Shown one piece after another: positions 1 through 64,000 of a DNA stretch of 64,000 nt. Numbering within the stretch: position 1 is the first letter of the stretch; each line of letters begins with the position of its first letter. Both the position numbers and the translations under genes were made by a program. The DNA is from Candidatus Obscuribacterales bacterium (GTDB lineage Bacteria > Cyanobacteriota > Vampirovibrionia > Obscuribacterales > Obscuribacteraceae), in NCBI GenBank assembly GCA_020050685.1, contig JAGVKG010000025.1, positions 1 to 64,000 on the forward strand, written 5' to 3'. The notes under the pieces are model-generated. The model made no database searches. It saw only the letters and a list, made by a program, of their open reading frames with translations, and was not told where the DNA came from.

Positions 1-58
1 TGTCTTCAACAAAAACTCTAAGACCGGATTCCTTTTACGCCAAATTAACTGAGAAATC

Positions 59-307
59 TTAGCTCATGACAGGACATTCTCTGTGGTAAATAACACCATA
101 TCTGCCAACAAGATCTGCGTTTTTAACTTCTTCCGGCGTTACGGCTTTGGATTGATGGGGACTTTTCGTAATTTGTCCGTGAAGCCGGCTCTTTGAATAA
201 TCAGAGTCAGCAGCAATGCTTGCAATTGAAGCCACAAGGGTAATAAATGTTGCCGCCAGGAAACCATTTGCGGACTGATCTCCATTTAGTCCGGACAATT
301 TAAACAT
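59..307 (-). CDS. Small hypothetical protein with one hydrophobic segment
   Basis: This 82-residue protein is not a family I recognise. The start MFKLSGL at 307 is chosen because AAAGGA lies six bases upstream of it; a longer in-frame start at 322 lacks such a site. Residues about 15-32 (ANGFLAATFITLVASIASIAA) form one hydrophobic stretch that could be a signal peptide or membrane anchor. The C-terminal half is polar (EEVKNADLVGRYG). A TATATT hexamer at 332-337 on the minus strand could be its -10 box. It may be a small exported or membrane peptide; function unknown. Confidence 0.5.
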   Translation of the reverse strand: MFKLSGLNGDQSANGFLAATFITLVASIASIAADSDYSKSRLHGQITKSPHQSKAVTPEEVKNADLVGRYGVIYHRECPVMS

Positions 308-682
308 AAATAGTCCTTTCAATTAGTGCTAAATATAAGACACCTACCCGAAAACCAAACAGACCTATTCTCGCTATAAGACATGTAAACTTAAGAATAT
401 AAAATGAAAATGATCATACTGCAAGCCGTCCGCTTAATTATGTTTGGAATGAAATAGCCGGTTGATTTGCCTGTGCCGGATGGTCTATAAACAAGAACAT
501 GGTGCATAGTATCTTTGGGGGCACAGCAATGAGTCCGCGATCACAGGTTCCCAACAATGAAAGATCTTGGATCCAGTGATTTTGCAATGTGGCCTTTGGT
601 AAAGCAGTCTGACACACCACCGTCATTTAGCTAGGCTTGACAAATCGAACGCTTTCATTGAAGCGTTTACAACGAATCGCTT
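308..682. other. Gene-poor stretch
   Basis: About 375 bases separate the small protein gene from the S1-like gene. The left end holds the ribosome binding site and probable promoter of the small gene. A 62-codon open frame on the minus strand (438-626) lacks a ribosome binding site and recognisable features, so it is not called as a gene. I see no RNA gene or strong hairpin here. Confidence 0.5.
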
Positions 683-1744
683 TTACAAATGCGCCTTTTG
701 GGCCATGGTTAAGTTGAAGCCGAAACGCATCGCCGCCGATGTCATCTCGGGTGGCAAAATACTTGCTTCCACGGATGCTTGTGGATCTTTTTCCAGAAGT
801 CCCTGTACAAAACCTATATCTTCCGAGAAAGTTTGATCTTCGACATAAAAGGCGCCAATGTAATCACCGTTATGGACGAAGGCTAAACACATGCCGTGCC
901 CGCCAGACATATTGATCGCCAAACACGCAGTTTGTTTTTTCTCGGCAAACCAGTTGCAAAGATAATCAAAATAAGCGCGCGAACCAACCTCATCGTTGCG
1001 TTGTACTGGATAACCCATAAACAAAGAAGACATCGCCAAAGTAACTTTTTCCGGCAAATCGTAAACAGTTACTTCTGTTTCGGGCAAGGCTAAATCGCGC
1101 AGCATAAACGCCAACGACTGCTCAGTCGGATGAGCATCATTCATTTTCTTACTGCCATAAATGCAGCCCACCACTCTGCCGCGATACATAAGCATCGCCG
1201 AGCGCGACAATTGTTCCTCAGAAGAAGCCTTCACACAACCTGTGCGCATACCGCCTTCCAGGTCAGTGATCAACCATTCCAAATCGTAATCCTTGATCTT
1301 GAATCGATTCGGGACAGCATCCTGCACCGGTGGCATCAACAAGTCGACAGCCCGACGCAAATGCAATTTGCGCGGATTAGTTTCAGTCCAAACGCGAAAA
1401 GCAGCTTCTGCCTCGTCACCCATGGCAGCCTCGGCTGGTGCCGCAGCACCTTCCAACTGTTCTCCCCAGTTAACTTGGCTTGTGGGTGCTACGTACCCGA
1501 ATTGACCAACAGAAGTTGAAGAAAAACGGGAAGAAAGCAAAATTCGATTGTTGTGCACGCAGACAAACTGAGCAAGGATTTCCTCGCCGACTTTCAATTT
1601 TTCTTCCGTAGGCAGAAATCCAGGCAAATTATCCTTGGGAATGTTGACCGCATAGCCACCCGGCTCTGCAGCAACCACCTTGCAAGCAACATTCTGTCCG
1701 GCTTTGTAGCCAGGTAATTTCCAAGGATTAATTGGTTTGCTCAT
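683..1744 (-). CDS. S1-like domain protein of unknown function
   Basis: The product has 353 residues and starts at an ATG preceded by AAAGGT at five bases. Residues about 12-73 read like an S1/OB RNA-binding fold (GQNVACKVV, GYAVNIP, GFLPTEE, VGEEILAQFV, RILLS). The central part (about 155-200, including GGMRTGCVKASS and YRGRVVGCIYG) loosely resembles the DUF4388-type domains seen beside bacterial signalling proteins, but this is only a resemblance. No catalytic motif is obvious. It is a single gene, divergent from lexA across about 220 bases. The S1-like call is an inference from pattern, and the function is unknown. Confidence 0.7.
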   Translation of the reverse strand: MSKPINPWKLPGYKAGQNVACKVVAAEPGGYAVNIPKDNLPGFLPTEEKLKVGEEILAQFVCVHNNRILLSSRFSSTSVGQFGYVAPTSQVNWGEQLEGAAAPAEAAMGDEAEAAFRVWTETNPRKLHLRRAVDLLMPPVQDAVPNRFKIKDYDLEWLITDLEGGMRTGCVKASSEEQLSRSAMLMYRGRVVGCIYGSKKMNDAHPTEQSLAFMLRDLALPETEVTVYDLPEKVTLAMSSLFMGYPVQRNDEVGSRAYFDYLCNWFAEKKQTACLAINMSGGHGMCLAFVHNGDYIGAFYVEDQTFSEDIGFVQGLLEKDPQASVEASILPPEMTSAAMRFGFNLTMAQKAHL

Positions 1745-1865
1745 CGAGACCTTTGAACTTAGTAAATGATTTCGGCCAAAAGAGGCCCCCGATAATAATT
1801 ATAAGCGCATCCATGTTTTCTGCTCGTCTGATAAGAATTTGGGTTAAGTGCCAAATATTACCGGC

Positions 1866-1894
1866 TGGACATTTCCGATTTTGGTTACTATACT
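1866..1894 (+). promoter_or_regulatory. Predicted lexA promoter
   Basis: TGGACA (1866-1871) and TATACT (1889-1894) are separated by 17 bases, each matching five of six sigma-70 consensus positions. Transcription would start near 1901, giving a leader of about 70 bases before the lexA ATG. Confidence 0.65.
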
Positions 1895-1897
1895 TAT

Positions 1898-1928
1898 GTA
1901 TGTGAATACGTATGTGAGTATTAAATAC
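1898..1928 (+). promoter_or_regulatory. Candidate LexA operator array
   Basis: Three overlapping or abutting boxes lie at the predicted transcription start: GTATGTGAATAC (1898-1909), GTATGTGAGTAT (1910-1921) and the perfect palindrome GTATTAAATAC (1918-1928). The first two are tandem 12-mers of form GTAT-N4-RTAY. Their position directly after the -10 box fits autorepression by LexA. The sequence differs from the GAAC-N4-GTTC and CTGT-N8-ACAG boxes known elsewhere, so the assignment is inferred from location and symmetry. Confidence 0.5.
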
Positions 1929-1968
1929 CCACTTTGATAAGCAAATCAGTCAACAGAAAGGACATTTA

Positions 1969-2628
1969 ATGGATTTCGATAGCCTGCCGCCCAGGCAAAA
2001 AGAGGTAGTCAAACAAATTGCTAAATTGAGCCAGGAGCATGGTTATCCGCCCACTTTGGCTGAATTAGCGTCTGCCCTTGGTTTGCGTAATCGTATGACC
2101 GTGCATCAGCATGTGGTCGCACTGAAGCGCAAAGGTGTTGTGCAATGGGAGCCAGGACTGAATCGTTCCTTGAGAATTGTAGATGCTGTATCGGCTGATT
2201 CGGAAACCCCTCAAACAGACTTTTCTGTCAAGGCTGCGAAAGACAATGTCGCCAGATTGCCTTTAGCGGGAACTATCGCTGCTGGTCGGCCGCTTGATGC
2301 AGTTGGATCCGATGACTATTTGGATATTGAATCCGGATTTGCTCAATCAGGTTGTTATGCTCTCAAGATCAAAGGCGATTCAATGATCGACGATGGCATA
2401 TTCGATGGCGACTTTGTGATTGTCAAACCAAATCCCTCACCACAAAATGGCGAAATAGTGGTTGTGCTTTTGGATGATGGTTCGGCAACGCTCAAACGCT
2501 TTTACAAAGAGAAGGGGCGCTTCCGTTTGCAACCAGCCAATCAAAATATGGATCCAATCATTGTGGACAGCGCTAATCAATTGCAGATTCAAGGAACTGT
2601 AGTCGGCCTTTTCCGCAAAATGTCCTAA
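1969..2628 (+). CDS. lexA: LexA SOS repressor
   Basis: LexA represses DNA-damage genes and cleaves itself when stimulated by RecA filaments. The 219-residue protein opens with LPPRQKEVV and has a winged helix (about 8-70) whose helix-turn-helix includes YPPTLAELASALGL. The peptidase fold follows, with the scissile Ala105-Gly106 bond in TIAAGRP, nucleophile Ser138 in GDSM, and general base Lys176 in ATLKRF. All self-cleavage residues are therefore present. The ATG follows AAAGGA at seven bases. It is a single gene, with a promoter and symmetric boxes upstream that suggest it controls itself. Confidence 0.95.
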   Translation: MDFDSLPPRQKEVVKQIAKLSQEHGYPPTLAELASALGLRNRMTVHQHVVALKRKGVVQWEPGLNRSLRIVDAVSADSETPQTDFSVKAAKDNVARLPLAGTIAAGRPLDAVGSDDYLDIESGFAQSGCYALKIKGDSMIDDGIFDGDFVIVKPNPSPQNGEIVVVLLDDGSATLKRFYKEKGRFRLQPANQNMDPIIVDSANQLQIQGTVVGLFRKMS

Positions 2629-2651
2629 CCTAAATATCTCGTATTGTCTTA

Positions 2652-4415
2652 CTACTGGGCAAAGGCTTGAGCAATGAATTTTGCTTGTGGTTTTGTAAGA
2701 TCCACTTCAATTGTCTTTTCATTTTCGTAGTGGACTAATCCTGGTTTGTCACCGGCAATTTTATGCACATGACGGCATTGTGTGTACATGACTCGCATTT
2801 TGCCTGATGCAGATTTTGAAAAGCGCGCGCAAGCTTCTGCCGCTTGTGAAAGCTGAGCCGGTGTAGGCTTCTTGCTAGCAGATGCTACTTTTAGAATTAC
2901 ATGAGCACTACTTTGTCCGGAAAGATGCATCCAAATGTCGTGCGGTTGCACACCGTTTAAAAGTTCGGCATTCTCCGAGCGATTCCTGCCGACATAAATC
3001 GTGGAGCCATCATCGGTTTTTAGACTGAGGAAGCGATGCTTGGCTGATTTAGTTGACGGACCAGAGGGTAAAGTCGGTTTGGTAAATTCGTCTTGCAGAA
3101 TAAGCAAATCACTATATGTCTGCGCGTCCTGTATCTGCACTGCGGAGTCTTTCAAATAAGCCAGTCTAGCAACAATTTGATCGCGATCCTGATTTGCCTT
3201 GGCATTTCTGGCACGATTTTTTGAGAATTGTTTGTAATAAACTTGAGCATTGACAGTGGGAGAAAGATTAGGATTGAGTGGTATCACAATTGTCGCTTGA
3301 TCCGGCGCATACAAGTTCTCACACTCAAGCAAGTTGTCGCCCGGGCCAATTTCTTGCACATGTGTAAGAATCAAGTCGCCAAACACTTTGTATTGTTCAA
3401 AATCTTTGGTTACTTCAATCTGAGCATTAGCTTGATCAAGCTTAGACGCTTGCTTGGTAGTCTCCGTTTTCATTTTGGAAATCAATTGATTGCGCAGATT
3501 TTGCAAAGCATTTCTTTCAGCAATCTGACGATAATATTCTTCAACCAGGCTATTGCACGAGGGAAAGGAGATCCACTGATCGTCTTTCAAATCGGCTTTG
3601 GCAGACAATGAAAGTACAGAATAATTCGTCAGGTCCGCACGCATACCCGGTTCATAGGTTCCAGAAGATTTCCGAATGCGTTCAATCGTCTCTCTCAATT
3701 TCACAAGCGACGACTGAGAGCCGACCACGCATTGAGTAATTTCTTCAGCAAGCTGACGCCCAACGCCAGCAAATGTGCTCATCAGCCAAGACTCAAAAAC
3801 TTCGGCAGAGGCTTCATTTGCACTAATTGCCTCATGCAAAGCCGGGTTTTCCTCAAGTAATTTCTCGACTTGGTTGACAGACAATAAAAGTAAATTTGGT
3901 TTTGCTTGAACCGGTGGACGCACGTAATTGAAGCCAACTTGCAATTCGCGCGCGCGACTCATCTCGGATGTCACCACATGCGATACTCCTAGGATTTTCT
4001 GATTGCCCTTTTCCCAGAAAACCATATTGCTGTGGCGGCCCATAATTTCGACAGTCAAAACTTTCGCCTTTGGTTGGCCAAATTCATCCGGACAAGAAAA
4101 AACCAAATCAACTATTCGCTCACCAGGCATTTGTTCAATGGCAATACAGGTTGACGATGTGAGATGCTTGCGCAAGACTAAGCAAAAATTTCCTGGCTTG
4201 CCTTGAGTTCGCGTCTTATCCTTCGTGGCAAGATGCAAACGCCCAGTTGCGGCTTGGGCAGATAGCAATAAGTCCACAGACGAACGCCTCGTCCTCAGAC
4301 TAAGCAAAATCTCGTCAGCCGACAATTGCACCACACGTTCAAACTTGCTCGGCACAAGTTGAGCCTTGAGCTCTTCAATTACGGCTTGCGTTGTCAGAGC
4401 ATCAAATGGTTGCAT
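2652..4415 (-). CDS. rqcH: RqcH/Rqc2 homologue (NFACT protein)
   Basis: RqcH binds stalled 50S-peptidyl-tRNA complexes and directs alanine tailing of the stuck chain for degradation. This 587-residue protein has the family layout: NFACT-N at about 1-210 (MQPFDALTTQAVIEELK, later NFCLVLRKHL), a coiled-coil middle (about 290-420), and the NFACT-R domain near 455-570 with IYVGRNRSENAELL and HDIWMHLSGQSSAHVIL. The older name is fibronectin-binding protein FbpA. No strong Shine-Dalgarno is visible before the ATG. It is convergent with lexA (23-base gap). ClpXP and Lon, which could remove tagged chains, are encoded elsewhere in this window. Confidence 0.9.
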   Translation of the reverse strand: MQPFDALTTQAVIEELKAQLVPSKFERVVQLSADEILLSLRTRRSSVDLLLSAQAATGRLHLATKDKTRTQGKPGNFCLVLRKHLTSSTCIAIEQMPGERIVDLVFSCPDEFGQPKAKVLTVEIMGRHSNMVFWEKGNQKILGVSHVVTSEMSRARELQVGFNYVRPPVQAKPNLLLLSVNQVEKLLEENPALHEAISANEASAEVFESWLMSTFAGVGRQLAEEITQCVVGSQSSLVKLRETIERIRKSSGTYEPGMRADLTNYSVLSLSAKADLKDDQWISFPSCNSLVEEYYRQIAERNALQNLRNQLISKMKTETTKQASKLDQANAQIEVTKDFEQYKVFGDLILTHVQEIGPGDNLLECENLYAPDQATIVIPLNPNLSPTVNAQVYYKQFSKNRARNAKANQDRDQIVARLAYLKDSAVQIQDAQTYSDLLILQDEFTKPTLPSGPSTKSAKHRFLSLKTDDGSTIYVGRNRSENAELLNGVQPHDIWMHLSGQSSAHVILKVASASKKPTPAQLSQAAEACARFSKSASGKMRVMYTQCRHVHKIAGDKPGLVHYENEKTIEVDLTKPQAKFIAQAFAQ

Positions 4416-4518
4416 GATTGACGGTAGTCCATGACAATAGTAAAAATTTTGTATTGATTCCTTTACTGATGATTGTACACAAGCAATACTTTTGGGAAAT
4501 AACTAAAGGTTAGGTCAC

Positions 4519-5109
4519 TTGAGCAGCCCGAAAAGAATTGGAAGCATAATTGTCGTCACCGGACCGTCTGGAGTTGGCAAAAACACAGTTGTTGAGCAGG
4601 TTCTGGACAATGTAGATGGCATTGCTCATTCCATATCGATCACCACGCGGGATAAAAGACCAGGCGAGCAGGAAGGCAAGGATTACTTTTTCCGCACCCG
4701 TGCGGAGTTTGAAAAATTGATTGCCCAAAACGAATTTCTTGAATGGGCAGAATTTGCCGGCTGCCTTTACGGTACACCAAAAGCCTGGGTGAAAGAACAA
4801 ATTGAAAACGGTCTTGATGTAATTTTGGAAATAGAAGTGCAGGGTGCCATGCAAATCGCCAAACAGTGCCCGGAATCTGTGCTTGTCTTCCTTTCTCCGC
4901 CTTCATTTGACGCGCTTAAGGAAAGGCTGAACGGACGTGCCACTGAAACCCCGGAAAAAATTGCCGTGCGTTTGGAGAAAGCCAAGAATGAACTAACGCA
5001 ACGTCATTTGTTCAACTTTGAAATAATTAATGACAACTTAGAGGTAGCTGTCAGTAATCTTATTCACATAATCCATGCCGAACGTTGTAGAATCTTAAAA
5101 GCTCAATAG
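4519..5109 (+). CDS. gmk: Guanylate kinase
   Basis: It phosphorylates GMP to GDP in purine nucleotide synthesis. The 196-residue protein has the P-loop GPSGVGKNT (about 15-23) and the GMP-binding stretch with TTRDKRPGE and KDYFF. The remaining kinase core includes FLEWAEFAG, YGTPK and LEIEVQGAMQI. Translation begins at TTG, with AAAGGT and AGGT just upstream. It forms a tight pair with rpoZ (35-base gap), the same gmk-rpoZ order found in many bacteria. The Asn in the P-loop (GKNT) is less usual than Gly or Ser but leaves the Lys in place. Confidence 0.95.
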   Translation: MSSPKRIGSIIVVTGPSGVGKNTVVEQVLDNVDGIAHSISITTRDKRPGEQEGKDYFFRTRAEFEKLIAQNEFLEWAEFAGCLYGTPKAWVKEQIENGLDVILEIEVQGAMQIAKQCPESVLVFLSPPSFDALKERLNGRATETPEKIAVRLEKAKNELTQRHLFNFEIINDNLEVAVSNLIHIIHAERCRILKAQ

Positions 5110-5144
5110 AATCTTGAGCATTTAAAAGGTCCTTTGAAACAGTT

Positions 5145-5354
5145 ATGAACACAACAAGAATTCTTGACCAACTTTTGGAAAAATTTCCTAACCGCTACGA
5201 GCTCGTCTTGAAAGTAGCTCAGCGCGCTAAGCAAATCAAAAACGAAACCCGCGAACAAACCAAAGCAACCAATGCAGTAATTCAAGCATTACAAATGGTG
5301 GCAGCAGAAGGCGACGGAACGATCTTCATCTCCAACGCCCAGTACATTCGCTAG
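5145..5354 (+). CDS. rpoZ: RNA polymerase omega subunit
   Basis: Omega is the small subunit that chaperones beta-prime during RNA polymerase assembly. The 69-residue product has the family core NRYELVLKVAQRAKQI followed by the conserved helix KATNAVIQALQMVA. It follows gmk by 35 bases in the same direction, which supports the assignment for such a short protein. An inverted repeat without a T-run lies downstream at 5413-5439. Confidence 0.85.
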   Translation: MNTTRILDQLLEKFPNRYELVLKVAQRAKQIKNETREQTKATNAVIQALQMVAAEGDGTIFISNAQYIR

Positions 5355-5412
5355 TTTTGGCCGGATTTTAGTTCAACTATTTTTCTCGTAATTCCCCCAC
5401 TGAAGGCGAAGA

Positions 5413-5439
5413 CCATGGCGGGAAATCCCGTTGCCATGG
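5413..5439. repeat. Inverted repeat in the rpoZ-downstream spacer
   Basis: CCATGGCGGGA is followed after one base by an imperfect complement, TCCCGTTGCCATGG. The resulting hairpin is GC-rich and carries no downstream T-run. It may block read-through from rpoZ or be a structured leader for the membrane protein gene at 5517. Neither role can be shown from sequence. Confidence 0.4.
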
Positions 5440-5516
5440 GATTTACAAGGACTTAGACTCTTCTCACAAAGCCGGATTGTCCAGGTTTTGTGCAAACGAG
5501 GTAAGTCCGAAAACCC

Positions 5517-5981
5517 ATGGCCAATGACTTCTGGGTATTTCTTTTAGTTCTGGCTCTGCTAACAGGCCTGCAGGGCTGGATTCGCATACCTTATACAATG
5601 CTGATTTCCAACGTCAACGAATGGCAGGAAAAAGAAGAGTTCGACAATGAAAAGCATTGGACTATCGCCAACATTTGTGTGATACCACTGGCTTGGGTAT
5701 TTTTGATCCTCGACTTGTTCGTGATGTTTTGCATGAACGGCTCAGGCGAGCCAAAAATATTTGGCAATTGTCTCTGGATATTTGGCTTGATCATCGGTCT
5801 CTTGCTCGTTGTCCAACTTTGCATCAAGGTGCCATTTCACGAAATCTTTTCTGCATTTTTTCATTGGCAAGGCAATTCCAATTACAAGAAAGACTGGGCA
5901 TGGGAGCTTTTAAACACAATGGCCGTCCCACTTGCGTGGATGTTTGGTCTGATGGAAATTTACGAGCTTTATTTTAAATAG
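5517..5981 (+). CDS. Membrane protein with two-fold internal repeat
   Basis: This 154-residue protein has four predicted membrane segments and no family I recognise. It contains an internal duplication: residues about 22-70 (IRIPY, W, Q, W, IPLAWVF) align with about 103-153 (IKVPF, WQ, W, VPLAWMF). Each half holds a polar loop with conserved tryptophans, then a PLAW-containing helix. GAGG occurs about 15 bases before the ATG, which is a long spacing. The 3' end overlaps the convergent dus gene by eight bases. Confidence 0.7.
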   Translation: MANDFWVFLLVLALLTGLQGWIRIPYTMLISNVNEWQEKEEFDNEKHWTIANICVIPLAWVFLILDLFVMFCMNGSGEPKIFGNCLWIFGLIIGLLLVVQLCIKVPFHEIFSAFFHWQGNSNYKKDWAWELLNTMAVPLAWMFGLMEIYELYFK

Positions 5982-7053
5982 AAATCGACGACATGCTGAG
6001 CGGTGCCATTATTGCTCTGTCGATTGCAATTACATTGGATGTGACTTGCGGCAAGCTTTCTAAAAAGCGAGTTCTGCCTTCAGTGCCACCAACCTCATAT
6101 GCCAATTCGGCAAGAATCTCACAGGCTTCTTCAAAGCTTTGAATTTTTGCCAGGCGCGCGCGAAACGGTGCCGCATTGGGAATTCCCTTGGTGTAATGAC
6201 CTAGATGTTTACGCGATTCATTGGCACCAACGCGTGCGCCCTTATATTTGATCAGACCCAAAATATGCAGAGCGGCACAAACCAGACGTTCCACTTCATC
6301 AGGAGCATCATCGAGAATGCCCTGATCCACAAGTTTCGTAATGCGTGGGATCAGCCAAGGATTTCCCAGAGTGCCACGCGCCACAGCCACGCCATCACAA
6401 CCTGTCTTCTCTAAAAGCTTGAGTGCATCTTGAGGTTCAAAAACATCACCGTTGCCAAAGACAGGAATGGAAAGAGCCTTTTTCACTCGGCCAATATAAT
6501 CCCAATCGGCATGACCGGAATACAGTTGTTGGCGGGTGCGACCATGCACTGTGCAGGCGCTCACACCCTCTTCCTCTAACATGCCACCAAATTCGACGGC
6601 ATTTCTAGAATTGTCATCCCAGCCCAGACGGAATTTGACGGTCAAGGGAATTTTGATTGCTTGCTTGACCTGCTTGACAATCTCGCGTGCCAGTTCCGGC
6701 TCGCGCATCAGGGCGCAACCATCCTTACCCTTAGTAATCTTAGGTACTGGGCAACCCATATTAATGTCAACAAAGTCTGCACCCTTTGATTCTGCCATTT
6801 GAGCAGCCTGGGCCATTACATCCGGCTCGTGCCCAAATATTTGAATGCCAATCGGATGCTCATTTGTGGCCAGGTCCATAATTCTAGGGTCGGGGCGATT
6901 CATCAAGGCCCGGCTTGAGACCATCTCAGTCGAGAGCATGCAATTCTTATCGACGCGCCGGACGACATCGCGAAAAACCAAATCCGTGACGCCGGCCATA
7001 GGCGGCACATAGACACGACTATTCAAAGATAGAGCACCAATGCGTATGGTCAT
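5974..7053 (-). CDS. dus: tRNA-dihydrouridine synthase
   Basis: It reduces uridine to dihydrouridine in tRNA D-loops using FMN and NADPH. The 359-residue protein is a TIM barrel starting with VYVPPMAGVTDLVFR. The Dus signature region DFVDINMGCPVPK carries the catalytic Cys, followed by KGKDGCALMREPEL. FMN contacts follow in PLTVKFRLGWDD, VHGRTRQQLYSG and FGNGDVFEPQDA. It most resembles the DusB-type group. The ATG has GGG five bases upstream. It is a single gene on this strand. Confidence 0.93.
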   Translation of the reverse strand: MTIRIGALSLNSRVYVPPMAGVTDLVFRDVVRRVDKNCMLSTEMVSSRALMNRPDPRIMDLATNEHPIGIQIFGHEPDVMAQAAQMAESKGADFVDINMGCPVPKITKGKDGCALMREPELAREIVKQVKQAIKIPLTVKFRLGWDDNSRNAVEFGGMLEEEGVSACTVHGRTRQQLYSGHADWDYIGRVKKALSIPVFGNGDVFEPQDALKLLEKTGCDGVAVARGTLGNPWLIPRITKLVDQGILDDAPDEVERLVCAALHILGLIKYKGARVGANESRKHLGHYTKGIPNAAPFRARLAKIQSFEEACEILAELAYEVGGTEGRTRFLESLPQVTSNVIAIDRAIMAPLSMSSISI

Positions 7054-7227
7054 AGAAACCCAGTTTACAATATGATCTCGGCAAATACTGACAAATACTC
7101 AAGATTGGCTTAATTTCCCCCTTTTTTACAGGAAATCTGTCATACTTACCGAGGGCTTGAAAAGAAGCACCTCTGAGCCTTTTTATGTTATGTCCTTGGC
7201 TTAGAACACATTGATAAGAGAGACCGA

Positions 7228-7512
7228 ATGAACACAAAATTATTTGTAGGCAACCTGCCTTTTAGAACTACCGAAGCGGAATTGGAACAACTCTTCCGTC
7301 AAGCTGGCGAAGTTGTATCCGTAGCAATTCCAACCGATCGGGAAACTGGTCGTAAACGTGGGTTCGCCTTCGTGGAAATGGCTGACGATGCTCAAGCTGA
7401 TGCTGCATGTAAAGCCTTCAATGGCCATCAGCTCGATGGACGCGAAATCGTCGTCAATCCAGCCAAAGAAAGAACAGTTGGTGCTGGCGGCGGCGGTGGA
7501 CGCGGACGCTAG
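7228..7512 (+). CDS. RRM RNA-binding protein with glycine-rich tail
   Basis: This 94-residue single-RRM protein has RNP2 as LFVGNL (5-10) and RNP1 as RGFAFVEM (about 44-51), and ends in a short GAGGGGGRGR tail. Such proteins are characteristic of cyanobacteria and some other bacteria. Several are cold-inducible and bind mRNA. AGAGAG lies just before the ATG, and a terminator-like hairpin follows at 7546-7579, so it is probably monocistronic. Confidence 0.93.
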   Translation: MNTKLFVGNLPFRTTEAELEQLFRQAGEVVSVAIPTDRETGRKRGFAFVEMADDAQADAACKAFNGHQLDGREIVVNPAKERTVGAGGGGGRGR

Positions 7513-7545
7513 TAAGTCGCAAGACTGACTTTCAGTAACGTAGTT

Positions 7546-7579
7546 GAAGGAGGGTGAGGCACTTGCAGCACCCTCTTTC
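7546..7579 (+). terminator. Terminator-like hairpin after the RRM gene
   Basis: GAAGGAGGGTG (7546-7556) pairs with CACCCTCTTTC (7569-7579), with one G-U pair and a 12-base loop. The downstream bases are ATTTAT, not a clean T-run, so termination may be partial. Its position argues against translation of the ABC gene beginning upstream of 7595. Confidence 0.6.
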
Positions 7580-7594
7580 ATTTATGAAAATCAG

Positions 7595-8413
7595 ATGACC
7601 ACAATTGAGATTTTGCAAATGACATCGTCTCAGAAAAACAATCTCTCCATTCAGCTATCCGGCGTCTCTGCCGGCTATCAGGCTGCGCCCGTGCTCAATA
7701 ACATCAATCTTGTGATTGAGCCAGGTGATTTTGTTGGCGTGATTGGTCCAAATGGTTGTGGAAAGTCTACTTTGCTAAAAGTGATCTTGGGATTGATCAA
7801 ACCAGCATCCGGTCGAGTAACACTTGGTGGAATGACACCAGAAAAAATGCGCCGCAAAGTTGGTTACTTACCGCAGCTCACACAAATCGACTTTAAATTC
7901 CCGGCCTCCGTTTGGGACGTCGTGATGATGGGACGCTACGGTTTGCGTCAGGGATTTTTTGATCAAATCAAACCAATCAACGAAGAAGACAAGAAAGTTA
8001 CTAAGCAGGCCCTCGAACGGGTTGGTTTAGCTAATCTTGCCGACCAGCCAATCGGACAACTTTCCGGCGGGCAGCGCCAGCGGGCCTTTATTGCTCGGGC
8101 AATTGCCCAGGAACCGGAAGTGCTTTTATTGGACGAGCCAATTACCGGCGTCGACATTACCAGTCAACACGCTCTTTTGCATTTGCTGGAAGAATTGAAT
8201 TCACGTGGTATCACAATCATTAGCACCACGCACGATCTAAACTGTGTAGCATCAAGTTTTAATCGTGTCGTTTGCCTAAACCACAAACTGATTGCCGAAG
8301 GTCCACCCAATCAAGTTTTAACCCAAGAAATTCTCAACGAAACATATGGCAGCCACTTGCTGGTCATGACGGAAAGAGGCCCACATATTGAACATAATCT
8401 TTCCTCTCATTAG
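7595..8413 (+). CDS. Metal ABC transporter ATPase (ZnuC/MntB-like)
   Basis: This is the ATP-hydrolysing subunit of a zinc or manganese importer. It has Walker A GPNGCGKST, the signature LSGGQRQR, Walker B VLLLDEP and the switch His in STTHD. I chose ATG 7595 because the upstream in-frame codons lie within a hairpin; ATG 7619, with GAGA eight bases before it, is also possible. The permease follows after 25 bases. The stretch PQLTQIDFKFPASVWDVVMMG resembles ZnuC/MntB proteins. No solute-binding protein gene is adjacent, so the metal cannot be decided. Confidence 0.9.
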   Translation: MTTIEILQMTSSQKNNLSIQLSGVSAGYQAAPVLNNINLVIEPGDFVGVIGPNGCGKSTLLKVILGLIKPASGRVTLGGMTPEKMRRKVGYLPQLTQIDFKFPASVWDVVMMGRYGLRQGFFDQIKPINEEDKKVTKQALERVGLANLADQPIGQLSGGQRQRAFIARAIAQEPEVLLLDEPITGVDITSQHALLHLLEELNSRGITIISTTHDLNCVASSFNRVVCLNHKLIAEGPPNQVLTQEILNETYGSHLLVMTERGPHIEHNLSSH

Positions 8414-8438
8414 ACTGGCACAAGAAAGATACTGACCC

Positions 8439-9359
8439 ATGAACATTTTATTTGACCAAATACTTTTGCCGCTGTTTTCCTTTCTCAGTGAACCCTGGGA
8501 ATTTATTTTCATTCAAAAGGGCATCTTGGCAGTAATTATGGTCGGGCTCTGTTGCTCTCTGATTGGCACGCACGTTGTTCTGCGCAGACTTTCCTTTATT
8601 GGCGACGGCTTGGCTCACTCGACATTTGGCGGATTAGCAGTGGGTTTTCTTTTGCAGATCAATGCCTTTGTTGCCGCTTTAGTCACGGCAGTTCTCACTG
8701 CTTTGGGTATCGGTGCAGTCTCTCGCAAAGCTGATATCAGTTTGGACACATCAATTGGCATTTTATTTAGTGGCATTTTTGCCTTTGGTATTGTGATTAT
8801 CAGCCATGACCGCAACTATCGTGGCGACTTATTTGATTTGCTTTTAGGAAATGTGCTGACGGTCACGACTCAAGATCTTCTGATCACCCTTGCCACCACT
8901 TGCGTGGTGATTGCTTGCTTGGTGATGTTTTTCAAGGAATTGCTTTATTCCAGCTTTGATCCTGCTGGTGCTGCTGCATGCGGCATTCCAGTTGCTTGGC
9001 TGGATTTTGCTTTGCTTGTACTTTTGGCACTGACGATTACAGTTTCTATGCAAACCGTGGGCGTGGTTTTAGTCTCTGCTCTCTTGGTTACACCGGCTGC
9101 TTCTGCCTTGCAGCTCACCAATCGCTTTTCTAATTTGATGATTTTATCGGGCACATTTGGTATTGCTTCCGGTTTGATTGGTATTTACCTTTCTTACTAC
9201 ATGGATGTGCCGGCTGGTGCTGCCATCGTTTTGGTGGCCACGACAATCTTTTTTATATGTTTGTTGGCCAGTCCAAAACGCCGTCCTGTCAAGGTGACAG
9301 AACCTTTGGAAGAACCACCAGCACAAATAATCACTGGTGATTATCACCGAATTGGTTAA
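8439..9359 (+). CDS. Metal ABC transporter permease (ZnuB/MntC-like)
   Basis: This 306-residue ABC-3 family membrane subunit has about eight hydrophobic segments. Near the N-terminus, HVVLRRLSFIGDGLAHSTFGGLA is the typical ABC-3 motif region, and VGVVLVSALLVTPAA is another conserved helix. It forms a two-gene operon with the upstream ATPase. The missing periplasmic binding subunit may lie elsewhere in the genome. Zn or Mn is likely from family knowledge. Confidence 0.9.
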   Translation: MNILFDQILLPLFSFLSEPWEFIFIQKGILAVIMVGLCCSLIGTHVVLRRLSFIGDGLAHSTFGGLAVGFLLQINAFVAALVTAVLTALGIGAVSRKADISLDTSIGILFSGIFAFGIVIISHDRNYRGDLFDLLLGNVLTVTTQDLLITLATTCVVIACLVMFFKELLYSSFDPAGAAACGIPVAWLDFALLVLLALTITVSMQTVGVVLVSALLVTPAASALQLTNRFSNLMILSGTFGIASGLIGIYLSYYMDVPAGAAIVLVATTIFFICLLASPKRRPVKVTEPLEEPPAQIITGDYHRIG

Positions 9360-9386
9360 GGCAAAGTGGATAGTTAGTGGAGCATT

Positions 9387-10049
9387 ATGGTTTTGGATAA
9401 TCTTTCCCCGAAAACAAATTCCGCAACCAGAAAGACTTATCCTGCGCTTTACCTTGTCATTTTTGTTTTGCTCAGTCTTTTTGTCTTGATTGCCGTAAGC
9501 GTAATTACAAGAAGCATAATCACAGTCTATGATCAAGAAATCATCGTCAATGTTCACGAGCATCTGATTGCCTGGCTTACACCAATGGTTATGGCGATTA
9601 CCTCAATTGGCAATGCTGGCTCAGCCTGGATCATCAGCATACTAATTGCCATTGTCATTTTTTGTCTGGGCAAGAAGAAAGAATCATACTTTGTCGTGTT
9701 TTCCACGGCTGGCGCGGCAACTCTAATGAACCTGATCAAAGCTTACGTCCATCGCCCGCGCCCAGAGCTTCTCAACCCATTATTTATCGAGCCCGGCTTC
9801 AGCTTCCCCTCCGGTCATGCTCTCGTTTCAACCTGCCTCTATGGCTCTCTGGCAATTTTGATCTGGAAACAAAAATGGCCGCTAAAACTGCGAGTCGCCC
9901 TTTGCACAATCATCGCGATCATGATTTTGTTAGTCGGACTGAGTCGAGTATATCTTGGTGTACACTATCCCTCGGACGTACTAGCCGGCTTTATCCTGGG
10001 ACTTGCCTGGCTGGGTATCTGTCTAATTGTCTACCGCATGATTGACTAA
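9387..10049 (+). CDS. PAP2-family membrane phosphatase
   Basis: The 220-residue protein has about six membrane segments and the full acid phosphatase signature. The three motifs are K118-x6-R125-P126, PSGH at 141-144 and SR(186-187)-x5-H193-x3-D197. Relatives dephosphorylate undecaprenyl diphosphate or phosphatidate. The substrate here is undetermined. GGAG lies just before the ATG. It follows the metal-transport permease by 27 bases and could be cotranscribed with it. Confidence 0.9.
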   Translation: MVLDNLSPKTNSATRKTYPALYLVIFVLLSLFVLIAVSVITRSIITVYDQEIIVNVHEHLIAWLTPMVMAITSIGNAGSAWIISILIAIVIFCLGKKKESYFVVFSTAGAATLMNLIKAYVHRPRPELLNPLFIEPGFSFPSGHALVSTCLYGSLAILIWKQKWPLKLRVALCTIIAIMILLVGLSRVYLGVHYPSDVLAGFILGLAWLGICLIVYRMID

Positions 10050-10053
10050 GCTG

Positions 10054-10308
10054 CTAAAGCACTGATAATGATCTGATTTCACAAGTGAGAGCAATGCACC
10101 AAGCGAGAGCTATAATCAGTCCGAATAACATGCTGGAATTCCAAATTAGATTTGTCAACAGTTTCGACTCCAAGACCTTTCTTTCAATTATCGTTTCCTC
10201 TGCTTCCGCTAATCTCTTGTTGCCGCAGATAAGGGCATTTATTTCCCGAGCGAGGAATTCGGTAATCTTGGCGAACTCTAATGTCATATCAGGGCGGCTG
10301 TTATTCAA
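10054..10308 (-). CDS. Small coiled-coil/membrane hypothetical protein
   Basis: I support this 84-residue frame because its TTG start has a good AGGTG five bases upstream. Residues about 12-52 are charged and helix-prone (LAREINALI, RLAEAEETIIERKVLESK), followed by one membrane segment (about 54-76, NLIWNSSMLFGLIIALAWCIAL). I know no family. It is convergent with the PAP2 gene (4-base gap). Confidence 0.5.
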   Translation of the reverse strand: MNNSRPDMTLEFAKITEFLAREINALICGNKRLAEAEETIIERKVLESKLLTNLIWNSSMLFGLIIALAWCIALTCEIRSLSVL

Positions 10309-10411
10309 TTGTTCACCTGAGTTTTAATACTTTCGTGAGGATGACTCAATTCTACTTGCTAGCCTTCACTCATGTGATCAACCAAGCAATATATGACACA
10401 GCGCATATAAT

Positions 10412-11560
10412 TCACTGCAAATCAAACCTCCCATCCCACAATTGGTCAAGAAAGCTTTCCACGGGCAGAATTCTGATACCATCAGCAGTTACGCGCTCCA
10501 CTGATTCGTTACTTACGACAATGCGATGTTTTAGTTTCATCTCTTTATTGAGCGCCCTGAGTGGTGCCAAGTCGCTATCCCTTACGCGCTCCGCAGCTTT
10601 CACCTCAATTGCCACTGATTTGCCTGCGACAAAATCGACTTCAAGATTGGTGTATGTTCGCCAATAACTCAATTTGCTTTTGAGCCTGTTATAGTCCAAA
10701 TACGTTTGCAACTCAAGAAAAATGAGATGTTCTAAGGCCTTTCCGTACTCCGCTGTCCGAGGTGGTATATTAAAACGCCCGTGCAGAGCATTTACAACAC
10801 CAACGTCGAAGAAGTAGAACTTTGGCGTGCTAACCACTTTTCGGCTTTGTTGTAATCGCAAAGGTGGAATCAAGGTACCTATCAACGTATCGCTCAGCAC
10901 TTCATAATAACTTTGAACAGTCCGTGGCGACACCTGGGCGTCGGATCCAACTTTTGAAAAATTCAGCACCTGTCCATTAGTAAGAGCAGCAACTTCTAGA
11001 AAACGCGAAAAGCTAGCAATATTGCGAGCTATTCCTTCCGCTTGGATTTCTTCCTGAAGGTAGGTGCCAGCGTATGTGAGAAGTAGTTCTTCTGGAATCT
11101 CAGAAAGATATATCGCTGGAAGGGAGCCATAGGACAGCCGACGATTTAAATCATGAGTAACAAATTCGGGGTAAACCAGCGGATGCATTTTGCATAGAAC
11201 GGCTCTTCCGCCGAGGAGGTTAGCACGTCCGCGCATCAGCTTGCGGGCGCTGCTTCCGGTCAGAATGAATCTCTGCTGTCTATTTTGATCGATGAGGTAC
11301 TGTATCTCATCGAGAAGTGCTGGAAGTTTTTGTACTTCGTCTACTATTATCAGCCGATCTGTAGTCTTAAGACCCTGGCGCAAGTCCTCAGGATGAGCAC
11401 TGAACTGACGGAATAGCCTTTGGTCCAATAGATTGTAATACTTTGCGTCTGGATAGGCCTGCTTAAGGAACGTTGTCTTGCCGGTTTGGCGTGGACCAAA
11501 CAAAAACAAGGAACTGTGCCTAAGCAATCTATCAAGTTGAAGTAATCGAGTAAATTGCAT
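10412..11560 (-). CDS. AAA ATPase with DUF4143 domain
   Basis: The 382-residue protein belongs to the large family of predicted ATP-binding proteins with an AAA_14 core and a C-terminal DUF4143 domain. Walker A is GPRQTGKT (22-29), Walker B is LIIVDEVQ (about 70-77), and sensor-1 is ILTGSSARKL. The C-terminal part contains EVDFVAGKSVAIEVKA, which resembles the PD-(D/E)XK nuclease fold. The family is very patchily distributed and has no settled function. The gene diverges from a toxin-antitoxin pair, and its promoter predicts a leaderless mRNA, unlike most neighbours here. Confidence 0.9.
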   Translation of the reverse strand: MQFTRLLQLDRLLRHSSLFLFGPRQTGKTTFLKQAYPDAKYYNLLDQRLFRQFSAHPEDLRQGLKTTDRLIIVDEVQKLPALLDEIQYLIDQNRQQRFILTGSSARKLMRGRANLLGGRAVLCKMHPLVYPEFVTHDLNRRLSYGSLPAIYLSEIPEELLLTYAGTYLQEEIQAEGIARNIASFSRFLEVAALTNGQVLNFSKVGSDAQVSPRTVQSYYEVLSDTLIGTLIPPLRLQQSRKVVSTPKFYFFDVGVVNALHGRFNIPPRTAEYGKALEHLIFLELQTYLDYNRLKSKLSYWRTYTNLEVDFVAGKSVAIEVKAAERVRDSDLAPLRALNKEMKLKHRIVVSNESVERVTADGIRILPVESFLDQLWDGRFDLQ

Positions 11561-11566
11561 ATTAAA

Positions 11567-11595
11567 ATATTAGCATCTCTATTGCGGATTTTCAA
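11567..11595 (-). promoter_or_regulatory. Predicted leaderless promoter of the DUF4143 ATPase gene
   Basis: On the minus strand TTGAAA (11595-11590) and TAATAT (11572-11567) are 17 bases apart. The ATG begins six bases after the -10 box, at the expected transcription start. No Shine-Dalgarno is present, so the mRNA is predicted to be leaderless. Confidence 0.6.
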
Positions 11596-11645
11596 TCAAT
11601 ATTCGCATCAGAAGTGCCAATGCTGGAAAGGGCACCAAAGGTTCT

Positions 11646-11674
11646 TTGCCATGTATGCACTTTTTGTATATAAT
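11646..11674 (+). promoter_or_regulatory. Predicted leaderless promoter of the antitoxin gene
   Basis: TTGCCA (11646-11651) and TATAAT (11669-11674) are 17 bases apart, matching five and six of six consensus positions. The antitoxin ATG at 11681 coincides with the expected start of transcription and has no ribosome binding site. Confidence 0.75.
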
Positions 11675-11682
11675 GCATACAT
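11651..11682 (+). promoter_or_regulatory. Inverted-repeat operator candidate
   Basis: ATGTATGCA (11651-11659) and TGCATACAT (11674-11682) are perfect complements separated by 14 bases. They flank the spacer and -10 of the antitoxin promoter. The placement is typical of operators bound by ribbon-helix-helix antitoxins alone or with their toxins. Binding is inferred. Confidence 0.65.
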
Positions 11683-11950
11683 GAAGAGCAAACATACTAT
11701 AAAAGCGGTACAAGTTACCATCCGAAACGTTCCTCAGCAGGTTAAGAAGCTGCTGAGCGACAGAGCAGCCTCGGACGGCAAAAGTCTGAATACCGTACTT
11801 GTGGAAGCACTCAGCCTGGCTGCCGGCGTCTCTCCGTGGACAGCCAATCATACTGACCTCGATGAGCTCGCTGGAAGCTGGGTTGATGATCCTGATTTTG
11901 ATAATGTCATACGAGAACAGCACCAAATTGACGAAGAAATGTGGCGATGA
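11681..11950 (+). CDS. Ribbon-helix-helix antitoxin (FitA/VapB-like)
   Basis: This 89-residue antitoxin would neutralise the downstream PIN-domain toxin and repress their promoter. Its N-terminal ribbon-helix-helix part (about 8-45) includes QVTIRNVPQQVKKLL, GKSLN and TVLVEALSLA. The C-terminal acidic tail DLDELAGSWVDDPDFD probably wraps the toxin. ATG 11681 is chosen because the protein fold begins there; upstream frame sequence is non-coding and contains the promoter. The stop codon overlaps the toxin ATG as ATGA. The gene seems to be translated from a leaderless message. Confidence 0.88.
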   Translation: MKSKHTIKAVQVTIRNVPQQVKKLLSDRAASDGKSLNTVLVEALSLAAGVSPWTANHTDLDELAGSWVDDPDFDNVIREQHQIDEEMWR

Positions 11951-12336
11951 GGATAACCCTCGACACCAATTGCTATGTAGATTTTGCCAAAGGCGACAAG
12001 GCCGCCGTCGAAGCCTTTCGACGCGCACAGGAAATTTTTGTCCCTTTAATTGTACTAGCGGAACTTCGCGCTGGCTTTCTTCATGGTACTCGCGGGCCGG
12101 AAAATGAACGGTCCCTAGTTAAATTTCTGAACTCACCGCGTGTTTCCGTGCTGTATCCGGACGAAGATACTACTCACCATTACGCTCGCATATTCCTACA
12201 ACTCCGTCGCCAAGGAACACCCATTCCAACCAATGATTTGTGGATTGCAGCACTGGTAATCCAGCACAAACTAATTCTTTGCGCACGCGACCGACACTTT
12301 GACCATCTCCCGCAAATACCAATGTTCAATATGTAG
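11947..12336 (+). CDS. PIN-domain ribonuclease toxin (VapC-like)
   Basis: VapC toxins cut tRNA or rRNA when freed from their antitoxin. The 129-residue protein keeps the acidic PIN residues: Asp6 in LDTN, Glu39 in VLAELRAG, Asp97 in TNDLWIAA, and Asp115/Asp119 near the end. ATG 11947 overlaps the antitoxin stop (ATGA), which implies translational coupling; a GTG two codons earlier is less likely. The closest general resemblance is to FitB/VapC PIN toxins. It ends nine bases before the convergent clpB stop. Confidence 0.92.
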   Translation: MRITLDTNCYVDFAKGDKAAVEAFRRAQEIFVPLIVLAELRAGFLHGTRGPENERSLVKFLNSPRVSVLYPDEDTTHHYARIFLQLRRQGTPIPTNDLWIAALVIQHKLILCARDRHFDHLPQIPMFNM

Positions 12337-12345
12337 TGACGTGAC

Positions 12346-14979
12346 TTAGCGAGTTACTAACTTGATGTCCTTTTTAAAGGCAATGCCTTCGCCGTTGCTG
12401 TCAATTTTGATCTCGTCACCGTCGGCAAACTTGCCTTCGAGAATTTGCAATGCCAGAGGATTTTCAATTTCACGTTGAATCACACGCTTGAGTGGGCGTG
12501 CACCATAAACGGGATTGTAGCCAGTCATGGCTATCCACTCACGGGCGGGCTCAGTTACAGAGAGCTTAATTTTGCGATCGGCAAGGCGCTTGTTGAGCAA
12601 GTGCAATTGCAAGTCGACAATTTGCTTGAGCTCGTTTTGTGTCAAAGCGTGGAAAACCACTGTCTCATCAATACGATTGAGGAATTCCGGCCGGAAGTGT
12701 TCTCTCAGTGCTTCTAAGACACGTTCCTTCATTTGAATGTAGGTCGCGTCGCCATCGACAGCCGAGCGAACTTGGTAATCGAGAATATACTGACTGCCAA
12801 TATTCGAAGTCATAATGATCACGGTATTACGGAAATCGACACGCCTACCTTTAGCATCGGTCAAATGTCCTTCATCTAAGACTTGTAAGAGCACATTGAA
12901 AACATCCGGATGGGCCTTTTCAATTTCGTCGAACAAAACGCAAGTGTATGCACGACGCCTGACAGCTTCAGTCAGTTGTCCACCCTCGTCATAACCAATG
13001 TAGCCGGGCGGTGCACCGAGTAAGCGCGCCACTGTGTGTCTTTCTTGGTATTCAGACATATCGATGCGTACCATTGCCTGCTCATCGTCAAAAAGATACT
13101 CGGCCAAGGCTTTAGCTAGTTCGGTTTTACCAACACCAGTTGGTCCCAAGAACAAGAAGCTACCAATTGGTCTTTTCGGATCTTGCATACCAGCACGAGC
13201 ACGGCGCACCGCATTTGATATCACTTCAATTGCTTCGTCCTGACCGATAACCCGCTTGTGCAAATGATCTTCCAGTTTGAGGAGCTTTTGTACTTCGCCT
13301 TCCATTAATTTGGTCACCGGAATACCGGTCCATTTGGAAACAATTTCGGCAATATCTTCTTCATTAACCTCTTCCGAAAGCAGTCTGGGGCCTTTCTTTT
13401 GATTGAAGACTTCTTCTTCCTTCTTGAGTTTCTTTTCCAGCTCAATTAGTGTGCCGTATTTCAACTCTGCTGCCTTGGCCAAATCTGTCGCACGTTCTGC
13501 TTGTTCAATCTGAACACGAGTAGTTTCCATGTCCGCCTTGATTTCTTGAATGCGATGCAAGGCTTGCTTTTCCGAATTCCAACGATCGCGCAGGACACTA
13601 GCGTGCTCTTCAATGTCAGCTAATTCTTTCTCCAGACGAACCAGCCGTTCCTTGGACGCCGGATCAACTTCCTTACGCAGCGCTTCTCTTTCAATTTCTA
13701 ATTGCATCTTACGACGCTCAAGCTCATCAAGCTCTGATGGCATAGAATCAATTTCTATGCGCATCTTAGCTGCCGATTCATCAATAAGATCGATTGCTTT
13801 ATCGGGCAAACAACGATCAGTTATATAACGATGAGAAAGGACAGCCGCGGAAACCAAAGCCGAATCTTTAATACGCACACCATGGTGTACTTCATAGCGT
13901 TCTTTCAGTCCACGCAGAATTGAAATCGCATCTTCTACGTTTGGTTCGTCAACGAAAACCGTTTGGAATCGACGTTCCAATGCCGGATCTTTTTCAATGT
14001 GCTTGCGATATTCATCAAGAGTTGTGGCACCAATACAATGCAACTCACCACGAGCTAACGGTGGTTTGAGCAAATTACCAGCATCCATTGATCCATCGCC
14101 GGACGCGCCGGCACCAACCACTGTATGCAATTCATCAATGAACAATACTATCTGACCGGCTGCATCAATAACTTCTTTCAAAACTGCTTTCAAGCGTTCT
14201 TCAAATTCTCCGCGGAATTTAGCACCGGCAATTAACGATCCCATATCCAAAGCAATTATCTTCTTATCCTTCAGACCTTCCGGCACATCACCTTTGGTGA
14301 TTCTGATTGCCAATCCTTCAACAATTGCCGTTTTACCAACGCCAGGCTCACCAACCAAGACAGGATTATTTTTTGTCCGGCGTGAAAGAACTTGCATCAC
14401 GCGACGAATTTCCTCATCGCGGCCAATCACCGGATCCAACTTTCCGTTTGCAGCAGCAGCAGTCAAATCACGTCCGTAACGTGTGAGAGCCTCGTAAGTT
14501 GCTTCCGGATCTTGGCTTGTCACCTTTTGGCTACCGCGAATTTGTGTCAGTGCCTTGAGAATCTTTTCTTTAGTCACACCCGCTTGTTTAAGAATCAATC
14601 CTGCTTGGTCCTTGGTGTCTTCAGCCAAGGCAATAAGAATATGTTCGATAGAAATATATTGATCTTTGAGTGCTTCGGCTTCCTTTGCGGCCACATCAAG
14701 CACGTGCACCAATTTGGTTGAAACATGAATTTCATCCTTGGAGGAGCTAACCGAGCTTGTCTTTGGTTGCGACTGCAAATATCTCTCAACAGAGGCAAAA
14801 ATTGGTGCAACTTTGATTCCCATTTTTTCTAAAATTCGTTCTGCCAAACCCTCCGGTTGAGTAAGCACAGACAAAAGCAAATGTTCGGGCGTAACTTGTG
14901 GCTGGCCAAAGTCGGCAATAATCGCGCGGCAGTTTGTAATTGCCTCTTGGGCTTTGTTAGTGAACTTGTCGAGATTCAT
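12346..14979 (-). CDS. clpB: ClpB disaggregase
   Basis: ClpB is the hexameric AAA+ chaperone that threads proteins out of aggregates together with DnaK. The 877-residue protein has the N-domain ([14 protein letters not shown]), two AAA+ modules with Walker A GEPGVGKT and GPTGVGKT, and the coiled-coil middle domain (about 410-530). The Clp signature [13 protein letters not shown] also appears. ATG 14979 is preferred over a frame extending 21 codons further, because GAAGGGAAACC precedes it and the family starts there. I looked for a CIRCE element upstream and found none. Confidence 0.96.
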
Positions 14980-15146
14980 AATGGTTTCCCTTCGCTTGCC
15001 AGATCCTAAAAAGATTATCGGCCTCGCTTGCGTCACTAGCACATTTCTTCATAATTCCTTAGGGGAAATTTTTCATCTCCTGTCAACATTCCCTTAAACT
15101 AGGTACGAATAGACATACTCCAATTAAATATGGGGATTTTCCGTAC

Positions 15147-15920
15147 TTGACCTATTTATTTGCCATCATCATTGCCCTTGTTGCCTCGGCCATGACCTTT
15201 TTTACGGGCTTTGGTCTAGGCACATTGCTGCTTGCCGGATTTGTGCTGATTTTGCCTGTAGGTCTGGCAGTTGCCGCAACAGCAATTGTTCATCTAGCCA
15301 ATAATGTTTTCAAACTGTTTTTGGTCGGCAGAAAAGCCAAACCAGAAGTGGTGTTACGTTTTGGTATACCAGCCTTGCTGTTTGCATTTTTCGGTGCGTA
15401 TATCCTTACTCTGGTTGCCAATTTACCAGCATTGTTTACGTATGACTTGTTAGACAAGCGATTTGCTGTCACTCCCGTCAAGCTTTTGATTGGCACCCTG
15501 ATGGCCATGTTTTCACTCGTCGAATTGAGCGGCTTATCTTCCCGCTGGAAACTTGATCGAGGCTGGATGCCGCTGGGCGGGATGTTAAGCGGATTTTTCG
15601 GTGGCCTGTCCGGCCATCAAGGTGCATTCCGCTCAATGTTTTTGCTCAAGGCCGGACTGACAAAAGAAGAGTTTATTGGCACCAGTTCGGTTATCGCAGT
15701 ATTGGTAGATTGTGGTCGGCTAACAATTTATATACCGCACTTCTCTAGCTTGCAGGAAAACATAAATCTTGGTCTATTGCTTGCAGTGATTTTAGCTGCA
15801 CTTTCTGGCAGCATAATCGGCAACCAATTATTGAAGAAAGTCACGTTACAAGCCATAGAGATTGCCGCGTCAATATTGTTGCTTGTCATTTCCATCGCTT
15901 TGATAAGCGGCATAATTTGA
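15147..15920 (+). CDS. TauE/SafE-family membrane exporter
   Basis: The 257-residue protein is built of about eight hydrophobic helices. It has the duplicated TauE features FTGFGLGTLLLAG near the N-terminus and LGGMLSGFFGGLSGHQGA midway. Family members export sulfite, sulfonates or other organic anions, but the substrate is unknown here. Translation starts at TTG with GGGGA ten bases upstream. It is divergent from clpB. Confidence 0.85.
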   Translation: MTYLFAIIIALVASAMTFFTGFGLGTLLLAGFVLILPVGLAVAATAIVHLANNVFKLFLVGRKAKPEVVLRFGIPALLFAFFGAYILTLVANLPALFTYDLLDKRFAVTPVKLLIGTLMAMFSLVELSGLSSRWKLDRGWMPLGGMLSGFFGGLSGHQGAFRSMFLLKAGLTKEEFIGTSSVIAVLVDCGRLTIYIPHFSSLQENINLGLLLAVILAALSGSIIGNQLLKKVTLQAIEIAASILLLVISIALISGII

Positions 15921-16185
15921 GCGCCTGATTGGCTAGCAAATACGCCACCACATACGCCACCACCCATCAACCATCGTCAAACAACACTTTTGACAAACCT
16001 AATTTTGCGAACGAATCTCTTTGCTTCTAAAGATTTGGCGAAAATGCAAACTTCTACTTTTATCTTTGACAAGATCCTTCATAAGCGCCTAGTGCTGGCT
16101 TCTAAGATGTGGTCTAATTGTCTTAGACTGTTAAGTTGGGATTTCCTTTTGTATTTGGGATTGTTTTACCAGCAATTTAGGCTTA
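15921..16185. other. Spacer with short direct repeat
   Basis: This 265-base AT-rich spacer holds a near-tandem ATACGCCACC-AC duplication (about 15940-15965) and two TTGACA hexamers that could be -35 boxes (near 15990 and 16070). No clear -10 is placed correctly for either, so no promoter is called. It carries the leader of the J-domain gene. Confidence 0.35.
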
Positions 16186-16872
16186 ATGCAGGAGTTTGAA
16201 GAGGACTATTACGCCATTTTGGGCGTTGAGCCGCAGGCGACACTAGAAGAAATTCGTGCCGCATATATTGCTTTGGCTAAAAAACTCCATCCGGATCGCT
16301 TTCCCAATGAACCAGAAAAGAAAATCCAGGCACAGGCAGAGTTTGCCAAAGTAACCCGGGCTCATGAGGTTATTGCCGATGTAGAGCGGCGTGCCGAATA
16401 CGACGCCTTCCGCAAGCTCTTGAAAGAACGCCAAGCCATGGTGACCGTGCAAGGTACACCGCAAGTTGGCACTGCCGAGGCTCAAGCTCAAGCGGCAGTT
16501 CTGACAGAGGCAACCAAACTCAAATGGGCAGAACGTCACTTGGCGCGCGCTGATGAAATGTTTCGCAAACAAAAAAATCATGAAGCCGAAACAGCAGTAA
16601 AAGAGGCTTTGCGCCTCATTCCCACAGATCCCCGCTTCCACAATAAGTTGGCAGAAATCTACTTGGCTCGCGGTTGGAAAACGCTAGCCAATACAGAAAT
16701 TCAAACCGTTCTGCGCTTGGATCCCAAAAATCACGATGCCAAGATGCTGGATATGAAGCTCAAGTCGCTAACTCGTCAAGACTCTGGAACCGGGCCGAAA
16801 AAGCCCAGCGGCAAAACCGAGAAGAAAGGTTTTTTAGATCAGATCAAGGAAATGCTTACCAAGAAGATCTAG
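16186..16872 (+). CDS. J-domain protein with TPR-like tail
   Basis: The N-terminal J domain (about 5-75: YYAILGVEPQATLEEIRAAY, then the HPD motif in LHPDRF) should stimulate a DnaK ATPase. Residues about 110-190 form a TPR-like helical region (ETAVKEALRLIPTDPRFHNKLAEIY). It lacks the G/F and zinc-finger domains of classical DnaJ, so it is an accessory co-chaperone. AGG lies five bases before the ATG. It is single, and the only other J protein in the window is at 36060. Confidence 0.88.
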   Translation: MQEFEEDYYAILGVEPQATLEEIRAAYIALAKKLHPDRFPNEPEKKIQAQAEFAKVTRAHEVIADVERRAEYDAFRKLLKERQAMVTVQGTPQVGTAEAQAQAAVLTEATKLKWAERHLARADEMFRKQKNHEAETAVKEALRLIPTDPRFHNKLAEIYLARGWKTLANTEIQTVLRLDPKNHDAKMLDMKLKSLTRQDSGTGPKKPSGKTEKKGFLDQIKEMLTKKI

Positions 16873-16922
16873 GCTCTCCCGCCTCGGTCATGCCTGATTG
16901 AGAATTGCAATTGATCATTATG

Positions 16923-16950
16923 TTGTCAATAGACTATTTGTCAAAATAAT
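16923..16950 (+). promoter_or_regulatory. Predicted promoter of the secreted protein gene
   Basis: TTGTCA (16923-16928) and AATAAT (16945-16950) are 16 bases apart. Transcription would start near 16957 and give a leader of about 60 bases containing nested inverted repeats. Confidence 0.4.
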
Positions 16951-16977
16951 CGAAACCTTGTCCAGAAATATCCAGCT

Positions 16978-17007
16978 CATGTCATCTTAAAATTGACATG
17001 TTAAGAT
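16978..17007 (+). repeat. Interlocked inverted repeats in a 5' leader
   Basis: CATGTCA (16978-16984) pairs with TGACATG (16994-17000), while ATCTTAA (16984-16990) pairs with TTAAGAT (17001-17007). The two hairpins share bases and are mutually exclusive. They lie just before the ATG at 17017, which has no good Shine-Dalgarno. They could be a switchable mRNA leader or DNA operators. Confidence 0.5.
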
Positions 17008-17016
17008 CACGCCAAG

Positions 17017-18168
17017 ATGTTCTTGTTTACAACCAAGCAAAAATTTAGCTTCATTGCTTGCTCGGCCGCCTTATGTCTGGCCCAGCAGCAAACTAGTTTT
17101 GCTTTGCCGTTGGCCAATGAAAAACAAAATCCAGCCATTGCCACAGCACAACCACAAGCCGAAACTCAAGAGCCAAGCAAACCGAAGGTCATGCTTAAGG
17201 GCACCGTATCAGATTCTCACAGCGTGCTCTTGCCAGACCAAGTGCAATCACTGCCTAAAGGAACCAAAGTAGCCCTGACGATGCAGTGCAATCTCAATTC
17301 GGAAATTTCCAACACAGGCGACGAAATCAGGGCTCGCATTTCCGTTGATGTAAAAGACGGCAGAAAAGTTCTCTTGCCCGGTGGTTGGTACGTACACGGC
17401 AAGGTAACCAACTCTGCCTCACAAAAGCGACTTGGTCGGGATGGTTTTGTCGAAGTGGAATTTGACAAGTTAGTCTCACCGGATGGCGAAATTGCCTTGC
17501 CCTTTCCCACCAAATTTTCTACGCACGACAATCAACTAAAAGCCATATCCAAAATCGTGGCAATCGATACGGGTTATATGGCCGAAGGGGCGCTGGGTGG
17601 TGCCCTGTTAACGGCGCAATATACCGGCATTCCTCTTGCGATCATGACACACGGTCTTTCGCTTGCAGTTGGTGGTGCGGCTGGTGCAGGCATTGGTGCA
17701 ATTGGTGCGTTGACCCGCAAAGGCAAAATTGCCTCTGTTTATCCGGGCGACGAAGTGCATCTCACTTTGCCAGAATCTATTGAGTTACCCGGTTTTGATC
17801 CAAACCTTTTACCCTCGGCAGAAGTGCATCCAGCCAATGCCAATTTGGCGCTTATCATTTCTGAAACGAAATGGAGCAAGGATCCATTTGGTGATGACCG
17901 CGCCAAACTCTTGACCATGAAAGTGAAGGTAAGCAATCAGACTAAAAGTGAAGTGAGCTTTTTTGATTTACTTGTGGAAACAGATAGCGGTAACCGGTTT
18001 TATCCTTCGCTTATGTGCAAGCAACAAATTGTTGGTAAGAAAATTGCCCCAGGAACAACAGAACAAGCCAATATCAGCTTTAGCGTCACAAAGTCCAAGC
18101 ACAAATTATGGCTTGTTCTGTTGAACCGGGCCAAGAGTGAAGAATTGACCCGCACGGGTATTAATTAG
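17017..18168 (+). CDS. Secreted glycine-zipper protein of unknown function
   Basis: The first 29 residues look like a signal peptide (IACSAALCLAQQQTSFA). Residues about 75-165 are beta-rich (LPKGTKVALTMQCNLNSEIS, VLLPGGWYVHGKV), recalling the periplasmic TrbI/VirB10-type fold. A glycine-zipper helix follows at about 210-235 (GGAAGAGIGAIGAL). The C-terminal domain is again beta-rich. It is 383 residues long, and I cannot name a family with confidence. It probably resides in the periplasm or outer surface. Confidence 0.75.
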   Translation: MFLFTTKQKFSFIACSAALCLAQQQTSFALPLANEKQNPAIATAQPQAETQEPSKPKVMLKGTVSDSHSVLLPDQVQSLPKGTKVALTMQCNLNSEISNTGDEIRARISVDVKDGRKVLLPGGWYVHGKVTNSASQKRLGRDGFVEVEFDKLVSPDGEIALPFPTKFSTHDNQLKAISKIVAIDTGYMAEGALGGALLTAQYTGIPLAIMTHGLSLAVGGAAGAGIGAIGALTRKGKIASVYPGDEVHLTLPESIELPGFDPNLLPSAEVHPANANLALIISETKWSKDPFGDDRAKLLTMKVKVSNQTKSEVSFFDLLVETDSGNRFYPSLMCKQQIVGKKIAPGTTEQANISFSVTKSKHKLWLVLLNRAKSEELTRTGIN

Positions 18169-18181
18169 GCTTTCTGCAACG

Positions 18182-18195
18182 CCGCCCGTTGGCGG
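18182..18195 (+). terminator. Weak terminator-like hairpin
   Basis: CCGCC (18182-18186) and GGCGG (18191-18195) can pair across a four-base loop shortly after the stop of the secreted protein gene, followed by GTTTGG. The stem is short and the T-run poor. Confidence 0.35.
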
Positions 18196-18397
18196 GTTTG
18201 GCATATTTCTTATTCCCTGCGAGTTCATATTAAACCTTGCGGTTTACCCCCATATAGAACTGGTATTAAAGGCTAAATGAGGCTAATATATAGGGCGAAG
18301 TTCAAAAGGCGTTTGAGAGGCTTACTTGCGAAAGCCCAGTTGCAAAGCCATCTTGTCACCTGCATACGCACAATCGTTCTCAGTAACGAGGTAGTAA

Positions 18398-19084
18398 ATG
18401 AAAAGCCACATTTCACAAATGTTTCAGCAATTGCATGGTCAGACCCATCATCGCGCAACCGAAGGGCAGTTGCGTAGTCTTCAAACGCACAATTTGCACC
18501 TTGAACGAGTATTAAGGGAAAAAGAGCGGGAAATTGATCAGTTACGCAATCAAATCACAAACTTTGAAGCAAGATTGCAGGAGCTGGCAGGCAAAGATAA
18601 TTTGACCGGTTTACCAAATCGCCATTTGTTCAAAGAGCATTTAATCCATTCCTTAAAGCGTGCCGTACGACTTGGCTATTCACTTTCATTATTGCTGTTG
18701 GATATCGACCACCTCAAAGATGTAAATCTCAAACATGGTTTTGAAATCGGCGATGAAGTTTTAGTAGAAGTAGCCAAAACCTTGCAAAGTTCGGTGCGTG
18801 AAATTGATATGCCGGCCCGTTGGAGCGGTGAAGAACTGGTTGCGGTTTTGCATGAAACCGATGCCGATGGTGCACTACTTGTAGCCGAGCGCATTCGTAA
18901 TCGCATTGCCGGTCTGAATATCAAAGATCCGACCACAGGTAAACAAATTGAATTGACAGCCACACTGGCTGTTACTTCTTATCCACGCCACGGCAATCAG
19001 CCGCAAGATCTTTTGGAATCAGCCTGGGAAGCGCTGATTAAGGCCAAAGAAAAAGGTGGCAACACGGTCGTATTAGCTGACTAA
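18398..19084 (+). CDS. GGDEF-domain protein (variant diguanylate cyclase)
   Basis: The 228-residue soluble protein has an N-terminal coiled coil (about 20-65) and one GGDEF domain (about 66-226). It has the DNLTGLPNR motif at about 67-75 and metal-site Asp102/Asp104 in LLDIDHLKD. The signature is SGEEL (143-147) instead of GGDEF/GGEEF, so cyclase activity is uncertain. No transmembrane or sensor domain is present. GAGGT lies six bases before the ATG. It ends before a strong terminator shared with pyrG. Confidence 0.9.
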   Translation: MKSHISQMFQQLHGQTHHRATEGQLRSLQTHNLHLERVLREKEREIDQLRNQITNFEARLQELAGKDNLTGLPNRHLFKEHLIHSLKRAVRLGYSLSLLLLDIDHLKDVNLKHGFEIGDEVLVEVAKTLQSSVREIDMPARWSGEELVAVLHETDADGALLVAERIRNRIAGLNIKDPTTGKQIELTATLAVTSYPRHGNQPQDLLESAWEALIKAKEKGGNTVVLAD

Positions 19085-19111
19085 TTAGTCAGAGGCAAAG
19101 TTAGTTGAGTA

Positions 19112-19147
19112 GATGAAAAGACGAGGTATTTCCCTCGTCTTTTCATC
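19112..19147. terminator. Bidirectional terminator
   Basis: GATGAAAAGACGAGG (19112-19126) and CCTCGTCTTTTCATC (19133-19147) form a perfect 15-bp stem with a six-base loop. The arm contains T/A-rich ends on both strands. It lies between the convergent GGDEF and pyrG genes and can stop transcription from both. Confidence 0.85.
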
Positions 19148-19166
19148 TGGTAATAAACTTTCGTCC

Positions 19167-20885
<1,719 letters not shown>

Positions 20886-21058
20886 CTAGAGGCTGGCCGG
20901 GTGGCTATCCGGATTCCTAATTATGGATCTCTTTTATTACTATATGCTACTTCTTGACATTTGTATGCCGGGTTAAATTTACCAGTTGGTGGAAAGTCCC
21001 ACGTAAATGGCTAAATCTTGACCTTGATTGAATTGGCAGTCGTTACACATGGCAATTA

Positions 21059-21346
21059 CTATTCGCCAATTTTAGGTACTCGGAAATAGCCTTTTTCCTT
21101 GTCAGGAGCGTTTTCAAGTAAAGCGTCGTGTCCTAAAGGAGGGACGATTTCGTCTTGCCGTAAGACATTGACCAAGGGCAAAGGATGAGCCAGCGGCTCA
21201 AGTCCTGTGGTATCAATCGACTTCAATTGATCAAAAAAGGCGATGATTTTCCCCAATTGCTCACAATAGAGTTTCTTTTCCTCGTCAGTCAGGGCTAGGC
21301 GAGCAAGTTTAGCCACGTGTTCAACTTCTTTGATACTTATGGTCAT
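21059..21346 (-). CDS. gatC: Asp/Glu-tRNA amidotransferase subunit C
   Basis: GatC bridges GatA and GatB in the complex that makes Gln-tRNA(Gln) or Asn-tRNA(Asn) by transamidation. The 95-residue sequence is typical: ISIKEVEHVAKLARLALTDEEK, then LGKIIAFFDQLKSIDTTG and HPLPLVNVLRQDE. gatA and gatB are not in the window. It diverges from the cation exchanger. Confidence 0.92.
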   Translation of the reverse strand: MTISIKEVEHVAKLARLALTDEEKKLYCEQLGKIIAFFDQLKSIDTTGLEPLAHPLPLVNVLRQDEIVPPLGHDALLENAPDKEKGYFRVPKIGE

Positions 21347-21446
21347 CTGGGACTGTAGACTCGCAAGCCGGAAAGGACTTATTATTGCATGTCGCTAGAT
21401 CGCCTCGTTTGTGCTTAGTACTTTCTCAATCTGGTTAATCAAATAC

Positions 21447-22457
21447 ATGATCCCGGACTTTGCGCTATTACTGCTTGCTCTGATTATTATCCTGGCTTCG
21501 GCCGAGCTGTTTACCAACGGAATTGAATGGCTGGGGCATAAGCTTGATTTGTCCGAAGGTGTGGTCGGCTCTGTTTTAGCGGCAGTCGGTACGGCTTTGC
21601 CAGAGACTCTAATTCCGATAGTGGCGGTAGCTTTTTTTGGCGGCAAACATGGGCATGAAATTGGCATAGGCGCAATTGCTGGTGCGCCTTTTATGCTAAC
21701 CACTTTGACACTTGGCCTTTTTGGCTTGGCAGTTTGGAGTTTTTCCCGCCAAAACCTCAGAGGCAAAGAAATTGCCATTAGCAAAGCAGTGATTTGCCGT
21801 GATCTGCGGTTTTTCCTTTTTTCTTACGGGATTGCCATTGCCTTTGCTTATATGCCAGCAATTGCTTCTTACAGATATGTGGTGGCACTTTTACTTTTAG
21901 CAATTTATGGACTTTATATTTATCAAACGTTTGCACACGAAGGTGAGACTGGGCATGCACCTGAAATACTGCATTTTGAACGATTGCTCAATGACAAATC
22001 AAAGAAAATGAAAGTGATCATCAGCCAAGTTGGCGTTGGACTGGCTGGTATCATCGGTGGTGCATCGCTGTTTGTTGACCACGTTGCACCAATTGCACAT
22101 GGGCTTGGTATTCCACCAATTGTGCTTTCCTTGATCATTGCCCCGGTCGCAACAGAACTACCGGAAAAGGTCAATTCCATTTTATGGGCACGTATAGGAA
22201 AAGATACTCTTGCTGTAGGCAACATAACAGGCGCCTTAGTATTCCAGTCCTGCTTCCCGGTTGCCTTTGGTATAGCCTTTACCAGCTGGCAATTGAGTGA
22301 AGGCACAACGTTGAGCTCGATGATTGCCTTGTTCTTTGCTCTTATTTACTGGCTTTTGATCCGGGCAGGAAAGCTCAAGTCCTGGCACCTGATGTTCGGT
22401 GCAGGTGCTTATGCAATTACTGTCTCTTACCTGATTGCTAAGCATTCAGGGCATTAG
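21447..22457 (+). CDS. CaCA-family cation exchanger
   Basis: The 336-residue protein has about ten membrane helices and the two conserved alpha-repeat motifs: GSVLAAVGTALPET in the first half and IIAPVATELPEKVNSI in the second. These mark sodium/calcium-type exchangers. The ion pair is not determined. ATG 21447 fits the family N-terminus; an in-frame GTG at 21411 is possible, and neither has a good ribosome binding site. Confidence 0.88.
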   Translation: MIPDFALLLLALIIILASAELFTNGIEWLGHKLDLSEGVVGSVLAAVGTALPETLIPIVAVAFFGGKHGHEIGIGAIAGAPFMLTTLTLGLFGLAVWSFSRQNLRGKEIAISKAVICRDLRFFLFSYGIAIAFAYMPAIASYRYVVALLLLAIYGLYIYQTFAHEGETGHAPEILHFERLLNDKSKKMKVIISQVGVGLAGIIGGASLFVDHVAPIAHGLGIPPIVLSLIIAPVATELPEKVNSILWARIGKDTLAVGNITGALVFQSCFPVAFGIAFTSWQLSEGTTLSSMIALFFALIYWLLIRAGKLKSWHLMFGAGAYAITVSYLIAKHSGH

Positions 22458-22560
22458 TTATAAGCGCTCCGGTCGCCTGGCGGCTCCTCCGCGCGTCGAG
22501 ACGCTCCACTTCGCATTGCTCCTCGCAATGCTGCGTTTCGCTGGGGCTTGTGTTGCGTCC
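22458..22560. repeat. GC-rich hairpin-bearing spacer, repeat-like
   Basis: This 103-base gap between convergent genes is more GC-rich than its neighbours. It contains GCATTGC-TCCTC-GCAATGC (22513-22531) and several short CGCTC/GGCGG motifs. It has the look of a dispersed intergenic repeat, but no second copy was found in this window. Confidence 0.4.
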
Positions 22561-23553
22561 TTAGGCGTTTTTGCTTTCTTGGGGGTGGGTGAAATCGACG
22601 ATTACTTTGATGGATGCGGCTACAGGGATAGCGATGAGCATACCCAAGGCACCGGCCATGACTTCGCCACAGAGTACAGCAAAAATGACAATCAGGGGAT
22701 GCAGATCAACTGCGTGCCCAATCACTTTGGGCACAACTAAATAATCTTCAATCCAACGAGCAACAGTGTAGAAACCGATAATACCTAAGGCTGGCATGAC
22801 ACCGAACTGAGCAAAGCCGACCAAAGTAGCAATTGTGGTGGCCAAAATTGGACCGAGAACCGGAATGATCTCTAAAAATCCGCTTGCCAAAGCTATGACC
22901 AAGGCATATTTCATCTGCAAGACATAATGCAAGAAGAGCCAGGCGACAGTGGACATGATAGCAATCAAGACAAGTTGTCCACGCACATAGCGTGAGAGCA
23001 TTTGATTCATGGCCGAGGAAAGCACAACCACAGTCTTGCGCTTCTTATCAGGAATGAAGCGCAAGGCAAATTGGCCAATTCTTTCGCTGTCGACAATAAA
23101 GTAAATTGAGGAAACAACACAAACCAAGGTTTCCAAGAATCCGCGTGAGAGCACGCCGCCAATTTGGACAATTTCTGATGGTTTGCCAATGCTGTCCTCT
23201 ATGGAAGTGAGGATTTGAGAAGCTGTCAGATCAACATCAATGGTCCAACCAAACGTGCTGGCGCCTTGACGTACGATATTAGTGACAATCTCCTGACGGT
23301 TCGTCGCTAACTGCTTGAACTGGTCTGTAATCGTTGGCATAAACATCCAAGCCGATACGCCAATCAAAACGGCAGCAGTCAAATAAATGATTGCCACCGC
23401 GTGGCCACGTTTCATTTTGGAAATTGCACAAACATATTGCACAAGTGGCAATAAGAGATAGGCCAAAATGCCGCCCACAATGAATGGTGGAAACACAGAC
23501 CTAACGTGATAAATGAACCAAATGACCAGAAAAGTGGCAAGCCAACCTAACAT
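22561..23553 (-). CDS. AI-2E/PerM-family permease
   Basis: The 330-residue membrane protein has about eight hydrophobic segments: two N-terminal pairs, a polar periplasmic-like region (about 80-160) and four or more C-terminal helices. Family features include FPPFIVGGILAYLL and the GFLEIIPVLGPI stretch. Members have been linked to autoinducer-2 release, sodium/proton exchange and other roles. The substrate cannot be set. It follows the acyl-CoA dehydrogenase gene by 24 bases and is probably cotranscribed with it. Confidence 0.85.
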   Translation of the reverse strand: MLGWLATFLVIWFIYHVRSVFPPFIVGGILAYLLLPLVQYVCAISKMKRGHAVAIIYLTAAVLIGVSAWMFMPTITDQFKQLATNRQEIVTNIVRQGASTFGWTIDVDLTASQILTSIEDSIGKPSEIVQIGGVLSRGFLETLVCVVSSIYFIVDSERIGQFALRFIPDKKRKTVVVLSSAMNQMLSRYVRGQLVLIAIMSTVAWLFLHYVLQMKYALVIALASGFLEIIPVLGPILATTIATLVGFAQFGVMPALGIIGFYTVARWIEDYLVVPKVIGHAVDLHPLIVIFAVLCGEVMAGALGMLIAIPVAASIKVIVDFTHPQESKNA

Positions 23554-23577
23554 AGTTTCAGATTTCCTTGTCCTTTT

Positions 23578-24834
23578 CTAGCGAACAGCGACCTTTTCTT
23601 TCTTAGATGCTTGTTTGCACTGAGAAAAATCATGCATACCTGCACGAACTAACTTGCGCAAGAGCCAAGCTGGACGGAAGCGCTCACCATAAGCAGCATG
23701 ATATGTATCAAGCTGATTCAAGATCCAGGCAAAACCTTTCTCTTCGGCCAAGGTGAGAAGCCCCTTGCTCATGCCGCAGCCATACTGCATAGCCACATCC
23801 ACATCACAGGATTCCACCACGTGCTCTTGCAAGGCGTAAATTGCTTCGTTGAACATTGGCAAAATCACGCGATAAGCATCAAACGGCAAAGACTTTTCTG
23901 GTTTGGCAGAAGCTTTAGCTGCATTTGCCACCAGCTTTGCCAATTCCGGATTTTCTTGCTTAGGCGAATCAGACTTAACTGGTGCACCTTTAAGATGCAG
24001 GTAAAAACCAGCACCCTTTTTCTGTCCATAACAACCAGCTTCACTCATAAGCTCAATCAATTTGGCTGGCTCAAAGCGCGGACCATATTCCCGATACAAG
24101 AATTGATTGACGTGAGCGCATACATCAATGCCGGTCATATCAAACAAGGCAAACGGTCCCATGGGCATACCGAGCTTAACCACCTGCTCATCAATTTGAA
24201 ATATGCTGGCAGCACCATCTTGCAAGGCATAAAGTGCTTCATTCAAGTAGGGGAACAAAAGACGATTGACTAAAAAGCCTGGGCACTCATCTACACGCAC
24301 TGGTGTCTTTTTCCAATTGCGACAAAGCTCAAGTGCGGTCTCCACAGTTTCTTGTGATGTATTCAGCCCTGGAATTACCTCCACCAATTTCATGGTTTGC
24401 GCCGGATTGAAGAAATGCATGCCAACAATTTTGTCCGGACGTTTTGTATGTGCAGCAATTTCGGAAATAGACAATGCGGATGTATTGGTTGCCAAAATTG
24501 CCTGCGGTGGGCAAATTTTGTCGAGCTGACCAAAAATTTCTTTTTTGGCCTCAATCTGCTCAAGTGCTGCTTCAATCACCAAGTCCACTTGCTTAAAATC
24601 ATCATAGGAAGTTGTGCCTTTGATATGGCTGAAGAGAAACTCGGCTTCCTTCTCGGTAAGCACTTCCTTCTTCACCCGTGAGGCGTACATTGCTTTTATT
24701 TTGTCTAAGCCTGACTGGACAAATTCAGGAGAAACGTCTTTGAGAATCACCTCAATGCCAGACTGAGAAAGCACTTGGGCGATGCCTGAACCCATCGTGC
24801 CTGCACCAACAACTGCTGCCCTTTGAATCTTCAT
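23578..24834 (-). CDS. 3-hydroxyacyl-CoA dehydrogenase
   Basis: It oxidises 3-hydroxyacyl-CoA to 3-ketoacyl-CoA with NAD. The N-terminal Rossmann domain has VVGAGTMGSGIAQ (about 8-20) and the catalytic His in VGMHFFNPAQ. Two 3HCDH C-terminal domains follow (CPGFLVNRLLFPYLNEA and RVILPMFNEAIYALQ), so the layout is dehydrogenase plus two tail domains with no enoyl-CoA hydratase part. It could serve fatty acid or hydroxybutyryl metabolism. GGGAGA lies five bases before the ATG. The permease gene follows at 24 bases. Confidence 0.92.
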   Translation of the reverse strand: MKIQRAAVVGAGTMGSGIAQVLSQSGIEVILKDVSPEFVQSGLDKIKAMYASRVKKEVLTEKEAEFLFSHIKGTTSYDDFKQVDLVIEAALEQIEAKKEIFGQLDKICPPQAILATNTSALSISEIAAHTKRPDKIVGMHFFNPAQTMKLVEVIPGLNTSQETVETALELCRNWKKTPVRVDECPGFLVNRLLFPYLNEALYALQDGAASIFQIDEQVVKLGMPMGPFALFDMTGIDVCAHVNQFLYREYGPRFEPAKLIELMSEAGCYGQKKGAGFYLHLKGAPVKSDSPKQENPELAKLVANAAKASAKPEKSLPFDAYRVILPMFNEAIYALQEHVVESCDVDVAMQYGCGMSKGLLTLAEEKGFAWILNQLDTYHAAYGERFRPAWLLRKLVRAGMHDFSQCKQASKKEKVAVR

Positions 24835-24926
24835 AGAAATCTCCCGAAAACACCTGTAATTTGTCCTGCTATGCTAGCATTTTTAGCGAACCAGAGAGAA
24901 GCAGGCAGCCGATTGTCCTGCCCACG

Positions 24927-24946
24927 GGATATCTCAAGAGATATCC
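24927..24946. promoter_or_regulatory. Near-perfect palindrome upstream of the amino-acid permease
   Basis: GGATATCTC-AA-GAGATATCC has nine-base arms around two central bases and lies about 63 bases before the permease ATG. It resembles a dimeric repressor site more than a terminator. The adjacent dehydrogenase promoter region could share it. The regulator is unknown. Confidence 0.5.
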
Positions 24947-25008
24947 TCTGGAAAAGACAGTTGCCTAAAGAGAATCTAAAGTACGACAAGCCAAGCAGGA
25001 CAATACCA

Positions 25009-26382
25009 ATGACAACACTTCTCCGACGCACACCAGCCGAACCAACACATCTTCAGTCCGATACGCCAAAACATTTGGGCTGGGTGATGTTAACAGCCAT
25101 GGGCATTGGAGCCACGATTGGTGCTGGCATTTTTGCCATGCCGGGAATGATTGCCATGAAGGCAGGTCCGGCAGGCATTTTGTCCTTCATTATCACCGGG
25201 GCGGTCATCCTTTTTGTGGGCATTTGTTATGAACGTTTTTCCCGGGTTGTACCGCATGGTGTTTCTGCCTACAGCTATGTCTATCATTCCATTGGTGAAA
25301 TCTTTGCCTGGATTGTCGCCTTTGGCTTGTTCTTGGAATATTCCTTCGGAGCGTCTGCAGTCTCCATTGCCTGGAGTGAGTATTTGAAGAAAGCAGTTGG
25401 TTACAGCCTGCCAGCCTTTTGGTCAGGACCAACTCACGTGAATGGACATTTTGAATTTGGTATCAACATAGTGGCGCTTGCTGCCGTTACTCTCGTCACT
25501 TTGATTTGCATTTTTGGTGGTGTTTCTAAATCGGCCAAGCTGAACTTTGCCTTGGTCTGCTTGAAGATGACACTTTTAGTTGTCTTTCTCATTGCTGGTA
25601 TCAAGCACATCAATCCTGCCAATTGGACACCATTCATGCCGAAAGGTTTTACTGGAGTTCTGCAAGGTGCTGCTCTGGCTGTCTTTCCTTATGTCGGCTT
25701 TGATGCTCTTTACACCTTTGCGCGTGAATCAAAATCCCTGAGAGACACACGTTGGGCAACTTATTTTTGTGTTTCCGTGGTGGCATTTTTGTATGTGGCG
25801 GTTATGGCAGTGGCTACAGCCCTTGCACCAGCATTCTTTGATGGTGATCCAACCAAACCAAACTCTTTGTTTGTCGGCACTGAAGCAGCTGCACCACTGG
25901 CGATGCTGCTTGGAGCCGTCGGTGAAGATTGGACAGCACGCCTGATTTCAATTGGGGCAGTGCTCGGTATATTCAATGTGCTTTTAGTTTTGTCGATGGG
26001 CGGACCAAGGATTTTCCGCAACATGGCCGAAGATGGATTACTGCCACCAGCTTTTGCTAAAACCAAACATGGCAATCCCGTATTTGGCTTAGCCGTTAAT
26101 GGTGTCGTAGTTGGCGCCATGGCTGGATTTTTGCCATTCGGCGACATCGCCGAAATGATGGTGCTCGGCACTTTGGTGGCATTTATTTTTGTTTGTCTCG
26201 GGGCTTTGCGCCTAAAGATTGTCAATCCAATAGTGGCAGTGTTTGGTGCAGTTGGCTGTGCAGTGCTTGCCGCCCACCTAGGTCCACTGGTTTTGAAAGT
26301 TTATTCAATTACGCTGCCAGTTGGGCTTGTGATTTATTTCCTTTATGGCAAAAAGCACAGCAAGCTAGCCAAAGCTGGCTAA
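25009..26382 (+). CDS. APC-superfamily amino acid permease
   Basis: This 457-residue membrane protein begins with the APC signature GIGATIGAGIFAMPG (about 25-40) and has about 12 hydrophobic helices. Later conserved pieces include FPYVGFDALYTFARESK and GGPRIFRNMAEDGLLP. These resemble cationic amino-acid transporters, but the substrate is unknown. ATG 25009 has AGGA eight bases upstream; a frame 62 codons longer would cover a palindrome and is rejected. Confidence 0.9.
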   Translation: MTTLLRRTPAEPTHLQSDTPKHLGWVMLTAMGIGATIGAGIFAMPGMIAMKAGPAGILSFIITGAVILFVGICYERFSRVVPHGVSAYSYVYHSIGEIFAWIVAFGLFLEYSFGASAVSIAWSEYLKKAVGYSLPAFWSGPTHVNGHFEFGINIVALAAVTLVTLICIFGGVSKSAKLNFALVCLKMTLLVVFLIAGIKHINPANWTPFMPKGFTGVLQGAALAVFPYVGFDALYTFARESKSLRDTRWATYFCVSVVAFLYVAVMAVATALAPAFFDGDPTKPNSLFVGTEAAAPLAMLLGAVGEDWTARLISIGAVLGIFNVLLVLSMGGPRIFRNMAEDGLLPPAFAKTKHGNPVFGLAVNGVVVGAMAGFLPFGDIAEMMVLGTLVAFIFVCLGALRLKIVNPIVAVFGAVGCAVLAAHLGPLVLKVYSITLPVGLVIYFLYGKKHSKLAKAG

Positions 26383-26406
26383 AGGAAAGTTTCTCGATTG
26401 TGATAA

Positions 26407-26889
26407 CTAGCTCTGCGGCATAACAATTTGCAGGGTTCTAGTGGCTCGAAATGCCACATAGGGGTTCTCATCATCAGCAAGCTTGCCGAGAATGTGCAGA
26501 GGAATATGGGGATTTTCAGCTACCCCATATCGAATGTCTGCGTTATCATCCGCTGCTAATTGTTCCAGAACTTCTACAGGTGTATTTGGATTTTCCGCCA
26601 CACTTAAGCGCACATCCGGATTATCATCAATTGCCATTTGCATCAATACATCGACAGGAGTGCGTGGATTTTCCGCCACTCGTCTCCGGACATGATCCAA
26701 AGTATCCACCGCCAACTTCGCCAAAACTTCCTTGGGGGTGTTTGGATTCCCTGCCACGATGTACCGCACGTGAAGACTCCTAATAGTCAAAGTCGGAGGG
26801 GAGCAACCCTCCGGAATACCAGTGTTGATGTGTTCTGATGCTGACCCTACAGACTTCTGAAAAGCGTCCCGCCTTTCGCTTTCAAGCAT
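26407..26889 (-). CDS. Leucine-rich-repeat-variant protein
   Basis: The 160-residue protein is mostly four 26-residue repeats (residues about 51-154) of form NPxTPxxVLxxLAxDxxxDVRxxVAE. The repeats form a helical solenoid similar to LRV/HEAT-like proteins and probably mediate protein contact. The first 50 residues are non-repetitive. AAGGAG lies nine bases before the ATG. It is a single gene next to polA; binding partner unknown. Confidence 0.85.
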   Translation of the reverse strand: MLESERRDAFQKSVGSASEHINTGIPEGCSPPTLTIRSLHVRYIVAGNPNTPKEVLAKLAVDTLDHVRRRVAENPRTPVDVLMQMAIDDNPDVRLSVAENPNTPVEVLEQLAADDNADIRYGVAENPHIPLHILGKLADDENPYVAFRATRTLQIVMPQS

Positions 26890-27059
26890 AATGAAACACT
26901 CCTTGTGCCAAAAGTGTCTAAGCCGCCCTTCGTGCTTATGCCGCCCTTGTAGTATTTTTTACCCGGATTAGCGAATTCTCAAACACATTAAAAGATAGTT
27001 AAGACAAAGTTAAGAATGCCAGCCAAAAGCGCCATTCTGTGCGGCTTTCAAGGATTCCA

Positions 27060-30014
27060 CTATTTAGCTTCCATCCAGTTGTTTCCCACCCGCATGTCAA
27101 CCTTTAAAGGGACCTTGAGGGGGTTTGCCTGACCTTCCAGCTGCATACACTGGCGGACCAGGACTTTCGTCTCCTCCAACTCCGAATCTGGCACTTCCAG
27201 AACCAACTCATCGTGGACTTGCAAAATCAATTTGGCAGATAACTTTCTTTCTTGCATCAGCAAGTGGAGCCTAATCATGGCCAGCTTCATTAAATCGGCA
27301 GCTGAGCCTTGTAGCGGTGCATTACAGGCGGCGCGCTCCTCGGCTTTCCTGATATTGTCGTTCCGATCATTTAAATTGCGGAAATAGCGCCTACGCCCCC
27401 AAAGAGTTTCCGTGTATCCTCGGCGGCGAGCCTCAAGAATCGAAGACTTGAGATAATTGTCTACATTAGGATAGCGGCTGAAGTACTTGTCTATGAAGGC
27501 TTGCGCTTCACGCGGCGAAATTCCCAGGTCTTGAGCCGTGGAATATGCACCTTGCTGATAAATCAGAGAAAAGTTGATCGTTTTGCCCACACGGCGCATA
27601 TCACTGGTTACTGCTTCCAATGGTAGATCGAAAATTTCCATTGCTGTGCGAGCGTGAATGTCTTGGTCTTTGGCAAAGGCATCAAGCAAGGTTTCATCGG
27701 CAGACATATGGGCAAGCAAGCGTAATTCGATTTGCGAATAATCGGCGGAAAGCAAGCGAGTGGATTTTGCCTCGGGAATAAAAGCCCGGCGGATGCGCCG
27801 ACCAATTTCGGTGCGAATCGGAATATTTTGCAAGTTCGGATTGGTCGAAGATAAGCGACCGGTAGAAGTAACAGTTTGATTGAACTCACCATGCAAACGG
27901 TGATCGCGCTCAGAAACCTGGCGGGGCAATGAATCAACATATGTAGAACGCAATTTCGCTAACTGGCGAAACTCAAGCAGTTTACCGATAATCTCATGTT
28001 CTTCCTTGAGCGCTTCAAGCACAGAAGCATCAGTTGAATAACCAGATTTGGTCTTACCTTTGGGTTTGAGATTTAATTCTTGAAAAAGAATTTGTTGTAA
28101 TTGCTGAGTCGAGTTGATGTTAAAAGGCCTGCCTGCCAGCCTGAATATGTCCGATTCAAGCTCTTGCAGCGCCTGCGTAAGTTCTTTCGAGAACTGGCTT
28201 AAATAAGGCAGATCCAGAGCCACACCATTTTGTTCCATTTTGGCAAGCACCACCGATAGTGGCAGGTCCATATCCCACAAAAGATACTTTTGTTTTTCAT
28301 CCAGGTGAGTCAGCCAAAATTTTGCCAGCTCAAGGGTCATACGTGCATCATCGCCGGCATAGGGGGCGACTCTGTCGACCGGCAATTGGTCCATAGTCAT
28401 CTGCTTGCGTCCGGTACCAATCAGCTCGCTAATCCGCACCATTTCATAGTTCAATAGCTTTTCGGATTGATCTTTTAAACCGTTGCGATTATCAGGATCT
28501 TGAATGTAGCTGGCAAGCATCGGATCAAAGATGACCGGTGCTAAATTAATACCAAGTAGCGAAAGTACGTTCATTTCATACTTGGCGTTCTGGGCAATCT
28601 TGCCGATATTTGGATCTTCCAAAATCGGTTTGAGTCTGGCTGCCACCACATCTGGTGGCAGTTGTTTGGCACCAAAATGCTTGACGGGAATATATGCTTG
28701 ATATTGCTGCCATCCTTGATCTTCAATTTGCAAATGCTTGTCGCCAGTCATTTTGGCGTTGTCACTCCAAGCCAGTGCATAACCAACTATTTCACACTCT
28801 AAAGAAGCAACCGAGGTTGTCTCCAAGTCGACGCAGACCACCGATTGTTTTCTCAGTTTGGTGACAAGCTGATCTAGTTTATCTTCCGTATCGATGATTT
28901 CCGGACTAGGTGGTGCAAATGTTGAGGGAACCAAATTAGCCAAGGTCAGCTGACCTTGAGGAGCTTCTTGCGTGGTATCAGTTGTCGGTCTAAGATCACT
29001 TGCTTGGTTTTGCTTATTAGTAAGATCAAGAGGAGCAGCAGCTCCACCTATTAGGGCAGTCAGATCCGCTTGCTGATTGGCTTCAAGATCTGCTCCATCG
29101 TTGAATGGTTTGAGTACCTGCGGCAATTGCGTGAGCATGCGCTTAAATTCAAGCTTCTGTAAAAATTGCACAACTTCAGACAGCTTCGGCATGGTCAAAT
29201 GACAGTGAGCAAAATCAAAATCAAGCGGCACTGTTCTAACAATGGTGGCAAGACGTTGGCTGGCAAAAGCAGATTCTTTACCTTCGGTCAATTTCTTGCA
29301 GACCGATTTGGATTCAACTTCATCCAGGTGGTTGTAGATATTTTCCAGCGTGTTCCATTTAGATAAAAGTTGTGATGCTGTTTTTGGCCCGATGCCCTTA
29401 ACTCCGGGAATATTGTCCGACGTATCACCACAAAGCGCTTTGTAATCAATTACTTGCTCAGGCCAGACACCAAGCTTTTCAAAAACTTGTTCGCGCTCAT
29501 ATTTTTTCAAACCGCCTTGCGAGCTCGGCATTAAGACTTCAATATTCTCACCAAGCAATTGAAAGGCATCTTGATCGCCTGTGAGAATTTGCACCTTGAT
29601 ACCGGCTTCGGCTGCCTGTGTGGCCACCGTGCCAATTACGTCATCTGCTTCATAACCGGCAAGCTCATAAAGCGGAATATCAAAGGCCTTAACCCCTTCT
29701 TTGATCATGGGCCATTGTGTTGCCAGATCATCGGGCATTTCGTCGCGGTTGGCTTTGTACTCAGCGTATTCAATATGCCGGAAAGTTGGATCCTTCAAAT
29801 CAAAACAAACTGCCATCATTTCAGGTTTGTCAGCTTGCAAAAGCTCAAACAAAGCATTGAAAAATCCATAGACAGCCCAGGTCGGTGTGCCGTCTTTTCG
29901 GCGAAAGCCTTGGCGCATCAGAGCATAAAAAGAACGGAAGGCTAAAGCGCTGCCATCGACAAGCACAAGGGTCTTGTCTTGATTTGCTTTTGCTGAATTG
30001 TTCTTATTAGTCAT
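27060..30014 (-). CDS. polA: DNA polymerase I
   Basis: PolA fills gaps in excision repair and removes Okazaki primers. At 984 residues it includes a 5'-nuclease domain (about 1-300; GDTSDNIPGVKGIGPKTA) and a linker of about 100 residues. The 3'-5' exonuclease domain follows, with its DLETT motif intact, then the polymerase domain with motifs DYSQIELRLLAH, RRVGKTINFSLIY and QVHDELVLEV. Proofreading residues are therefore probably present. It begins five bases after the stop of a phosphatase gene, so the two are likely cotranscribed. Confidence 0.96.
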   Translation of the reverse strand: MTNKNNSAKANQDKTLVLVDGSALAFRSFYALMRQGFRRKDGTPTWAVYGFFNALFELLQADKPEMMAVCFDLKDPTFRHIEYAEYKANRDEMPDDLATQWPMIKEGVKAFDIPLYELAGYEADDVIGTVATQAAEAGIKVQILTGDQDAFQLLGENIEVLMPSSQGGLKKYEREQVFEKLGVWPEQVIDYKALCGDTSDNIPGVKGIGPKTASQLLSKWNTLENIYNHLDEVESKSVCKKLTEGKESAFASQRLATIVRTVPLDFDFAHCHLTMPKLSEVVQFLQKLEFKRMLTQLPQVLKPFNDGADLEANQQADLTALIGGAAAPLDLTNKQNQASDLRPTTDTTQEAPQGQLTLANLVPSTFAPPSPEIIDTEDKLDQLVTKLRKQSVVCVDLETTSVASLECEIVGYALAWSDNAKMTGDKHLQIEDQGWQQYQAYIPVKHFGAKQLPPDVVAARLKPILEDPNIGKIAQNAKYEMNVLSLLGINLAPVIFDPMLASYIQDPDNRNGLKDQSEKLLNYEMVRISELIGTGRKQMTMDQLPVDRVAPYAGDDARMTLELAKFWLTHLDEKQKYLLWDMDLPLSVVLAKMEQNGVALDLPYLSQFSKELTQALQELESDIFRLAGRPFNINSTQQLQQILFQELNLKPKGKTKSGYSTDASVLEALKEEHEIIGKLLEFRQLAKLRSTYVDSLPRQVSERDHRLHGEFNQTVTSTGRLSSTNPNLQNIPIRTEIGRRIRRAFIPEAKSTRLLSADYSQIELRLLAHMSADETLLDAFAKDQDIHARTAMEIFDLPLEAVTSDMRRVGKTINFSLIYQQGAYSTAQDLGISPREAQAFIDKYFSRYPNVDNYLKSSILEARRRGYTETLWGRRRYFRNLNDRNDNIRKAEERAACNAPLQGSAADLMKLAMIRLHLLMQERKLSAKLILQVHDELVLEVPDSELEETKVLVRQCMQLEGQANPLKVPLKVDMRVGNNWMEAK

Positions 30015-30019
30015 GAACG

Positions 30020-31768
30020 CTAAAGTGCCTTGCGATCGTTTGAGGCGTAGTTACCCGAGCGCTTTGGACCGTATTCTTCCGACATCGCTTCATTTAATAC
30101 ACGCCCTTCCACCAAGGATGGTTGGCTGATTTGCAAAATAGCCGCAATGGTCGGAGCAATATCGGCAGGACTTGAGCTGCGACTAAATGTGCCTGTGGCA
30201 ATACCCGGACCAGAAAATATCATTGGTACTTGTGAATCATAAGAATAAGGCGAACCGTGTCCTGTGCCACTTGATTCACTGGTAAAAACATAGTTTGGTT
30301 TAGCCAAAACAATCAGTTCACCAGAGCGTCCCCAGAAGTAATTTGACTTGACTGCTTTAGCATGTGGACCTGCAGGCAATTGGTTGGCATAAAACTGGGC
30401 TGCTGTATAAACTTCGCCAACACCAGCCACTGAGTGAGCAATTTTTGCTGTTAAGGCTTCAACATCAGGTTGAAAGCGCTTCTTGCGATCAATGGCATCC
30501 AAATTCAAATAAAGATTTGGCGGAATGAAAGCCTCAATCCAATCATCTTGTCCTAGTCTGGATACGAGAGTGGCATTGACCAAAGTTTGGAAGGCTTTCG
30601 GATCAATACGACCGGCTTCCATACCTTTTTCCTTGAGAAACTCTGGAATTGGGCAAACACCATGATCTGCCGAGACGACAATTAAGCACTTATCCAAACC
30701 AACTTTGTGATCAACATACTGGAATAATTCCGCTAAGGTTTTGTCCAGCCTTAAGACCAAGTCTTCCATTTCTTGGCTGTATGGTCCAAAGGCATGACCA
30801 ACAAAATCTTGAGCCGAAAAACTAATCGCTAGCATATCCGGATCCGTATGTTGGCCCAGATGCTCAGATTCAATTGCATCCTTAGCCAATTCACACAACA
30901 TTTGATTGGCAAATGGTGTCATTTGAAAAGATTGATAATAAGATTCACCAGGACCGCCAACGCCACCAGTTATGACATGGGGAAACTGTCTGCCACCACC
31001 AACCATGGCTTTCTCATAGGGATAATCATCTCTCACCGAAGCTGCATACTGCGTTTCTGGTAGCAGTCTTTCCCAAGACTTACCAAAATAGCTATCGGCA
31101 TAACGCTTGTCGTTGAATGACTTGACCCAAGATGGTAATTCACGACCGTACTGCGATGTACTAACAAATGCACCAGAACGTGTATCAAACCAAAAAGCAC
31201 CATTGGCTATGCGGCCTGCCAAAAGCATTGCGGCACAGTCCTTAAGCGAAAGACTAAAAACTTTAGCGCGTCCATTAGTTGCTAAACGCAACTCATCGCC
31301 AATTGTGGAACCAAGCAAATTTTTTGTCCCGCCGCAAGGTCCTGTGCCACCAACCATGGTCAAACCATCTTCACCGCAAGCATAAACTTCTTTGCCACGT
31401 CTTCTGTCTAACCATTGATTGCCGACAATGCCTGTAGACCAGGGATAAGCACCGGTAGCAATGATTGAATGTCCTGGTGCTGTTTGCGTTGCGGCTTGCC
31501 GATAACGGCAATTGACAAAGTTGGCACCATGATCAATTAAGTAGCGAAATCCGCCTGATGACAGCTTATCTTTATAGCGATAAAGATACTCAAAAGACAT
31601 TTGGTCGGAAACAATTTCCAGAACCAACTTCGGAGTTGTCGGCGAGCCACTTGAAGACTGTGCCAGTGACTGTCCAAATGAAGGCATAAGACTTTGAGAA
31701 AAGCAGATGAAAAGCATTAGTGCTTTTGTCAAAGTTTGATTTGGCTTGTAAGTGAAAAGTTTAAACAA
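30020..31768 (-). CDS. PafA-like periplasmic alkaline phosphatase
   Basis: This nucleotide-pyrophosphatase/PafA-family enzyme hydrolyses phosphate monoesters outside the cytoplasm. The zinc residues are visible: Asp in IVSDQM, the Thr nucleophile in TQTAPGHS, DFVGH, SADHG and GTGHGS. An N-terminal hydrophobic stretch (ALMLFICFSQSLMPSFG) is a probable signal peptide. I chose TTG at 31768 because GGAGGAA lies eight bases upstream; a longer frame reaches 31819 but has no such site. It is the first gene of a pair with polA. Confidence 0.88.
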   Translation of the reverse strand: MFKLFTYKPNQTLTKALMLFICFSQSLMPSFGQSLAQSSSGSPTTPKLVLEIVSDQMSFEYLYRYKDKLSSGGFRYLIDHGANFVNCRYRQAATQTAPGHSIIATGAYPWSTGIVGNQWLDRRRGKEVYACGEDGLTMVGGTGPCGGTKNLLGSTIGDELRLATNGRAKVFSLSLKDCAAMLLAGRIANGAFWFDTRSGAFVSTSQYGRELPSWVKSFNDKRYADSYFGKSWERLLPETQYAASVRDDYPYEKAMVGGGRQFPHVITGGVGGPGESYYQSFQMTPFANQMLCELAKDAIESEHLGQHTDPDMLAISFSAQDFVGHAFGPYSQEMEDLVLRLDKTLAELFQYVDHKVGLDKCLIVVSADHGVCPIPEFLKEKGMEAGRIDPKAFQTLVNATLVSRLGQDDWIEAFIPPNLYLNLDAIDRKKRFQPDVEALTAKIAHSVAGVGEVYTAAQFYANQLPAGPHAKAVKSNYFWGRSGELIVLAKPNYVFTSESSGTGHGSPYSYDSQVPMIFSGPGIATGTFSRSSSPADIAPTIAAILQISQPSLVEGRVLNEAMSEEYGPKRSGNYASNDRKAL

Positions 31769-32010
31769 GAAAATTCCTCCACTTGGACAAAGATTTAGTT
31801 GGCAAGAAACCCGAGCCAAGAAGCTAGAGCAAATTCGTATATCTCTTGCAAGACGGCGTTAAGACGCCACGAACTTTCATCCTATATTTTGTCACTTCAT
31901 ATAAAGTTTTGTCGCAATCTTTAAGCACAACTTTGATTACTTTGTGAATATTGGCGACTAATCACTGCTTGAGGACTAAAATCAAGGCAAATTATTTGAG
32001 GGAGATTGCC

Positions 32011-32418
32011 ATGAGCCAAAGAACACAACTATTGAAGAAGGCGGTGCTGACAAGCGTCGGTGCTTCCACATCCACAGAGCGGATTAAGCAAGCTCTAGCA
32101 GAAGTCGCAGAAGATTTGTGCAAAGTTGGCAAGGAATTGCTGGGAGACCTGGAGCAAGAGGGTGAAGCAAAAACAGAAAATTGGCAGAACCTGCTCAAGA
32201 ATTTGCAATCGGAAACAACCAAGCGCAAAAGTTCGCTTGAACAGAACTTCCAATCATCAATCAAGAAGACTGCCCGCGATCTGGGTTTCATCACCCGCGA
32301 AGATTTAGATGAAGTGCTTGAACGCCTTGATGCTTTAGAAGATACACTTGGCGACAACGGTGATGCCCCGGAAGGCAAGAAGCAACGCGTAGCTAAATCG
32401 GCCAAACGTAGCTCGTAA
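32011..32418 (+). CDS. Phasin-like coiled-coil protein
   Basis: The 135-residue product is a long amphipathic helix protein with coiled-coil character (residues about 20-90). It has a phasin-type C-terminal motif near ITREDLDEVLERLDALED, then a basic tail (KKQRVAKSAKRSS). Phasins coat polyhydroxyalkanoate granules. The match is by pattern only, and no PHA synthase gene is in view. ATG 32011 has GGGAG just upstream and is better than the upstream ATG. Confidence 0.65.
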   Translation: MSQRTQLLKKAVLTSVGASTSTERIKQALAEVAEDLCKVGKELLGDLEQEGEAKTENWQNLLKNLQSETTKRKSSLEQNFQSSIKKTARDLGFITREDLDEVLERLDALEDTLGDNGDAPEGKKQRVAKSAKRSS

Positions 32419-32442
32419 GACATTCAGACCTTGTGCATTTAA

Positions 32443-32466
32443 AAGGGCGGGGTTTTCCCCGCCCTT
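32443..32466. terminator. Bidirectional terminator
   Basis: AAGGGCGGGG (32443-32452), TTTT loop, CCCCGCCCTT (32457-32466). The ten-base stem is perfect. It separates the convergent phasin-like and purA genes, and on the plus strand is followed by CTTGTTT. Confidence 0.85.
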
Positions 32467-32481
32467 CTTGTTTGGCCCGAT

Positions 32482-33816
32482 TTAATTGATCACGCTGCTC
32501 AGTACGCGTTTTGGTCCGTGAATCGGATCTTCAATAACAATAGTTTGATCACGCTTTGGACCAACCGAAACAATAGCCACAGGCACATCCAACTCAGAGG
32601 AAATAAAGTCAAGATACTTCTGAGCTTGCATTGGTAGCTCGGCAAAACTGCGGCAATGATTGGTTGGTTTTTTCCAACCAGCAAAAGTTTCGTAAATCGG
32701 CTCCATGCGCGAGAAGGCACCAGCCATAGCCGGCAGATCGCGATAGACAGAACCATCTTGTGTATCGCGGTAAGCAATACAAACTTTGATCTGATCAAAT
32801 TCATCAAGGACATCCAGCTTGGTTACAGCCAAACAATCCAAACCGTTGATACGCGCAGAATATCGTCCAAGTACGCAATCAAACCAACCGCAACGACGTG
32901 GGCGTCCGGTTGTTACACCAACTTCAGCCCAAGCTTTGCCAACTTGGCGCAATTGATCACCAACTTCGCCATGTTGCTCAGTCGGGAATGGACCTTCGCC
33001 TACTCTCGTTAGATAAGCCTTGGACACACCGATGACGCGATCGATAACTGTTGGGCCAATACCTGCACCGACACAAGCACCACCGGCTGATGGGCTGGAA
33101 CTTGTGACATATGGATAACTGCCGTGATCCAAATCCAGTAATGTACCTTGAGCACCTTCGAACAAAATATTCTTGCGCTCTTTTACAGCCTGGAAAATAA
33201 TTGCTGATGTGTCGCAAATGTAAGGACGCATCATTTCGCCATAAGCAATATATTCATCAAAAATCTGTTTGGCATCCATTGGCGGTAAATCGTAAAGCCG
33301 CTCAAGAATGATGTTTTTCTTTGGCACCAACCATTCCAATTTGGAACGGAAAACATCTGGAGCGAGAAGATCTTCCATGCGTATGCCAATGCGATCACAC
33401 TTGTCAGCATAAGTTGGACCAATGCCTCGCTTGGTCGTGCCAATTTTTAAACTGCCTCGCGAATCTTCCTCAGCAGCATCAATTGCCAGGTGATAAGGCA
33501 TTGTCACGTGTGCCGTGGTTGAAACTTTCAAAAGAGATACATCTTGGCCACAAGCCAAAAGTCCTTCTAATTCTTTGATAAAAGCTTTGGGATCAATAAC
33601 CATGCCCGGACCGAGCATGCAAATTGTGCCCTTGTAAAGAATGCCGGATGGTATCAAGTGAAACTTGTAAGTCTCACCTTCAACAACCACCGTGTGCCCC
33701 GCATTTGATCCGCCTTGATAGCGCGCCACGATATCAGAATTTTTGGAGAGCAGGTCAGTAACCTTTGCTTTACCTTCATCACCAAATTGTGCACCAACTA
33801 CTATTACGTTTGCCAA
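32482..33816 (-). CDS. purA: Adenylosuccinate synthetase
   Basis: PurA condenses IMP and aspartate using GTP on the way to AMP. The 444-residue protein contains [40 protein letters not shown] and ITAGRPRRC-type regions (seen as [13 protein letters not shown]). TTG at 33816 is the likely start, with GAGG upstream; a longer frame to 33924 has no supporting site. The usual GDEGKGK loop reads GDEGKAK (Ala17), and the usual W before GDEG is F. It is single, with a terminator at its end. Confidence 0.94.
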
Positions 33817-34017
33817 GGTTATTGCCTCACTAAGCGAAAGTCGACATCCTGGTTTTGAGCCGCATAGACAGCCCAAGTGCGCGGTCCTTTGCCCATTTCT
33901 CGAGATGATGAGAAAATTGGGCAAGACTTATGACCCTTGATAGTCTAGGCTAGGTCAAGATTACCTGTCAAATCGATTGGCTCGGAAAGACTGGCGTTAA
34001 AATTATTTGGCAACAAG

Positions 34018-34995
34018 ATGAACAAAATTTTTGACTCTCAACTGAAATTTCGCCAGCCCTTGGTTTGTCGGCTCTTAGAAAAAGCTTCTCTTGCCAACAA
34101 GCTGGCTAATGCTTATCTCTTGACTGGCATAAATACGGCAGACAAATGGCTCGTTGCCAAGCAGTTAGCTTGTTATCTCAATTGCACTAAGCCTGACAAA
34201 TCTACAAATGGTTCTTGTTTTGTCCTAAGTCAAAGTGCACCGGCTTGCCAAAATTGCCAGTGGATCAATTCACTTGAACACCCGCAAGCTCTCTTGGTCT
34301 TAGAAGCAGATGCCAAAAGCGCGTCAGGAAAGATACCTGTGGAAAAGGCACGAGCATTGGCTTCTGAACTAGGTAAGACATCCACCTATTTCCGCACCAT
34401 GGTGATACCAGAGGCCAATGAACAATTGTTCCATCGCGCCTCTGCCAATGCCTTGCTCAAAACAATCGAAGAGCCACCAGCTAATTGTGTTTTCTTATTG
34501 TTTGCTCGCTCGGAAAAAGAAGTACTTGCCACAATCGTCAGCCGTTCCCAGGTGATACCAGTTCTAGCATCTGGTCAAGAGGACGAGTCTTCACTCGGCT
34601 ATCAAAACTTGAATCAAGAGGAGCAAGCCTTATTTGCCCAAGCAAAAGAAACAATCAATGCAACCTTTGGCAAGTCCGGTCTGAAAGCCGATAAGGGTCA
34701 ATCGCAAAGAATTACTCAAGCTGTCACTTATCTAAATTTTGCTGCCGTCTTGAAAGATTTAGTTACTAAAGAAGTAGAGCCTGATTTAATTGTCGACTTG
34801 GTCGTCAAAGAAGAAATGGCAGTATTCCAAAAACAATCCCAAGTCTCGCCTGCCATTTGCCTTTATCTTGAGCAATTGTTGGCACTTTCCGAAGAGACCA
34901 AAGCCCAAATCGATCATTATGTGACAGTCAAAGCTGCTATGGAATCCTTTTCTCTTGGTATAACCAAGCTGCGTAGGAAGTATCGCGTTGCTTAA
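34018..34995 (+). CDS. holB: DNA polymerase III delta-prime-like subunit
   Basis: This clamp-loader-type protein of 325 residues contains the delta-prime/gamma family block NALLKTIEEPPANCVFLLFARSE and the sensor-like TIVSRSQVIP. The P-loop region is not conserved (TGINTADKWLVAK), as expected for the non-hydrolysing delta-prime subunit. A small Cys cluster (PACQNCQWI) matches the zinc module of the family. No good ribosome binding site is visible. Its role in loading the sliding clamp is inferred from homology pattern. Confidence 0.85.
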   Translation: MNKIFDSQLKFRQPLVCRLLEKASLANKLANAYLLTGINTADKWLVAKQLACYLNCTKPDKSTNGSCFVLSQSAPACQNCQWINSLEHPQALLVLEADAKSASGKIPVEKARALASELGKTSTYFRTMVIPEANEQLFHRASANALLKTIEEPPANCVFLLFARSEKEVLATIVSRSQVIPVLASGQEDESSLGYQNLNQEEQALFAQAKETINATFGKSGLKADKGQSQRITQAVTYLNFAAVLKDLVTKEVEPDLIVDLVVKEEMAVFQKQSQVSPAICLYLEQLLALSEETKAQIDHYVTVKAAMESFSLGITKLRRKYRVA

Positions 34996-35031
34996 GCTAT
35001 GATCTAAATAGAGTGAGGTCTTGATAGCAAG

Positions 35032-36057
35032 TTGGCGAAATCGGACGGCTTTCAATTGGGTGGCGTAGGTGAAGTTATTGCTTCACCACAGGCTATCTTT
35101 GCCATCGCTGCCTGCCTTTTCTTTTCGTTCACAATTTATCAGCCTAATAAGCTTTTACCAGAACTTGATCAAGCCAACGGCAAAAAATCCTTTGTCGACA
35201 CAGAAGCAATCTTGCAAGAGGCAGCATCCCTCGAGCCAGCTAAATTAGCTGCTGAAGGAAAAGTTGATTTAGCGATTACCAAGGCTCACCAAATGGCTAA
35301 TGCCAAACCCTTGGATGTTTTGTCCAATGTTTGTGCCGGCAATGTCATAGCCCAAGTGGGCGATAAAGATCAAGGCGTCCGCCTGCTTAAAAAGGCAGCC
35401 GCACTGGCACCACGCTCACGTTGGGTGAGAATCAATTTGGCCGACACATTGGCCGCCAGCAAAAGATATACGGAAGCAATTGACCAATATAAGCTGATTT
35501 TGCAGGTCTATCCTCATTGGGCACGACCACACTTGAGTCTGGCCAATATTTACTGGCAACAAGATGATGAAAAGAAGGTAGCCGAGGAACTTGGCTTGGC
35601 CTTGGAATCAGATTCTGGCAACACGGACGCCAGAAAGATGCGCGGTTTTGCCTTGGCACGGGCTGGGCAAAGCAAGAAAGGCTTTGATGAATTCATGATT
35701 GCCGAAGCACAAGAACACACTGTTTCTGGTCCGCCGGCAGACATCAAACATCAAATTGAAAATTGGAAAACGCCGGAACGAGCGATTTACGAATTACATC
35801 ATCAGTTAGATCAAAATCCTGACGATCCAATGAACAAACTCAGATTGGCACGGCTTTTGATTTATACAAACGAACTTGCCGAAGCTAAACAACTTTTGCT
35901 GGAAGCTCGTCGAGCTGCACCAACCAACTATGAAATTCACCGCAATCTGGCCTACGTCTTACAAAAACTGGGCGACAGTAATTTGGCCCTGCACGAATTC
36001 ATTCAATCAGTAAAGCAGCAAGAAATGGCCGAAAAACGCGGACTCACCGACAAGTAA
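35032..36057 (+). CDS. TPR-repeat protein with membrane anchor
   Basis: The 341-residue protein has one membrane segment at the N-terminus (IFAIAACLFFSFTIY), then TPR units at about 75-200 and 245-325 (LLKKAAALAPRSRWVRINLADTL, YKLILQVYPHWARPHLSLANIY, LLEARRAAPTNYEIHRNLAYVL). It starts at TTG, with GAGG 14 bases away, a poor spacing. It lies 36 bases after holB. The partner is unknown. Confidence 0.8.
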   Translation: MAKSDGFQLGGVGEVIASPQAIFAIAACLFFSFTIYQPNKLLPELDQANGKKSFVDTEAILQEAASLEPAKLAAEGKVDLAITKAHQMANAKPLDVLSNVCAGNVIAQVGDKDQGVRLLKKAAALAPRSRWVRINLADTLAASKRYTEAIDQYKLILQVYPHWARPHLSLANIYWQQDDEKKVAEELGLALESDSGNTDARKMRGFALARAGQSKKGFDEFMIAEAQEHTVSGPPADIKHQIENWKTPERAIYELHHQLDQNPDDPMNKLRLARLLIYTNELAEAKQLLLEARRAAPTNYEIHRNLAYVLQKLGDSNLALHEFIQSVKQQEMAEKRGLTDK

Positions 36058-36059
36058 TT

Positions 36060-37052
36060 TTAGGATTTGGTTTTTTTCTTATCGCTTTCCAGTTTAGCGA
36101 TTTGCTCGTATAAAGCTTTTTCTTCTGCGCCAATTTCTGCAGGTATGACAATTTTCAGGCGCAAGAGCTGATCGCCGCGGACATCTTCTTTGAGTCGCGG
36201 CAGTCCTTTGCCACGCAAACGCAACATGCGCCCAGTCTGGCTGGCAGCTGGTACCTTTATTTGTACAGGACCGTCGACAGTTTGCGCTTCTGTTTCCGTG
36301 CCTAATACAGCTTGAGCAGGAGTAATGGAAAGTTCTGTTATCAAATTATCGCCATCGACCGTGTAATACGGATGGGGCTTGAGTTTCACTTTGAGATACA
36401 AGTCACCCCGTGCACCGTTGCGTGGATCTTGTCCACCTTCGCCTGCCATACGAATGCGCGAGCCTGTACGCACGCCCTTGGGGATTGTCACCTCTAAAGT
36501 ACGTGCCGGCATACCAGGTCCAGAAATTTGAATTTTACGTTTGGTGCCATGGACAATTTCGTCAATTGAAAGTTCTATATCGGCAAGCTGATCAAGTTTG
36601 CTTTTGCCAAACCCGCCAGATTCAAGATCTTCGGCACCAAATCCACCGGGGCGAAAACCACCTGTAGAAAATCCGCCACCACCTGGGCGAAAGCCGCCGC
36701 CACGCCCGGTTGCCTGACCAAATAACATTTCAAAGAAATCGGAAAACGCTGAGCCCCCACCAAGCCCGGACATATCGCCAAAGTCAAAAGTAAATCCGCC
36801 AGGCGGTGGCTGAAAGTCCGCGCCGGCTTTCCAGTCCGAGCCCAAAAGATCATAACGTTGACGCTTTTCGGCATCTTTGAGGACTTCGTAAGCCTCAGTT
36901 ATATCTTTGAACTTTTCTTCCGACTTAGGATCACCTTGATTAGCATCGGGATGATGTTGACGGGCCAGCTTGCGGTAAGCAGACTTGATTTCCTTCTCTG
37001 TCGCGTTCCTGGCAACCCCAAGTGCTGCGTAATAATCCTTGTATTTGACCAA
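36060..37052 (-). CDS. DnaJ-type co-chaperone of the CbpA class
   Basis: This 330-residue J protein has the J domain ([17 protein letters not shown] and HHPDAN, about 6-70) and a Gly/Phe-rich linker ([16 protein letters not shown]). Two C-terminal substrate-binding domains follow, and no zinc-finger CxxCxGxG repeats are present. It is therefore a CbpA-like class II co-chaperone of DnaK. It begins at TTG with GGGGG six bases upstream. It is convergent with the TPR gene (2-base gap). Confidence 0.92.
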
Positions 37053-37280
37053 TTGCTGCCCCCAGACTGCCTTTTCAACTGCCCTTTAGTCTATTTCTGA
37101 TTAGTGCCATTGTGCACCATGTAAGCACCCAATTTCCATTCTCAAAATCTCAATTTACCCGCTACTATCTTAAATAATTCTCGATTGTAAATATAAAAAC
37201 TCACATCCGCATTCCCGTCCCTCAGGCTAGACCTTGGTACAATCGAGCCGACAGATACAAGAGCCTATGAGAATCTTTGG

Positions 37281-38396
37281 ATGACAGCCAAGACAGACAT
37301 TTCCGAAATCAGTCAAAAGGTGCGCGAAGGCGTGAGGCTAAGCCAAGCCGATGCCCGTCACTTATGGCTCAATGCCAGCGATGCGGAATTGAAAGCGCTT
37401 GCCTCACAAGTGCGCTCGCGATTCCATGAGCCAAACGTGGCTACTTATCTGATTATGCGTATCATCAACTACACAAATGTCTGTGTGGCCAAATGTGATT
37501 ATTGTGCCTTTTATCGCTTACCAAAAGCCAAAGATGCCTATCTCCTACCAAATGAAGCTATCTTTGCCAAAATTGATGAAATTCTTGGACTCGGTGGAGA
37601 TCTAGTCGCTTTTAACGGCGGATTCAACCCCAACTTGAAAGTTGATTACTATGCAGATTTGTTTTCGCAAATTCGCAGCCGCTACGGCAACAAGATAGAA
37701 TTTTATGCCATGACCGTAGTGGAACTGCTTTATGTGGCTCAAGTTTCCGGACTTTCAGTCAGTCAAGCTCTAAGCATACTCAAAGAAGCTGGTGTGCGCT
37801 GGGTAACCGGTGGCGGCGCTGAAATTCTCACTGATTCTTTTCGCCTGCGCCATAGTCCACAAAAATATACAACGGCAGAATATTATGCCGCTCAACGCGC
37901 AATTCTCGATGCCGGATTAAATACCACAGCTACGATGGTGATTGGTTTTGACGAGACTCTCGATGAGCGCCTTGAGCATCTTGAGACCTTGCGGCAATTC
38001 CAAGACAAACTGCAAGCCGAAACCGAACGAGAGCTTTTTTCCTTCTTGCTCTGGACCTATAAACCTTACGAAACGGATTTGGGTGGCCAGGAAATTTCTC
38101 CCAACGAGTACTTAAGGCATTTAGCGCTTTGCCGAATTTATCTGGACAATATTAGACATGTTCGTACCTCAGTCTTAACCCAAAATGCCAATGCCCTAAC
38201 AGGGCTGGCTTATGGGGCAAACGACTTCGATATTCCTTGGGAAGATGAAGTGACCGAAAAGGCCGGTGCCATAATTGAACGCGACATTAATCGCATCCTG
38301 GGCTATGCCAGAGAGGCCGGCTTTGAGCCCAAACTGCGCCCCTGCGCCCAAAATTCGCAGCTTAATCCCGGTGCCTTAACAGGAATTCACTTTTAG
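37281..38396 (+). CDS. mqnC: Cyclic dehypoxanthine futalosine synthase
   Basis: MqnC is the radical-SAM enzyme of the futalosine route to menaquinone. The 371-residue protein has the [4Fe-4S] motif Cys68-x3-Cys72-x2-Cys75 (CVAKCDYCAFYR) and a GGGAEIL motif typical of the MqnC family. The conserved IGFDETLDERLEHLETLR stretch then follows. CofG/CofH and MqnE are relatives, but GGGAEILT and LTQNANALTGLAYGAND fit MqnC best. No other mqn gene is in the window. It is monocistronic and divergent from the DnaJ-type gene. Confidence 0.88.
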   Translation: MTAKTDISEISQKVREGVRLSQADARHLWLNASDAELKALASQVRSRFHEPNVATYLIMRIINYTNVCVAKCDYCAFYRLPKAKDAYLLPNEAIFAKIDEILGLGGDLVAFNGGFNPNLKVDYYADLFSQIRSRYGNKIEFYAMTVVELLYVAQVSGLSVSQALSILKEAGVRWVTGGGAEILTDSFRLRHSPQKYTTAEYYAAQRAILDAGLNTTATMVIGFDETLDERLEHLETLRQFQDKLQAETERELFSFLLWTYKPYETDLGGQEISPNEYLRHLALCRIYLDNIRHVRTSVLTQNANALTGLAYGANDFDIPWEDEVTEKAGAIIERDINRILGYAREAGFEPKLRPCAQNSQLNPGALTGIHF

Positions 38397-38504
38397 CATA
38401 TGATAGAAGCAGACTATCCCTCCTCAGCCTATTAGTTTTTTGTGCAATATTTTTTGTCCGCTTTCTTACTACAAACCGGTTTGACCTTATATGGGGTAAC
38501 GTAA

Positions 38505-39056
38505 ATGATCTTCTACCCAAAGAAAAAAAGGCGAAATGCAAAAGGAACCCAGTTAGCAGAACTCGCCGCAGCCTTACTCATCCTATTTCTCGTTCTCTTT
38601 ACCCTCATCGACCTTTTGATTTGTCTGGCTGCAGTCACAACGATTGCTTTCAATGCTAACGAATCAGCACGTCTTGCCGGCTCTGCTGCCACCTGGACGC
38701 AAGCCAAGGCCTATGTCACAGCCCGAGGTGATACAAAAACCAGCCCTTATAAGTCCTTTTGGAATTTTGCTCAAATTCAACAACCAACATCTGGTGCCGG
38801 TCTGACTTTGTCAGTTTTAAAAGTACCTGCCAATGGCACTGGCACACCAACTGTGGTGAATGCTCCTAACGATCCAATCGATACGAGTGGCAACTACTTC
38901 TATGAATATTCCGTGGAAGCCAACTATAACGTCAAGGCTGTACTTAACTTCAGCAATTGGCCTGGTTTAGGTACTGTTCCCTTGCTGGGCCAACCAGTGC
39001 CAATCAAATTTACTTCCACAAGTTACTGTGAACATCCGGACGGTCTAAATCAATAG
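38505..39056 (+). CDS. TadE-like pseudopilin
   Basis: This 183-residue protein begins with a basic leader, then a class III-type processing site GTQLAE and a 20-residue hydrophobic helix (AALLILFLVLFTLIDLLI). This is the TadE/TadF architecture of Tad (Flp) pili. The rest is a beta-rich extracellular domain. No TadA ATPase or TadV peptidase gene lies near. GGGG is eight bases before the ATG. The next pseudopilin is at 40457. Confidence 0.8.
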   Translation: MIFYPKKKRRNAKGTQLAELAAALLILFLVLFTLIDLLICLAAVTTIAFNANESARLAGSAATWTQAKAYVTARGDTKTSPYKSFWNFAQIQQPTSGAGLTLSVLKVPANGTGTPTVVNAPNDPIDTSGNYFYEYSVEANYNVKAVLNFSNWPGLGTVPLLGQPVPIKFTSTSYCEHPDGLNQ

Positions 39057-39071
39057 AGACTGAAGTATTCC

Positions 39072-40271
39072 TTAGTGGAAGACCGAACTAAACCATTCCC
39101 TGACCATGGCCGCGAAATCGCGCTTAGCCAATGCTGTCTGCTTATAAAGTTGAGCAGCTTGCTTGTTATTAGGATCAAGAATCAGGCATTTCTTGGCATA
39201 AGGCTCAGCTTCTGAGGCCCTGTGATCTTCAAAGAGCAACTGGGCGAGAATGAAATTAGTGGGAAACTGATTCGGGTCTGCCTTAACGGAGGCCTTGAGT
39301 GCATCTTCAGCCAAATTTCGCCAAGCCTTATTTTGTCCTTGGTCTTTCGTTCCTTCTTTTGCTTGCCGATGGGCAAAAACATCAGCCAGGGCAAAGAGAA
39401 ATTTAGCATCATCGCCCTTGGCGGCTTTGGCCTTCTCCAAGCATAAGCGGCCTAAGTTCGGATCGTTTGTGGCATTGACGGAAAATTGCGCCAAGAATAA
39501 ATAACCAAAGGGGTTTTTCGGATCAATTTCCAAAAGTCTTTGTCCCAAGGCTTGCGCTTCCTTATACTGATTGGTGCCTGCCATCCAATCGGCTTTCAAC
39601 ATCACGCCAGGATAAAAATTGGGATTGATTGACAAGCAAGTCTTCAAGGCGAGTTCTGCTTTATCCTTTTTACCTTCTACAAGGTAAGCCTTGGTCAAAA
39701 GCAACCAGATTTCTGGATCGTTGGGATATTTTTTGGTCAAGCTGTCAATTAAGCCATGAGCCTTATCCGCCTTTCCCATCTGGAAAAGACATTGGCAATA
39801 AGCCTTTTCAGCATTTTGGACAAGCTTTGCCCCTTTTACTTTGTCTTGGGCAGCAAGCTTGATTGCTAGCTGAAATTCCTTTTCGGCCTGAGCAAATTGC
39901 CCACGCATTGTATAAATCACTGCCAAATTATAATGTGGAAATCCAGCTTTTGAGCCTAACTTGACGGCAGCCAACGCTTCTCTTTCCGCCTCGGCGCCAT
40001 TGCCAAGTTGCATGTAGATTGCCGTTAAGGCTTGGTGAGGCAAAGGATCTTTCGGCTTTCTCTTGACCATTTCCTGCGCCAATACCAATGCCTCTTTGGC
40101 TCGGCCTTGGTTCATCAATTGCTTAAGTTGATCATTCATTGCCGACATTGAATCGGACCTTGTATCCGGTACAACTTTGGTTACAGGCGCCGCTTGCAAA
40201 TTTGTCGGGCAAAGAGAAGCCGATAAAAGCGAAATGAGCACAAGATTTTTGATTTGGGATTGGTATGACAT
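39072..40271 (-). CDS. Secreted or periplasmic TPR protein
   Basis: The 399-residue protein starts with a signal peptide (IKNLVLISLLSASLCPTNLQA) followed by about eight TPR-type helices (ALVLAQEMVKRKPKDPLPHQAL, YNLAVIYTMRGQFAQAEKEFQLAI, LLTKAYLVEGKKDKAELALK). ATG 40271 is chosen because AAGGAAG precedes it; a frame 59 codons longer lacks a start signal. Sitting between two pseudopilin genes, it could help pilus assembly, but that is speculation. Confidence 0.85.
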   Translation of the reverse strand: MSYQSQIKNLVLISLLSASLCPTNLQAAPVTKVVPDTRSDSMSAMNDQLKQLMNQGRAKEALVLAQEMVKRKPKDPLPHQALTAIYMQLGNGAEAEREALAAVKLGSKAGFPHYNLAVIYTMRGQFAQAEKEFQLAIKLAAQDKVKGAKLVQNAEKAYCQCLFQMGKADKAHGLIDSLTKKYPNDPEIWLLLTKAYLVEGKKDKAELALKTCLSINPNFYPGVMLKADWMAGTNQYKEAQALGQRLLEIDPKNPFGYLFLAQFSVNATNDPNLGRLCLEKAKAAKGDDAKFLFALADVFAHRQAKEGTKDQGQNKAWRNLAEDALKASVKADPNQFPTNFILAQLLFEDHRASEAEPYAKKCLILDPNNKQAAQLYKQTALAKRDFAAMVREWFSSVFH

Positions 40272-40456
40272 GAAAAACTTCCTTGTCGACAAAGCACAAG
40301 CATTGTAGGGCATTTTGAGACTTCCTTGTAGTTTTAAAAGTCCATTGGCTTGGGTATAGAGTAAGAACAATGGAAAAGGGAGCCAGGTGGCTAATTTGAA
40401 AGGTGTGCTTTGGCGGGATGTCCGATAACTTAAATTTGTTCGGAGCACACAAAACT

Positions 40457-40930
40457 ATGGTTAGAAAACAACGCGGTCAACAATTTATCGAATTATGTGT
40501 CGGCTTAATTGCCTTGATACCAATCATATTGGCATGTGTAGATTTTGCCGTTATGTACACTGGCAAGCAAACTGTTGACGCGGCAGCGCGCGACGCTTGC
40601 AGAGCAGCAGCTAATGGTCCGCCAACCGTTACTGAGGCAACCAACCGGGCTAACGCTATTCTCAAGCGCACTTATGTTCCTGGTGGTCTTGCCGCGCAAG
40701 GTGACTTAAAAATTGCCATGCCACCAAAGGGCATTGGCATCAAGCTGAATAACCTTGTCGACCCTGGTCCTGCTGGTGGCACCTGGGGCGGATCGGTAGC
40801 CTTGCAGGCTCAACTGACGATGAAATTACCAGCAGCTGTCGGGAGCTGGAGCAAAGTGGATATCATCTCCATGCCCGTTTCTTTCCCAATTACTTATCAA
40901 GCTCAAAATACTCTGCCGCCACCTAATTAG
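40457..40930 (+). CDS. TadE-like pseudopilin
   Basis: A 157-residue protein with RGQQFIELCVGLIALIPIILACVDFAVM near the N-terminus. This is the TadE-like signature of G/x-x-x-E followed by a hydrophobic helix. The exported domain has conserved AARDACRAAANG. ATG 40457 has GGAG 11 bases upstream; an alternative at 40418 adds 13 codons. It ends nine bases before the convergent lon stop. Confidence 0.8.
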   Translation: MVRKQRGQQFIELCVGLIALIPIILACVDFAVMYTGKQTVDAAARDACRAAANGPPTVTEATNRANAILKRTYVPGGLAAQGDLKIAMPPKGIGIKLNNLVDPGPAGGTWGGSVALQAQLTMKLPAAVGSWSKVDIISMPVSFPITYQAQNTLPPPN

Positions 40931-40939
40931 GCAGCCCGA

Positions 40940-43429
40940 CTATTTGGTTTTGCGCTTTGGCTTCGTGATTTGCTTTGGCTTTGTGCTCGGCTTCACTTTT
41001 GTCGTGCGCACATTCTTTGTTGTGCGCTCACTGATTGATTTGGAATCTGCCTTTTTGCCGAAAGCAATTTCCATGACTTGATCGAGGTGGGCAACTGGTA
41101 TCAGTTCCAGCTTGTTCTTCACATATACGGGAATTTCATCCAAGTCTTTTACGTTGCCTGTGGGGAAAAGCACAGTCTTAGTGCCGGCTCTCAGGGCAGC
41201 TAATACTTTTTCCTTCAGCCCACCAATGGTGAGGACTCGACCGCGCAAGGTAATTTCACCGGTCATGGCTAAATTAGAGCGCACAGGCTTTTTCGATATG
41301 GCAGAAATCAGAGCACAAGCCAGACCAATGCCTGCAGACGGGCCGTCTTTTGGTATTGCCCCTTCTGGGATGTGAATGTGAATATCAAATTTGTCTTGGA
41401 AATTCGGATCAATGGACAAGTGATCAGCATGACTGCGGATATAACTGAAAGCAGCATGAGCTGATTCTTTCATGACGTCGCCCAACTGCCCGGTCAATTG
41501 CAACTTACCTTTGCCAGGCATTGTGTTCACTTCAATGGACAAGGTCTCGCCACCAGTTTCGGTCCAAGCCAGTCCGCAAACAATGCCAATTTGTGGTCCG
41601 CGCACTTCCGCCTCTCGGGAAATTTTTGCTGGTCCGAGAAACTTGGGCACAGACTCTAAATCGACTTTGACAATCACCTTTTTATTTTTGACAATTTGAG
41701 TTGCCACCTTGCGGCAAATTGTGGCAATTGCCCGCTCAAGAGCGCGCACACCCGACTCACGCGTGTACTCTTCAATAATTTTTCGGATAGCAGAATTTGT
41801 GAATTTTAGCTGCTTGCCGGTTAGACCATGCTTTTCCAAGGTTTTAGGAATGATATGGGTCTCGGCAATAGCCACCTTTTCTTCCGGTGTATAACCTGAT
41901 ATACGAATAACTTCCAAGCGATCGTATAAAGGTCTGGGAATATAATCGAGCGCATTAGCGGTGGCAACAAAGACCACTTCCCGTAAGCTAAATGGCGCAT
42001 CTAAATAATGATCGGTAAAGCTGTCATTTTGATCCGGATCCAAAACTTCCAACATGGCAGCCGTTGGATCACCCATATAGGAGCGAGTCATCTTTTCAAT
42101 TTCATCAAGCAAGAGCACGGGATTTTTTGTGCCAGCTTGTTTGATTGCTTGCACAATACGACCAGGCATAGCACCAATATATGTGCGCCTATGCCCACGA
42201 ATTTCCGCTTCGTCGTTGATGCCACCAAGGGAAATTCTGGCAAATTGGCGATTCATCGCCCGAGCAATGGACTTAACCAAACTGGTTTTGCCAACGCCCG
42301 GTGGACCGACTAAACAAAGGATCGAACCAAGCGGTTTTTTGGCCAATTTGCGCACGGCAATATATTCCAAAATGCGTTGCTTGACCTTTTCCAAGCCATA
42401 GTGATCTTCATCGAGGATTTTCTCTGCCCGTTTCAGATCCAATACTTCTTCTGAGCGAACATCCCAAGGCAAACCGACAAGCGTATCTAAATATGTACGA
42501 ATGACGGATGCTTCAGCAGACTGCGGCATCATTTTTTCCAAGCGGCTCAGCTCTTTTTCCGCTCTTTCCAGGGCCACGCCATCTATCTTGGCCTGGGCAA
42601 TCTTTTGTTTGTATTCAGCAATTTCGCCCAGCTCTGCACCTTCGTGATTGAGCTCATCTTGAATGATTCGCAATTTTTCACGCAGGTAATACTCTCTTTG
42701 CGTCTTTTCCAAATTGAAGCGCACACGATCGTGAATCGATTGTTCAAGCTCAGCCAGTTCCAGTTCTCGGGAAAGTAAATGACTGATATATTCCAAACGG
42801 CCAGCACTATCTTCAATCTCTAAACATTTTTGCCGCTCGGCTACATCCAAACCTAAGTAAGTGGCAATAATATCGGCTAAGCGCCCCGGTTGATCAATAC
42901 CGGAAATTGCTAAAAGCGATTCGGGATTGATCTTTTTTGTACTCTTTACGTATTGCTCGAACTTATCCACCGAAAGACGAATCAAAGTCTTGGTCGAAAC
43001 ATCATCAATTTGAATTTCCTTTGAGCGCAAAACTGATGCCTGCAAGTATTGCTTTTCCATGGTTACTTGCTTGAGCTTTACGCGCACAGTACCCTCAACC
43101 AATACTTTGACGGTACCATCCGGCAACTTAAGCATCTGCATGATTTCTGCTAGAGTGCCGGCCTCGTACAAATCCTTTTTGCTTGGTTCATCACATTCAG
43201 GATCTTTTTGGGCCACCAAAACTACCAAACGATCATCTTGCATGAGAGCTTGCTCAAGACCGGAAATGGACTTGGCGCGGCTGACAAACAAAGGCGTGAC
43301 CATCTGAGGAAAGACAACCACATCGCGCAAGGGAATGAGCGGGAATGTCTTTTTTTCCAAATCCATTAAGAGAGATTCAGATTTAGCACGTGCTTGTGCT
43401 CTTTTTTCGTGTTTTTCTGGTTTTTCCAT
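40940..43429 (-). CDS. lon: Lon protease
   Basis: Lon is the soluble AAA+ serine protease for damaged and regulatory proteins. It has the LAN substrate domain (PLIPLRDVVVFPQMVTPLF, about 30-50), Walker A GPPGVGKT, and the protease domain with catalytic Ser in PKDGPSAGIG and Lys in GLKEKVLAA. The 829-residue chain ends in a Lys-rich tail (TTKVKPSTKPKQITKPKRK). It follows clpX by 11 bases and is the last gene of the tig-clpP-clpX-lon operon. The ATG has no clear Shine-Dalgarno; an internal Met also fits. Confidence 0.95.
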   Translation of the reverse strand: MEKPEKHEKRAQARAKSESLLMDLEKKTFPLIPLRDVVVFPQMVTPLFVSRAKSISGLEQALMQDDRLVVLVAQKDPECDEPSKKDLYEAGTLAEIMQMLKLPDGTVKVLVEGTVRVKLKQVTMEKQYLQASVLRSKEIQIDDVSTKTLIRLSVDKFEQYVKSTKKINPESLLAISGIDQPGRLADIIATYLGLDVAERQKCLEIEDSAGRLEYISHLLSRELELAELEQSIHDRVRFNLEKTQREYYLREKLRIIQDELNHEGAELGEIAEYKQKIAQAKIDGVALERAEKELSRLEKMMPQSAEASVIRTYLDTLVGLPWDVRSEEVLDLKRAEKILDEDHYGLEKVKQRILEYIAVRKLAKKPLGSILCLVGPPGVGKTSLVKSIARAMNRQFARISLGGINDEAEIRGHRRTYIGAMPGRIVQAIKQAGTKNPVLLLDEIEKMTRSYMGDPTAAMLEVLDPDQNDSFTDHYLDAPFSLREVVFVATANALDYIPRPLYDRLEVIRISGYTPEEKVAIAETHIIPKTLEKHGLTGKQLKFTNSAIRKIIEEYTRESGVRALERAIATICRKVATQIVKNKKVIVKVDLESVPKFLGPAKISREAEVRGPQIGIVCGLAWTETGGETLSIEVNTMPGKGKLQLTGQLGDVMKESAHAAFSYIRSHADHLSIDPNFQDKFDIHIHIPEGAIPKDGPSAGIGLACALISAISKKPVRSNLAMTGEITLRGRVLTIGGLKEKVLAALRAGTKTVLFPTGNVKDLDEIPVYVKNKLELIPVAHLDQVMEIAFGKKADSKSISERTTKNVRTTKVKPSTKPKQITKPKRKTK

Positions 43430-43440
43430 TCAAAAACTAA

Positions 43441-44736
43441 CTAGGCTATCTCGCCCTTGAGCTTTGGTTTTGGCAATTGCAAAAGCTCTGATGTTGAGCG
43501 CTTATCGACAAGCTCCTTGGTAATATCAATGACCTTAATGTCGCTACGAGATGGCACCTCATACATGATATCGAGCATGATTTCTTCCACTATAGAGCGA
43601 AGCGCACGCGCACCAGTTTTGCGCTTAATTGCTTCTTCAGCAATAGCGCGGATGGAGTCTGCATCGAACTTCAGCTCAACATTATCAAGGGCTAGAAGCT
43701 GTTGATATTGCTTGATGATGGCATTTTTTGGCTCGACGAGAATACGAACCAAAGCTTCCACATCCAAGGATTCCAATACTGCCACTACTGGCATACGTCC
43801 GACAAATTCAGGAATCAAACCAAACTTGAGCAAGTCATCTGGTGCAAGTTCCTTGAGAATTCTTGAGGCACGCTCTTCCCGCTCACGAGCATTGGCTGGT
43901 ACATCTGCACCAAAACCAATCGAACGGTTGGAAGAAACTCTGGATTCGACAATCTTGTCTAAGCCAACAAATGCACCACCGCATACAAACAGAATGTTTG
44001 CGGTGTTGATTTGAATGAACTCTTGATGCGGGTGCTTGCGTCCACCTTGTGGTGGCACATTGGCTACTGTTCCTTCAATCATCTTGAGCAGAGCTTGTTG
44101 CACACCTTCACCAGAGACATCACGGGTAATCGATGTGTTTTCTGATTTGCGGGAAATCTTATCAATTTCATCTATATAAATGATTCCGCGCTCGGCCTTT
44201 TTGATGTCATAATCGGCTGCTTGATAAAGACGCAAGAGAATATTTTCCACGTCTTCGCCAACATAACCAGCTTCTGTCAAAGTGGTGGCATCGGCAACGG
44301 CAAATGGCACATCCAAAAGTTTAGCCAAAGTTTGGGCAAGCAGTGTCTTACCGGAGCCAGTTGGTCCGACCAGCAATATGTTGGATTTTTGAATCTCAAC
44401 TTGATCAGTCAAATCAGTATTATGGCTAATGCGCTTGTAGTGATTATAAACAGCGACCGAAAGGATTTTCTTAGCGCTGGTCTGACCAATTATGTGCTGG
44501 TCAAGGAAGTTCTTAATCTCTTTTGGTTTAGGAACATCTACCAGAGCCGGTGCAGATGATTCGGCATTCTGAGCATGTGGTGAACCTTCAATCAGTTCCT
44601 CATCTAAAATCTCATTGCATAAATCAACGCACTCGTCGCAGATATAAACACCAGGGCCTGCAATCAGTTTTTTGACCTGATCTTGGCTTTTGCCGCAGAA
44701 CGAGCACTTTAGGCGATTGTCTGATTGCTTGGCCAT
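43441..44736 (-). CDS. clpX: ClpX unfoldase
   Basis: ClpX unfolds substrates and feeds them to ClpP. The 431-residue protein has the zinc-binding domain (Cys11, Cys14, Cys33, Cys36), Walker A GPTGSGKT, Walker B IIYIDEID and the [14 protein letters not shown] pore region. It is the third gene of the tig-clpP-clpX-lon operon, 32 bases after clpP. Confidence 0.96.
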
Positions 44737-44768
44737 TGGATTTTCCTGTTTCTAGCTGGGGATGTGAA

Positions 44769-45449
44769 CTACACAGCCGCCAAATTTGGCGCCTGGTCTA
44801 AACGAACAATAACTTCGTCTACTAAGCCGTATTCCTTAGCTTCTTGGGCAGTCATGATATTGTCGCGATCAGTATCCTTTTCAATCTGTTTGACAGATTG
44901 GCCGGTCTGTTGCGCGAACAATTCATTCAATTGGCGCTTAACGCGAATAATTTCGCGAGCTTGAATTTCAATGTCGGTAGCCTGTCCTTGTGCACCACCT
45001 AATGGTTGGTGAATCAGAATACGCGAATGAGGCAATGCCAAACGCTTACCCTTTGTACCAGCTGACAAAAGGAATGCTCCCATAGAAGCAGCTTGTCCAA
45101 GACAAACTGTGGAAACATCCGAACGAATGTGTTGCATGGTATCAAAAATAGCCATACCGGCCGTCACGGAACCACCAGGACTATTGATATAGAGACGAAT
45201 GTCCTTTTCTGCATCTTCGCATTCCAATAGCAAAAGCTGAGCCACAATCAAGTTAGCTACAGTGTCATCAATTGGCATACCAAGGAAAATAATCCGCTCA
45301 CGCAAGAGGCGGGAAAAGATATCGAAAGCACGTTCGCCGCGTGAGGTTTGTTCAATGACCGTCGGCGCATAATAAGCGCTGGGGCTAGCCTGCTGGTTAA
45401 TGCTCCAGAGTTCGTAAACTTTATCTAGCGAGGGGGTCTTGTTGAACAT
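44769..45449 (-). CDS. clpP: ClpP protease subunit
   Basis: ClpP is the serine-protease chamber of the ClpXP machine. The catalytic triad is visible: Ser122 in GQAASMG, His147 in ILIHQPLGG and Asp196 in KDTDRD, with spacing identical to E. coli ClpP. Its N-terminus is about 25 residues longer than the mature enzyme and probably is processed. AAAGG lies upstream. It follows tig by 154 bases and precedes clpX. Confidence 0.96.
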
Positions 45450-45603
45450 CGATCTTCTACCTTTCTTGCATCAAGTATAGCTGTTTAACCTATTAATATG
45501 TATATCTTTAGGACTTATATTAACCAGAATCGTTCCGTCACTCAAGCCCTAAAGCAAGCTCTACAGTTTGATTCGGTCCTTATCTGATTTCCTTCCGATG
45601 GAT

Positions 45604-46953
45604 TTACTGAGCCCCCGCAGTGGCCGTAACCTTTTTAGCTTTTGGCTCGCTGTCCTTTTCCGGTTTTTTCTCTTCGAGAACGAAGTCAACTTTAGCTTTT
45701 TCTACCAGGAATTTGACAACTTTGTTGGCTAATACTTCCTCCAGCACCTTTTGTCTGACGTTGGGATTATCCATCACACGCTTGACAGGAACATTATAAC
45801 TGCCAGCAATGTCCTTGAGATAAGGAATTAGCTCTTCATCAGTGACGAGAATTTTTTCGGATTTAATCACAGCGCCTAAAACCAGTGATGTCAAAACCCG
45901 TTTTTGAGCTTCTTCAGTCTTTTCATTTTTGAAGGTCTCAAATTCCTTGCTTGCTTGATATTCCTGCCAGTCACCACCATTGTGTTCAACCGAGTGTTTA
46001 TGTTGATCAATCAACATATTTACTTCGCGATTGACCATGGTTTCTGGCACGTCAACCTTGGCATTTGCCACCACTGCATCAACAACGGCCTTATGTGTAC
46101 GGCTGTCGTTTTCTTCCTTCAATTCCGATTCCATACGCTCGCGAATTAGGTCTTTTAATTTGGCCAATGTTTCTTGACCAATTGTACGAGCTAGCTCATC
46201 GTTAATCTCAGGAATTATGCGCTCTCTTAAGCCCTTGATTTCAACCTTGAAAACAACGTCTTTACCGGCCAGTTGCTTGTTACGATAATCTTTCGGGAAA
46301 GTGACCGAGACATCAAGCTTATCGCCTGGTTTTGCCCCAATCAATTGCTCACAGAAGCCATCAAAGAAGTTGCCTTCCTTAATCTCAAGTACCAAACCCT
46401 CGGCATGTCCGCCTTCAATGGCTTTGCCATCGTCATAGCAATCAAAATCCAAAACGGCAATGTCATTCATGGCAATTGCGTGAGGGGCAATTTCGCTCAA
46501 AGTAGCCTTGGATTCTGCTAACTGCTCGACGACTTTATCGATTTGTTCATCATCAAGTTTTGCTTGTGGCACCGTGACTGAAACGCCTTCATAGCTACCG
46601 AGAGTCACATCCGGACGGACTTCAAATTTAGCCGAAACGCTGAGCGGTTCACCCAACTCAAACTTATATTCGTTGACTTCCGGCTCGGTTATGACATCGA
46701 GCTCTTGCTCGACAATGGCTTCATTGAGCATTTCTGGAACCAGGTGTTCCAAAGTTTCACGCTTGATGTATTCCACACCAAGAGTTTGCTCGATTACATT
46801 TTTGGGCGCTTTGCCCTTGCGAAAACCCGGAATGTTTACTTTATGAGCCAACTGCCTACAAGCCCCTTCGTAAGCGCGTTTCGCTCTATCAGCTTCAACT
46901 TCCATTTGGAGTTGAACTACATTTTGCCCTTGTCGTTCCAGGCTAACCTTCAT
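45604..46953 (-). CDS. tig: Trigger factor
   Basis: Trigger factor binds nascent chains at the ribosome exit. The 449-residue protein has the ribosome-binding signature GFRKGKAPK (about 44-52), a FKBP-type PPIase middle domain (about 155-240) and the C-terminal chaperone arms. It is the first gene of the tig-clpP-clpX-lon group, an order known from many bacteria. Confidence 0.95.
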   Translation of the reverse strand: MKVSLERQGQNVVQLQMEVEADRAKRAYEGACRQLAHKVNIPGFRKGKAPKNVIEQTLGVEYIKRETLEHLVPEMLNEAIVEQELDVITEPEVNEYKFELGEPLSVSAKFEVRPDVTLGSYEGVSVTVPQAKLDDEQIDKVVEQLAESKATLSEIAPHAIAMNDIAVLDFDCYDDGKAIEGGHAEGLVLEIKEGNFFDGFCEQLIGAKPGDKLDVSVTFPKDYRNKQLAGKDVVFKVEIKGLRERIIPEINDELARTIGQETLAKLKDLIRERMESELKEENDSRTHKAVVDAVVANAKVDVPETMVNREVNMLIDQHKHSVEHNGGDWQEYQASKEFETFKNEKTEEAQKRVLTSLVLGAVIKSEKILVTDEELIPYLKDIAGSYNVPVKRVMDNPNVRQKVLEEVLANKVVKFLVEKAKVDFVLEEKKPEKDSEPKAKKVTATAGAQ

Positions 46954-47135
46954 TTGTCTTTCCTCACTACCTAATGCTTGCCACGATTTTTTTTAGAGGC
47001 AATTCTGCGAAGCCCAAATTGGCCGTGGCTTTTAATTACTTGCCAAATGCCGATTTTAGCATGCGGAAACACTGGCCCTTACTTCCATTCGAAGGTATTT
47101 ATATTTACCTTTAAATACAATTAGGACTTAGTAAT

Positions 47136-47615
47136 TTATCGAGGAATATGGATTGCCTGCTGGCCTACCACACAAGAAATCAGCAAACCAAGATTCATAC
47201 AGGTAAAGATGCCAAGCAAACTGGCGCCAAGCATCAATTGCCAACAAAGCAAGGCCTGTCTTGGCGTGAGTGTCGTAAGTATGCCGAAACGGTTGGCAAC
47301 ATACATGATGATGCCGATTCCGACTAAAACGTCGGAAGCCAAGACCAACGCCAAACGGTGTTCGGAAAGTTGCGGAATTAGCAAGGAGATAGCCGCCACT
47401 ACCGCAACAACCAAAAGGGCCAAACTAGTTGCCCTGTCCGTATCTCTCAGCTGAATTTCGTTGTCTCGACTAATCGAGTCGATGTATCGCAAGGCAGCCA
47501 ATGAGCTTTGCCAGCGCGAGCGCCGCTTGATTATCTCGCCTGTGGCCATTTTCAGAGTCTCCGCCTGCGAAGAGTCGCCCGGCTCTGGTTTCTTGCCACC
47601 TTGTTCTTCAGTCAT
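47136..47615 (-). CDS. Small membrane protein of unknown function
   Basis: The 159-residue protein has a polar N-terminus (about 1-55) and four hydrophobic helices in the rest (LALLVVAVVAAISLLIP, LALVLASDVLVGIGIIMYV, LLCWQLMLGASLLGIFTCM and the last). GGAGTGAGGT immediately precedes the ATG. I recognise no family. It lies between tig and the tRNA. Confidence 0.7.
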   Translation of the reverse strand: MTEEQGGKKPEPGDSSQAETLKMATGEIIKRRSRWQSSLAALRYIDSISRDNEIQLRDTDRATSLALLVVAVVAAISLLIPQLSEHRLALVLASDVLVGIGIIMYVANRFGILTTLTPRQALLCWQLMLGASLLGIFTCMNLGLLISCVVGQQAIHIPR

Positions 47616-47810
47616 ACCTCACTCCTAACCTAGACGTTCAATTCACCAAAAACTTTGAGCTTTATTTTTTGAGCCTCATTAAAAAGTATAGCTGTCTTGG
47701 CCAATACTTTAAAGATTCTCAATAAAAAAGAACGGCAATTGCCAAGCGATCGAAGCTCACCGGCACTTGTTCAGCGTTTGCTTAGTAATTGTTCTGACTG
47801 ATTTAAAAAA

Positions 47811-47885
47811 TGGAGCGGGAGACGAGGCTCGAACTCGCGACATTCTCCTTGGCAAGGAGACATTCTACCACTGAATTACTCCCGC
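47811..47885 (-). tRNA. tRNA-Gly (GCC)
   Basis: Reading the minus strand, the acceptor stem GCGGGAG pairs with CTCCCGC. The anticodon stem TCTCC/GGAGA frames a TTGCCAA loop with anticodon GCC, and the T-arm is GCGAGTTCGAGCCTCGT. The 3' end carries discriminator U and encoded CCA. Isolated tRNA between two protein genes. Confidence 0.95.
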
Positions 47886-47939
47886 ATGACAGGCTCAGGA
47901 ATCCACAATCAACGATTCTAGAACCAGCTGCGAACGCTA

Positions 47940-47952
47940 ATTATAAAGTATA
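47940..47952 (-). promoter_or_regulatory. Possible promoter elements upstream of tRNA-Gly
   Basis: TATAAT and TATACT occur on the minus strand within 13 bases, about 55-65 bases upstream of the tRNA. A convincing -35 is not seen (TTGTGC at 18 bases from TATACT is the best). Confidence 0.35.
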
Positions 47953-47987
47953 ACCTTCCTTTTCTGGCGGGCACAACAAAAACTAAA

Positions 47988-48431
47988 CTATTTGGCAGAC
48001 TTAGATGGAACGTTGAGTGCCGGTCGACGGGCCAAACGTTGCTCAACGTCAGACAAAATTCTTACCACTTGATAGGCATTGTTAGCATCTGTACGCGGGC
48101 GCGCTCCAGACTCAATACATTTCAAGAAATGCTCGCACTCCAAGTGCAAGGGTTCATTATCGGGATAAGAAGGATATTCCAAAATGGTACGACCATCAGG
48201 GGTCATGCTATGCAGTGAAAGTTTATTGCCTGCTTGGGCATCATTGAGAGTCGCTGTCTTCAACGAACCATTGACAGTCAGACGCACCAACTTTTGTGGA
48301 TCAATCCAACTATTACGTACTTGACCAGGTATCATCCGACCGTCTTTGGTGAATGCCAAGTCAAGATAGGCAACATCGATGATGTCGTCTTGTTGCGTAT
48401 CCCAACCACCAACACGCTGCACTTCCGTCAA
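47988..48431 (-). pseudogene. Gfo/Idh/MocA oxidoreductase, C-terminal fragment
   Basis: This 147-residue frame continues the C-terminal substrate domain of the oxidoreductase whose N-terminal part is encoded at 48428-48973. The first residues, TEVQRVGGWDTQQDDI, follow directly from LLDAN of the first part. The frames overlap as AATTGACG, so one missing base (for example TTT to TT) would rejoin them. Expressed separately, the fragment would have no NAD-binding part. Confidence 0.75.
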
Positions 48432-48973
48432 TTCGCATCAAGCAAATAGCTCATCATGGAAATATCGTGCGGTGCCAAATCCCAAAGTACAGACCAATCG
48501 CGACGGCTGGTATTGAAATTCATTCGGTCTGATCTAACAAAACGAAGCTCGCCTAATTCACCGGAGGCAATAATTTCCTTCAGGCAATTAACGGCAGGAT
48601 GGTAAAGCAACAAGTGCCCAACCATCAAAATCAAATTGCGTGCCGTTGCCAATTCATCTAATTCAGTGGCATGCGACACATCACGAGCCAACGGCTTTTC
48701 CACGTAAACGTGCTTGCCTGCTAAAAGAGCTTGGCGAGCCAGGGGAAAGTGACTGTCAGACGGTGTGGCAATCACAACTGCCTTGACGGCCGAATCAGAA
48801 ATTACGGTTTGAAAGTCTTGGGTAACACGCAAACCAGGATGTTCCAGGCGAGCTTTATCCAGCCTCCGAACATCCTGATCGCAAACTACCGCTAAGGCAC
48901 CGAGGTGAGCAAAGTTCCTTACCAGGTTCTTTCCCCAGTTACCACATCCAACAACGGCCACCTTCGCTTGCAA
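48428..48973 (-). pseudogene. Gfo/Idh/MocA oxidoreductase, N-terminal fragment
   Basis: The 181-residue N-terminal Rossmann domain has VVGCGNWGKNLVRNF (about 6-20), conserved VEKPLA (about 91-96) and WDLAPHDISMM (about 163-173). The last is typical of sugar-nucleotide oxidoreductases. It starts at TTG with AGGAGA six bases upstream. It stops at TGA immediately before the fragment at 47988-48431. The split is probably an indel or an assembly error; a two-gene arrangement is unlikely since neither half is a full domain set. Confidence 0.8.
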
Positions 48974-48991
48974 TTTAGGTCTCCTAGATTT

Positions 48992-49010
48992 GGGCGGGGC
49001 AACCCCGCCC
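48992..49010. terminator. GC-rich hairpin between HU and the oxidoreductase
   Basis: GGGCGGGG (48992-48999)-CAA-CCCCGCCC (49003-49010), followed on the minus strand by AAATC. It lies just after the HU stop codon and can act as a terminator. It also resembles intergenic REP-type hairpins; no second copy is seen in the window. Confidence 0.6.
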
Positions 49011-49023
49011 CTACAATGACTTC

Positions 49024-49305
49024 CTATTTTTTCTTATTTACGGCTTCCAAGAACTCTTTACCTACTTTGAAACCAGGTACGCGCTTGGCTGGAATATGCA
49101 ATGGTTCATTAGTCTTTGGATTACGACCAGTGCGTGCTTTGCGTTGGCGCAATTCAAATGTTCCAAAGCCAACCAAGGTGACCTTTTCACCAGAGGCAAC
49201 TTGTTTGATGATTGAATTCATCGTTGAGTTTATGATCTGCTCGGCATCCTTTTTGGTGGTGCCGGCCTCTTTTGCCACAATTTCTACCAGTTCAGCTTTA
49301 TTCAA
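49024..49305 (-). CDS. Histone-like DNA-binding protein HU
   Basis: HU bends and compacts DNA. The 93-residue sequence is canonical: MNKAELVEIVAKEAG, VTLVGFGTFELRQRKARTGRNP and the conserved C-terminal KRVPGFKVGKEFLEAV. It begins at TTG with AGGAG about nine bases upstream. It is divergent from alr and followed by a GC-rich hairpin. Confidence 0.95.
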   Translation of the reverse strand: MNKAELVEIVAKEAGTTKKDAEQIINSTMNSIIKQVASGEKVTLVGFGTFELRQRKARTGRNPKTNEPLHIPAKRVPGFKVGKEFLEAVNKKK

Positions 49306-49652
49306 GGCGCTAACTCCTGACTTTGACGGTTACAACATGGATTCCATTTGGAAAGGCCCCGTTGAGAAATCATCCAACCAAAGGGGGTTCCAACAACCAC
49401 CACCTGTGTCTCCGTGCGCAGCTTTGCAAGTAGAATCTTCTTGAAGAAGATCATCGCCTCTGCGCAACTGGTTAGCATCGGGGTTTCACTCAAAAATAAG
49501 CGAAACTAAATGCCACCAGTTAACCGTCAGCTTTTGAAATGTGCAAAAATTTCATGCCAAAATTTTTGCCCAAGCGTACGGATACGTGCAATGCTAGCAT
49601 AAAGTTTTGCAAGCACAACCACTGCAACCCAATTGTTTGAGAGAAATTACCA
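49306..49652. other. Regulatory-looking spacer between HU and alr
   Basis: This 347-base region separates two divergent genes and must hold both promoters. It contains one clear inverted repeat (GCAAAAATTT 49543-49552 and AAATTTTTGC 49560-49569). I see no gene or RNA motif in it. Confidence 0.5.
49543..49569. repeat. Perfect ten-base inverted repeat
   Basis: GCAAAAATTT and AAATTTTTGC are separated by seven bases (CATGCCA). AT-rich arms and the absence of a T-run suggest an operator or a weak hairpin about 85 bases before the alr ATG. Confidence 0.45.
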
Positions 49653-50864
49653 ATGCTGACAACCTCAAAACTGCCTGCCACCTCGGTCAGGCGTGATGCG
49701 TGGGTAGAAATTGACCTCTCAGCCATCGAATACAATATTGCTCAAATCAAGAGCTGGACTGCAAAAGAAGAGACAAGCCAGAAGCCCTGCCGTTTGATGG
49801 CCGTAGTCAAAGCCGATGCTTATGGTCATGGTGCCCAAGATCTTGTGCCGGTTATGGAAGGCTCTCAAGTAGATTATTTTGGCGTTGCCTCGGTTGACGA
49901 GGGGTATCAACTGCGTCAAATGAAAACCAAGCGGCCAATTTTGATTTTGAGTCCCACACCAAGTTGGGCAATTAGTTCAGCTTTAGATGCGGATTTGCAA
50001 TTTACGGTTACTTCGCTTTCACAAATAAAAGACATTGCCAAGCAAGCGGCCAAACAAGCAAAAAAAGCTTTGGTGCACTTAAAAGTAGATACCGGTATGC
50101 ATCGGCTTGGCTTAAACATTTCCGAATTGGGCGAAGCACTGGAGGCAATCGCAAGTAATCCTGCGCTTTCACTTTCTGGTTTTTACAGCCACTTAGCTAA
50201 TCCAGAGAATCAATCGTCTGTGGATGCGCAAAATAGCCTCTTTCAAAAGTGTCTCAAACAACTGAATCAACTGGGCATAGCACCCGGTCTAGTTCATTTA
50301 GCCTCGGGGCAAGCAGCACGAAACTTTTCCGCAACACATTACGATATGGTGCGCGTCGGTCTATATTTATATGGATTAGAACCAAATTCAAAATCAACTG
50401 TTGTAAAACTAGCCTTGGCTCTGCGTGCCAGAATCAACCAACTGAAGATAATCGACAAGCAAGAATCTTTGGGCTATGGATTGACATGGACAGCAGCACG
50501 TCCTTCCAAAATTGCCTCAATTCCGATTGGTTATGCCGATGGAATTGATCGCCGTCTTTCCAATTCCATGGAAGCTCTCATGCATGGCATTAAGATCAAG
50601 CAAGTCGGCTTGATCTCCATGGATCAAATGCTCTTTGATGTTACGGATGTGCCGCAAGCACAGGAGGGTGATGTAATCACTTTGATTGGTCAAGAGAAAG
50701 GAGCCAATGGCGTAAACTCCTCTCAGTCGGCAAACCAAACCAATCAAACGCTTTATTTAGCTGATTGGGCAAAAATGTTGGACACAGTTACATATGAATT
50801 AGTTTGCCGCATGCGCTTGAGATTGCCGCGAATTTACACGCGCTCAAAATCCATCGGCCAATAA
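49653..50864 (+). CDS. alr: Alanine racemase
   Basis: Alr makes D-alanine for peptidoglycan. The 403-residue PLP enzyme has the Lys53 Schiff-base motif VVKADAYGHG (51-60) and the second-domain Tyr in SLGYGLTWTA. VRVGLYLYGL and CRMRLRLP also match the family. GAGAG lies upstream of the ATG. It is followed by nadD at 14 bases, so a shared transcript is likely. Confidence 0.94.
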   Translation: MLTTSKLPATSVRRDAWVEIDLSAIEYNIAQIKSWTAKEETSQKPCRLMAVVKADAYGHGAQDLVPVMEGSQVDYFGVASVDEGYQLRQMKTKRPILILSPTPSWAISSALDADLQFTVTSLSQIKDIAKQAAKQAKKALVHLKVDTGMHRLGLNISELGEALEAIASNPALSLSGFYSHLANPENQSSVDAQNSLFQKCLKQLNQLGIAPGLVHLASGQAARNFSATHYDMVRVGLYLYGLEPNSKSTVVKLALALRARINQLKIIDKQESLGYGLTWTAARPSKIASIPIGYADGIDRRLSNSMEALMHGIKIKQVGLISMDQMLFDVTDVPQAQEGDVITLIGQEKGANGVNSSQSANQTNQTLYLADWAKMLDTVTYELVCRMRLRLPRIYTRSKSIGQ

Positions 50865-50878
50865 TTTGGGAGAAGAAC

Positions 50879-51469
50879 TTGCAAGAGCTGGGAATATTTG
50901 GTGGCACCTTCAATCCTATTCATTATGGACATCTTTTGATTGCCGAATTGGCCCGAGAACAATTTCAATTGGAAAGAGTCTTGTTCATGACTGGCGCGAA
51001 TTTGCCACATCGCGTTGATGTGCAAGTGCCAGCAGAAGCACGCTACGAAATGGTCAAGGCGGCAATCAGTGACAATCCCGGTTTTGAAGCTTCTCGCTTG
51101 GAGCTTGAGCGAGAAGGACCGTCATATACTGTCGATACCTTGAGACAACTTAAGTCCATTTACGGCAATTCAACCAGATTGAATCTGATTATTGGTGGTG
51201 ATAATGTGGCGCATTTGTCCACCTGGCATGAAGCCAAAGATCTCTTGTCACTCTGCCGCATTCTAATTGCCGTCAGACCGCCGATGCAGAAGAAGGAAAT
51301 TGATTTAGCCAAATATCCGGATGCCGCATTTGAATTTATTGATTTGCCACCCATTGGTATTGCTTCCACCTTAATCCGCAAGCGATTGTCCGAGGGGAAA
51401 TCTATAAAATACATGATACCGCAGGCGGTGCACTTGCTTTTGCAAGAAAGAGGTTATTACCATGTCTGA
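50879..51469 (+). CDS. nadD: Nicotinate-nucleotide adenylyltransferase
   Basis: NadD makes deamido-NAD from NaMN. The 196-residue protein has GIFGGTFNPIHYGHL (about 5-19) and a C-terminal motif ASTLIRKRLSEGKSI (usual form ISSTxIR). TTG 50879 follows GGGAGAA; a frame from 50804 overlaps alr and is rejected. The stop overlaps the yqeK ATG by eight bases. Confidence 0.93.
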   Translation: MQELGIFGGTFNPIHYGHLLIAELAREQFQLERVLFMTGANLPHRVDVQVPAEARYEMVKAAISDNPGFEASRLELEREGPSYTVDTLRQLKSIYGNSTRLNLIIGGDNVAHLSTWHEAKDLLSLCRILIAVRPPMQKKEIDLAKYPDAAFEFIDLPPIGIASTLIRKRLSEGKSIKYMIPQAVHLLLQERGYYHV

Positions 51470-52091
51470 GGTTTACGAAGGTATTCCGAAGAAGCTGACT
51501 TTGGAATATGCCCGCGAGTGGATCAGCCCGCGCGTATCGGCAAAACGATTTGCTCATATTGAGGGAACCGCAGAGGTCGCTAAACAACTCTCGGAATATA
51601 TTCAAGTTGATCTCTATCTTGCCCAGTTGGCCTGTCTTTTGCATGACGCCAGCAAAGAGACAAAAGCGGCAGAACTAGTCGAACAAGCAAAAGCATACGG
51701 TCTGAAGTTGCACCCAATCGAAGAAAAGCACGGACACATTTTGCACGGACCTGTTGGTGCGGAAGTGATCAAAGAAGAGCTCGGACTGACAAACAAGGAT
51801 GTTTTAGACGCAATTCGAGAACACACATTGGGTGCCGCACCAATGTCAAATCTTTCCAAAGTAGTCTTTCTGGCTGATTGCCTAGAGGCGGGTCGTCCGA
51901 ATGACTATCGCAAGACAATCTGGGACGCCGTCAAGAAATCGCAAGAAGACGATCTTAATTTAGCCATTGTCGTAGCCTCGGATCTCAATTTACGCTTTTT
52001 ACTGGACGATCACAAACCAATTCACCCAAAGACAATCGAAGTACGCAACTACTACCTCAGTCTTTTAGCGCCGGCAAAGACACCTATTTAA
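51462..52091 (+). CDS. yqeK: YqeK-type HD phosphohydrolase
   Basis: This HD-domain protein hydrolyses symmetrical dinucleoside tetraphosphates. The metal motif HDASKE (with upstream H in FAHIEGT) and the second-half EHTLGA-KVVFLADCLEAGR fit YqeK. It is 209 residues and overlaps nadD, an order known from many Firmicutes and cyanobacteria. No rsfS gene follows, which is unlike the usual order. Confidence 0.9.
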   Translation: MSEVYEGIPKKLTLEYAREWISPRVSAKRFAHIEGTAEVAKQLSEYIQVDLYLAQLACLLHDASKETKAAELVEQAKAYGLKLHPIEEKHGHILHGPVGAEVIKEELGLTNKDVLDAIREHTLGAAPMSNLSKVVFLADCLEAGRPNDYRKTIWDAVKKSQEDDLNLAIVVASDLNLRFLLDDHKPIHPKTIEVRNYYLSLLAPAKTPI

Positions 52092-54450
52092 TCAGCTCTG
52101 GTTCCATTGGTCTGCCAATATATGGCAAGAAGAATTCCAAGGCTGGCTTTTCATCGCTGAGTGGTTCGACGCCATTCAAATAATCATTCAGCTTCTTGCC
52201 ACCAACTAAAAATGTCTGCAAGATTGCCTGGGCATCCGGCAAGTTAACACTTGCCAGGCTTTTAAGAGCAAACTTGCTTTGGCTCAGTCTTGATGCTATG
52301 AGATTTTGATCGAGTGAGATAGGGGAATTGGAAGCAATCAGAATGGCTTCATGCTTGACGGGCATCCAAATTGTCACGTGAGCAAACTGCGTGCAAGCAG
52401 CTTTCACAGCCATCTTCCACAACTGTTCACTTTCGTGTTCCATCGGTACCCACTGGCAAAAAATACCACCTTGGGCCAATCGATTGGACGCCAATTGATA
52501 GAATTCCTTTGTATAGAGATTGACGACTTGAGCATCATTTGGCAATGGCGGCGAGACAACAATTACGTTGTAAGACTTGGGCGAGCGCAAAAGCAAATTA
52601 CGCCCATCGGTAAACTTCGTGGTTAACTTGCCACTCAAAAGCACATCTTGGTTGGCGTCCGTAAAATACTGACTGGCAGCGCAGACTGCCTTCGATAGCT
52701 CTGCTACATCCACATGGCGGACGCGTTCATCTTGAATCATGGCACCACCTGTAATACCAGCACCAAAGCCAATCAATAATGCTTCGTCCGGTTTGTCACA
52801 AAGCAAAATTGGCACATGCCCCATAAAGCGCATATAGCGCCGCGCCCACGGTACATCTGCCGAATAGGACTCACCATTAAGAAGCAACATGCGAAATGCT
52901 GGATAATCAAAAACCCAAGCCGTACCAGTTGAATCTTCAAATACTTGTATAAGCCGGGCATTGACTTGATTAGCCATTTGTTCTACCACGTAAGCTTGTG
53001 GGCAGACGACGACAAACAAAAGTGCAAGAGGCAGAGAAACACCAATTAATAATGTCTTTTTGATACCACAAGTAAATAGACAGGCAAAAGCTACAGAGAC
53101 AATGGCAATCAAGGTGGTTATCTTTAAGGCACCGGTGCCGCCAAGAAAGCCAATTAGCAAAAAGCCGGTTGCTAGTGCGCCAATTATTGAACCGATAGTA
53201 TTTAGAGCATAGACTGCACCAACAGCATGTCCTGTCTTGGGCAACTTTTGTGCATAGGTGCCAACCATAGGGAAACACAATCCGATCAATAGTGTGGGCA
53301 AAAAGATAAATGCAAAGCAAGTTGTCGCCTCGGCAAGTAGAAGTTTATCCAACTGAAGTGACGCTGCACCTTTATACGACGAAAGGACTTCTCGATAGCG
53401 AAATGCCAAAGGCATGAGTAAATAACTAACAATAAATGAGAGCGCTCCCGCACTCTGGGCAAGAGCAAAGAAAAATACAAGTCTTTCAATTGTCAGCTCG
53501 GATTTATCCTTCCTTAGCCAGAGAGTCCAGATTAAGCTTGCCAGCGCCAAGGCAATTAAGAATGTGGCCAGCATGAAACTTATGGCGTAGGTGCTAGAAC
53601 TAGTGAGCGGTCGCAAAAGGCGTGCCCAAATCACTTCATAAGACAAGGCAACAAAACCGGAAGTAAAGGAAAGCAAATACAAGATCTGCAAATCCTTTTG
53701 CTTCGGCCAAGCAATGCCATTTGCAAGTATTTCGCTGAGTGAGGACTTGACCGATGCAGCCAGACTAGCAACTAGCGCTTGCGCTTGGTTGACTGATGCT
53801 TTTACGCAGACATTCTCTTGATCAGAGCCCCTGAACAAGACAAAGGCCAGATTGCCACAAGCAAGGTTCAACACACAGGCCAAAAGTACAGTTCCTTGGA
53901 TGCCGAGCAAACCGAAGCCATAAAAACAGGCAAACAGTACACCAAAGCCTGCACCACATGTATTGATGCCATAAAGCAAAGCAAAGGCAAGCGGCTTTGT
54001 GCTCGTGTTTTGCCTCAGCATGCAAGTAAGCACCGGCAATGTCGCGCCCATAAATATAGTTGGAAGCAGTAGTAGCAAAAAGGTAATCAAAACCTGAACG
54101 ACAAGAATCATTGACTCAGGCAAAGGTGAATGCAAATAGATGTTGGCGGAAACGTCTGGCATAGCAACGAGCGTCCAAGTGCAGACTAAAGCACTCAGAC
54201 CAATGGCAATTTCCAAAAGTCCATAAATAATTAGATGTGGCTTTGCTCTTTGATTACCAGGCAATTCTGTAATCGTATCAATATATCGTCCGCCAATTGC
54301 TGCGCCGATTGCCAATCCCAAAAGAAATTCAGCAAGGACGCAGCTTGTGGCTTGAGTTGTATTCCCGAGAACCAATCCTAGTTGCCGAATCCAAGCAAGC
54401 TCATAAATGAGTCCTGAGGCTCCAGAGACAAAGAAAAGAACGTATATCAA
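52084..54450 (-). CDS. Membrane protein fused to a spermidine-synthase-like domain
   Basis: The 788-residue protein has about 14 hydrophobic segments (FVSGASGLIYELAWIRQLGLVLG onward) and a C-terminal Rossmann methyltransferase-like domain (about 565-720). That domain has ALLIGFGAGITGG, HVDVAELSKAV, FTDGRNLLL and LYTKEFY. Such fusions have no settled function. The spermidine-synthase catalytic Asp region reads IVVSPPLP, with no Asp or Glu, so polyamine activity is doubtful. It starts 13 bases after the stop of the TadG-like gene and is probably cotranscribed with it. Confidence 0.88.
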   Translation of the reverse strand: MIYVLFFVSGASGLIYELAWIRQLGLVLGNTTQATSCVLAEFLLGLAIGAAIGGRYIDTITELPGNQRAKPHLIIYGLLEIAIGLSALVCTWTLVAMPDVSANIYLHSPLPESMILVVQVLITFLLLLLPTIFMGATLPVLTCMLRQNTSTKPLAFALLYGINTCGAGFGVLFACFYGFGLLGIQGTVLLACVLNLACGNLAFVLFRGSDQENVCVKASVNQAQALVASLAASVKSSLSEILANGIAWPKQKDLQILYLLSFTSGFVALSYEVIWARLLRPLTSSSTYAISFMLATFLIALALASLIWTLWLRKDKSELTIERLVFFFALAQSAGALSFIVSYLLMPLAFRYREVLSSYKGAASLQLDKLLLAEATTCFAFIFLPTLLIGLCFPMVGTYAQKLPKTGHAVGAVYALNTIGSIIGALATGFLLIGFLGGTGALKITTLIAIVSVAFACLFTCGIKKTLLIGVSLPLALLFVVVCPQAYVVEQMANQVNARLIQVFEDSTGTAWVFDYPAFRMLLLNGESYSADVPWARRYMRFMGHVPILLCDKPDEALLIGFGAGITGGAMIQDERVRHVDVAELSKAVCAASQYFTDANQDVLLSGKLTTKFTDGRNLLLRSPKSYNVIVVSPPLPNDAQVVNLYTKEFYQLASNRLAQGGIFCQWVPMEHESEQLWKMAVKAACTQFAHVTIWMPVKHEAILIASNSPISLDQNLIASRLSQSKFALKSLASVNLPDAQAILQTFLVGGKKLNDYLNGVEPLSDEKPALEFFLPYIGRPMEPELIK

Positions 54451-54463
54451 TGTCTACTACACT

Positions 54464-57421
54464 TTACGTTGCATAATAGATTGGCCAGGGATTGCAACCG
54501 GAGTATTGATAGTACACGGTGGATTGGAAGGCAGAATTCCATTGGCCTGGATACTGCCAGGCTCCTGGCGATGTGTAACCCAAGAAGTTTCCGTGGATTG
54601 GTCCGCCCCAGCCAAAAATACCTGTCCTGCCTGTATTGACACGAATAATCGTCGCATCGCACGGTGGCGGTGGTGGTGGCCCAGGAGGAGGAGGAGGAGG
54701 AGGAGGAGGAGGTGGTGGTGGTGGTGGTGGTGGCGGTGGTGGTATTAAAGGACACGATACTGCCCATTCAGCAGCTAAATGCGGACACGTGCCTTGCTGA
54801 TTAGGATCGCACCACTTACCGTTATATGCCGGCGCTTGCGCCCATGGAAAAGACTGATCAGCAAAATAAGTTGCCATATTAGTTGTAGAGGGAGCCGGTG
54901 GATTAGCGCCCGGATCAGGGAAAGCATTGGCTGCTTCATCCCTGGCTTGCACCTGCCAAATCAATTTTGTCGACGGATCAGATAACGATGGCACGATAAG
55001 CGCACTGGTGTTTTGATACGATGCTTGCCCTTTATTTATCGGCTCGGCAGCATAAGGTGCTGTATACATCGCGTGCAATACAACCTTTGCTGTTCCGGGT
55101 TGATAATTTGTCTGTTGTTGCAAGTGGAAAGCAAACTTCAAGTTCGTCGATGGTGGTATGGCACTAGCGGCTCGTGCCGGCTGCAACCAGCTATCATCAA
55201 CATTCTTGCTTGCCTGTGGGATCAAAACTTGAGCGCCAAAAAAGACCAGAGGACAAACATACTGGTTGCCTTTCTTAACTGGAGCCGCGCACCAATCACG
55301 CACCGGTGCTTGGGCATCTTGTCCGGTTGAAACCGGTTGATCACCTTTCATATCAGCAACTGTAGCGGCTCTTCCCGCTGGATAGAAGTCGGCACCATTG
55401 ACAATGTAGTGGTTATCATTCACCTTCCTCACACCACCGGCAGTCAGTGACTTAAGGTTTTGCTTCATGGTTGAGGTTACGTCCATGCAATATGCGGCAT
55501 TGACCATAGCGTTAGCCATGCGCGGATTGTCAGCCATAGACTTTGCTGATACACCACCAGAGGATCTTCCATTGCTTTCTATAAACCAGTTATCGTAAGG
55601 AGATGGATTGCCTTGAATTGGTGCTCCACTTTGACGCAATGCCTTCAAGGCATTTTCAAATGTAGTTCCGGCATAATAATTGGACTGCAACATTTTGTTA
55701 AGCAATTCATGCAAAACAGAAACAGGGTGACCGTCAATTGTTGTCACGTCTCCATCGGCACCTATCTTTACCAATTCTGCATCATTGGGCAAAGTACCGT
55801 CTGCAAATGTATATCCCCAAACATTGGCTTGCTGGCGTGCCTGTTGCTCGGGCGTCAGATGGCGCAAATTGCGTGGGTCATAAAATCCATCTTCACTAAT
55901 TCTGAGAATCGCAGAGCTGATTGCACCTTGATCACCATCGGCTGCATAAGCAGGCGGCAATAATTGGTCACGATTGAAGCCAAAAATTTGCGGCGGCGGA
56001 TTAGCATTCGTGCCTACATAAGTTTTGATGTTATATGAAAGCGCATCAATGACATTCTGCATATTCGGGCGATCGCCAAGAGTCATCAGCCAGTCATTGA
56101 CCAAGAACGTCAAACATACACTAGGATCATCGGTGGCTCGTCCAGGTAGCCCTTTGAAATTGGCTGCCGTCAAAGTGCCACCACCAGGTACCGGACCATT
56201 TTTGGCTACATACCAGGTACCGGCTGACGCACTATTCCAAGAAGTATATTGACTGGCACCACTACTACCAATTTGGGACGCATTCATTATATTCTTTACG
56301 CTATTGAACATATTAGGATTGCCGGAAACCGAGCCTGGAAATCCTTGCGGAAAGGAAACAGTAAGCGTTCCTGAAGGAGACAAAGACGGCTGATTAGTGC
56401 TTTGAGCAAATGCTGGTTGTAATAGATCAAAGCCATGCGAAATTTGATTGCCTATGGCCGTCTGACATTCTGCATAAGCAATGCTTGTCAGAGTCCCAGC
56501 GGAAATGGTCTTGCCAATTTGAGCACCAGCCGTGACTGTCTCATTGGCAGTAACTTTTACGCCAGCTGGTGGCATGTTTGGTGGTAATGTTGCTTGCCAT
56601 AAACCGGGATCAGCAATTGTGGTTGCTGGTCTTACAGTTACAAATCGAACGGTTTGACTCGTGCCGGCAACCGGAATATCGACATTCGGTTTGTAATAAT
56701 TTTGTCCGCTTCCGACGGTGACGTAAGCAGCATTTTGAGTTGTCGGATCTAAGGAAGCTGGCAGCGGAGTCGACAAAACTGCCAAACCAGGATCGTTAAA
56801 ATAACCAACTTCAATTTTAGCGATGGAACCAGTCTTGTTTGTTCCGGCTCCATGGCCGGCAACCACATTTGCCTGGTAGGCGGCCTTAGCATCTCCCCAA
56901 AGGTCAATTGGTGCACCATATTTGTCATAGAGCACGCCACTGCCATTGTTCGCAACACCTTTTATTTGATTGGCCAAGGCAGCGCAACCGGCTTTCAATG
57001 CTGTTATTTCAGCCACAATAGATGCTTGCATTGTAGTGTTTTGCAACTGGTTGGCGATGATGGCGCGAATCCGTAAATTTTGTAGCCGTGAATTGAGACT
57101 AATACTGGGATAAGCGCTGTTTGACAAAGATCCTTGCGTCGCGCTCTGAGGTGGATTGTAGCCCCCTAACCTCGCTTGCTGCGGCGATGCCTCGTCAGCC
57201 AAACACAATTGTCCCCAGGGCCCTGTGACCGTGGCACGACCGATATCTTTTGCTGCCGCCAATGCTGCAGCATCGATGGCTGTCATCGCCCGCTTATGTG
57301 TGCTAAATAGCGAGCTGTAATTCAATACAAAATAGCTGATCATAAGTGCAAATAAACCTAGACAGACAACCACTAAAACTAGTGTGTTGCCTTTCGAAAT
57401 CTTGTGCCGCCTGGTCTTCAT
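54464..57421 (-). CDS. TadG-like pilus-associated protein with poly-proline tract
   Basis: The 985-residue product begins with a basic leader and one hydrophobic helix (about 10-34, GNTLVLVVVCLGLFALMISYFVL). AMTAIDAAALAAAKDIG follows, as in TadG/TadE-type minor pilins. A long Ala/Asn/Pro-rich exported part then ends in twenty Pro, one Gly and six Pro (894-920, encoded at 54662-54742). A Trp/Tyr/Gly-rich tail (PGAWQYPGQWNSAFQ) completes it. No von Willebrand domain is evident. No Tad machinery genes are nearby. Confidence 0.75.
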   Translation of the reverse strand: MKTRRHKISKGNTLVLVVVCLGLFALMISYFVLNYSSLFSTHKRAMTAIDAAALAAAKDIGRATVTGPWGQLCLADEASPQQARLGGYNPPQSATQGSLSNSAYPSISLNSRLQNLRIRAIIANQLQNTTMQASIVAEITALKAGCAALANQIKGVANNGSGVLYDKYGAPIDLWGDAKAAYQANVVAGHGAGTNKTGSIAKIEVGYFNDPGLAVLSTPLPASLDPTTQNAAYVTVGSGQNYYKPNVDIPVAGTSQTVRFVTVRPATTIADPGLWQATLPPNMPPAGVKVTANETVTAGAQIGKTISAGTLTSIAYAECQTAIGNQISHGFDLLQPAFAQSTNQPSLSPSGTLTVSFPQGFPGSVSGNPNMFNSVKNIMNASQIGSSGASQYTSWNSASAGTWYVAKNGPVPGGGTLTAANFKGLPGRATDDPSVCLTFLVNDWLMTLGDRPNMQNVIDALSYNIKTYVGTNANPPPQIFGFNRDQLLPPAYAADGDQGAISSAILRISEDGFYDPRNLRHLTPEQQARQQANVWGYTFADGTLPNDAELVKIGADGDVTTIDGHPVSVLHELLNKMLQSNYYAGTTFENALKALRQSGAPIQGNPSPYDNWFIESNGRSSGGVSAKSMADNPRMANAMVNAAYCMDVTSTMKQNLKSLTAGGVRKVNDNHYIVNGADFYPAGRAATVADMKGDQPVSTGQDAQAPVRDWCAAPVKKGNQYVCPLVFFGAQVLIPQASKNVDDSWLQPARAASAIPPSTNLKFAFHLQQQTNYQPGTAKVVLHAMYTAPYAAEPINKGQASYQNTSALIVPSLSDPSTKLIWQVQARDEAANAFPDPGANPPAPSTTNMATYFADQSFPWAQAPAYNGKWCDPNQQGTCPHLAAEWAVSCPLIPPPPPPPPPPPPPPPPPPPPGPPPPPPCDATIIRVNTGRTGIFGWGGPIHGNFLGYTSPGAWQYPGQWNSAFQSTVYYQYSGCNPWPIYYAT
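54662..54742 (-). repeat. Trinucleotide repeat encoding a proline run
   Basis: Plus-strand AGG is repeated ten times and TGG seven times within an 81-base tract that is all Pro codons apart from one Gly. Simple repeats of this kind mutate in length, and consecutive prolines stall ribosomes without EF-P. Confidence 0.9.
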
Positions 57422-57651
57422 GATTCAACTCCAATATCAACTAGCATGATTTCCGCGCCGCCCGAAGTTGTAGAAATCATTTAGCGATAACAAATGGGAC
57501 TACAGCCTTTTATTCCCACCGAAACACAATCATTAACACCAACTCATAATAAAACTTGACAATTTAATCCGCAAGCAGGTTAAACTTTGCCCCGGTCAGG
57601 TATCCCCATCCAGCAAGGACGATTATCAGCTTCAAATTCTAATTTCTATTA

Positions 57652-57855
57652 TTAACTTGCTTCGGTCTTCTTCTGACAGACAGCCAACATGGTCATGACC
57701 AGACCAAACAAACCCATAACGGCGCCCCAACAGATATTGAGGTCGACGCTCGACTGACCAATTTGCGTTTGAGTCGGGACAAAGAAACCATAGCCAATTA
57801 AGAGCACCCCAAAGATGACAAACAAAATTCCAATTGGCAGTCTCAAATCAAGCAT
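57652..57855 (-). CDS. Small two-helix membrane protein
   Basis: The 67-residue protein has two hydrophobic helices (LPIGILFVIFGVLLIGYGFF and NICWGAVMGLFGLVMTMLAV) joined by a short polar loop. Its ATG is four bases after the symporter stop on the same transcript. The pairing suggests a small partner of the sodium symporter, but I know no family. Confidence 0.75.
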   Translation of the reverse strand: MLDLRLPIGILFVIFGVLLIGYGFFVPTQTQIGQSSVDLNICWGAVMGLFGLVMTMLAVCQKKTEAS

Positions 57856-57858
57856 AAA

Positions 57859-59478
57859 TCACCAGAAAATTACATTACAAATACAAGTAAGCACTAAAAC
57901 AATAATAGCCAAAATCACTGGATTCTTGTACCAAACTGCTGCCTTGGCAAATGCTTGTCCGGATAGACCCCAAACTAAGCCATGCAATTCACTTTCATCT
58001 TTCGGCTTTGTAAAGTATGAAAGCACAATGGTGATGACGAAACAGACCACCCAGGCAGTGGTGGCACGCCAGAAGTTACCAGCCATTGCCGATTGATAAA
58101 TAAGTGTTCCCTGACTGCAAAGCACTTGATGAACACAAGCAGCCAACGTGCCACAGACCAAACCCCAGAATGCCGCCCATGGTGTTGCCTTGCGCCAGAA
58201 CATCCCCAGTAAGAATGTGGCAAACAAAGGCGCATTGAAGAAAGAAAAGATCATCTGCATGTAATCCATGATGCTCTGATAGTTCATCACCAAATAAGCA
58301 GCACCGATGGAAACGATGATACCGCAGGCGGTGGCAATGCGACCGACCCACAAATAGTGTTTGTCGGATCTATTTGGCGCAATGTAACTTTGATAAATGT
58401 CGTAAGTCCAGACCGTGTTAAAGGCTGTAATGTTGCCCGCCATGCCAGACATAAAGCTAGCAAGCATTGCCGTCAGTCCAATGCCAAGCATGCCGGATGG
58501 ATAATACTTGGCTAAGAGCAAAGGCATTGCCATGTTGTAAGAATAATTCGTGTCATTAGAGCCAAGTGCTGGTATAAGGGCTAAGGCAAGCATGCCAGGC
58601 AAAACCGTCAGCGCTGGAAAAAGAATCTTGGGGAAAGCAGCAATCAAAGGAGTGCGCTGGGCAGCGTTAAGATCCTTGGCTGCAAATGCTCTTTGAATGA
58701 CCAAAAAATCTGTACACCAATAACCAAAAGAAAGTACAAAACCAAGACCGGAAACAATGCCTAACCAATCAATACCCATGGGATTGGCTGCCGTTGCCGT
58801 GTTTGCCCAGAGATGACCAAAGCCTGGTGGTAGCTTTTCCACCAGATTGTTCCAACCACCAATATTGGCCAAACCAATAATCGGCAATGGCAGAAGACCG
58901 AACAAGACCAAGAAGAATTGCAGAACCTCATTATAAATAGATGAGGTCAGGCCACCCAGAATTGTATAAGTCAGTACAACCGCTGCTGATACCAAAATGG
59001 AAGCATCCATGGACCAGTTCAAAAGCAGCTTAAAGACAAGGGCCATTGCATACATATTGATGCCGGACATAAGCACCGTCATCACCGCAAAAGAAATGGC
59101 GTTGAAAGCACGGGTCGGTTCATTGAAACGCAACTTCAAATATTCAGGAACAGATCGAATACGAGAACCATAGTAAAAAGGCATCATGAAGATTGCCAAA
59201 AACACCATAGCCGGAATTGCTCCGACCCAATACATATGCGCTGTCATCAAACCATATTGAGCACCATTGGCTGCCATGCCCATAACTTCAATGGCACCAA
59301 GGTTGGCAGATATGAAAGCCAAACCTGTGATCCAACTGGGAATTTTGCGCCCGGAAAGAAAGAAGTCTTCCGAACTAACCATGTTCTTTTTCAGAGCATA
59401 GCCAATAGCCAGAACAAAGACGAAATAAATGGCAATGATGCCATAGTCCAACAAATTTACATGGAACTCTGATTGCAC
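57859..59478 (-). CDS. Sodium:solute symporter (SSS family)
   Basis: The 539-residue protein has about 13-14 membrane helices, with family motifs near the N-terminus (EDFFLSGRKIPSWITGLAFISANLGA) and GGLTSSIYNEVLQFFL mid-chain. The SSS family imports sugars, amino acids or carboxylates with sodium; sugar transporters (SGLT type) look most similar, but the substrate is unresolved. GTG start with AAGGAACTGG upstream. A small membrane protein gene follows directly. Confidence 0.88.
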   Translation of the reverse strand: MQSEFHVNLLDYGIIAIYFVFVLAIGYALKKNMVSSEDFFLSGRKIPSWITGLAFISANLGAIEVMGMAANGAQYGLMTAHMYWVGAIPAMVFLAIFMMPFYYGSRIRSVPEYLKLRFNEPTRAFNAISFAVMTVLMSGINMYAMALVFKLLLNWSMDASILVSAAVVLTYTILGGLTSSIYNEVLQFFLVLFGLLPLPIIGLANIGGWNNLVEKLPPGFGHLWANTATAANPMGIDWLGIVSGLGFVLSFGYWCTDFLVIQRAFAAKDLNAAQRTPLIAAFPKILFPALTVLPGMLALALIPALGSNDTNYSYNMAMPLLLAKYYPSGMLGIGLTAMLASFMSGMAGNITAFNTVWTYDIYQSYIAPNRSDKHYLWVGRIATACGIIVSIGAAYLVMNYQSIMDYMQMIFSFFNAPLFATFLLGMFWRKATPWAAFWGLVCGTLAACVHQVLCSQGTLIYQSAMAGNFWRATTAWVVCFVITIVLSYFTKPKDESELHGLVWGLSGQAFAKAAVWYKNPVILAIIVLVLTCICNVIFW

Positions 59479-59521
59479 AAGTCCAGTTCCTTATTAAAGA
59501 AGCCAAGCAAAAGCAGAGGCC

Positions 59522-59884
59522 TTATAGTGATTGATCAAATTCTTCGGCCGGCGCGGCTCCACCGCTAGCAGCATCTTTCTTGCTATCGAGAAGACGGAAG
59601 TTAGAGGCGCTGACAAAGGGGCGAATGTTTTTCACACCCTGATCATCAGTCCAACGGCTAAAGTCAAGACGTCCTTCCACAGCAATCATGCGACCTTTGC
59701 GCACATATTCACCAGCAAGTTCTGCTTGTCTGCCCCAAAGCTCGATATCGAACCAATCGGTTTCTTTTTCCTTGGTCGGCCGATTGACAGCCAAGCTAAA
59801 AGTTGTTTTAACACGACCGGATTCAAAATACCGCATCTCAGGATCACGTCCAGAGCGACCGACAATAGTGACAGAATTGATCAT
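59522..59884 (-). CDS. ssb: Single-stranded DNA-binding protein
   Basis: The 120-residue protein has the SSB OB-fold: MINSVTIVGRSGRDPEMRYF, KETDWFDIELWGRQAE and GRMIAVEGRLDFSRWTDDQG. A short Gly/Ala linker ends in EEFDQSL, which is not the usual DDDIPF tip. It covers single-stranded DNA in replication and repair. AAGGAAGG lies five bases before the ATG. Confidence 0.94.
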   Translation of the reverse strand: MINSVTIVGRSGRDPEMRYFESGRVKTTFSLAVNRPTKEKETDWFDIELWGRQAELAGEYVRKGRMIAVEGRLDFSRWTDDQGVKNIRPFVSASNFRLLDSKKDAASGGAAPAEEFDQSL

Positions 59885-60088
59885 ACAAACCTTCCTTGCG
59901 AACCTTCCTCGAACCTCTTCATGGGTTGTGATTGCAGTCTTTCAACCGCAATTCGGCGCTTGGCTTCTTCCTCTAAGCTGCCTTATAATAAGTTGCCTTG
60001 TGGCAATTTGATGATGTTACTACAAAGAAGCTTGCTATCAAAGTAAGCAACATCTCAAAAGTTATATTTTAGTTTTAGGAAAAGAACC

Positions 60089-60676
60089 TTGCAGACAGTA
60101 ATCAAGCCAAATGTCGATGCCAATGTCGACTCTAACAACAATCAAAATCCAGTTTCTTTGCAACAGCCGGTTTGGCATGTAGTGGCACTTTGCGTCCTGA
60201 CTTGTTTTGCTTATTGCTTTTACTGGTTTTACAAAACTTGGCGTAATTTAGCCGCATCTGGGGGAAAGCGTCCCGAAACAGCCAAGTACGCTGAAATCAG
60301 TCCGCTGCTTCGAACCATTGGACTCTTTGTGCCTATTTTGCATGTATGGCTTTCCTTCAATTTGTTTTCTGGTATCGCCAAGCTCTATCCCAACAAAACA
60401 TCCACAGTTAGCCAGAAACCAAATTGGTCTGCCGCACTTTTGGTTTTAGCGATGATTGGCTTCATCTATCTCACCAAACTACCAGGCGCTTGGTACTTTC
60501 TCTCGCTCGGCGCATGCATACCACTGGCAGTGGCGCAGTCTTGGCTGAATGCCTATTGGCAAAGTTTGGAGACGAAAGAAATTTTGATTCGCCAAGCATT
60601 CACAGGTAAGGAACTGGTGGCAATCATTTGCGGATCACTTTTACTTGGTTTGATTGCCGCTTCATTTTTTCTCTAG
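60089..60676 (+). CDS. Multi-pass membrane protein of unknown function
   Basis: This 195-residue protein has about five hydrophobic helices. The N-terminal WHVVALCVLTCFAYCFYWFYKTWRNL recalls DUF4234-type membrane proteins, a weak resemblance. It starts at TTG with AAAAGAA upstream. It is convergent with the response regulator gene (3-base gap). Function unknown. Confidence 0.7.
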   Translation: MQTVIKPNVDANVDSNNNQNPVSLQQPVWHVVALCVLTCFAYCFYWFYKTWRNLAASGGKRPETAKYAEISPLLRTIGLFVPILHVWLSFNLFSGIAKLYPNKTSTVSQKPNWSAALLVLAMIGFIYLTKLPGAWYFLSLGACIPLAVAQSWLNAYWQSLETKEILIRQAFTGKELVAIICGSLLLGLIAASFFL

Positions 60677-60679
60677 ACT

Positions 60680-61279
60680 TTAGAAGTCGTGTTTCTTTGC
60701 CCACTTAACCAGCTCGTCCACGTCTTCTAATTCCAATTTGGCAGTTAATTGATCAAGCTCATTTGCCAATTGTTCTTCTGTCAAACTCAAGCGTTCGGCG
60801 GCTTTTGCTATGCCACCACGGGCGGTGACATGCCGCAAGAGATTTCTTTCGCTATGACTTAAGCGAGTCAAATGTCGAGGCAAAGAAGGTGAAATAACAT
60901 TGCGTGATCCGCGCGATACCATGAGCATGGTCATGCGAATCAATGCAGGCGCATCTTCCTTCAACACATAAGCACATGCACCAGCATCGAGTAAATCTTG
61001 CACTTCCGAGGCTTTGCCCTGACTGGCAAAAATTATTACTTTGGCATTGCGCAAAGAACAAAGGCGTTTGATCAAATCGAAAGTGGAGATCAAACCCGGC
61101 AAATGCAAATCAAGCAAGACCATATCCGGTAAAAGTTTCTGCGCTGATTTCCAAGCATCATCAGAAGTTTCCGCCTGACCGCAAACTTCAATCATGTCGC
61201 CTTGAGCCAAATCAGCAATTACCTTGGCTCGGGTTGGTCCATGATCATCAACTACTAGTAAGCGAATTGTATTTGAAAT
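60680..61279 (-). CDS. NarL/LuxR-type response regulator with ATT start
   Basis: The receiver domain has Asp11-Asp12 in LLVVDDHG, phosphoacceptor Asp57 in VLLDLHLPG and Lys in AYVLKEDAP, at classical spacing. A LuxR-like HTH follows (LSHSERNLLRHV, AKAAERLSLTEEQL). The reading frame has no ATG, GTG or TTG before the receiver strand. Upstream of the frame is a TAA. ATT at 61279-61277 has AAAGGAG eight bases ahead, so I infer an ATT start; TTG 61210 would delete the acidic pocket. It is 199 residues long. No kinase gene is paired with it. Confidence 0.85.
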   Translation of the reverse strand: MSNTIRLLVVDDHGPTRAKVIADLAQGDMIEVCGQAETSDDAWKSAQKLLPDMVLLDLHLPGLISTFDLIKRLCSLRNAKVIIFASQGKASEVQDLLDAGACAYVLKEDAPALIRMTMLMVSRGSRNVISPSLPRHLTRLSHSERNLLRHVTARGGIAKAAERLSLTEEQLANELDQLTAKLELEDVDELVKWAKKHDF

Positions 61280-61392
61280 GGCTTGGTCTCCTTTCGGATT
61301 CCTAGAATTTTACATGTCTTTGAGTTACTGACTTGGCACTTGCAAAGCATTTATAATCTAGCCAAGTGTCCAGAGGAAAAGGTAATAATTCC

Positions 61393-61962
61393 ATGAAAAA
61401 CAATCAGCTTACCATTTTACTAAGTCTTGCAGTCCTAGCTCCAGCATGTATCGGCGGATTAACAGCTTGTCAGGCCAATTCACAAGATGCAGCCACAGAT
61501 ACAGCCACGCAAACGCAAGGCACAAACACTGCACCAACAACTCAAATTGCCGATAATTCTATCGCCAACAATTCGACTAGCAATAGTCAGGCACCATCTT
61601 TATTAGCTCAATCAGGAGGAAATACCGTGACAACAGCTTCCGGACTTCAATATGAAGATTTAAAAGTGGGAGATGGTCAGATGCCCAAAGCTGGTCAAAC
61701 AGTTTCTGTGCATTACACAGGTTGGCTAACCAACGGACAAAAATTTGATAGCTCGTTGGACCGCGGTCAGCCTTTTCAATTCACTCTCGGCGCAGGCGAA
61801 GTGATTAGAGGTTGGGACGAAGGCGTTGCCAGTATGAAAGTTGGCGGCAAGCGCAAATTGACCATTCCACCAGGTTTGGGATATGGTGCACGCGGTGCTG
61901 GCGGTGTCATACCACCAAATGCAACTTTGATTTTCGAAGTTGAGCTTTTGGGAGTCGGCTAA
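61393..61962 (+). CDS. FKBP-type peptidyl-prolyl isomerase lipoprotein
   Basis: The 189-residue protein has a lipoprotein signal ([19 protein letters not shown], lipobox LTAC), a polar linker (about 28-75, rich in Thr/Gln/Asn) and a C-terminal FKBP domain (about 85-189). The domain has [29 protein letters not shown] and [13 protein letters not shown]. It should act at the membrane as a folding catalyst. ATG 61393 has AAAGG ten bases away. Confidence 0.92.
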
Positions 61963-61981
61963 ACCTAATTACTTTTGAGCT

Positions 61982-64000
61982 TTACTTTGGAGGGAGAATA
62001 GATTTTATTCTCCCTTGCACTGCAGAAAAAACTTGCTCGAGCTTGGGTAATGATTCTTCAAGCTCTTCCCAGTTTTGATTGTTTGCCGAAGCTTCCATCG
62101 CCAAAGAAAGTTGTTGCAAATAAAGAGCGCGCATCATTGAGCTCGAGCCTTTCAATTCATGCAAGACCGACTTGACGCCTCTTAAGTTTCGCTCGTCAAT
62201 CGCAGTAGCCAACTTTTGCAAAAGTGCCTCAGTCGACTTGTCAAAAATCTCCAAGAGTTCATTGACAGAATCCCGACCAAAAATTTCATTCAGTGATTCA
62301 ACATCCAGCAAGAGAGCATGATTGCCTGTCTCAATTTGTCCCGAAAAGCTTTGCGAAAGCTCCTTAGCTGATACTGATTCTTTGGCTTTGAAAAACATTT
62401 CTGTCGCCCCAAGAGTAATTTCACCAGATGTTTTGCCCGGCATTATTAATGTATCCGAGACCATACCGGTATAAGCATTTGGCATCTTGCACGGAATCCA
62501 GCGTTGCAAAATTTGCAATAGTTTTTCTGCATCGATGGGCTTCGAGATGTAATCATCCATGCCAGCAACAATGCACTTTTCTCGATCGCCTTCCATTGCT
62601 TGGGCTGTCATAGCAATAATCGGAATGTGCCTGCCCGATAGCATCTCTGCTTTGCGAATCAGCTTGGTGGCATCGAAGCCATCCATTTCCGGCATTTGGC
62701 AATCCATCAAAATCAAACCATAGTCATGCAAGGCTAGTGTACGTATTGCTTCTGCGCCATTGGCACAAGTATCCGCCGAAATTCCAAAGGACTGCAATTG
62801 CAAAATTGCGACTTGTTGATTGACTTTGTTGTCTTCGACCACAAGCACAAGCTGACTTGCGTCTAACTCGCCGGCAAAATCCAAACTCTGCCGATTTGCC
62901 TTGCGTGTTTCTGTTGTCCAAGTCTTGGCGCCGCTACCTTCCAAGGCTCTACCCATGACTGTGGCAATACAATCCAGAAGTTCCGATTGTCTGACTGGTT
63001 TAGTCAAATAACCACTGAAACCGTTGGCAATAGCCATGTCCCCTAAGCCAACTGTGTCGTGGGCCGTGATCAAAATCATCTTAGTGTTAGAAAGCTTGGG
63101 ATCATCTTTGACTTGTGATGCCAATTCCATACCATCTTTTCCCGGCATGACTAAATCAACCAAGAGCACATCGTATGGATCGTTTTGAGCCTTGGCTTTA
63201 TGCAGGATATCGATAGCTTCATCTGCACTGGTGGCTTGAGCTGGACGCATTCCCCAAGAGTCTAAATATGCATGCAAGATGTGTCTGGCAATGGCTTCAT
63301 CATCAACCACACAAACGCGCAAACCACCAATTGCTGGTTTCTCTACTGGTGTCTTGGTCGACTTGCCGGTCCAACCAAAAGGAATCTCGCACCAAAATGT
63401 CGAGCCCTTGCCTTTAGTGCTTTCAACATCAATGACACCACCCATCATTTCAGTAAGATGTTTGGAAATCGTCAGCCCAAGCCCTGTGCCACCATGAGTC
63501 TTGCTTGCCGAAGCTTGTACAAATGGTTGAAACAAGCGGGACTTTTCTTCTGACGTCATACCGACTCCAGTATCGGCAACTTCAAAATGAATAATTGCCA
63601 TCGATTCAGACTTGGTTTTGAGCATGGCTCGAATCACAACTTCGCCATTCTTAGAAAACTTGATTGCATTGGCTGCCAGGTTCAAAAGAATTTGACGCAA
63701 GCGCCCAGGATCGCCAAACAAAACCGCTGGTACATTAGCGTCTACATAAGTCATGAGAGAAATTTGTTGGCTTCTGGCTTGCACTGCCAATAACTCGCCG
63801 ACACTTTCCACGACAGAAACCGGGTCAAACTCCATGAATTCAAGCCCGAGTTTGCCCGCTTCAACTTTAGAATAATCAAGAATATCGTTGATTACCGATA
63901 GCAGTGCATCAGCTGCATCACGCACTGTGGCTGCAGACTTTCGCTGATCATCGGTCAACTCAGTGCGCAATAGCGCATTAATCATGCCAATGATTGCATT
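61982..64000 (-). CDS. Hybrid sensor histidine kinase (5' end outside the window)
   Basis: The coding frame runs off the right edge, and its last visible upstream codons read NAIIGM, the region after the kinase phospho-His, which is missing. Visible parts are the end of the dimerisation domain and HATPase_c (N box LAANAIKF, G1 DTGVGM, G2 GGTGLGL). Two receiver domains follow ([14 protein letters not shown] and [16 protein letters not shown]). A C-terminal HPt domain ends the protein with phosphotransfer His in LHELKGSSS. This is a phosphorelay kinase; sensing domains lie beyond the window. Confidence 0.94.

Follow-up and report, generated by a model that had tools for sequence, protein, structure and literature searches.

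Genes and candidate promoters at the locus

The window, which is the whole stretch of 64,000 nucleotides analyzed here, contains a DUF4143 ATPase gene and a toxin-antitoxin operon that diverge from an intergenic region of 120 bp. The features of this locus are listed below.

10412..11560, minus strand: DUF4143/AAA_14 ATPase gene (382 aa; PADLOC candidate PDC-S01), ATG at 11560-11558, with full-length homologues
11567..11595, minus strand: ATPase promoter, TTGAAA-17-TAATAT, 6 nt to the ATG, TGC preceding the -10 box; the spacing recurs in homologues
11566..11577, minus strand: proximal direct-repeat copy GATGCTAATATT, overlapping the -10 box, 11/12 identical to the distal copy, found once in the genome
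11598..11609, minus strand: distal direct-repeat copy GATGCGAATATT, 32 bp away, equal to three helical turns
11646..11674, plus strand: promoter of the antitoxin-toxin operon, TTGCCA-17-TATAAT, then 6 nt and the ATG; TATAAT-6-ATG is invariant in the four closest homologues
11650..11659, plus strand: CATGTATGCA, left arm of a candidate operator, a perfect inverted repeat with arms of 10 bp
11674..11683, plus strand: TGCATACATG, right arm of this candidate operator, containing the antitoxin start codon
11681..11950, plus strand: ribbon-helix-helix (RHH) antitoxin gene, FitA-like, 89 aa (Pfam PF22513, 27.9 bits, cut-off 27), with homologues
11947..12336, plus strand: PIN-domain toxin gene, VapC/FitB-like, 129 aa (Pfam PIN PF01850, 60.4 bits), overlapping the antitoxin gene by ATGA

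In Pfam, the ATPase scores 86 bits for AAA_14 and 98 bits for DUF4143, above the cut-off in both cases, and it matches the PADLOC PDC-S01 model with an E value of 1e-58. A C-terminal motif of the PD-(D/E)XK type was assigned by eye from the EVDF...IEVK that is conserved among the aligned sequences and from the pattern of strands in the predicted structure. In this structure, an AAA domain, a winged-helix-like segment and a nuclease-like alpha/beta domain were likewise recognized by eye, in this order. A sequence search of the PDB with the ATPase gave no match, and the Foldseek matches were all of a generic AAA+ kind, with low TM-scores. Two distant viral carriers of the ATPase were found and none of the antitoxin. 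The toxin-antitoxin genes correspond to a type II system of the FitAB/VapBC kind, with a FitA-type RHH antitoxin and a PIN-domain toxin encoded by an overlapping second gene, which is kept downstream of the antitoxin gene in the four closest homologous loci (L003-L006).

The original prediction described, for both divergent genes, a -35 box, a 17-base spacer, a -10 box and an ATG six bases further on, without a Shine-Dalgarno (SD) site. These coordinates were confirmed on both strands: the minus-strand boxes lie at 11595-11590 (TTGAAA) and 11572-11567 (TAATAT, an extended -10 with TGC) ahead of the ATPase ATG, and the plus-strand boxes at 11646-11651 (TTGCCA) and 11669-11674 (TATAAT) ahead of the antitoxin ATG at 11681-11683, and no SD motif precedes either start codon. 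The antitoxin promoter matches the consensus at 11/12 bases. The ATPase promoter matches at 9/12 and, taken alone, scores no better than shuffled sequences. The statement that most neighboring genes use good SD sites was somewhat overstated, as an SD-like motif was found at the first ATG of 314 of the 680 genes examined in the same genome (46%).

Two features went beyond this prediction. The ATPase promoter carries a 12-bp direct repeat, GATGC(G/T)AATATT, with a spacing of 32 bp and its inner copy overlapping the -10 box, and the antitoxin promoter carries the perfect 10-bp inverted repeat CATGTATGCA-N14-TGCATACATG, which brackets the -10 box and includes the ATG. The direct-repeat candidate operator is unique in its own genome, and the inverted-repeat pair likewise occurs there only once.

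Conservation of the antitoxin start

Five homologues of the antitoxin were compared, all from other genera, the four closest belonging to relatives of the same family. TATAAT-6-ATG is identical in 4/4 of these closest homologues (54-69% identity), and the fifth (39% identity) has CATACT-6-ATG, while the DNA around this element differs and the upstream sequence is otherwise unrelated. The antitoxin could formally start at an in-frame ATG at 11651, which has AAAGG 9 nt upstream; this longer start was ruled out by an in-frame TAG between both positions in L003, and 11681 is therefore the conserved start. Since the -10 box and its distance of 6 nt from the ATG are kept in five homologues although the flanking DNA differs, and since the stop codon in L003 fixes the start, there is strong comparative support for the prediction that the antitoxin mRNA is leaderless. 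The more distant paralogues (L002, L008-L011) have a leader of about 30 nt and a different palindrome, TGCCTTCA..TGAAGGCA.

The same observations bear on the alternative that transcripts begin further upstream with leaders that have a weak SD site or none, that the antitoxin may be translated from ATG 11651, and that the boxes are chance matches in AT-rich DNA. Such DNA does yield chance promoters, as the region holds nine promoter-like sites when 7.3 are expected from shuffles, and ATG 11651 is indeed in frame. However, TATAAT and the 6-nt spacing form the conserved core of upstream regions that otherwise share nothing, and the TAG in L003 excludes the longer antitoxin, so that we regard an upstream start as improbable.

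The surroundings of the homologous loci vary. In L004 and L005, a MazF/PemK-like toxin gene and a small RHH-like antitoxin gene immediately precede the vapBC homologue, giving two toxin-antitoxin pairs in tandem. At L062/L007 (G041, contig 11), the antitoxin homologue has no toxin gene behind it and is followed by a bioF-like gene; its -10 box is degenerate (CATACT), with the 6-nt spacing kept.

The inverted repeat over the antitoxin promoter is a palindromic candidate operator, as judged from its sequence. In the homologue L006 both arms are replaced together, by GTGCCTACA and TGTAGGCAT. Across the five sequences behind the shuffle test, a small number, the arms pair at 32 of 50 positions, compared with no more than 30 for wrong assignments of the arms; in L004 the pairing is shifted by one base.

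Leaderless-type spacing in the genome and in the DUF4143 family

Few genes of this genome have leaderless-type spacing: within about 1.17 Mb, 4/680 genes have a -10 box matching at least 5/6 bases at exactly 6 nt upstream of the first ATG, and 46% of the genes have an SD-like motif there. Four relatives (G057, G074, G076 and G089; L166-L185) present a different picture: an SD-like site was found in only 24% of their genes, and in approximately 14% a -10 box lies 6-8 nt upstream of the first ATG. Leaderless starts thus seem to be common in these four genomes, unlike in that of the window.

DUF4143 genes stand out from this background. A -10 box (at least 4/6) at a gap of 6-7 precedes 10 of 25 DUF4143 genes of the same family; among control genes it is 15 of 717 (p 6e-10). 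Such spacing is generally commoner in other families of the class, and the counts there are 26 of 55 for DUF4143 genes and 34 of 265 for controls (p 6e-8). This loose threshold was chosen after the TAATAT of the window had been seen; a strict threshold gives an enrichment as well, and a strict -10 box at gap 6 is present in 22/86 DUF4143 promoters. The prediction of leaderless mRNAs for both genes accordingly fared unequally: it is borne out for the antitoxin by the spacing conserved in five homologues, and for the ATPase it gains statistical support through the gene family, whereas the promoter of the ATPase itself argues for it only weakly.

Repeats in DUF4143 promoters

The repeat pattern was suggested by a first set of 30 DUF4143 loci and was then tested on 60 additional promoters, 50 of them non-redundant. 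Direct repeats at 31-32 bp were found in 12 of these 50 independent promoters compared with 9 of 939 controls (p 1.5e-11), and 0.6 would be expected from shuffles; roughly three in four DUF4143 promoters show no clear direct repeat of this spacing. Inverted repeats (score of at least 10) occur in 33/86 promoters compared with about one in shuffled sequences. The repeats differ between paralogues of one genome. At L157, L158, L164 and L227, near-perfect inverted repeats of 23-24 bp lie just upstream of the DUF4143 start codons, and at L164 a repeat arm holds the -10 box itself.

We also included 26 plasmid-borne DUF4143 homologues from other phyla (Proteobacteria, Bacteroidota, Deinococcota). 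Many of them have repeats of the same kind, and some have SD sites or no repeat. A first clade stems mostly from plasmids of alphaproteobacteria, with a single member each from beta- and gammaproteobacteria. A period of 22 bp, corresponding to two helical turns, was found in 7/8 of its promoters, and repeats at 44 bp also in 7/8, while other distances occurred in none or one. A second clade comprises three genes of the genome studied here and plasmid genes of Bosea, Roseovarius, Pseudooceanicola, Nitrosomonas, Thermus, Meiothermus and Runella, which are 43-66% identical to the former. Most promoters of this clade have an inverted repeat, often CCTTGCAA..TTGCAAGG, that ends at most about two bases from the ATG. 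A search with the exact operator pattern CCTTGCAA..TTGCAAGGTATG, which is too strict, gave no match in 386 genomes of the phylum and viral contigs. In the promoters compared, the type of repeat goes with the protein subfamily and not with the host.

Together with the predicted order of AAA, winged-helix-like and nuclease-like domains, this distribution suggests that the DUF4143 protein may recognize its own promoter. The repeats could instead be read by a host regulator, or be the ends or target sites of mobile elements, which would be in line with the mobility of DUF4143 genes and their frequent location beside recombinases or transposases on plasmids. Nevertheless, the repeats lie over the -10 box and the start codon, they are private and differ between paralogues within a single genome, and across phyla their type goes along with the protein subfamily, something not expected if a host regulator read them. 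We therefore judge this second explanation unlikely, although it deserves more weight than an upstream transcription start. For the family as a whole, we see an even chance that the DUF4143/PDC-S01 ATPases are self-specific DNA-binding proteins, each with a private repeat over its own, often leaderless promoter, and that the repeat moves with the gene between phyla. The candidate repeats would be phased direct repeats of 31-32 bp or 22 bp, or an inverted repeat.

Genomic neighborhood of the two genes

The original prediction linked the ATPase and the VapBC-like pair as one module and proposed a search for the same arrangement and promoter spacing in related genomes. The spacing does recur, in the five antitoxin homologues and in the DUF4143 family, but the arrangement is not kept. 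The antitoxin homologues have as neighbors a MazF-like pair (L004, L005), a GntR-like gene (L006, L007) or unrelated genes (L003), and the ATPase in 0/5 cases. Conversely, no close VapB or VapC neighbor was found for the ATPase homologues examined; the single exception is a distant VapC next to another ATPase encoded in this genome. Because adjacency is not kept in relatives, a shared module of ATPase and toxin-antitoxin genes was rejected.

A single functional module with a shared bidirectional control region would agree with the divergent arrangement of the genes at 120 bp, with the proximity of 4 of the 12 DUF4143 genes of this genome to one of its 25 PIN genes, and with a second DUF4143 gene that is divergent to another VapBC pair (L194, contig 13, approximately 34.7-36.6 kb). 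The antitoxin of that second pair, however, is of the AbrB type, has an SD site and is unrelated to the FitA-like antitoxin. Moreover, no DUF4143 homologue adjoins the antitoxin in the five relatives, and the two candidate operators of the window are unlike in sequence and type. A common module is consequently the least credible of the explanations considered, and we think it very improbable.

Contig 13 contains four DUF4143 genes and many PIN genes and is likely a defence/toxin-antitoxin island, so that clustering in islands suffices to explain their proximity. As for an insertion of these genes as one unit, none of the 29 relatives checked has the ATPase and toxin-antitoxin genes next to clpB, but the clpB neighborhood itself is not conserved, so that their absence there carries no weight. 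In the relative G038, the dihydrouridine synthase gene (5974-7053 in the window) directly adjoins clpB, which identifies the region that separates the two in the window (7053-12346), including the ATPase and toxin-antitoxin genes, as a variable segment.

Proposed regulation and relation to known systems

We favor, with some confidence, the interpretation that the 120-bp region holds two independent leaderless and self-repressed promoters, read by the antitoxin and the DUF4143 protein, respectively. Genes, promoter spacing, repeats, conservation and enrichment are what the sequences show, and 5' ends, protein binding and repression are inferred, as follows. Both transcripts would begin at the ATG or within about one base of it. 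The FitA-like RHH antitoxin, alone or with the PIN toxin, would bind the inverted repeat across the -10 box and the start codon and block RNA polymerase, keeping the leaderless antitoxin-toxin mRNA low until the antitoxin falls. The ATPase, in turn, would bind its own repeat GATGCKAATATT, whose two copies, 32 bp apart, lie on one face of the helix and overlap the -10 box, and would thereby limit its own leaderless mRNA. The genes would adjoin because both belong to a mobile stock of defence and toxin-antitoxin genes, and not because they form one machine.

Leaderless toxin-antitoxin operons are already known. Among the M. tuberculosis toxin-antitoxin pairs that have a primary start site, 32 of 37 are leaderless (Cortes et al., 2013; PMC3898074), and in this species a leaderless reporter was more stress-stable (PMC8485053). 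The operon described here likewise has its -10 box just a few bases ahead of the ATG and lacks an SD site, but it belongs to another lineage, in which such spacing is rare in ordinary genes, and its leaderless start is predicted. Continued synthesis of its antitoxin under stress, as suggested in the original prediction, is a hypothesis. It also resembles the autoregulated FitAB/VapBC systems of type II in its FitA-like RHH antitoxin, overlapping PIN toxin gene and inverted-repeat operator over the promoter, with the difference that the candidate operator covers the start codon of a putatively leaderless mRNA.

PDC-S01 is reported to rank fourth in abundance among the defence (candidate) genes of prokaryotes and to be without experimental validation so far (PMC12988326). 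It is an ATPase encoded by a single gene and fused to a domain of the PD-(D/E)XK type, which agrees with the gene studied here and its PADLOC match; the private repeated operator and the leaderless start are what we propose in addition. In the literature on DUF4143, COG1373 and PDC-S01 we found no description of regulation or promoter architecture, and this architecture is therefore, as far as our search extended, described nowhere.

On the antitoxin side, our analysis provides a comparative-genomics case for leaderless antitoxin mRNAs beyond mycobacteria. We consider the repeated-operator architecture of the DUF4143/PDC-S01 family the most valuable outcome. If its members do bind private promoter repeats, the family would gain a testable DNA target and sequence specificity, and its regulatory logic would resemble that of toxin-antitoxin operons.

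Follow-up and report, generated by a model that had tools for sequence, protein, structure and literature searches.

A probable AUU start codon behind a strong Shine-Dalgarno sequence in a response regulator gene of Candidatus Obscuribacterales

Introduction

From which codon is a response regulator gene translated when its reading frame offers no canonical start ahead of the receiver domain? The question is raised by a gene on the reverse strand of the window, by which we mean the whole 64,000-nucleotide stretch of DNA analysed here, and a first-pass annotation of this DNA had answered it with an ATT codon at 61279. Start codons of this kind are found in infC and pcnB of E. coli, where weak initiation and discrimination by IF3 have been demonstrated experimentally. 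We know of no AUU-initiated gene in the non-photosynthetic relatives of Cyanobacteria, nor of any other AUU start in the clade to which this genome belongs.

Results

The reverse-strand frame at 60680-61309 is open from just after a TAA codon (61312-61310) to the stop codon at 60680, and the first ATG, GTG or TTG within it is a TTG at 61210 (61208-61210), so that our reading of the frame agrees with the earlier one. Initiation at this TTG would be too late for the receiver domain, which would lose strand beta-1 and its acidic pair; the earlier statement that the receiver needs residues encoded upstream of the TTG is borne out, as both beta-1 and the Asp-Asp pair are encoded there. These upstream residues can be taken to belong to the protein because orthologues start at M-I-R-L, ahead of them. 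A gene caller limited to ATG, GTG and TTG would nevertheless start at TTG 61210 and so remove the acidic pair from the predicted receiver.

Read from the ATT, the gene occupies 60680-61279 on the reverse strand and comprises 199 codons and a stop. The 199-residue product contains every residue expected of a receiver, namely the acidic pair (D11/D12), the phosphoacceptor Asp (D57), the Ser/Thr (S86) and the Lys (K107), and the domain is matched by Pfam Response_reg at 1.2e-13. A profile built from nine orthologues matches VraR (2e-21), NarL (8e-19) and DesR over its full length. The protein is therefore like regulators of the NarL/VraR/DesR type in its receiver residues and full-length profile match, but unlike them in its C-terminal HTH, which is strongly diverged: Pfam GerE gives only weak, sub-threshold matches (best 0.003) in four of the nine members, and the regulator lies far under every NCBIfam equivalog cut-off shown. 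Judged by its sequence, the 60680-61309 frame is predicted to encode an intact NarL-type response regulator with a receiver and a diverged NarL-type HTH.

To place the start codon in context we assembled orthologues, about 40 of them from the family to which this genome belongs (Candidatus Obscuribacterales) and three from a sister family, which are 43-67% identical to the window protein, and aligned their starts at the V-V-D-D motif. The related genomes searched included none from the same genus. All of the approximately 40 family orthologues use ATG, GTG or TTG, nearly all of them ATG and a few TTG or GTG, and the usual start is the codon just before I/T-R-L (giving M-I-R-L). In the window this position is held by ACA (61270-61268, reverse strand), three codons downstream of the ATT. 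Because the start codon of the relatives aligns with this ACA, the ancestral start has been lost in the window lineage. Two genomes (G012 and G030) depart from the usual position with an ATG one codon downstream, and one (G013, locus L011) with a GTG two codons upstream that is preceded by a strong Shine-Dalgarno (SD) sequence. These shifts of one or two codons in other lineages (L004, L006 and L011) all keep a canonical codon.

None of these relatives has an ATT start, the family members using ATG, GTG or TTG at other positions, and a conserved ATT start was rejected for this reason. The ATT would thus be a lineage-specific start and not a conserved regulatory one. The first-pass annotation had proposed looking for ATG, GTG or TTG at this site in related genomes, as a finding that would speak against the ATT; the outcome is intermediate, such codons being used there, but three codons downstream and not at the ATT. 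It had also argued that initiation at the ATT places the phosphoacceptor at residue 57, as in CheY. This lends the ATT no support, because most orthologues start three codons later and have their phosphoacceptor at residue 54.

The gene does not look dead, because it retains every one of the 35 residues found to be invariant among the other orthologues; 55 of the 57 near-invariant residues are also retained, which matches most other members of the set. Its closest paralogue in the genome shares 31% identity, and there is no close second copy. In a protein tree the window sequence sits on a long branch whose place is uncertain. Many relatives share the gene order around the regulator, with a divergent FKBP-type isomerase gene upstream (61366-61962, forward strand, in the window) and a convergent DUF4234-like gene and ssb downstream, and a rearrangement importing a new upstream region was rejected on the basis of this shared order. 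Beyond the FKBP gene, on the same strand, lies a hybrid histidine kinase (61982-64000) with HisKA and HATPase domains, two receivers and an Hpt domain, which could be the partner of the regulator. One branch of the family (L007, L010, L016, L022, L024, L026, L038-L041 and L043) has, upstream of the regulator, a gene that points in the same direction and terminates in EDGCN-V-IAN, a sequence similar on visual inspection to the end of a GGDEF domain.

The proposed start codon, ATT (61277-61279, reverse strand), is the only in-frame near-cognate codon that is suitably spaced from the SD sequence AAAGGAG (61288-61294, reverse strand), and both the positions and the eight-base spacer given in the first-pass annotation were confirmed. 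The predicted pairing amounts to -9.0 kcal/mol with a standard anti-SD, which was assumed because the 16S rRNA gene is absent from the assembly. The 28 ATG-started genes of the window give values from +0.8 to -8.6 kcal/mol, all weaker than that of the ATT. Among 44 loci the SD of the ATT is the third strongest, exceeded by those of just two orthologues, L011 (GTG, -10.1) and L009 (ATG, -9.5), and the ACA at the ancestral position has a value of +0.3 kcal/mol.

A value of -9.0 kcal/mol is reached at 0.75% of random positions. In 20,000 random 14-codon stretches without stops or canonical starts, an equally good SD arose by chance before ATT in 0.3%, before any of ATT, ATC, ATA or CTG in 0.6%, and before any of seven near-cognates in 1.1%. 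The SD before the ATT exceeds chance expectation, although its support is good rather than overwhelming because the site was originally chosen for its SD. What is found at the locus is a complete conserved protein with no ATG, GTG or TTG to start it, together with a strong, well-spaced SD, and ATT 61279 is by far the best start on offer for the regulator.

A recurring element lies further upstream in the family. Of 43 upstream regions, 16 (among them L003, L004, L009, L015, L019, L021, L030 and L037) carry the sequence TGTATNCT no more than 120 bases from the start, compared with 0.4 expected from simple shuffling, a figure that relates to sequences which are not independent of one another, and the distance of the motif to the start varies. 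In the window and in L011, TGTAAAAT stands where L004 has TGTATCCT, at positions -44, -39 and -41 relative to the aligned codon. On the model of the recurring TGTATNCT, TGTAAAAT (61307-61314, reverse strand; TAAAAT at 61312-61307), which holds the TAA that bounds the frame, is a candidate -10 element. No promoter for the regulator rose above shuffles in a sigma-70 consensus scan, which did not list TGTAAAAT. Transcription from this element would start near 61300, leaving a leader of about 21 nucleotides that would contain no upstream ORF. There is no unusual mRNA fold at the start or leader (z = -0.43). An out-of-frame ORF of 31 codons (61255-61350), running from an ATG at 61350 to a TAG at 61257-61255, overlaps the proposed start; it has no SD and is probably due to chance.

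There is no support for ATT as a start codon in general use across the genome. The pattern AAAGGAG-N5-9-ATT occurs at 34 sites, compared with 57 for a reversed control, and is not enriched. Inspection of the other sites in the genome gave no second convincing ATT-started gene: L082 has an ATG just before its ATT, and the frames of L081 and L094 are short (60 and 88 codons). No second copy of the site itself was found in genome and viral contig collections, which may lack records from the same genome. In the family a TTG start appears to be conserved for infC (for example AGC TTG AAT ACA CCA; L058, L051-L075). An ATT-started infC in the clade was rejected, and the infC of this genome (L058, G000:C25:14542-15039) itself starts with TTG. 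The genome has an IF3 gene, and three members of the family (G010, G012 and G013) carry an additional, diverged IF3 gene that scores above the family cut-off.

Discussion

We put at about two in three the probability that the ATT is a real start codon in use, the regulator having lost its ancestral ATG, now ACA, and being translated from the AUU at 61279-61277 with the help of the strong SD. The proposal made in the first-pass annotation holds in that the ATT is the best start available to an intact and conserved gene, but it has to accommodate relatives that start three codons downstream, at the codon aligned with the ACA. In the mechanism we envisage, the AAAGGAG sequence with its 8-nucleotide spacer would hold the small ribosomal subunit on the weak AUU, and the initiator tRNA would pair with the AUU despite discrimination by IF3. 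The yield would probably be low, as AUU and AUA starts with extended SDs in S. aureus reach, in poor medium, about 10% of the level obtained with AUG (PMC13009471), and IF3 would be expected to limit initiation at the AUU further. Low, IF3-sensitive synthesis of the regulator is plausible given these yields and the repression by IF3 of the GTC start of Streptomyces sigR (PMC5472188).

The main rival is a consensus error or minority variant, in which the true codon would be ATG and an ordinary start would have shifted three codons upstream. While a single substitution would make the gene ordinary, and the sequence comes from a single metagenome-type draft assembly of 70 contigs, the frame is intact, the conserved residues are kept and nothing points to poor sequence quality. 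A consensus error is a rare event at any one base, and the loss of the ancestral ATG does not come down to one miscalled base because ACA differs from ATG by two substitutions. An upstream shift to a canonical codon with a strong SD has a precedent in the family (G013), and evolutionary switches to AUU are very rare, at 1/61,358 ancestral AUG and 1/5,080 GUG starts (PMC5622118). An SD of this strength would be expected before a weak codon and is itself rare before ATG, however, being found in none of the 28 window genes and in one orthologue (L009), and on balance we regard an error as unlikely.

It is less likely still that the start was recently lost and that TTG 61210 now gives a truncated, inactive product, if there is any product at all. 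In favour of this explanation, the ancestral start codon is gone and no canonical codon replaces it, but the full-length frame remains intact with 35 of 35 family-invariant residues, and a strong SD is placed where the ATT alone can use it. Least probable is initiation elsewhere, whether at ACA 61270, at ATT 61267 or through frameshifting or coupling from the 31-codon ORF: the ACA does occupy the start position of the family and the ORF does overlap the start, but the ACA has no SD, ATT 61267 lies 20 nucleotides from the SD, and ATG 61350, besides having no SD, is located upstream of the candidate -10 element.

That the whole lineage moved the regulator to AUU, strengthened the SD in compensation and thereby brought a two-component output under the control of IF3 seems to us doubtful. 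The ATT start is seen in one genome only, and its lineage-specific nature weakens the idea of an evolved IF3-dependent control; such control would not be ancestral in the regulator, because the relatives use canonical codons. An AUU start here would nonetheless add a rare AUU-initiated gene, and one that encodes a signalling protein. Since the relatives show the ancestral start and the same gene shows the compensating SD, the locus would also offer a usable case of start-codon replacement, and strong SDs tend to compensate for weak starts generally (PMC5622118).

Among the closest known systems are infC and pcnB of E. coli, which share with the regulator the AUU start, predicted in our case from the DNA, and, by expectation, weak initiation under IF3 discrimination. 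They encode different proteins, and the ATT described here occurs in one genome of a clade whose infC uses TTG. The earlier remark that ATT starts are known mainly for these two genes and would be rare in signalling is right as to rarity, but cvfC1, ccpN and sigR provide precedents (PMC13009471, PMC5472188). In S. aureus, cvfC1 starts with AUU and ccpN with AUA, both behind extended, strong SDs (PMC13009471). These two genes resemble the regulator in combining a non-canonical start and an unusually strong SD with a (possible) role in transcription regulation; their starts are conserved across the staphylococci or as far as B. subtilis and are supported by ribosome profiling and reporters (PMC13009471), while the ATT start of the window is predicted from sequence and is not conserved among the relatives compared. 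Streptomyces sigR is likewise a signalling gene in which a non-canonical start limits expression, although its codon is GTC and the effect of IF3 was shown directly there (PMC5472188), where for the regulator it would be expected by analogy.
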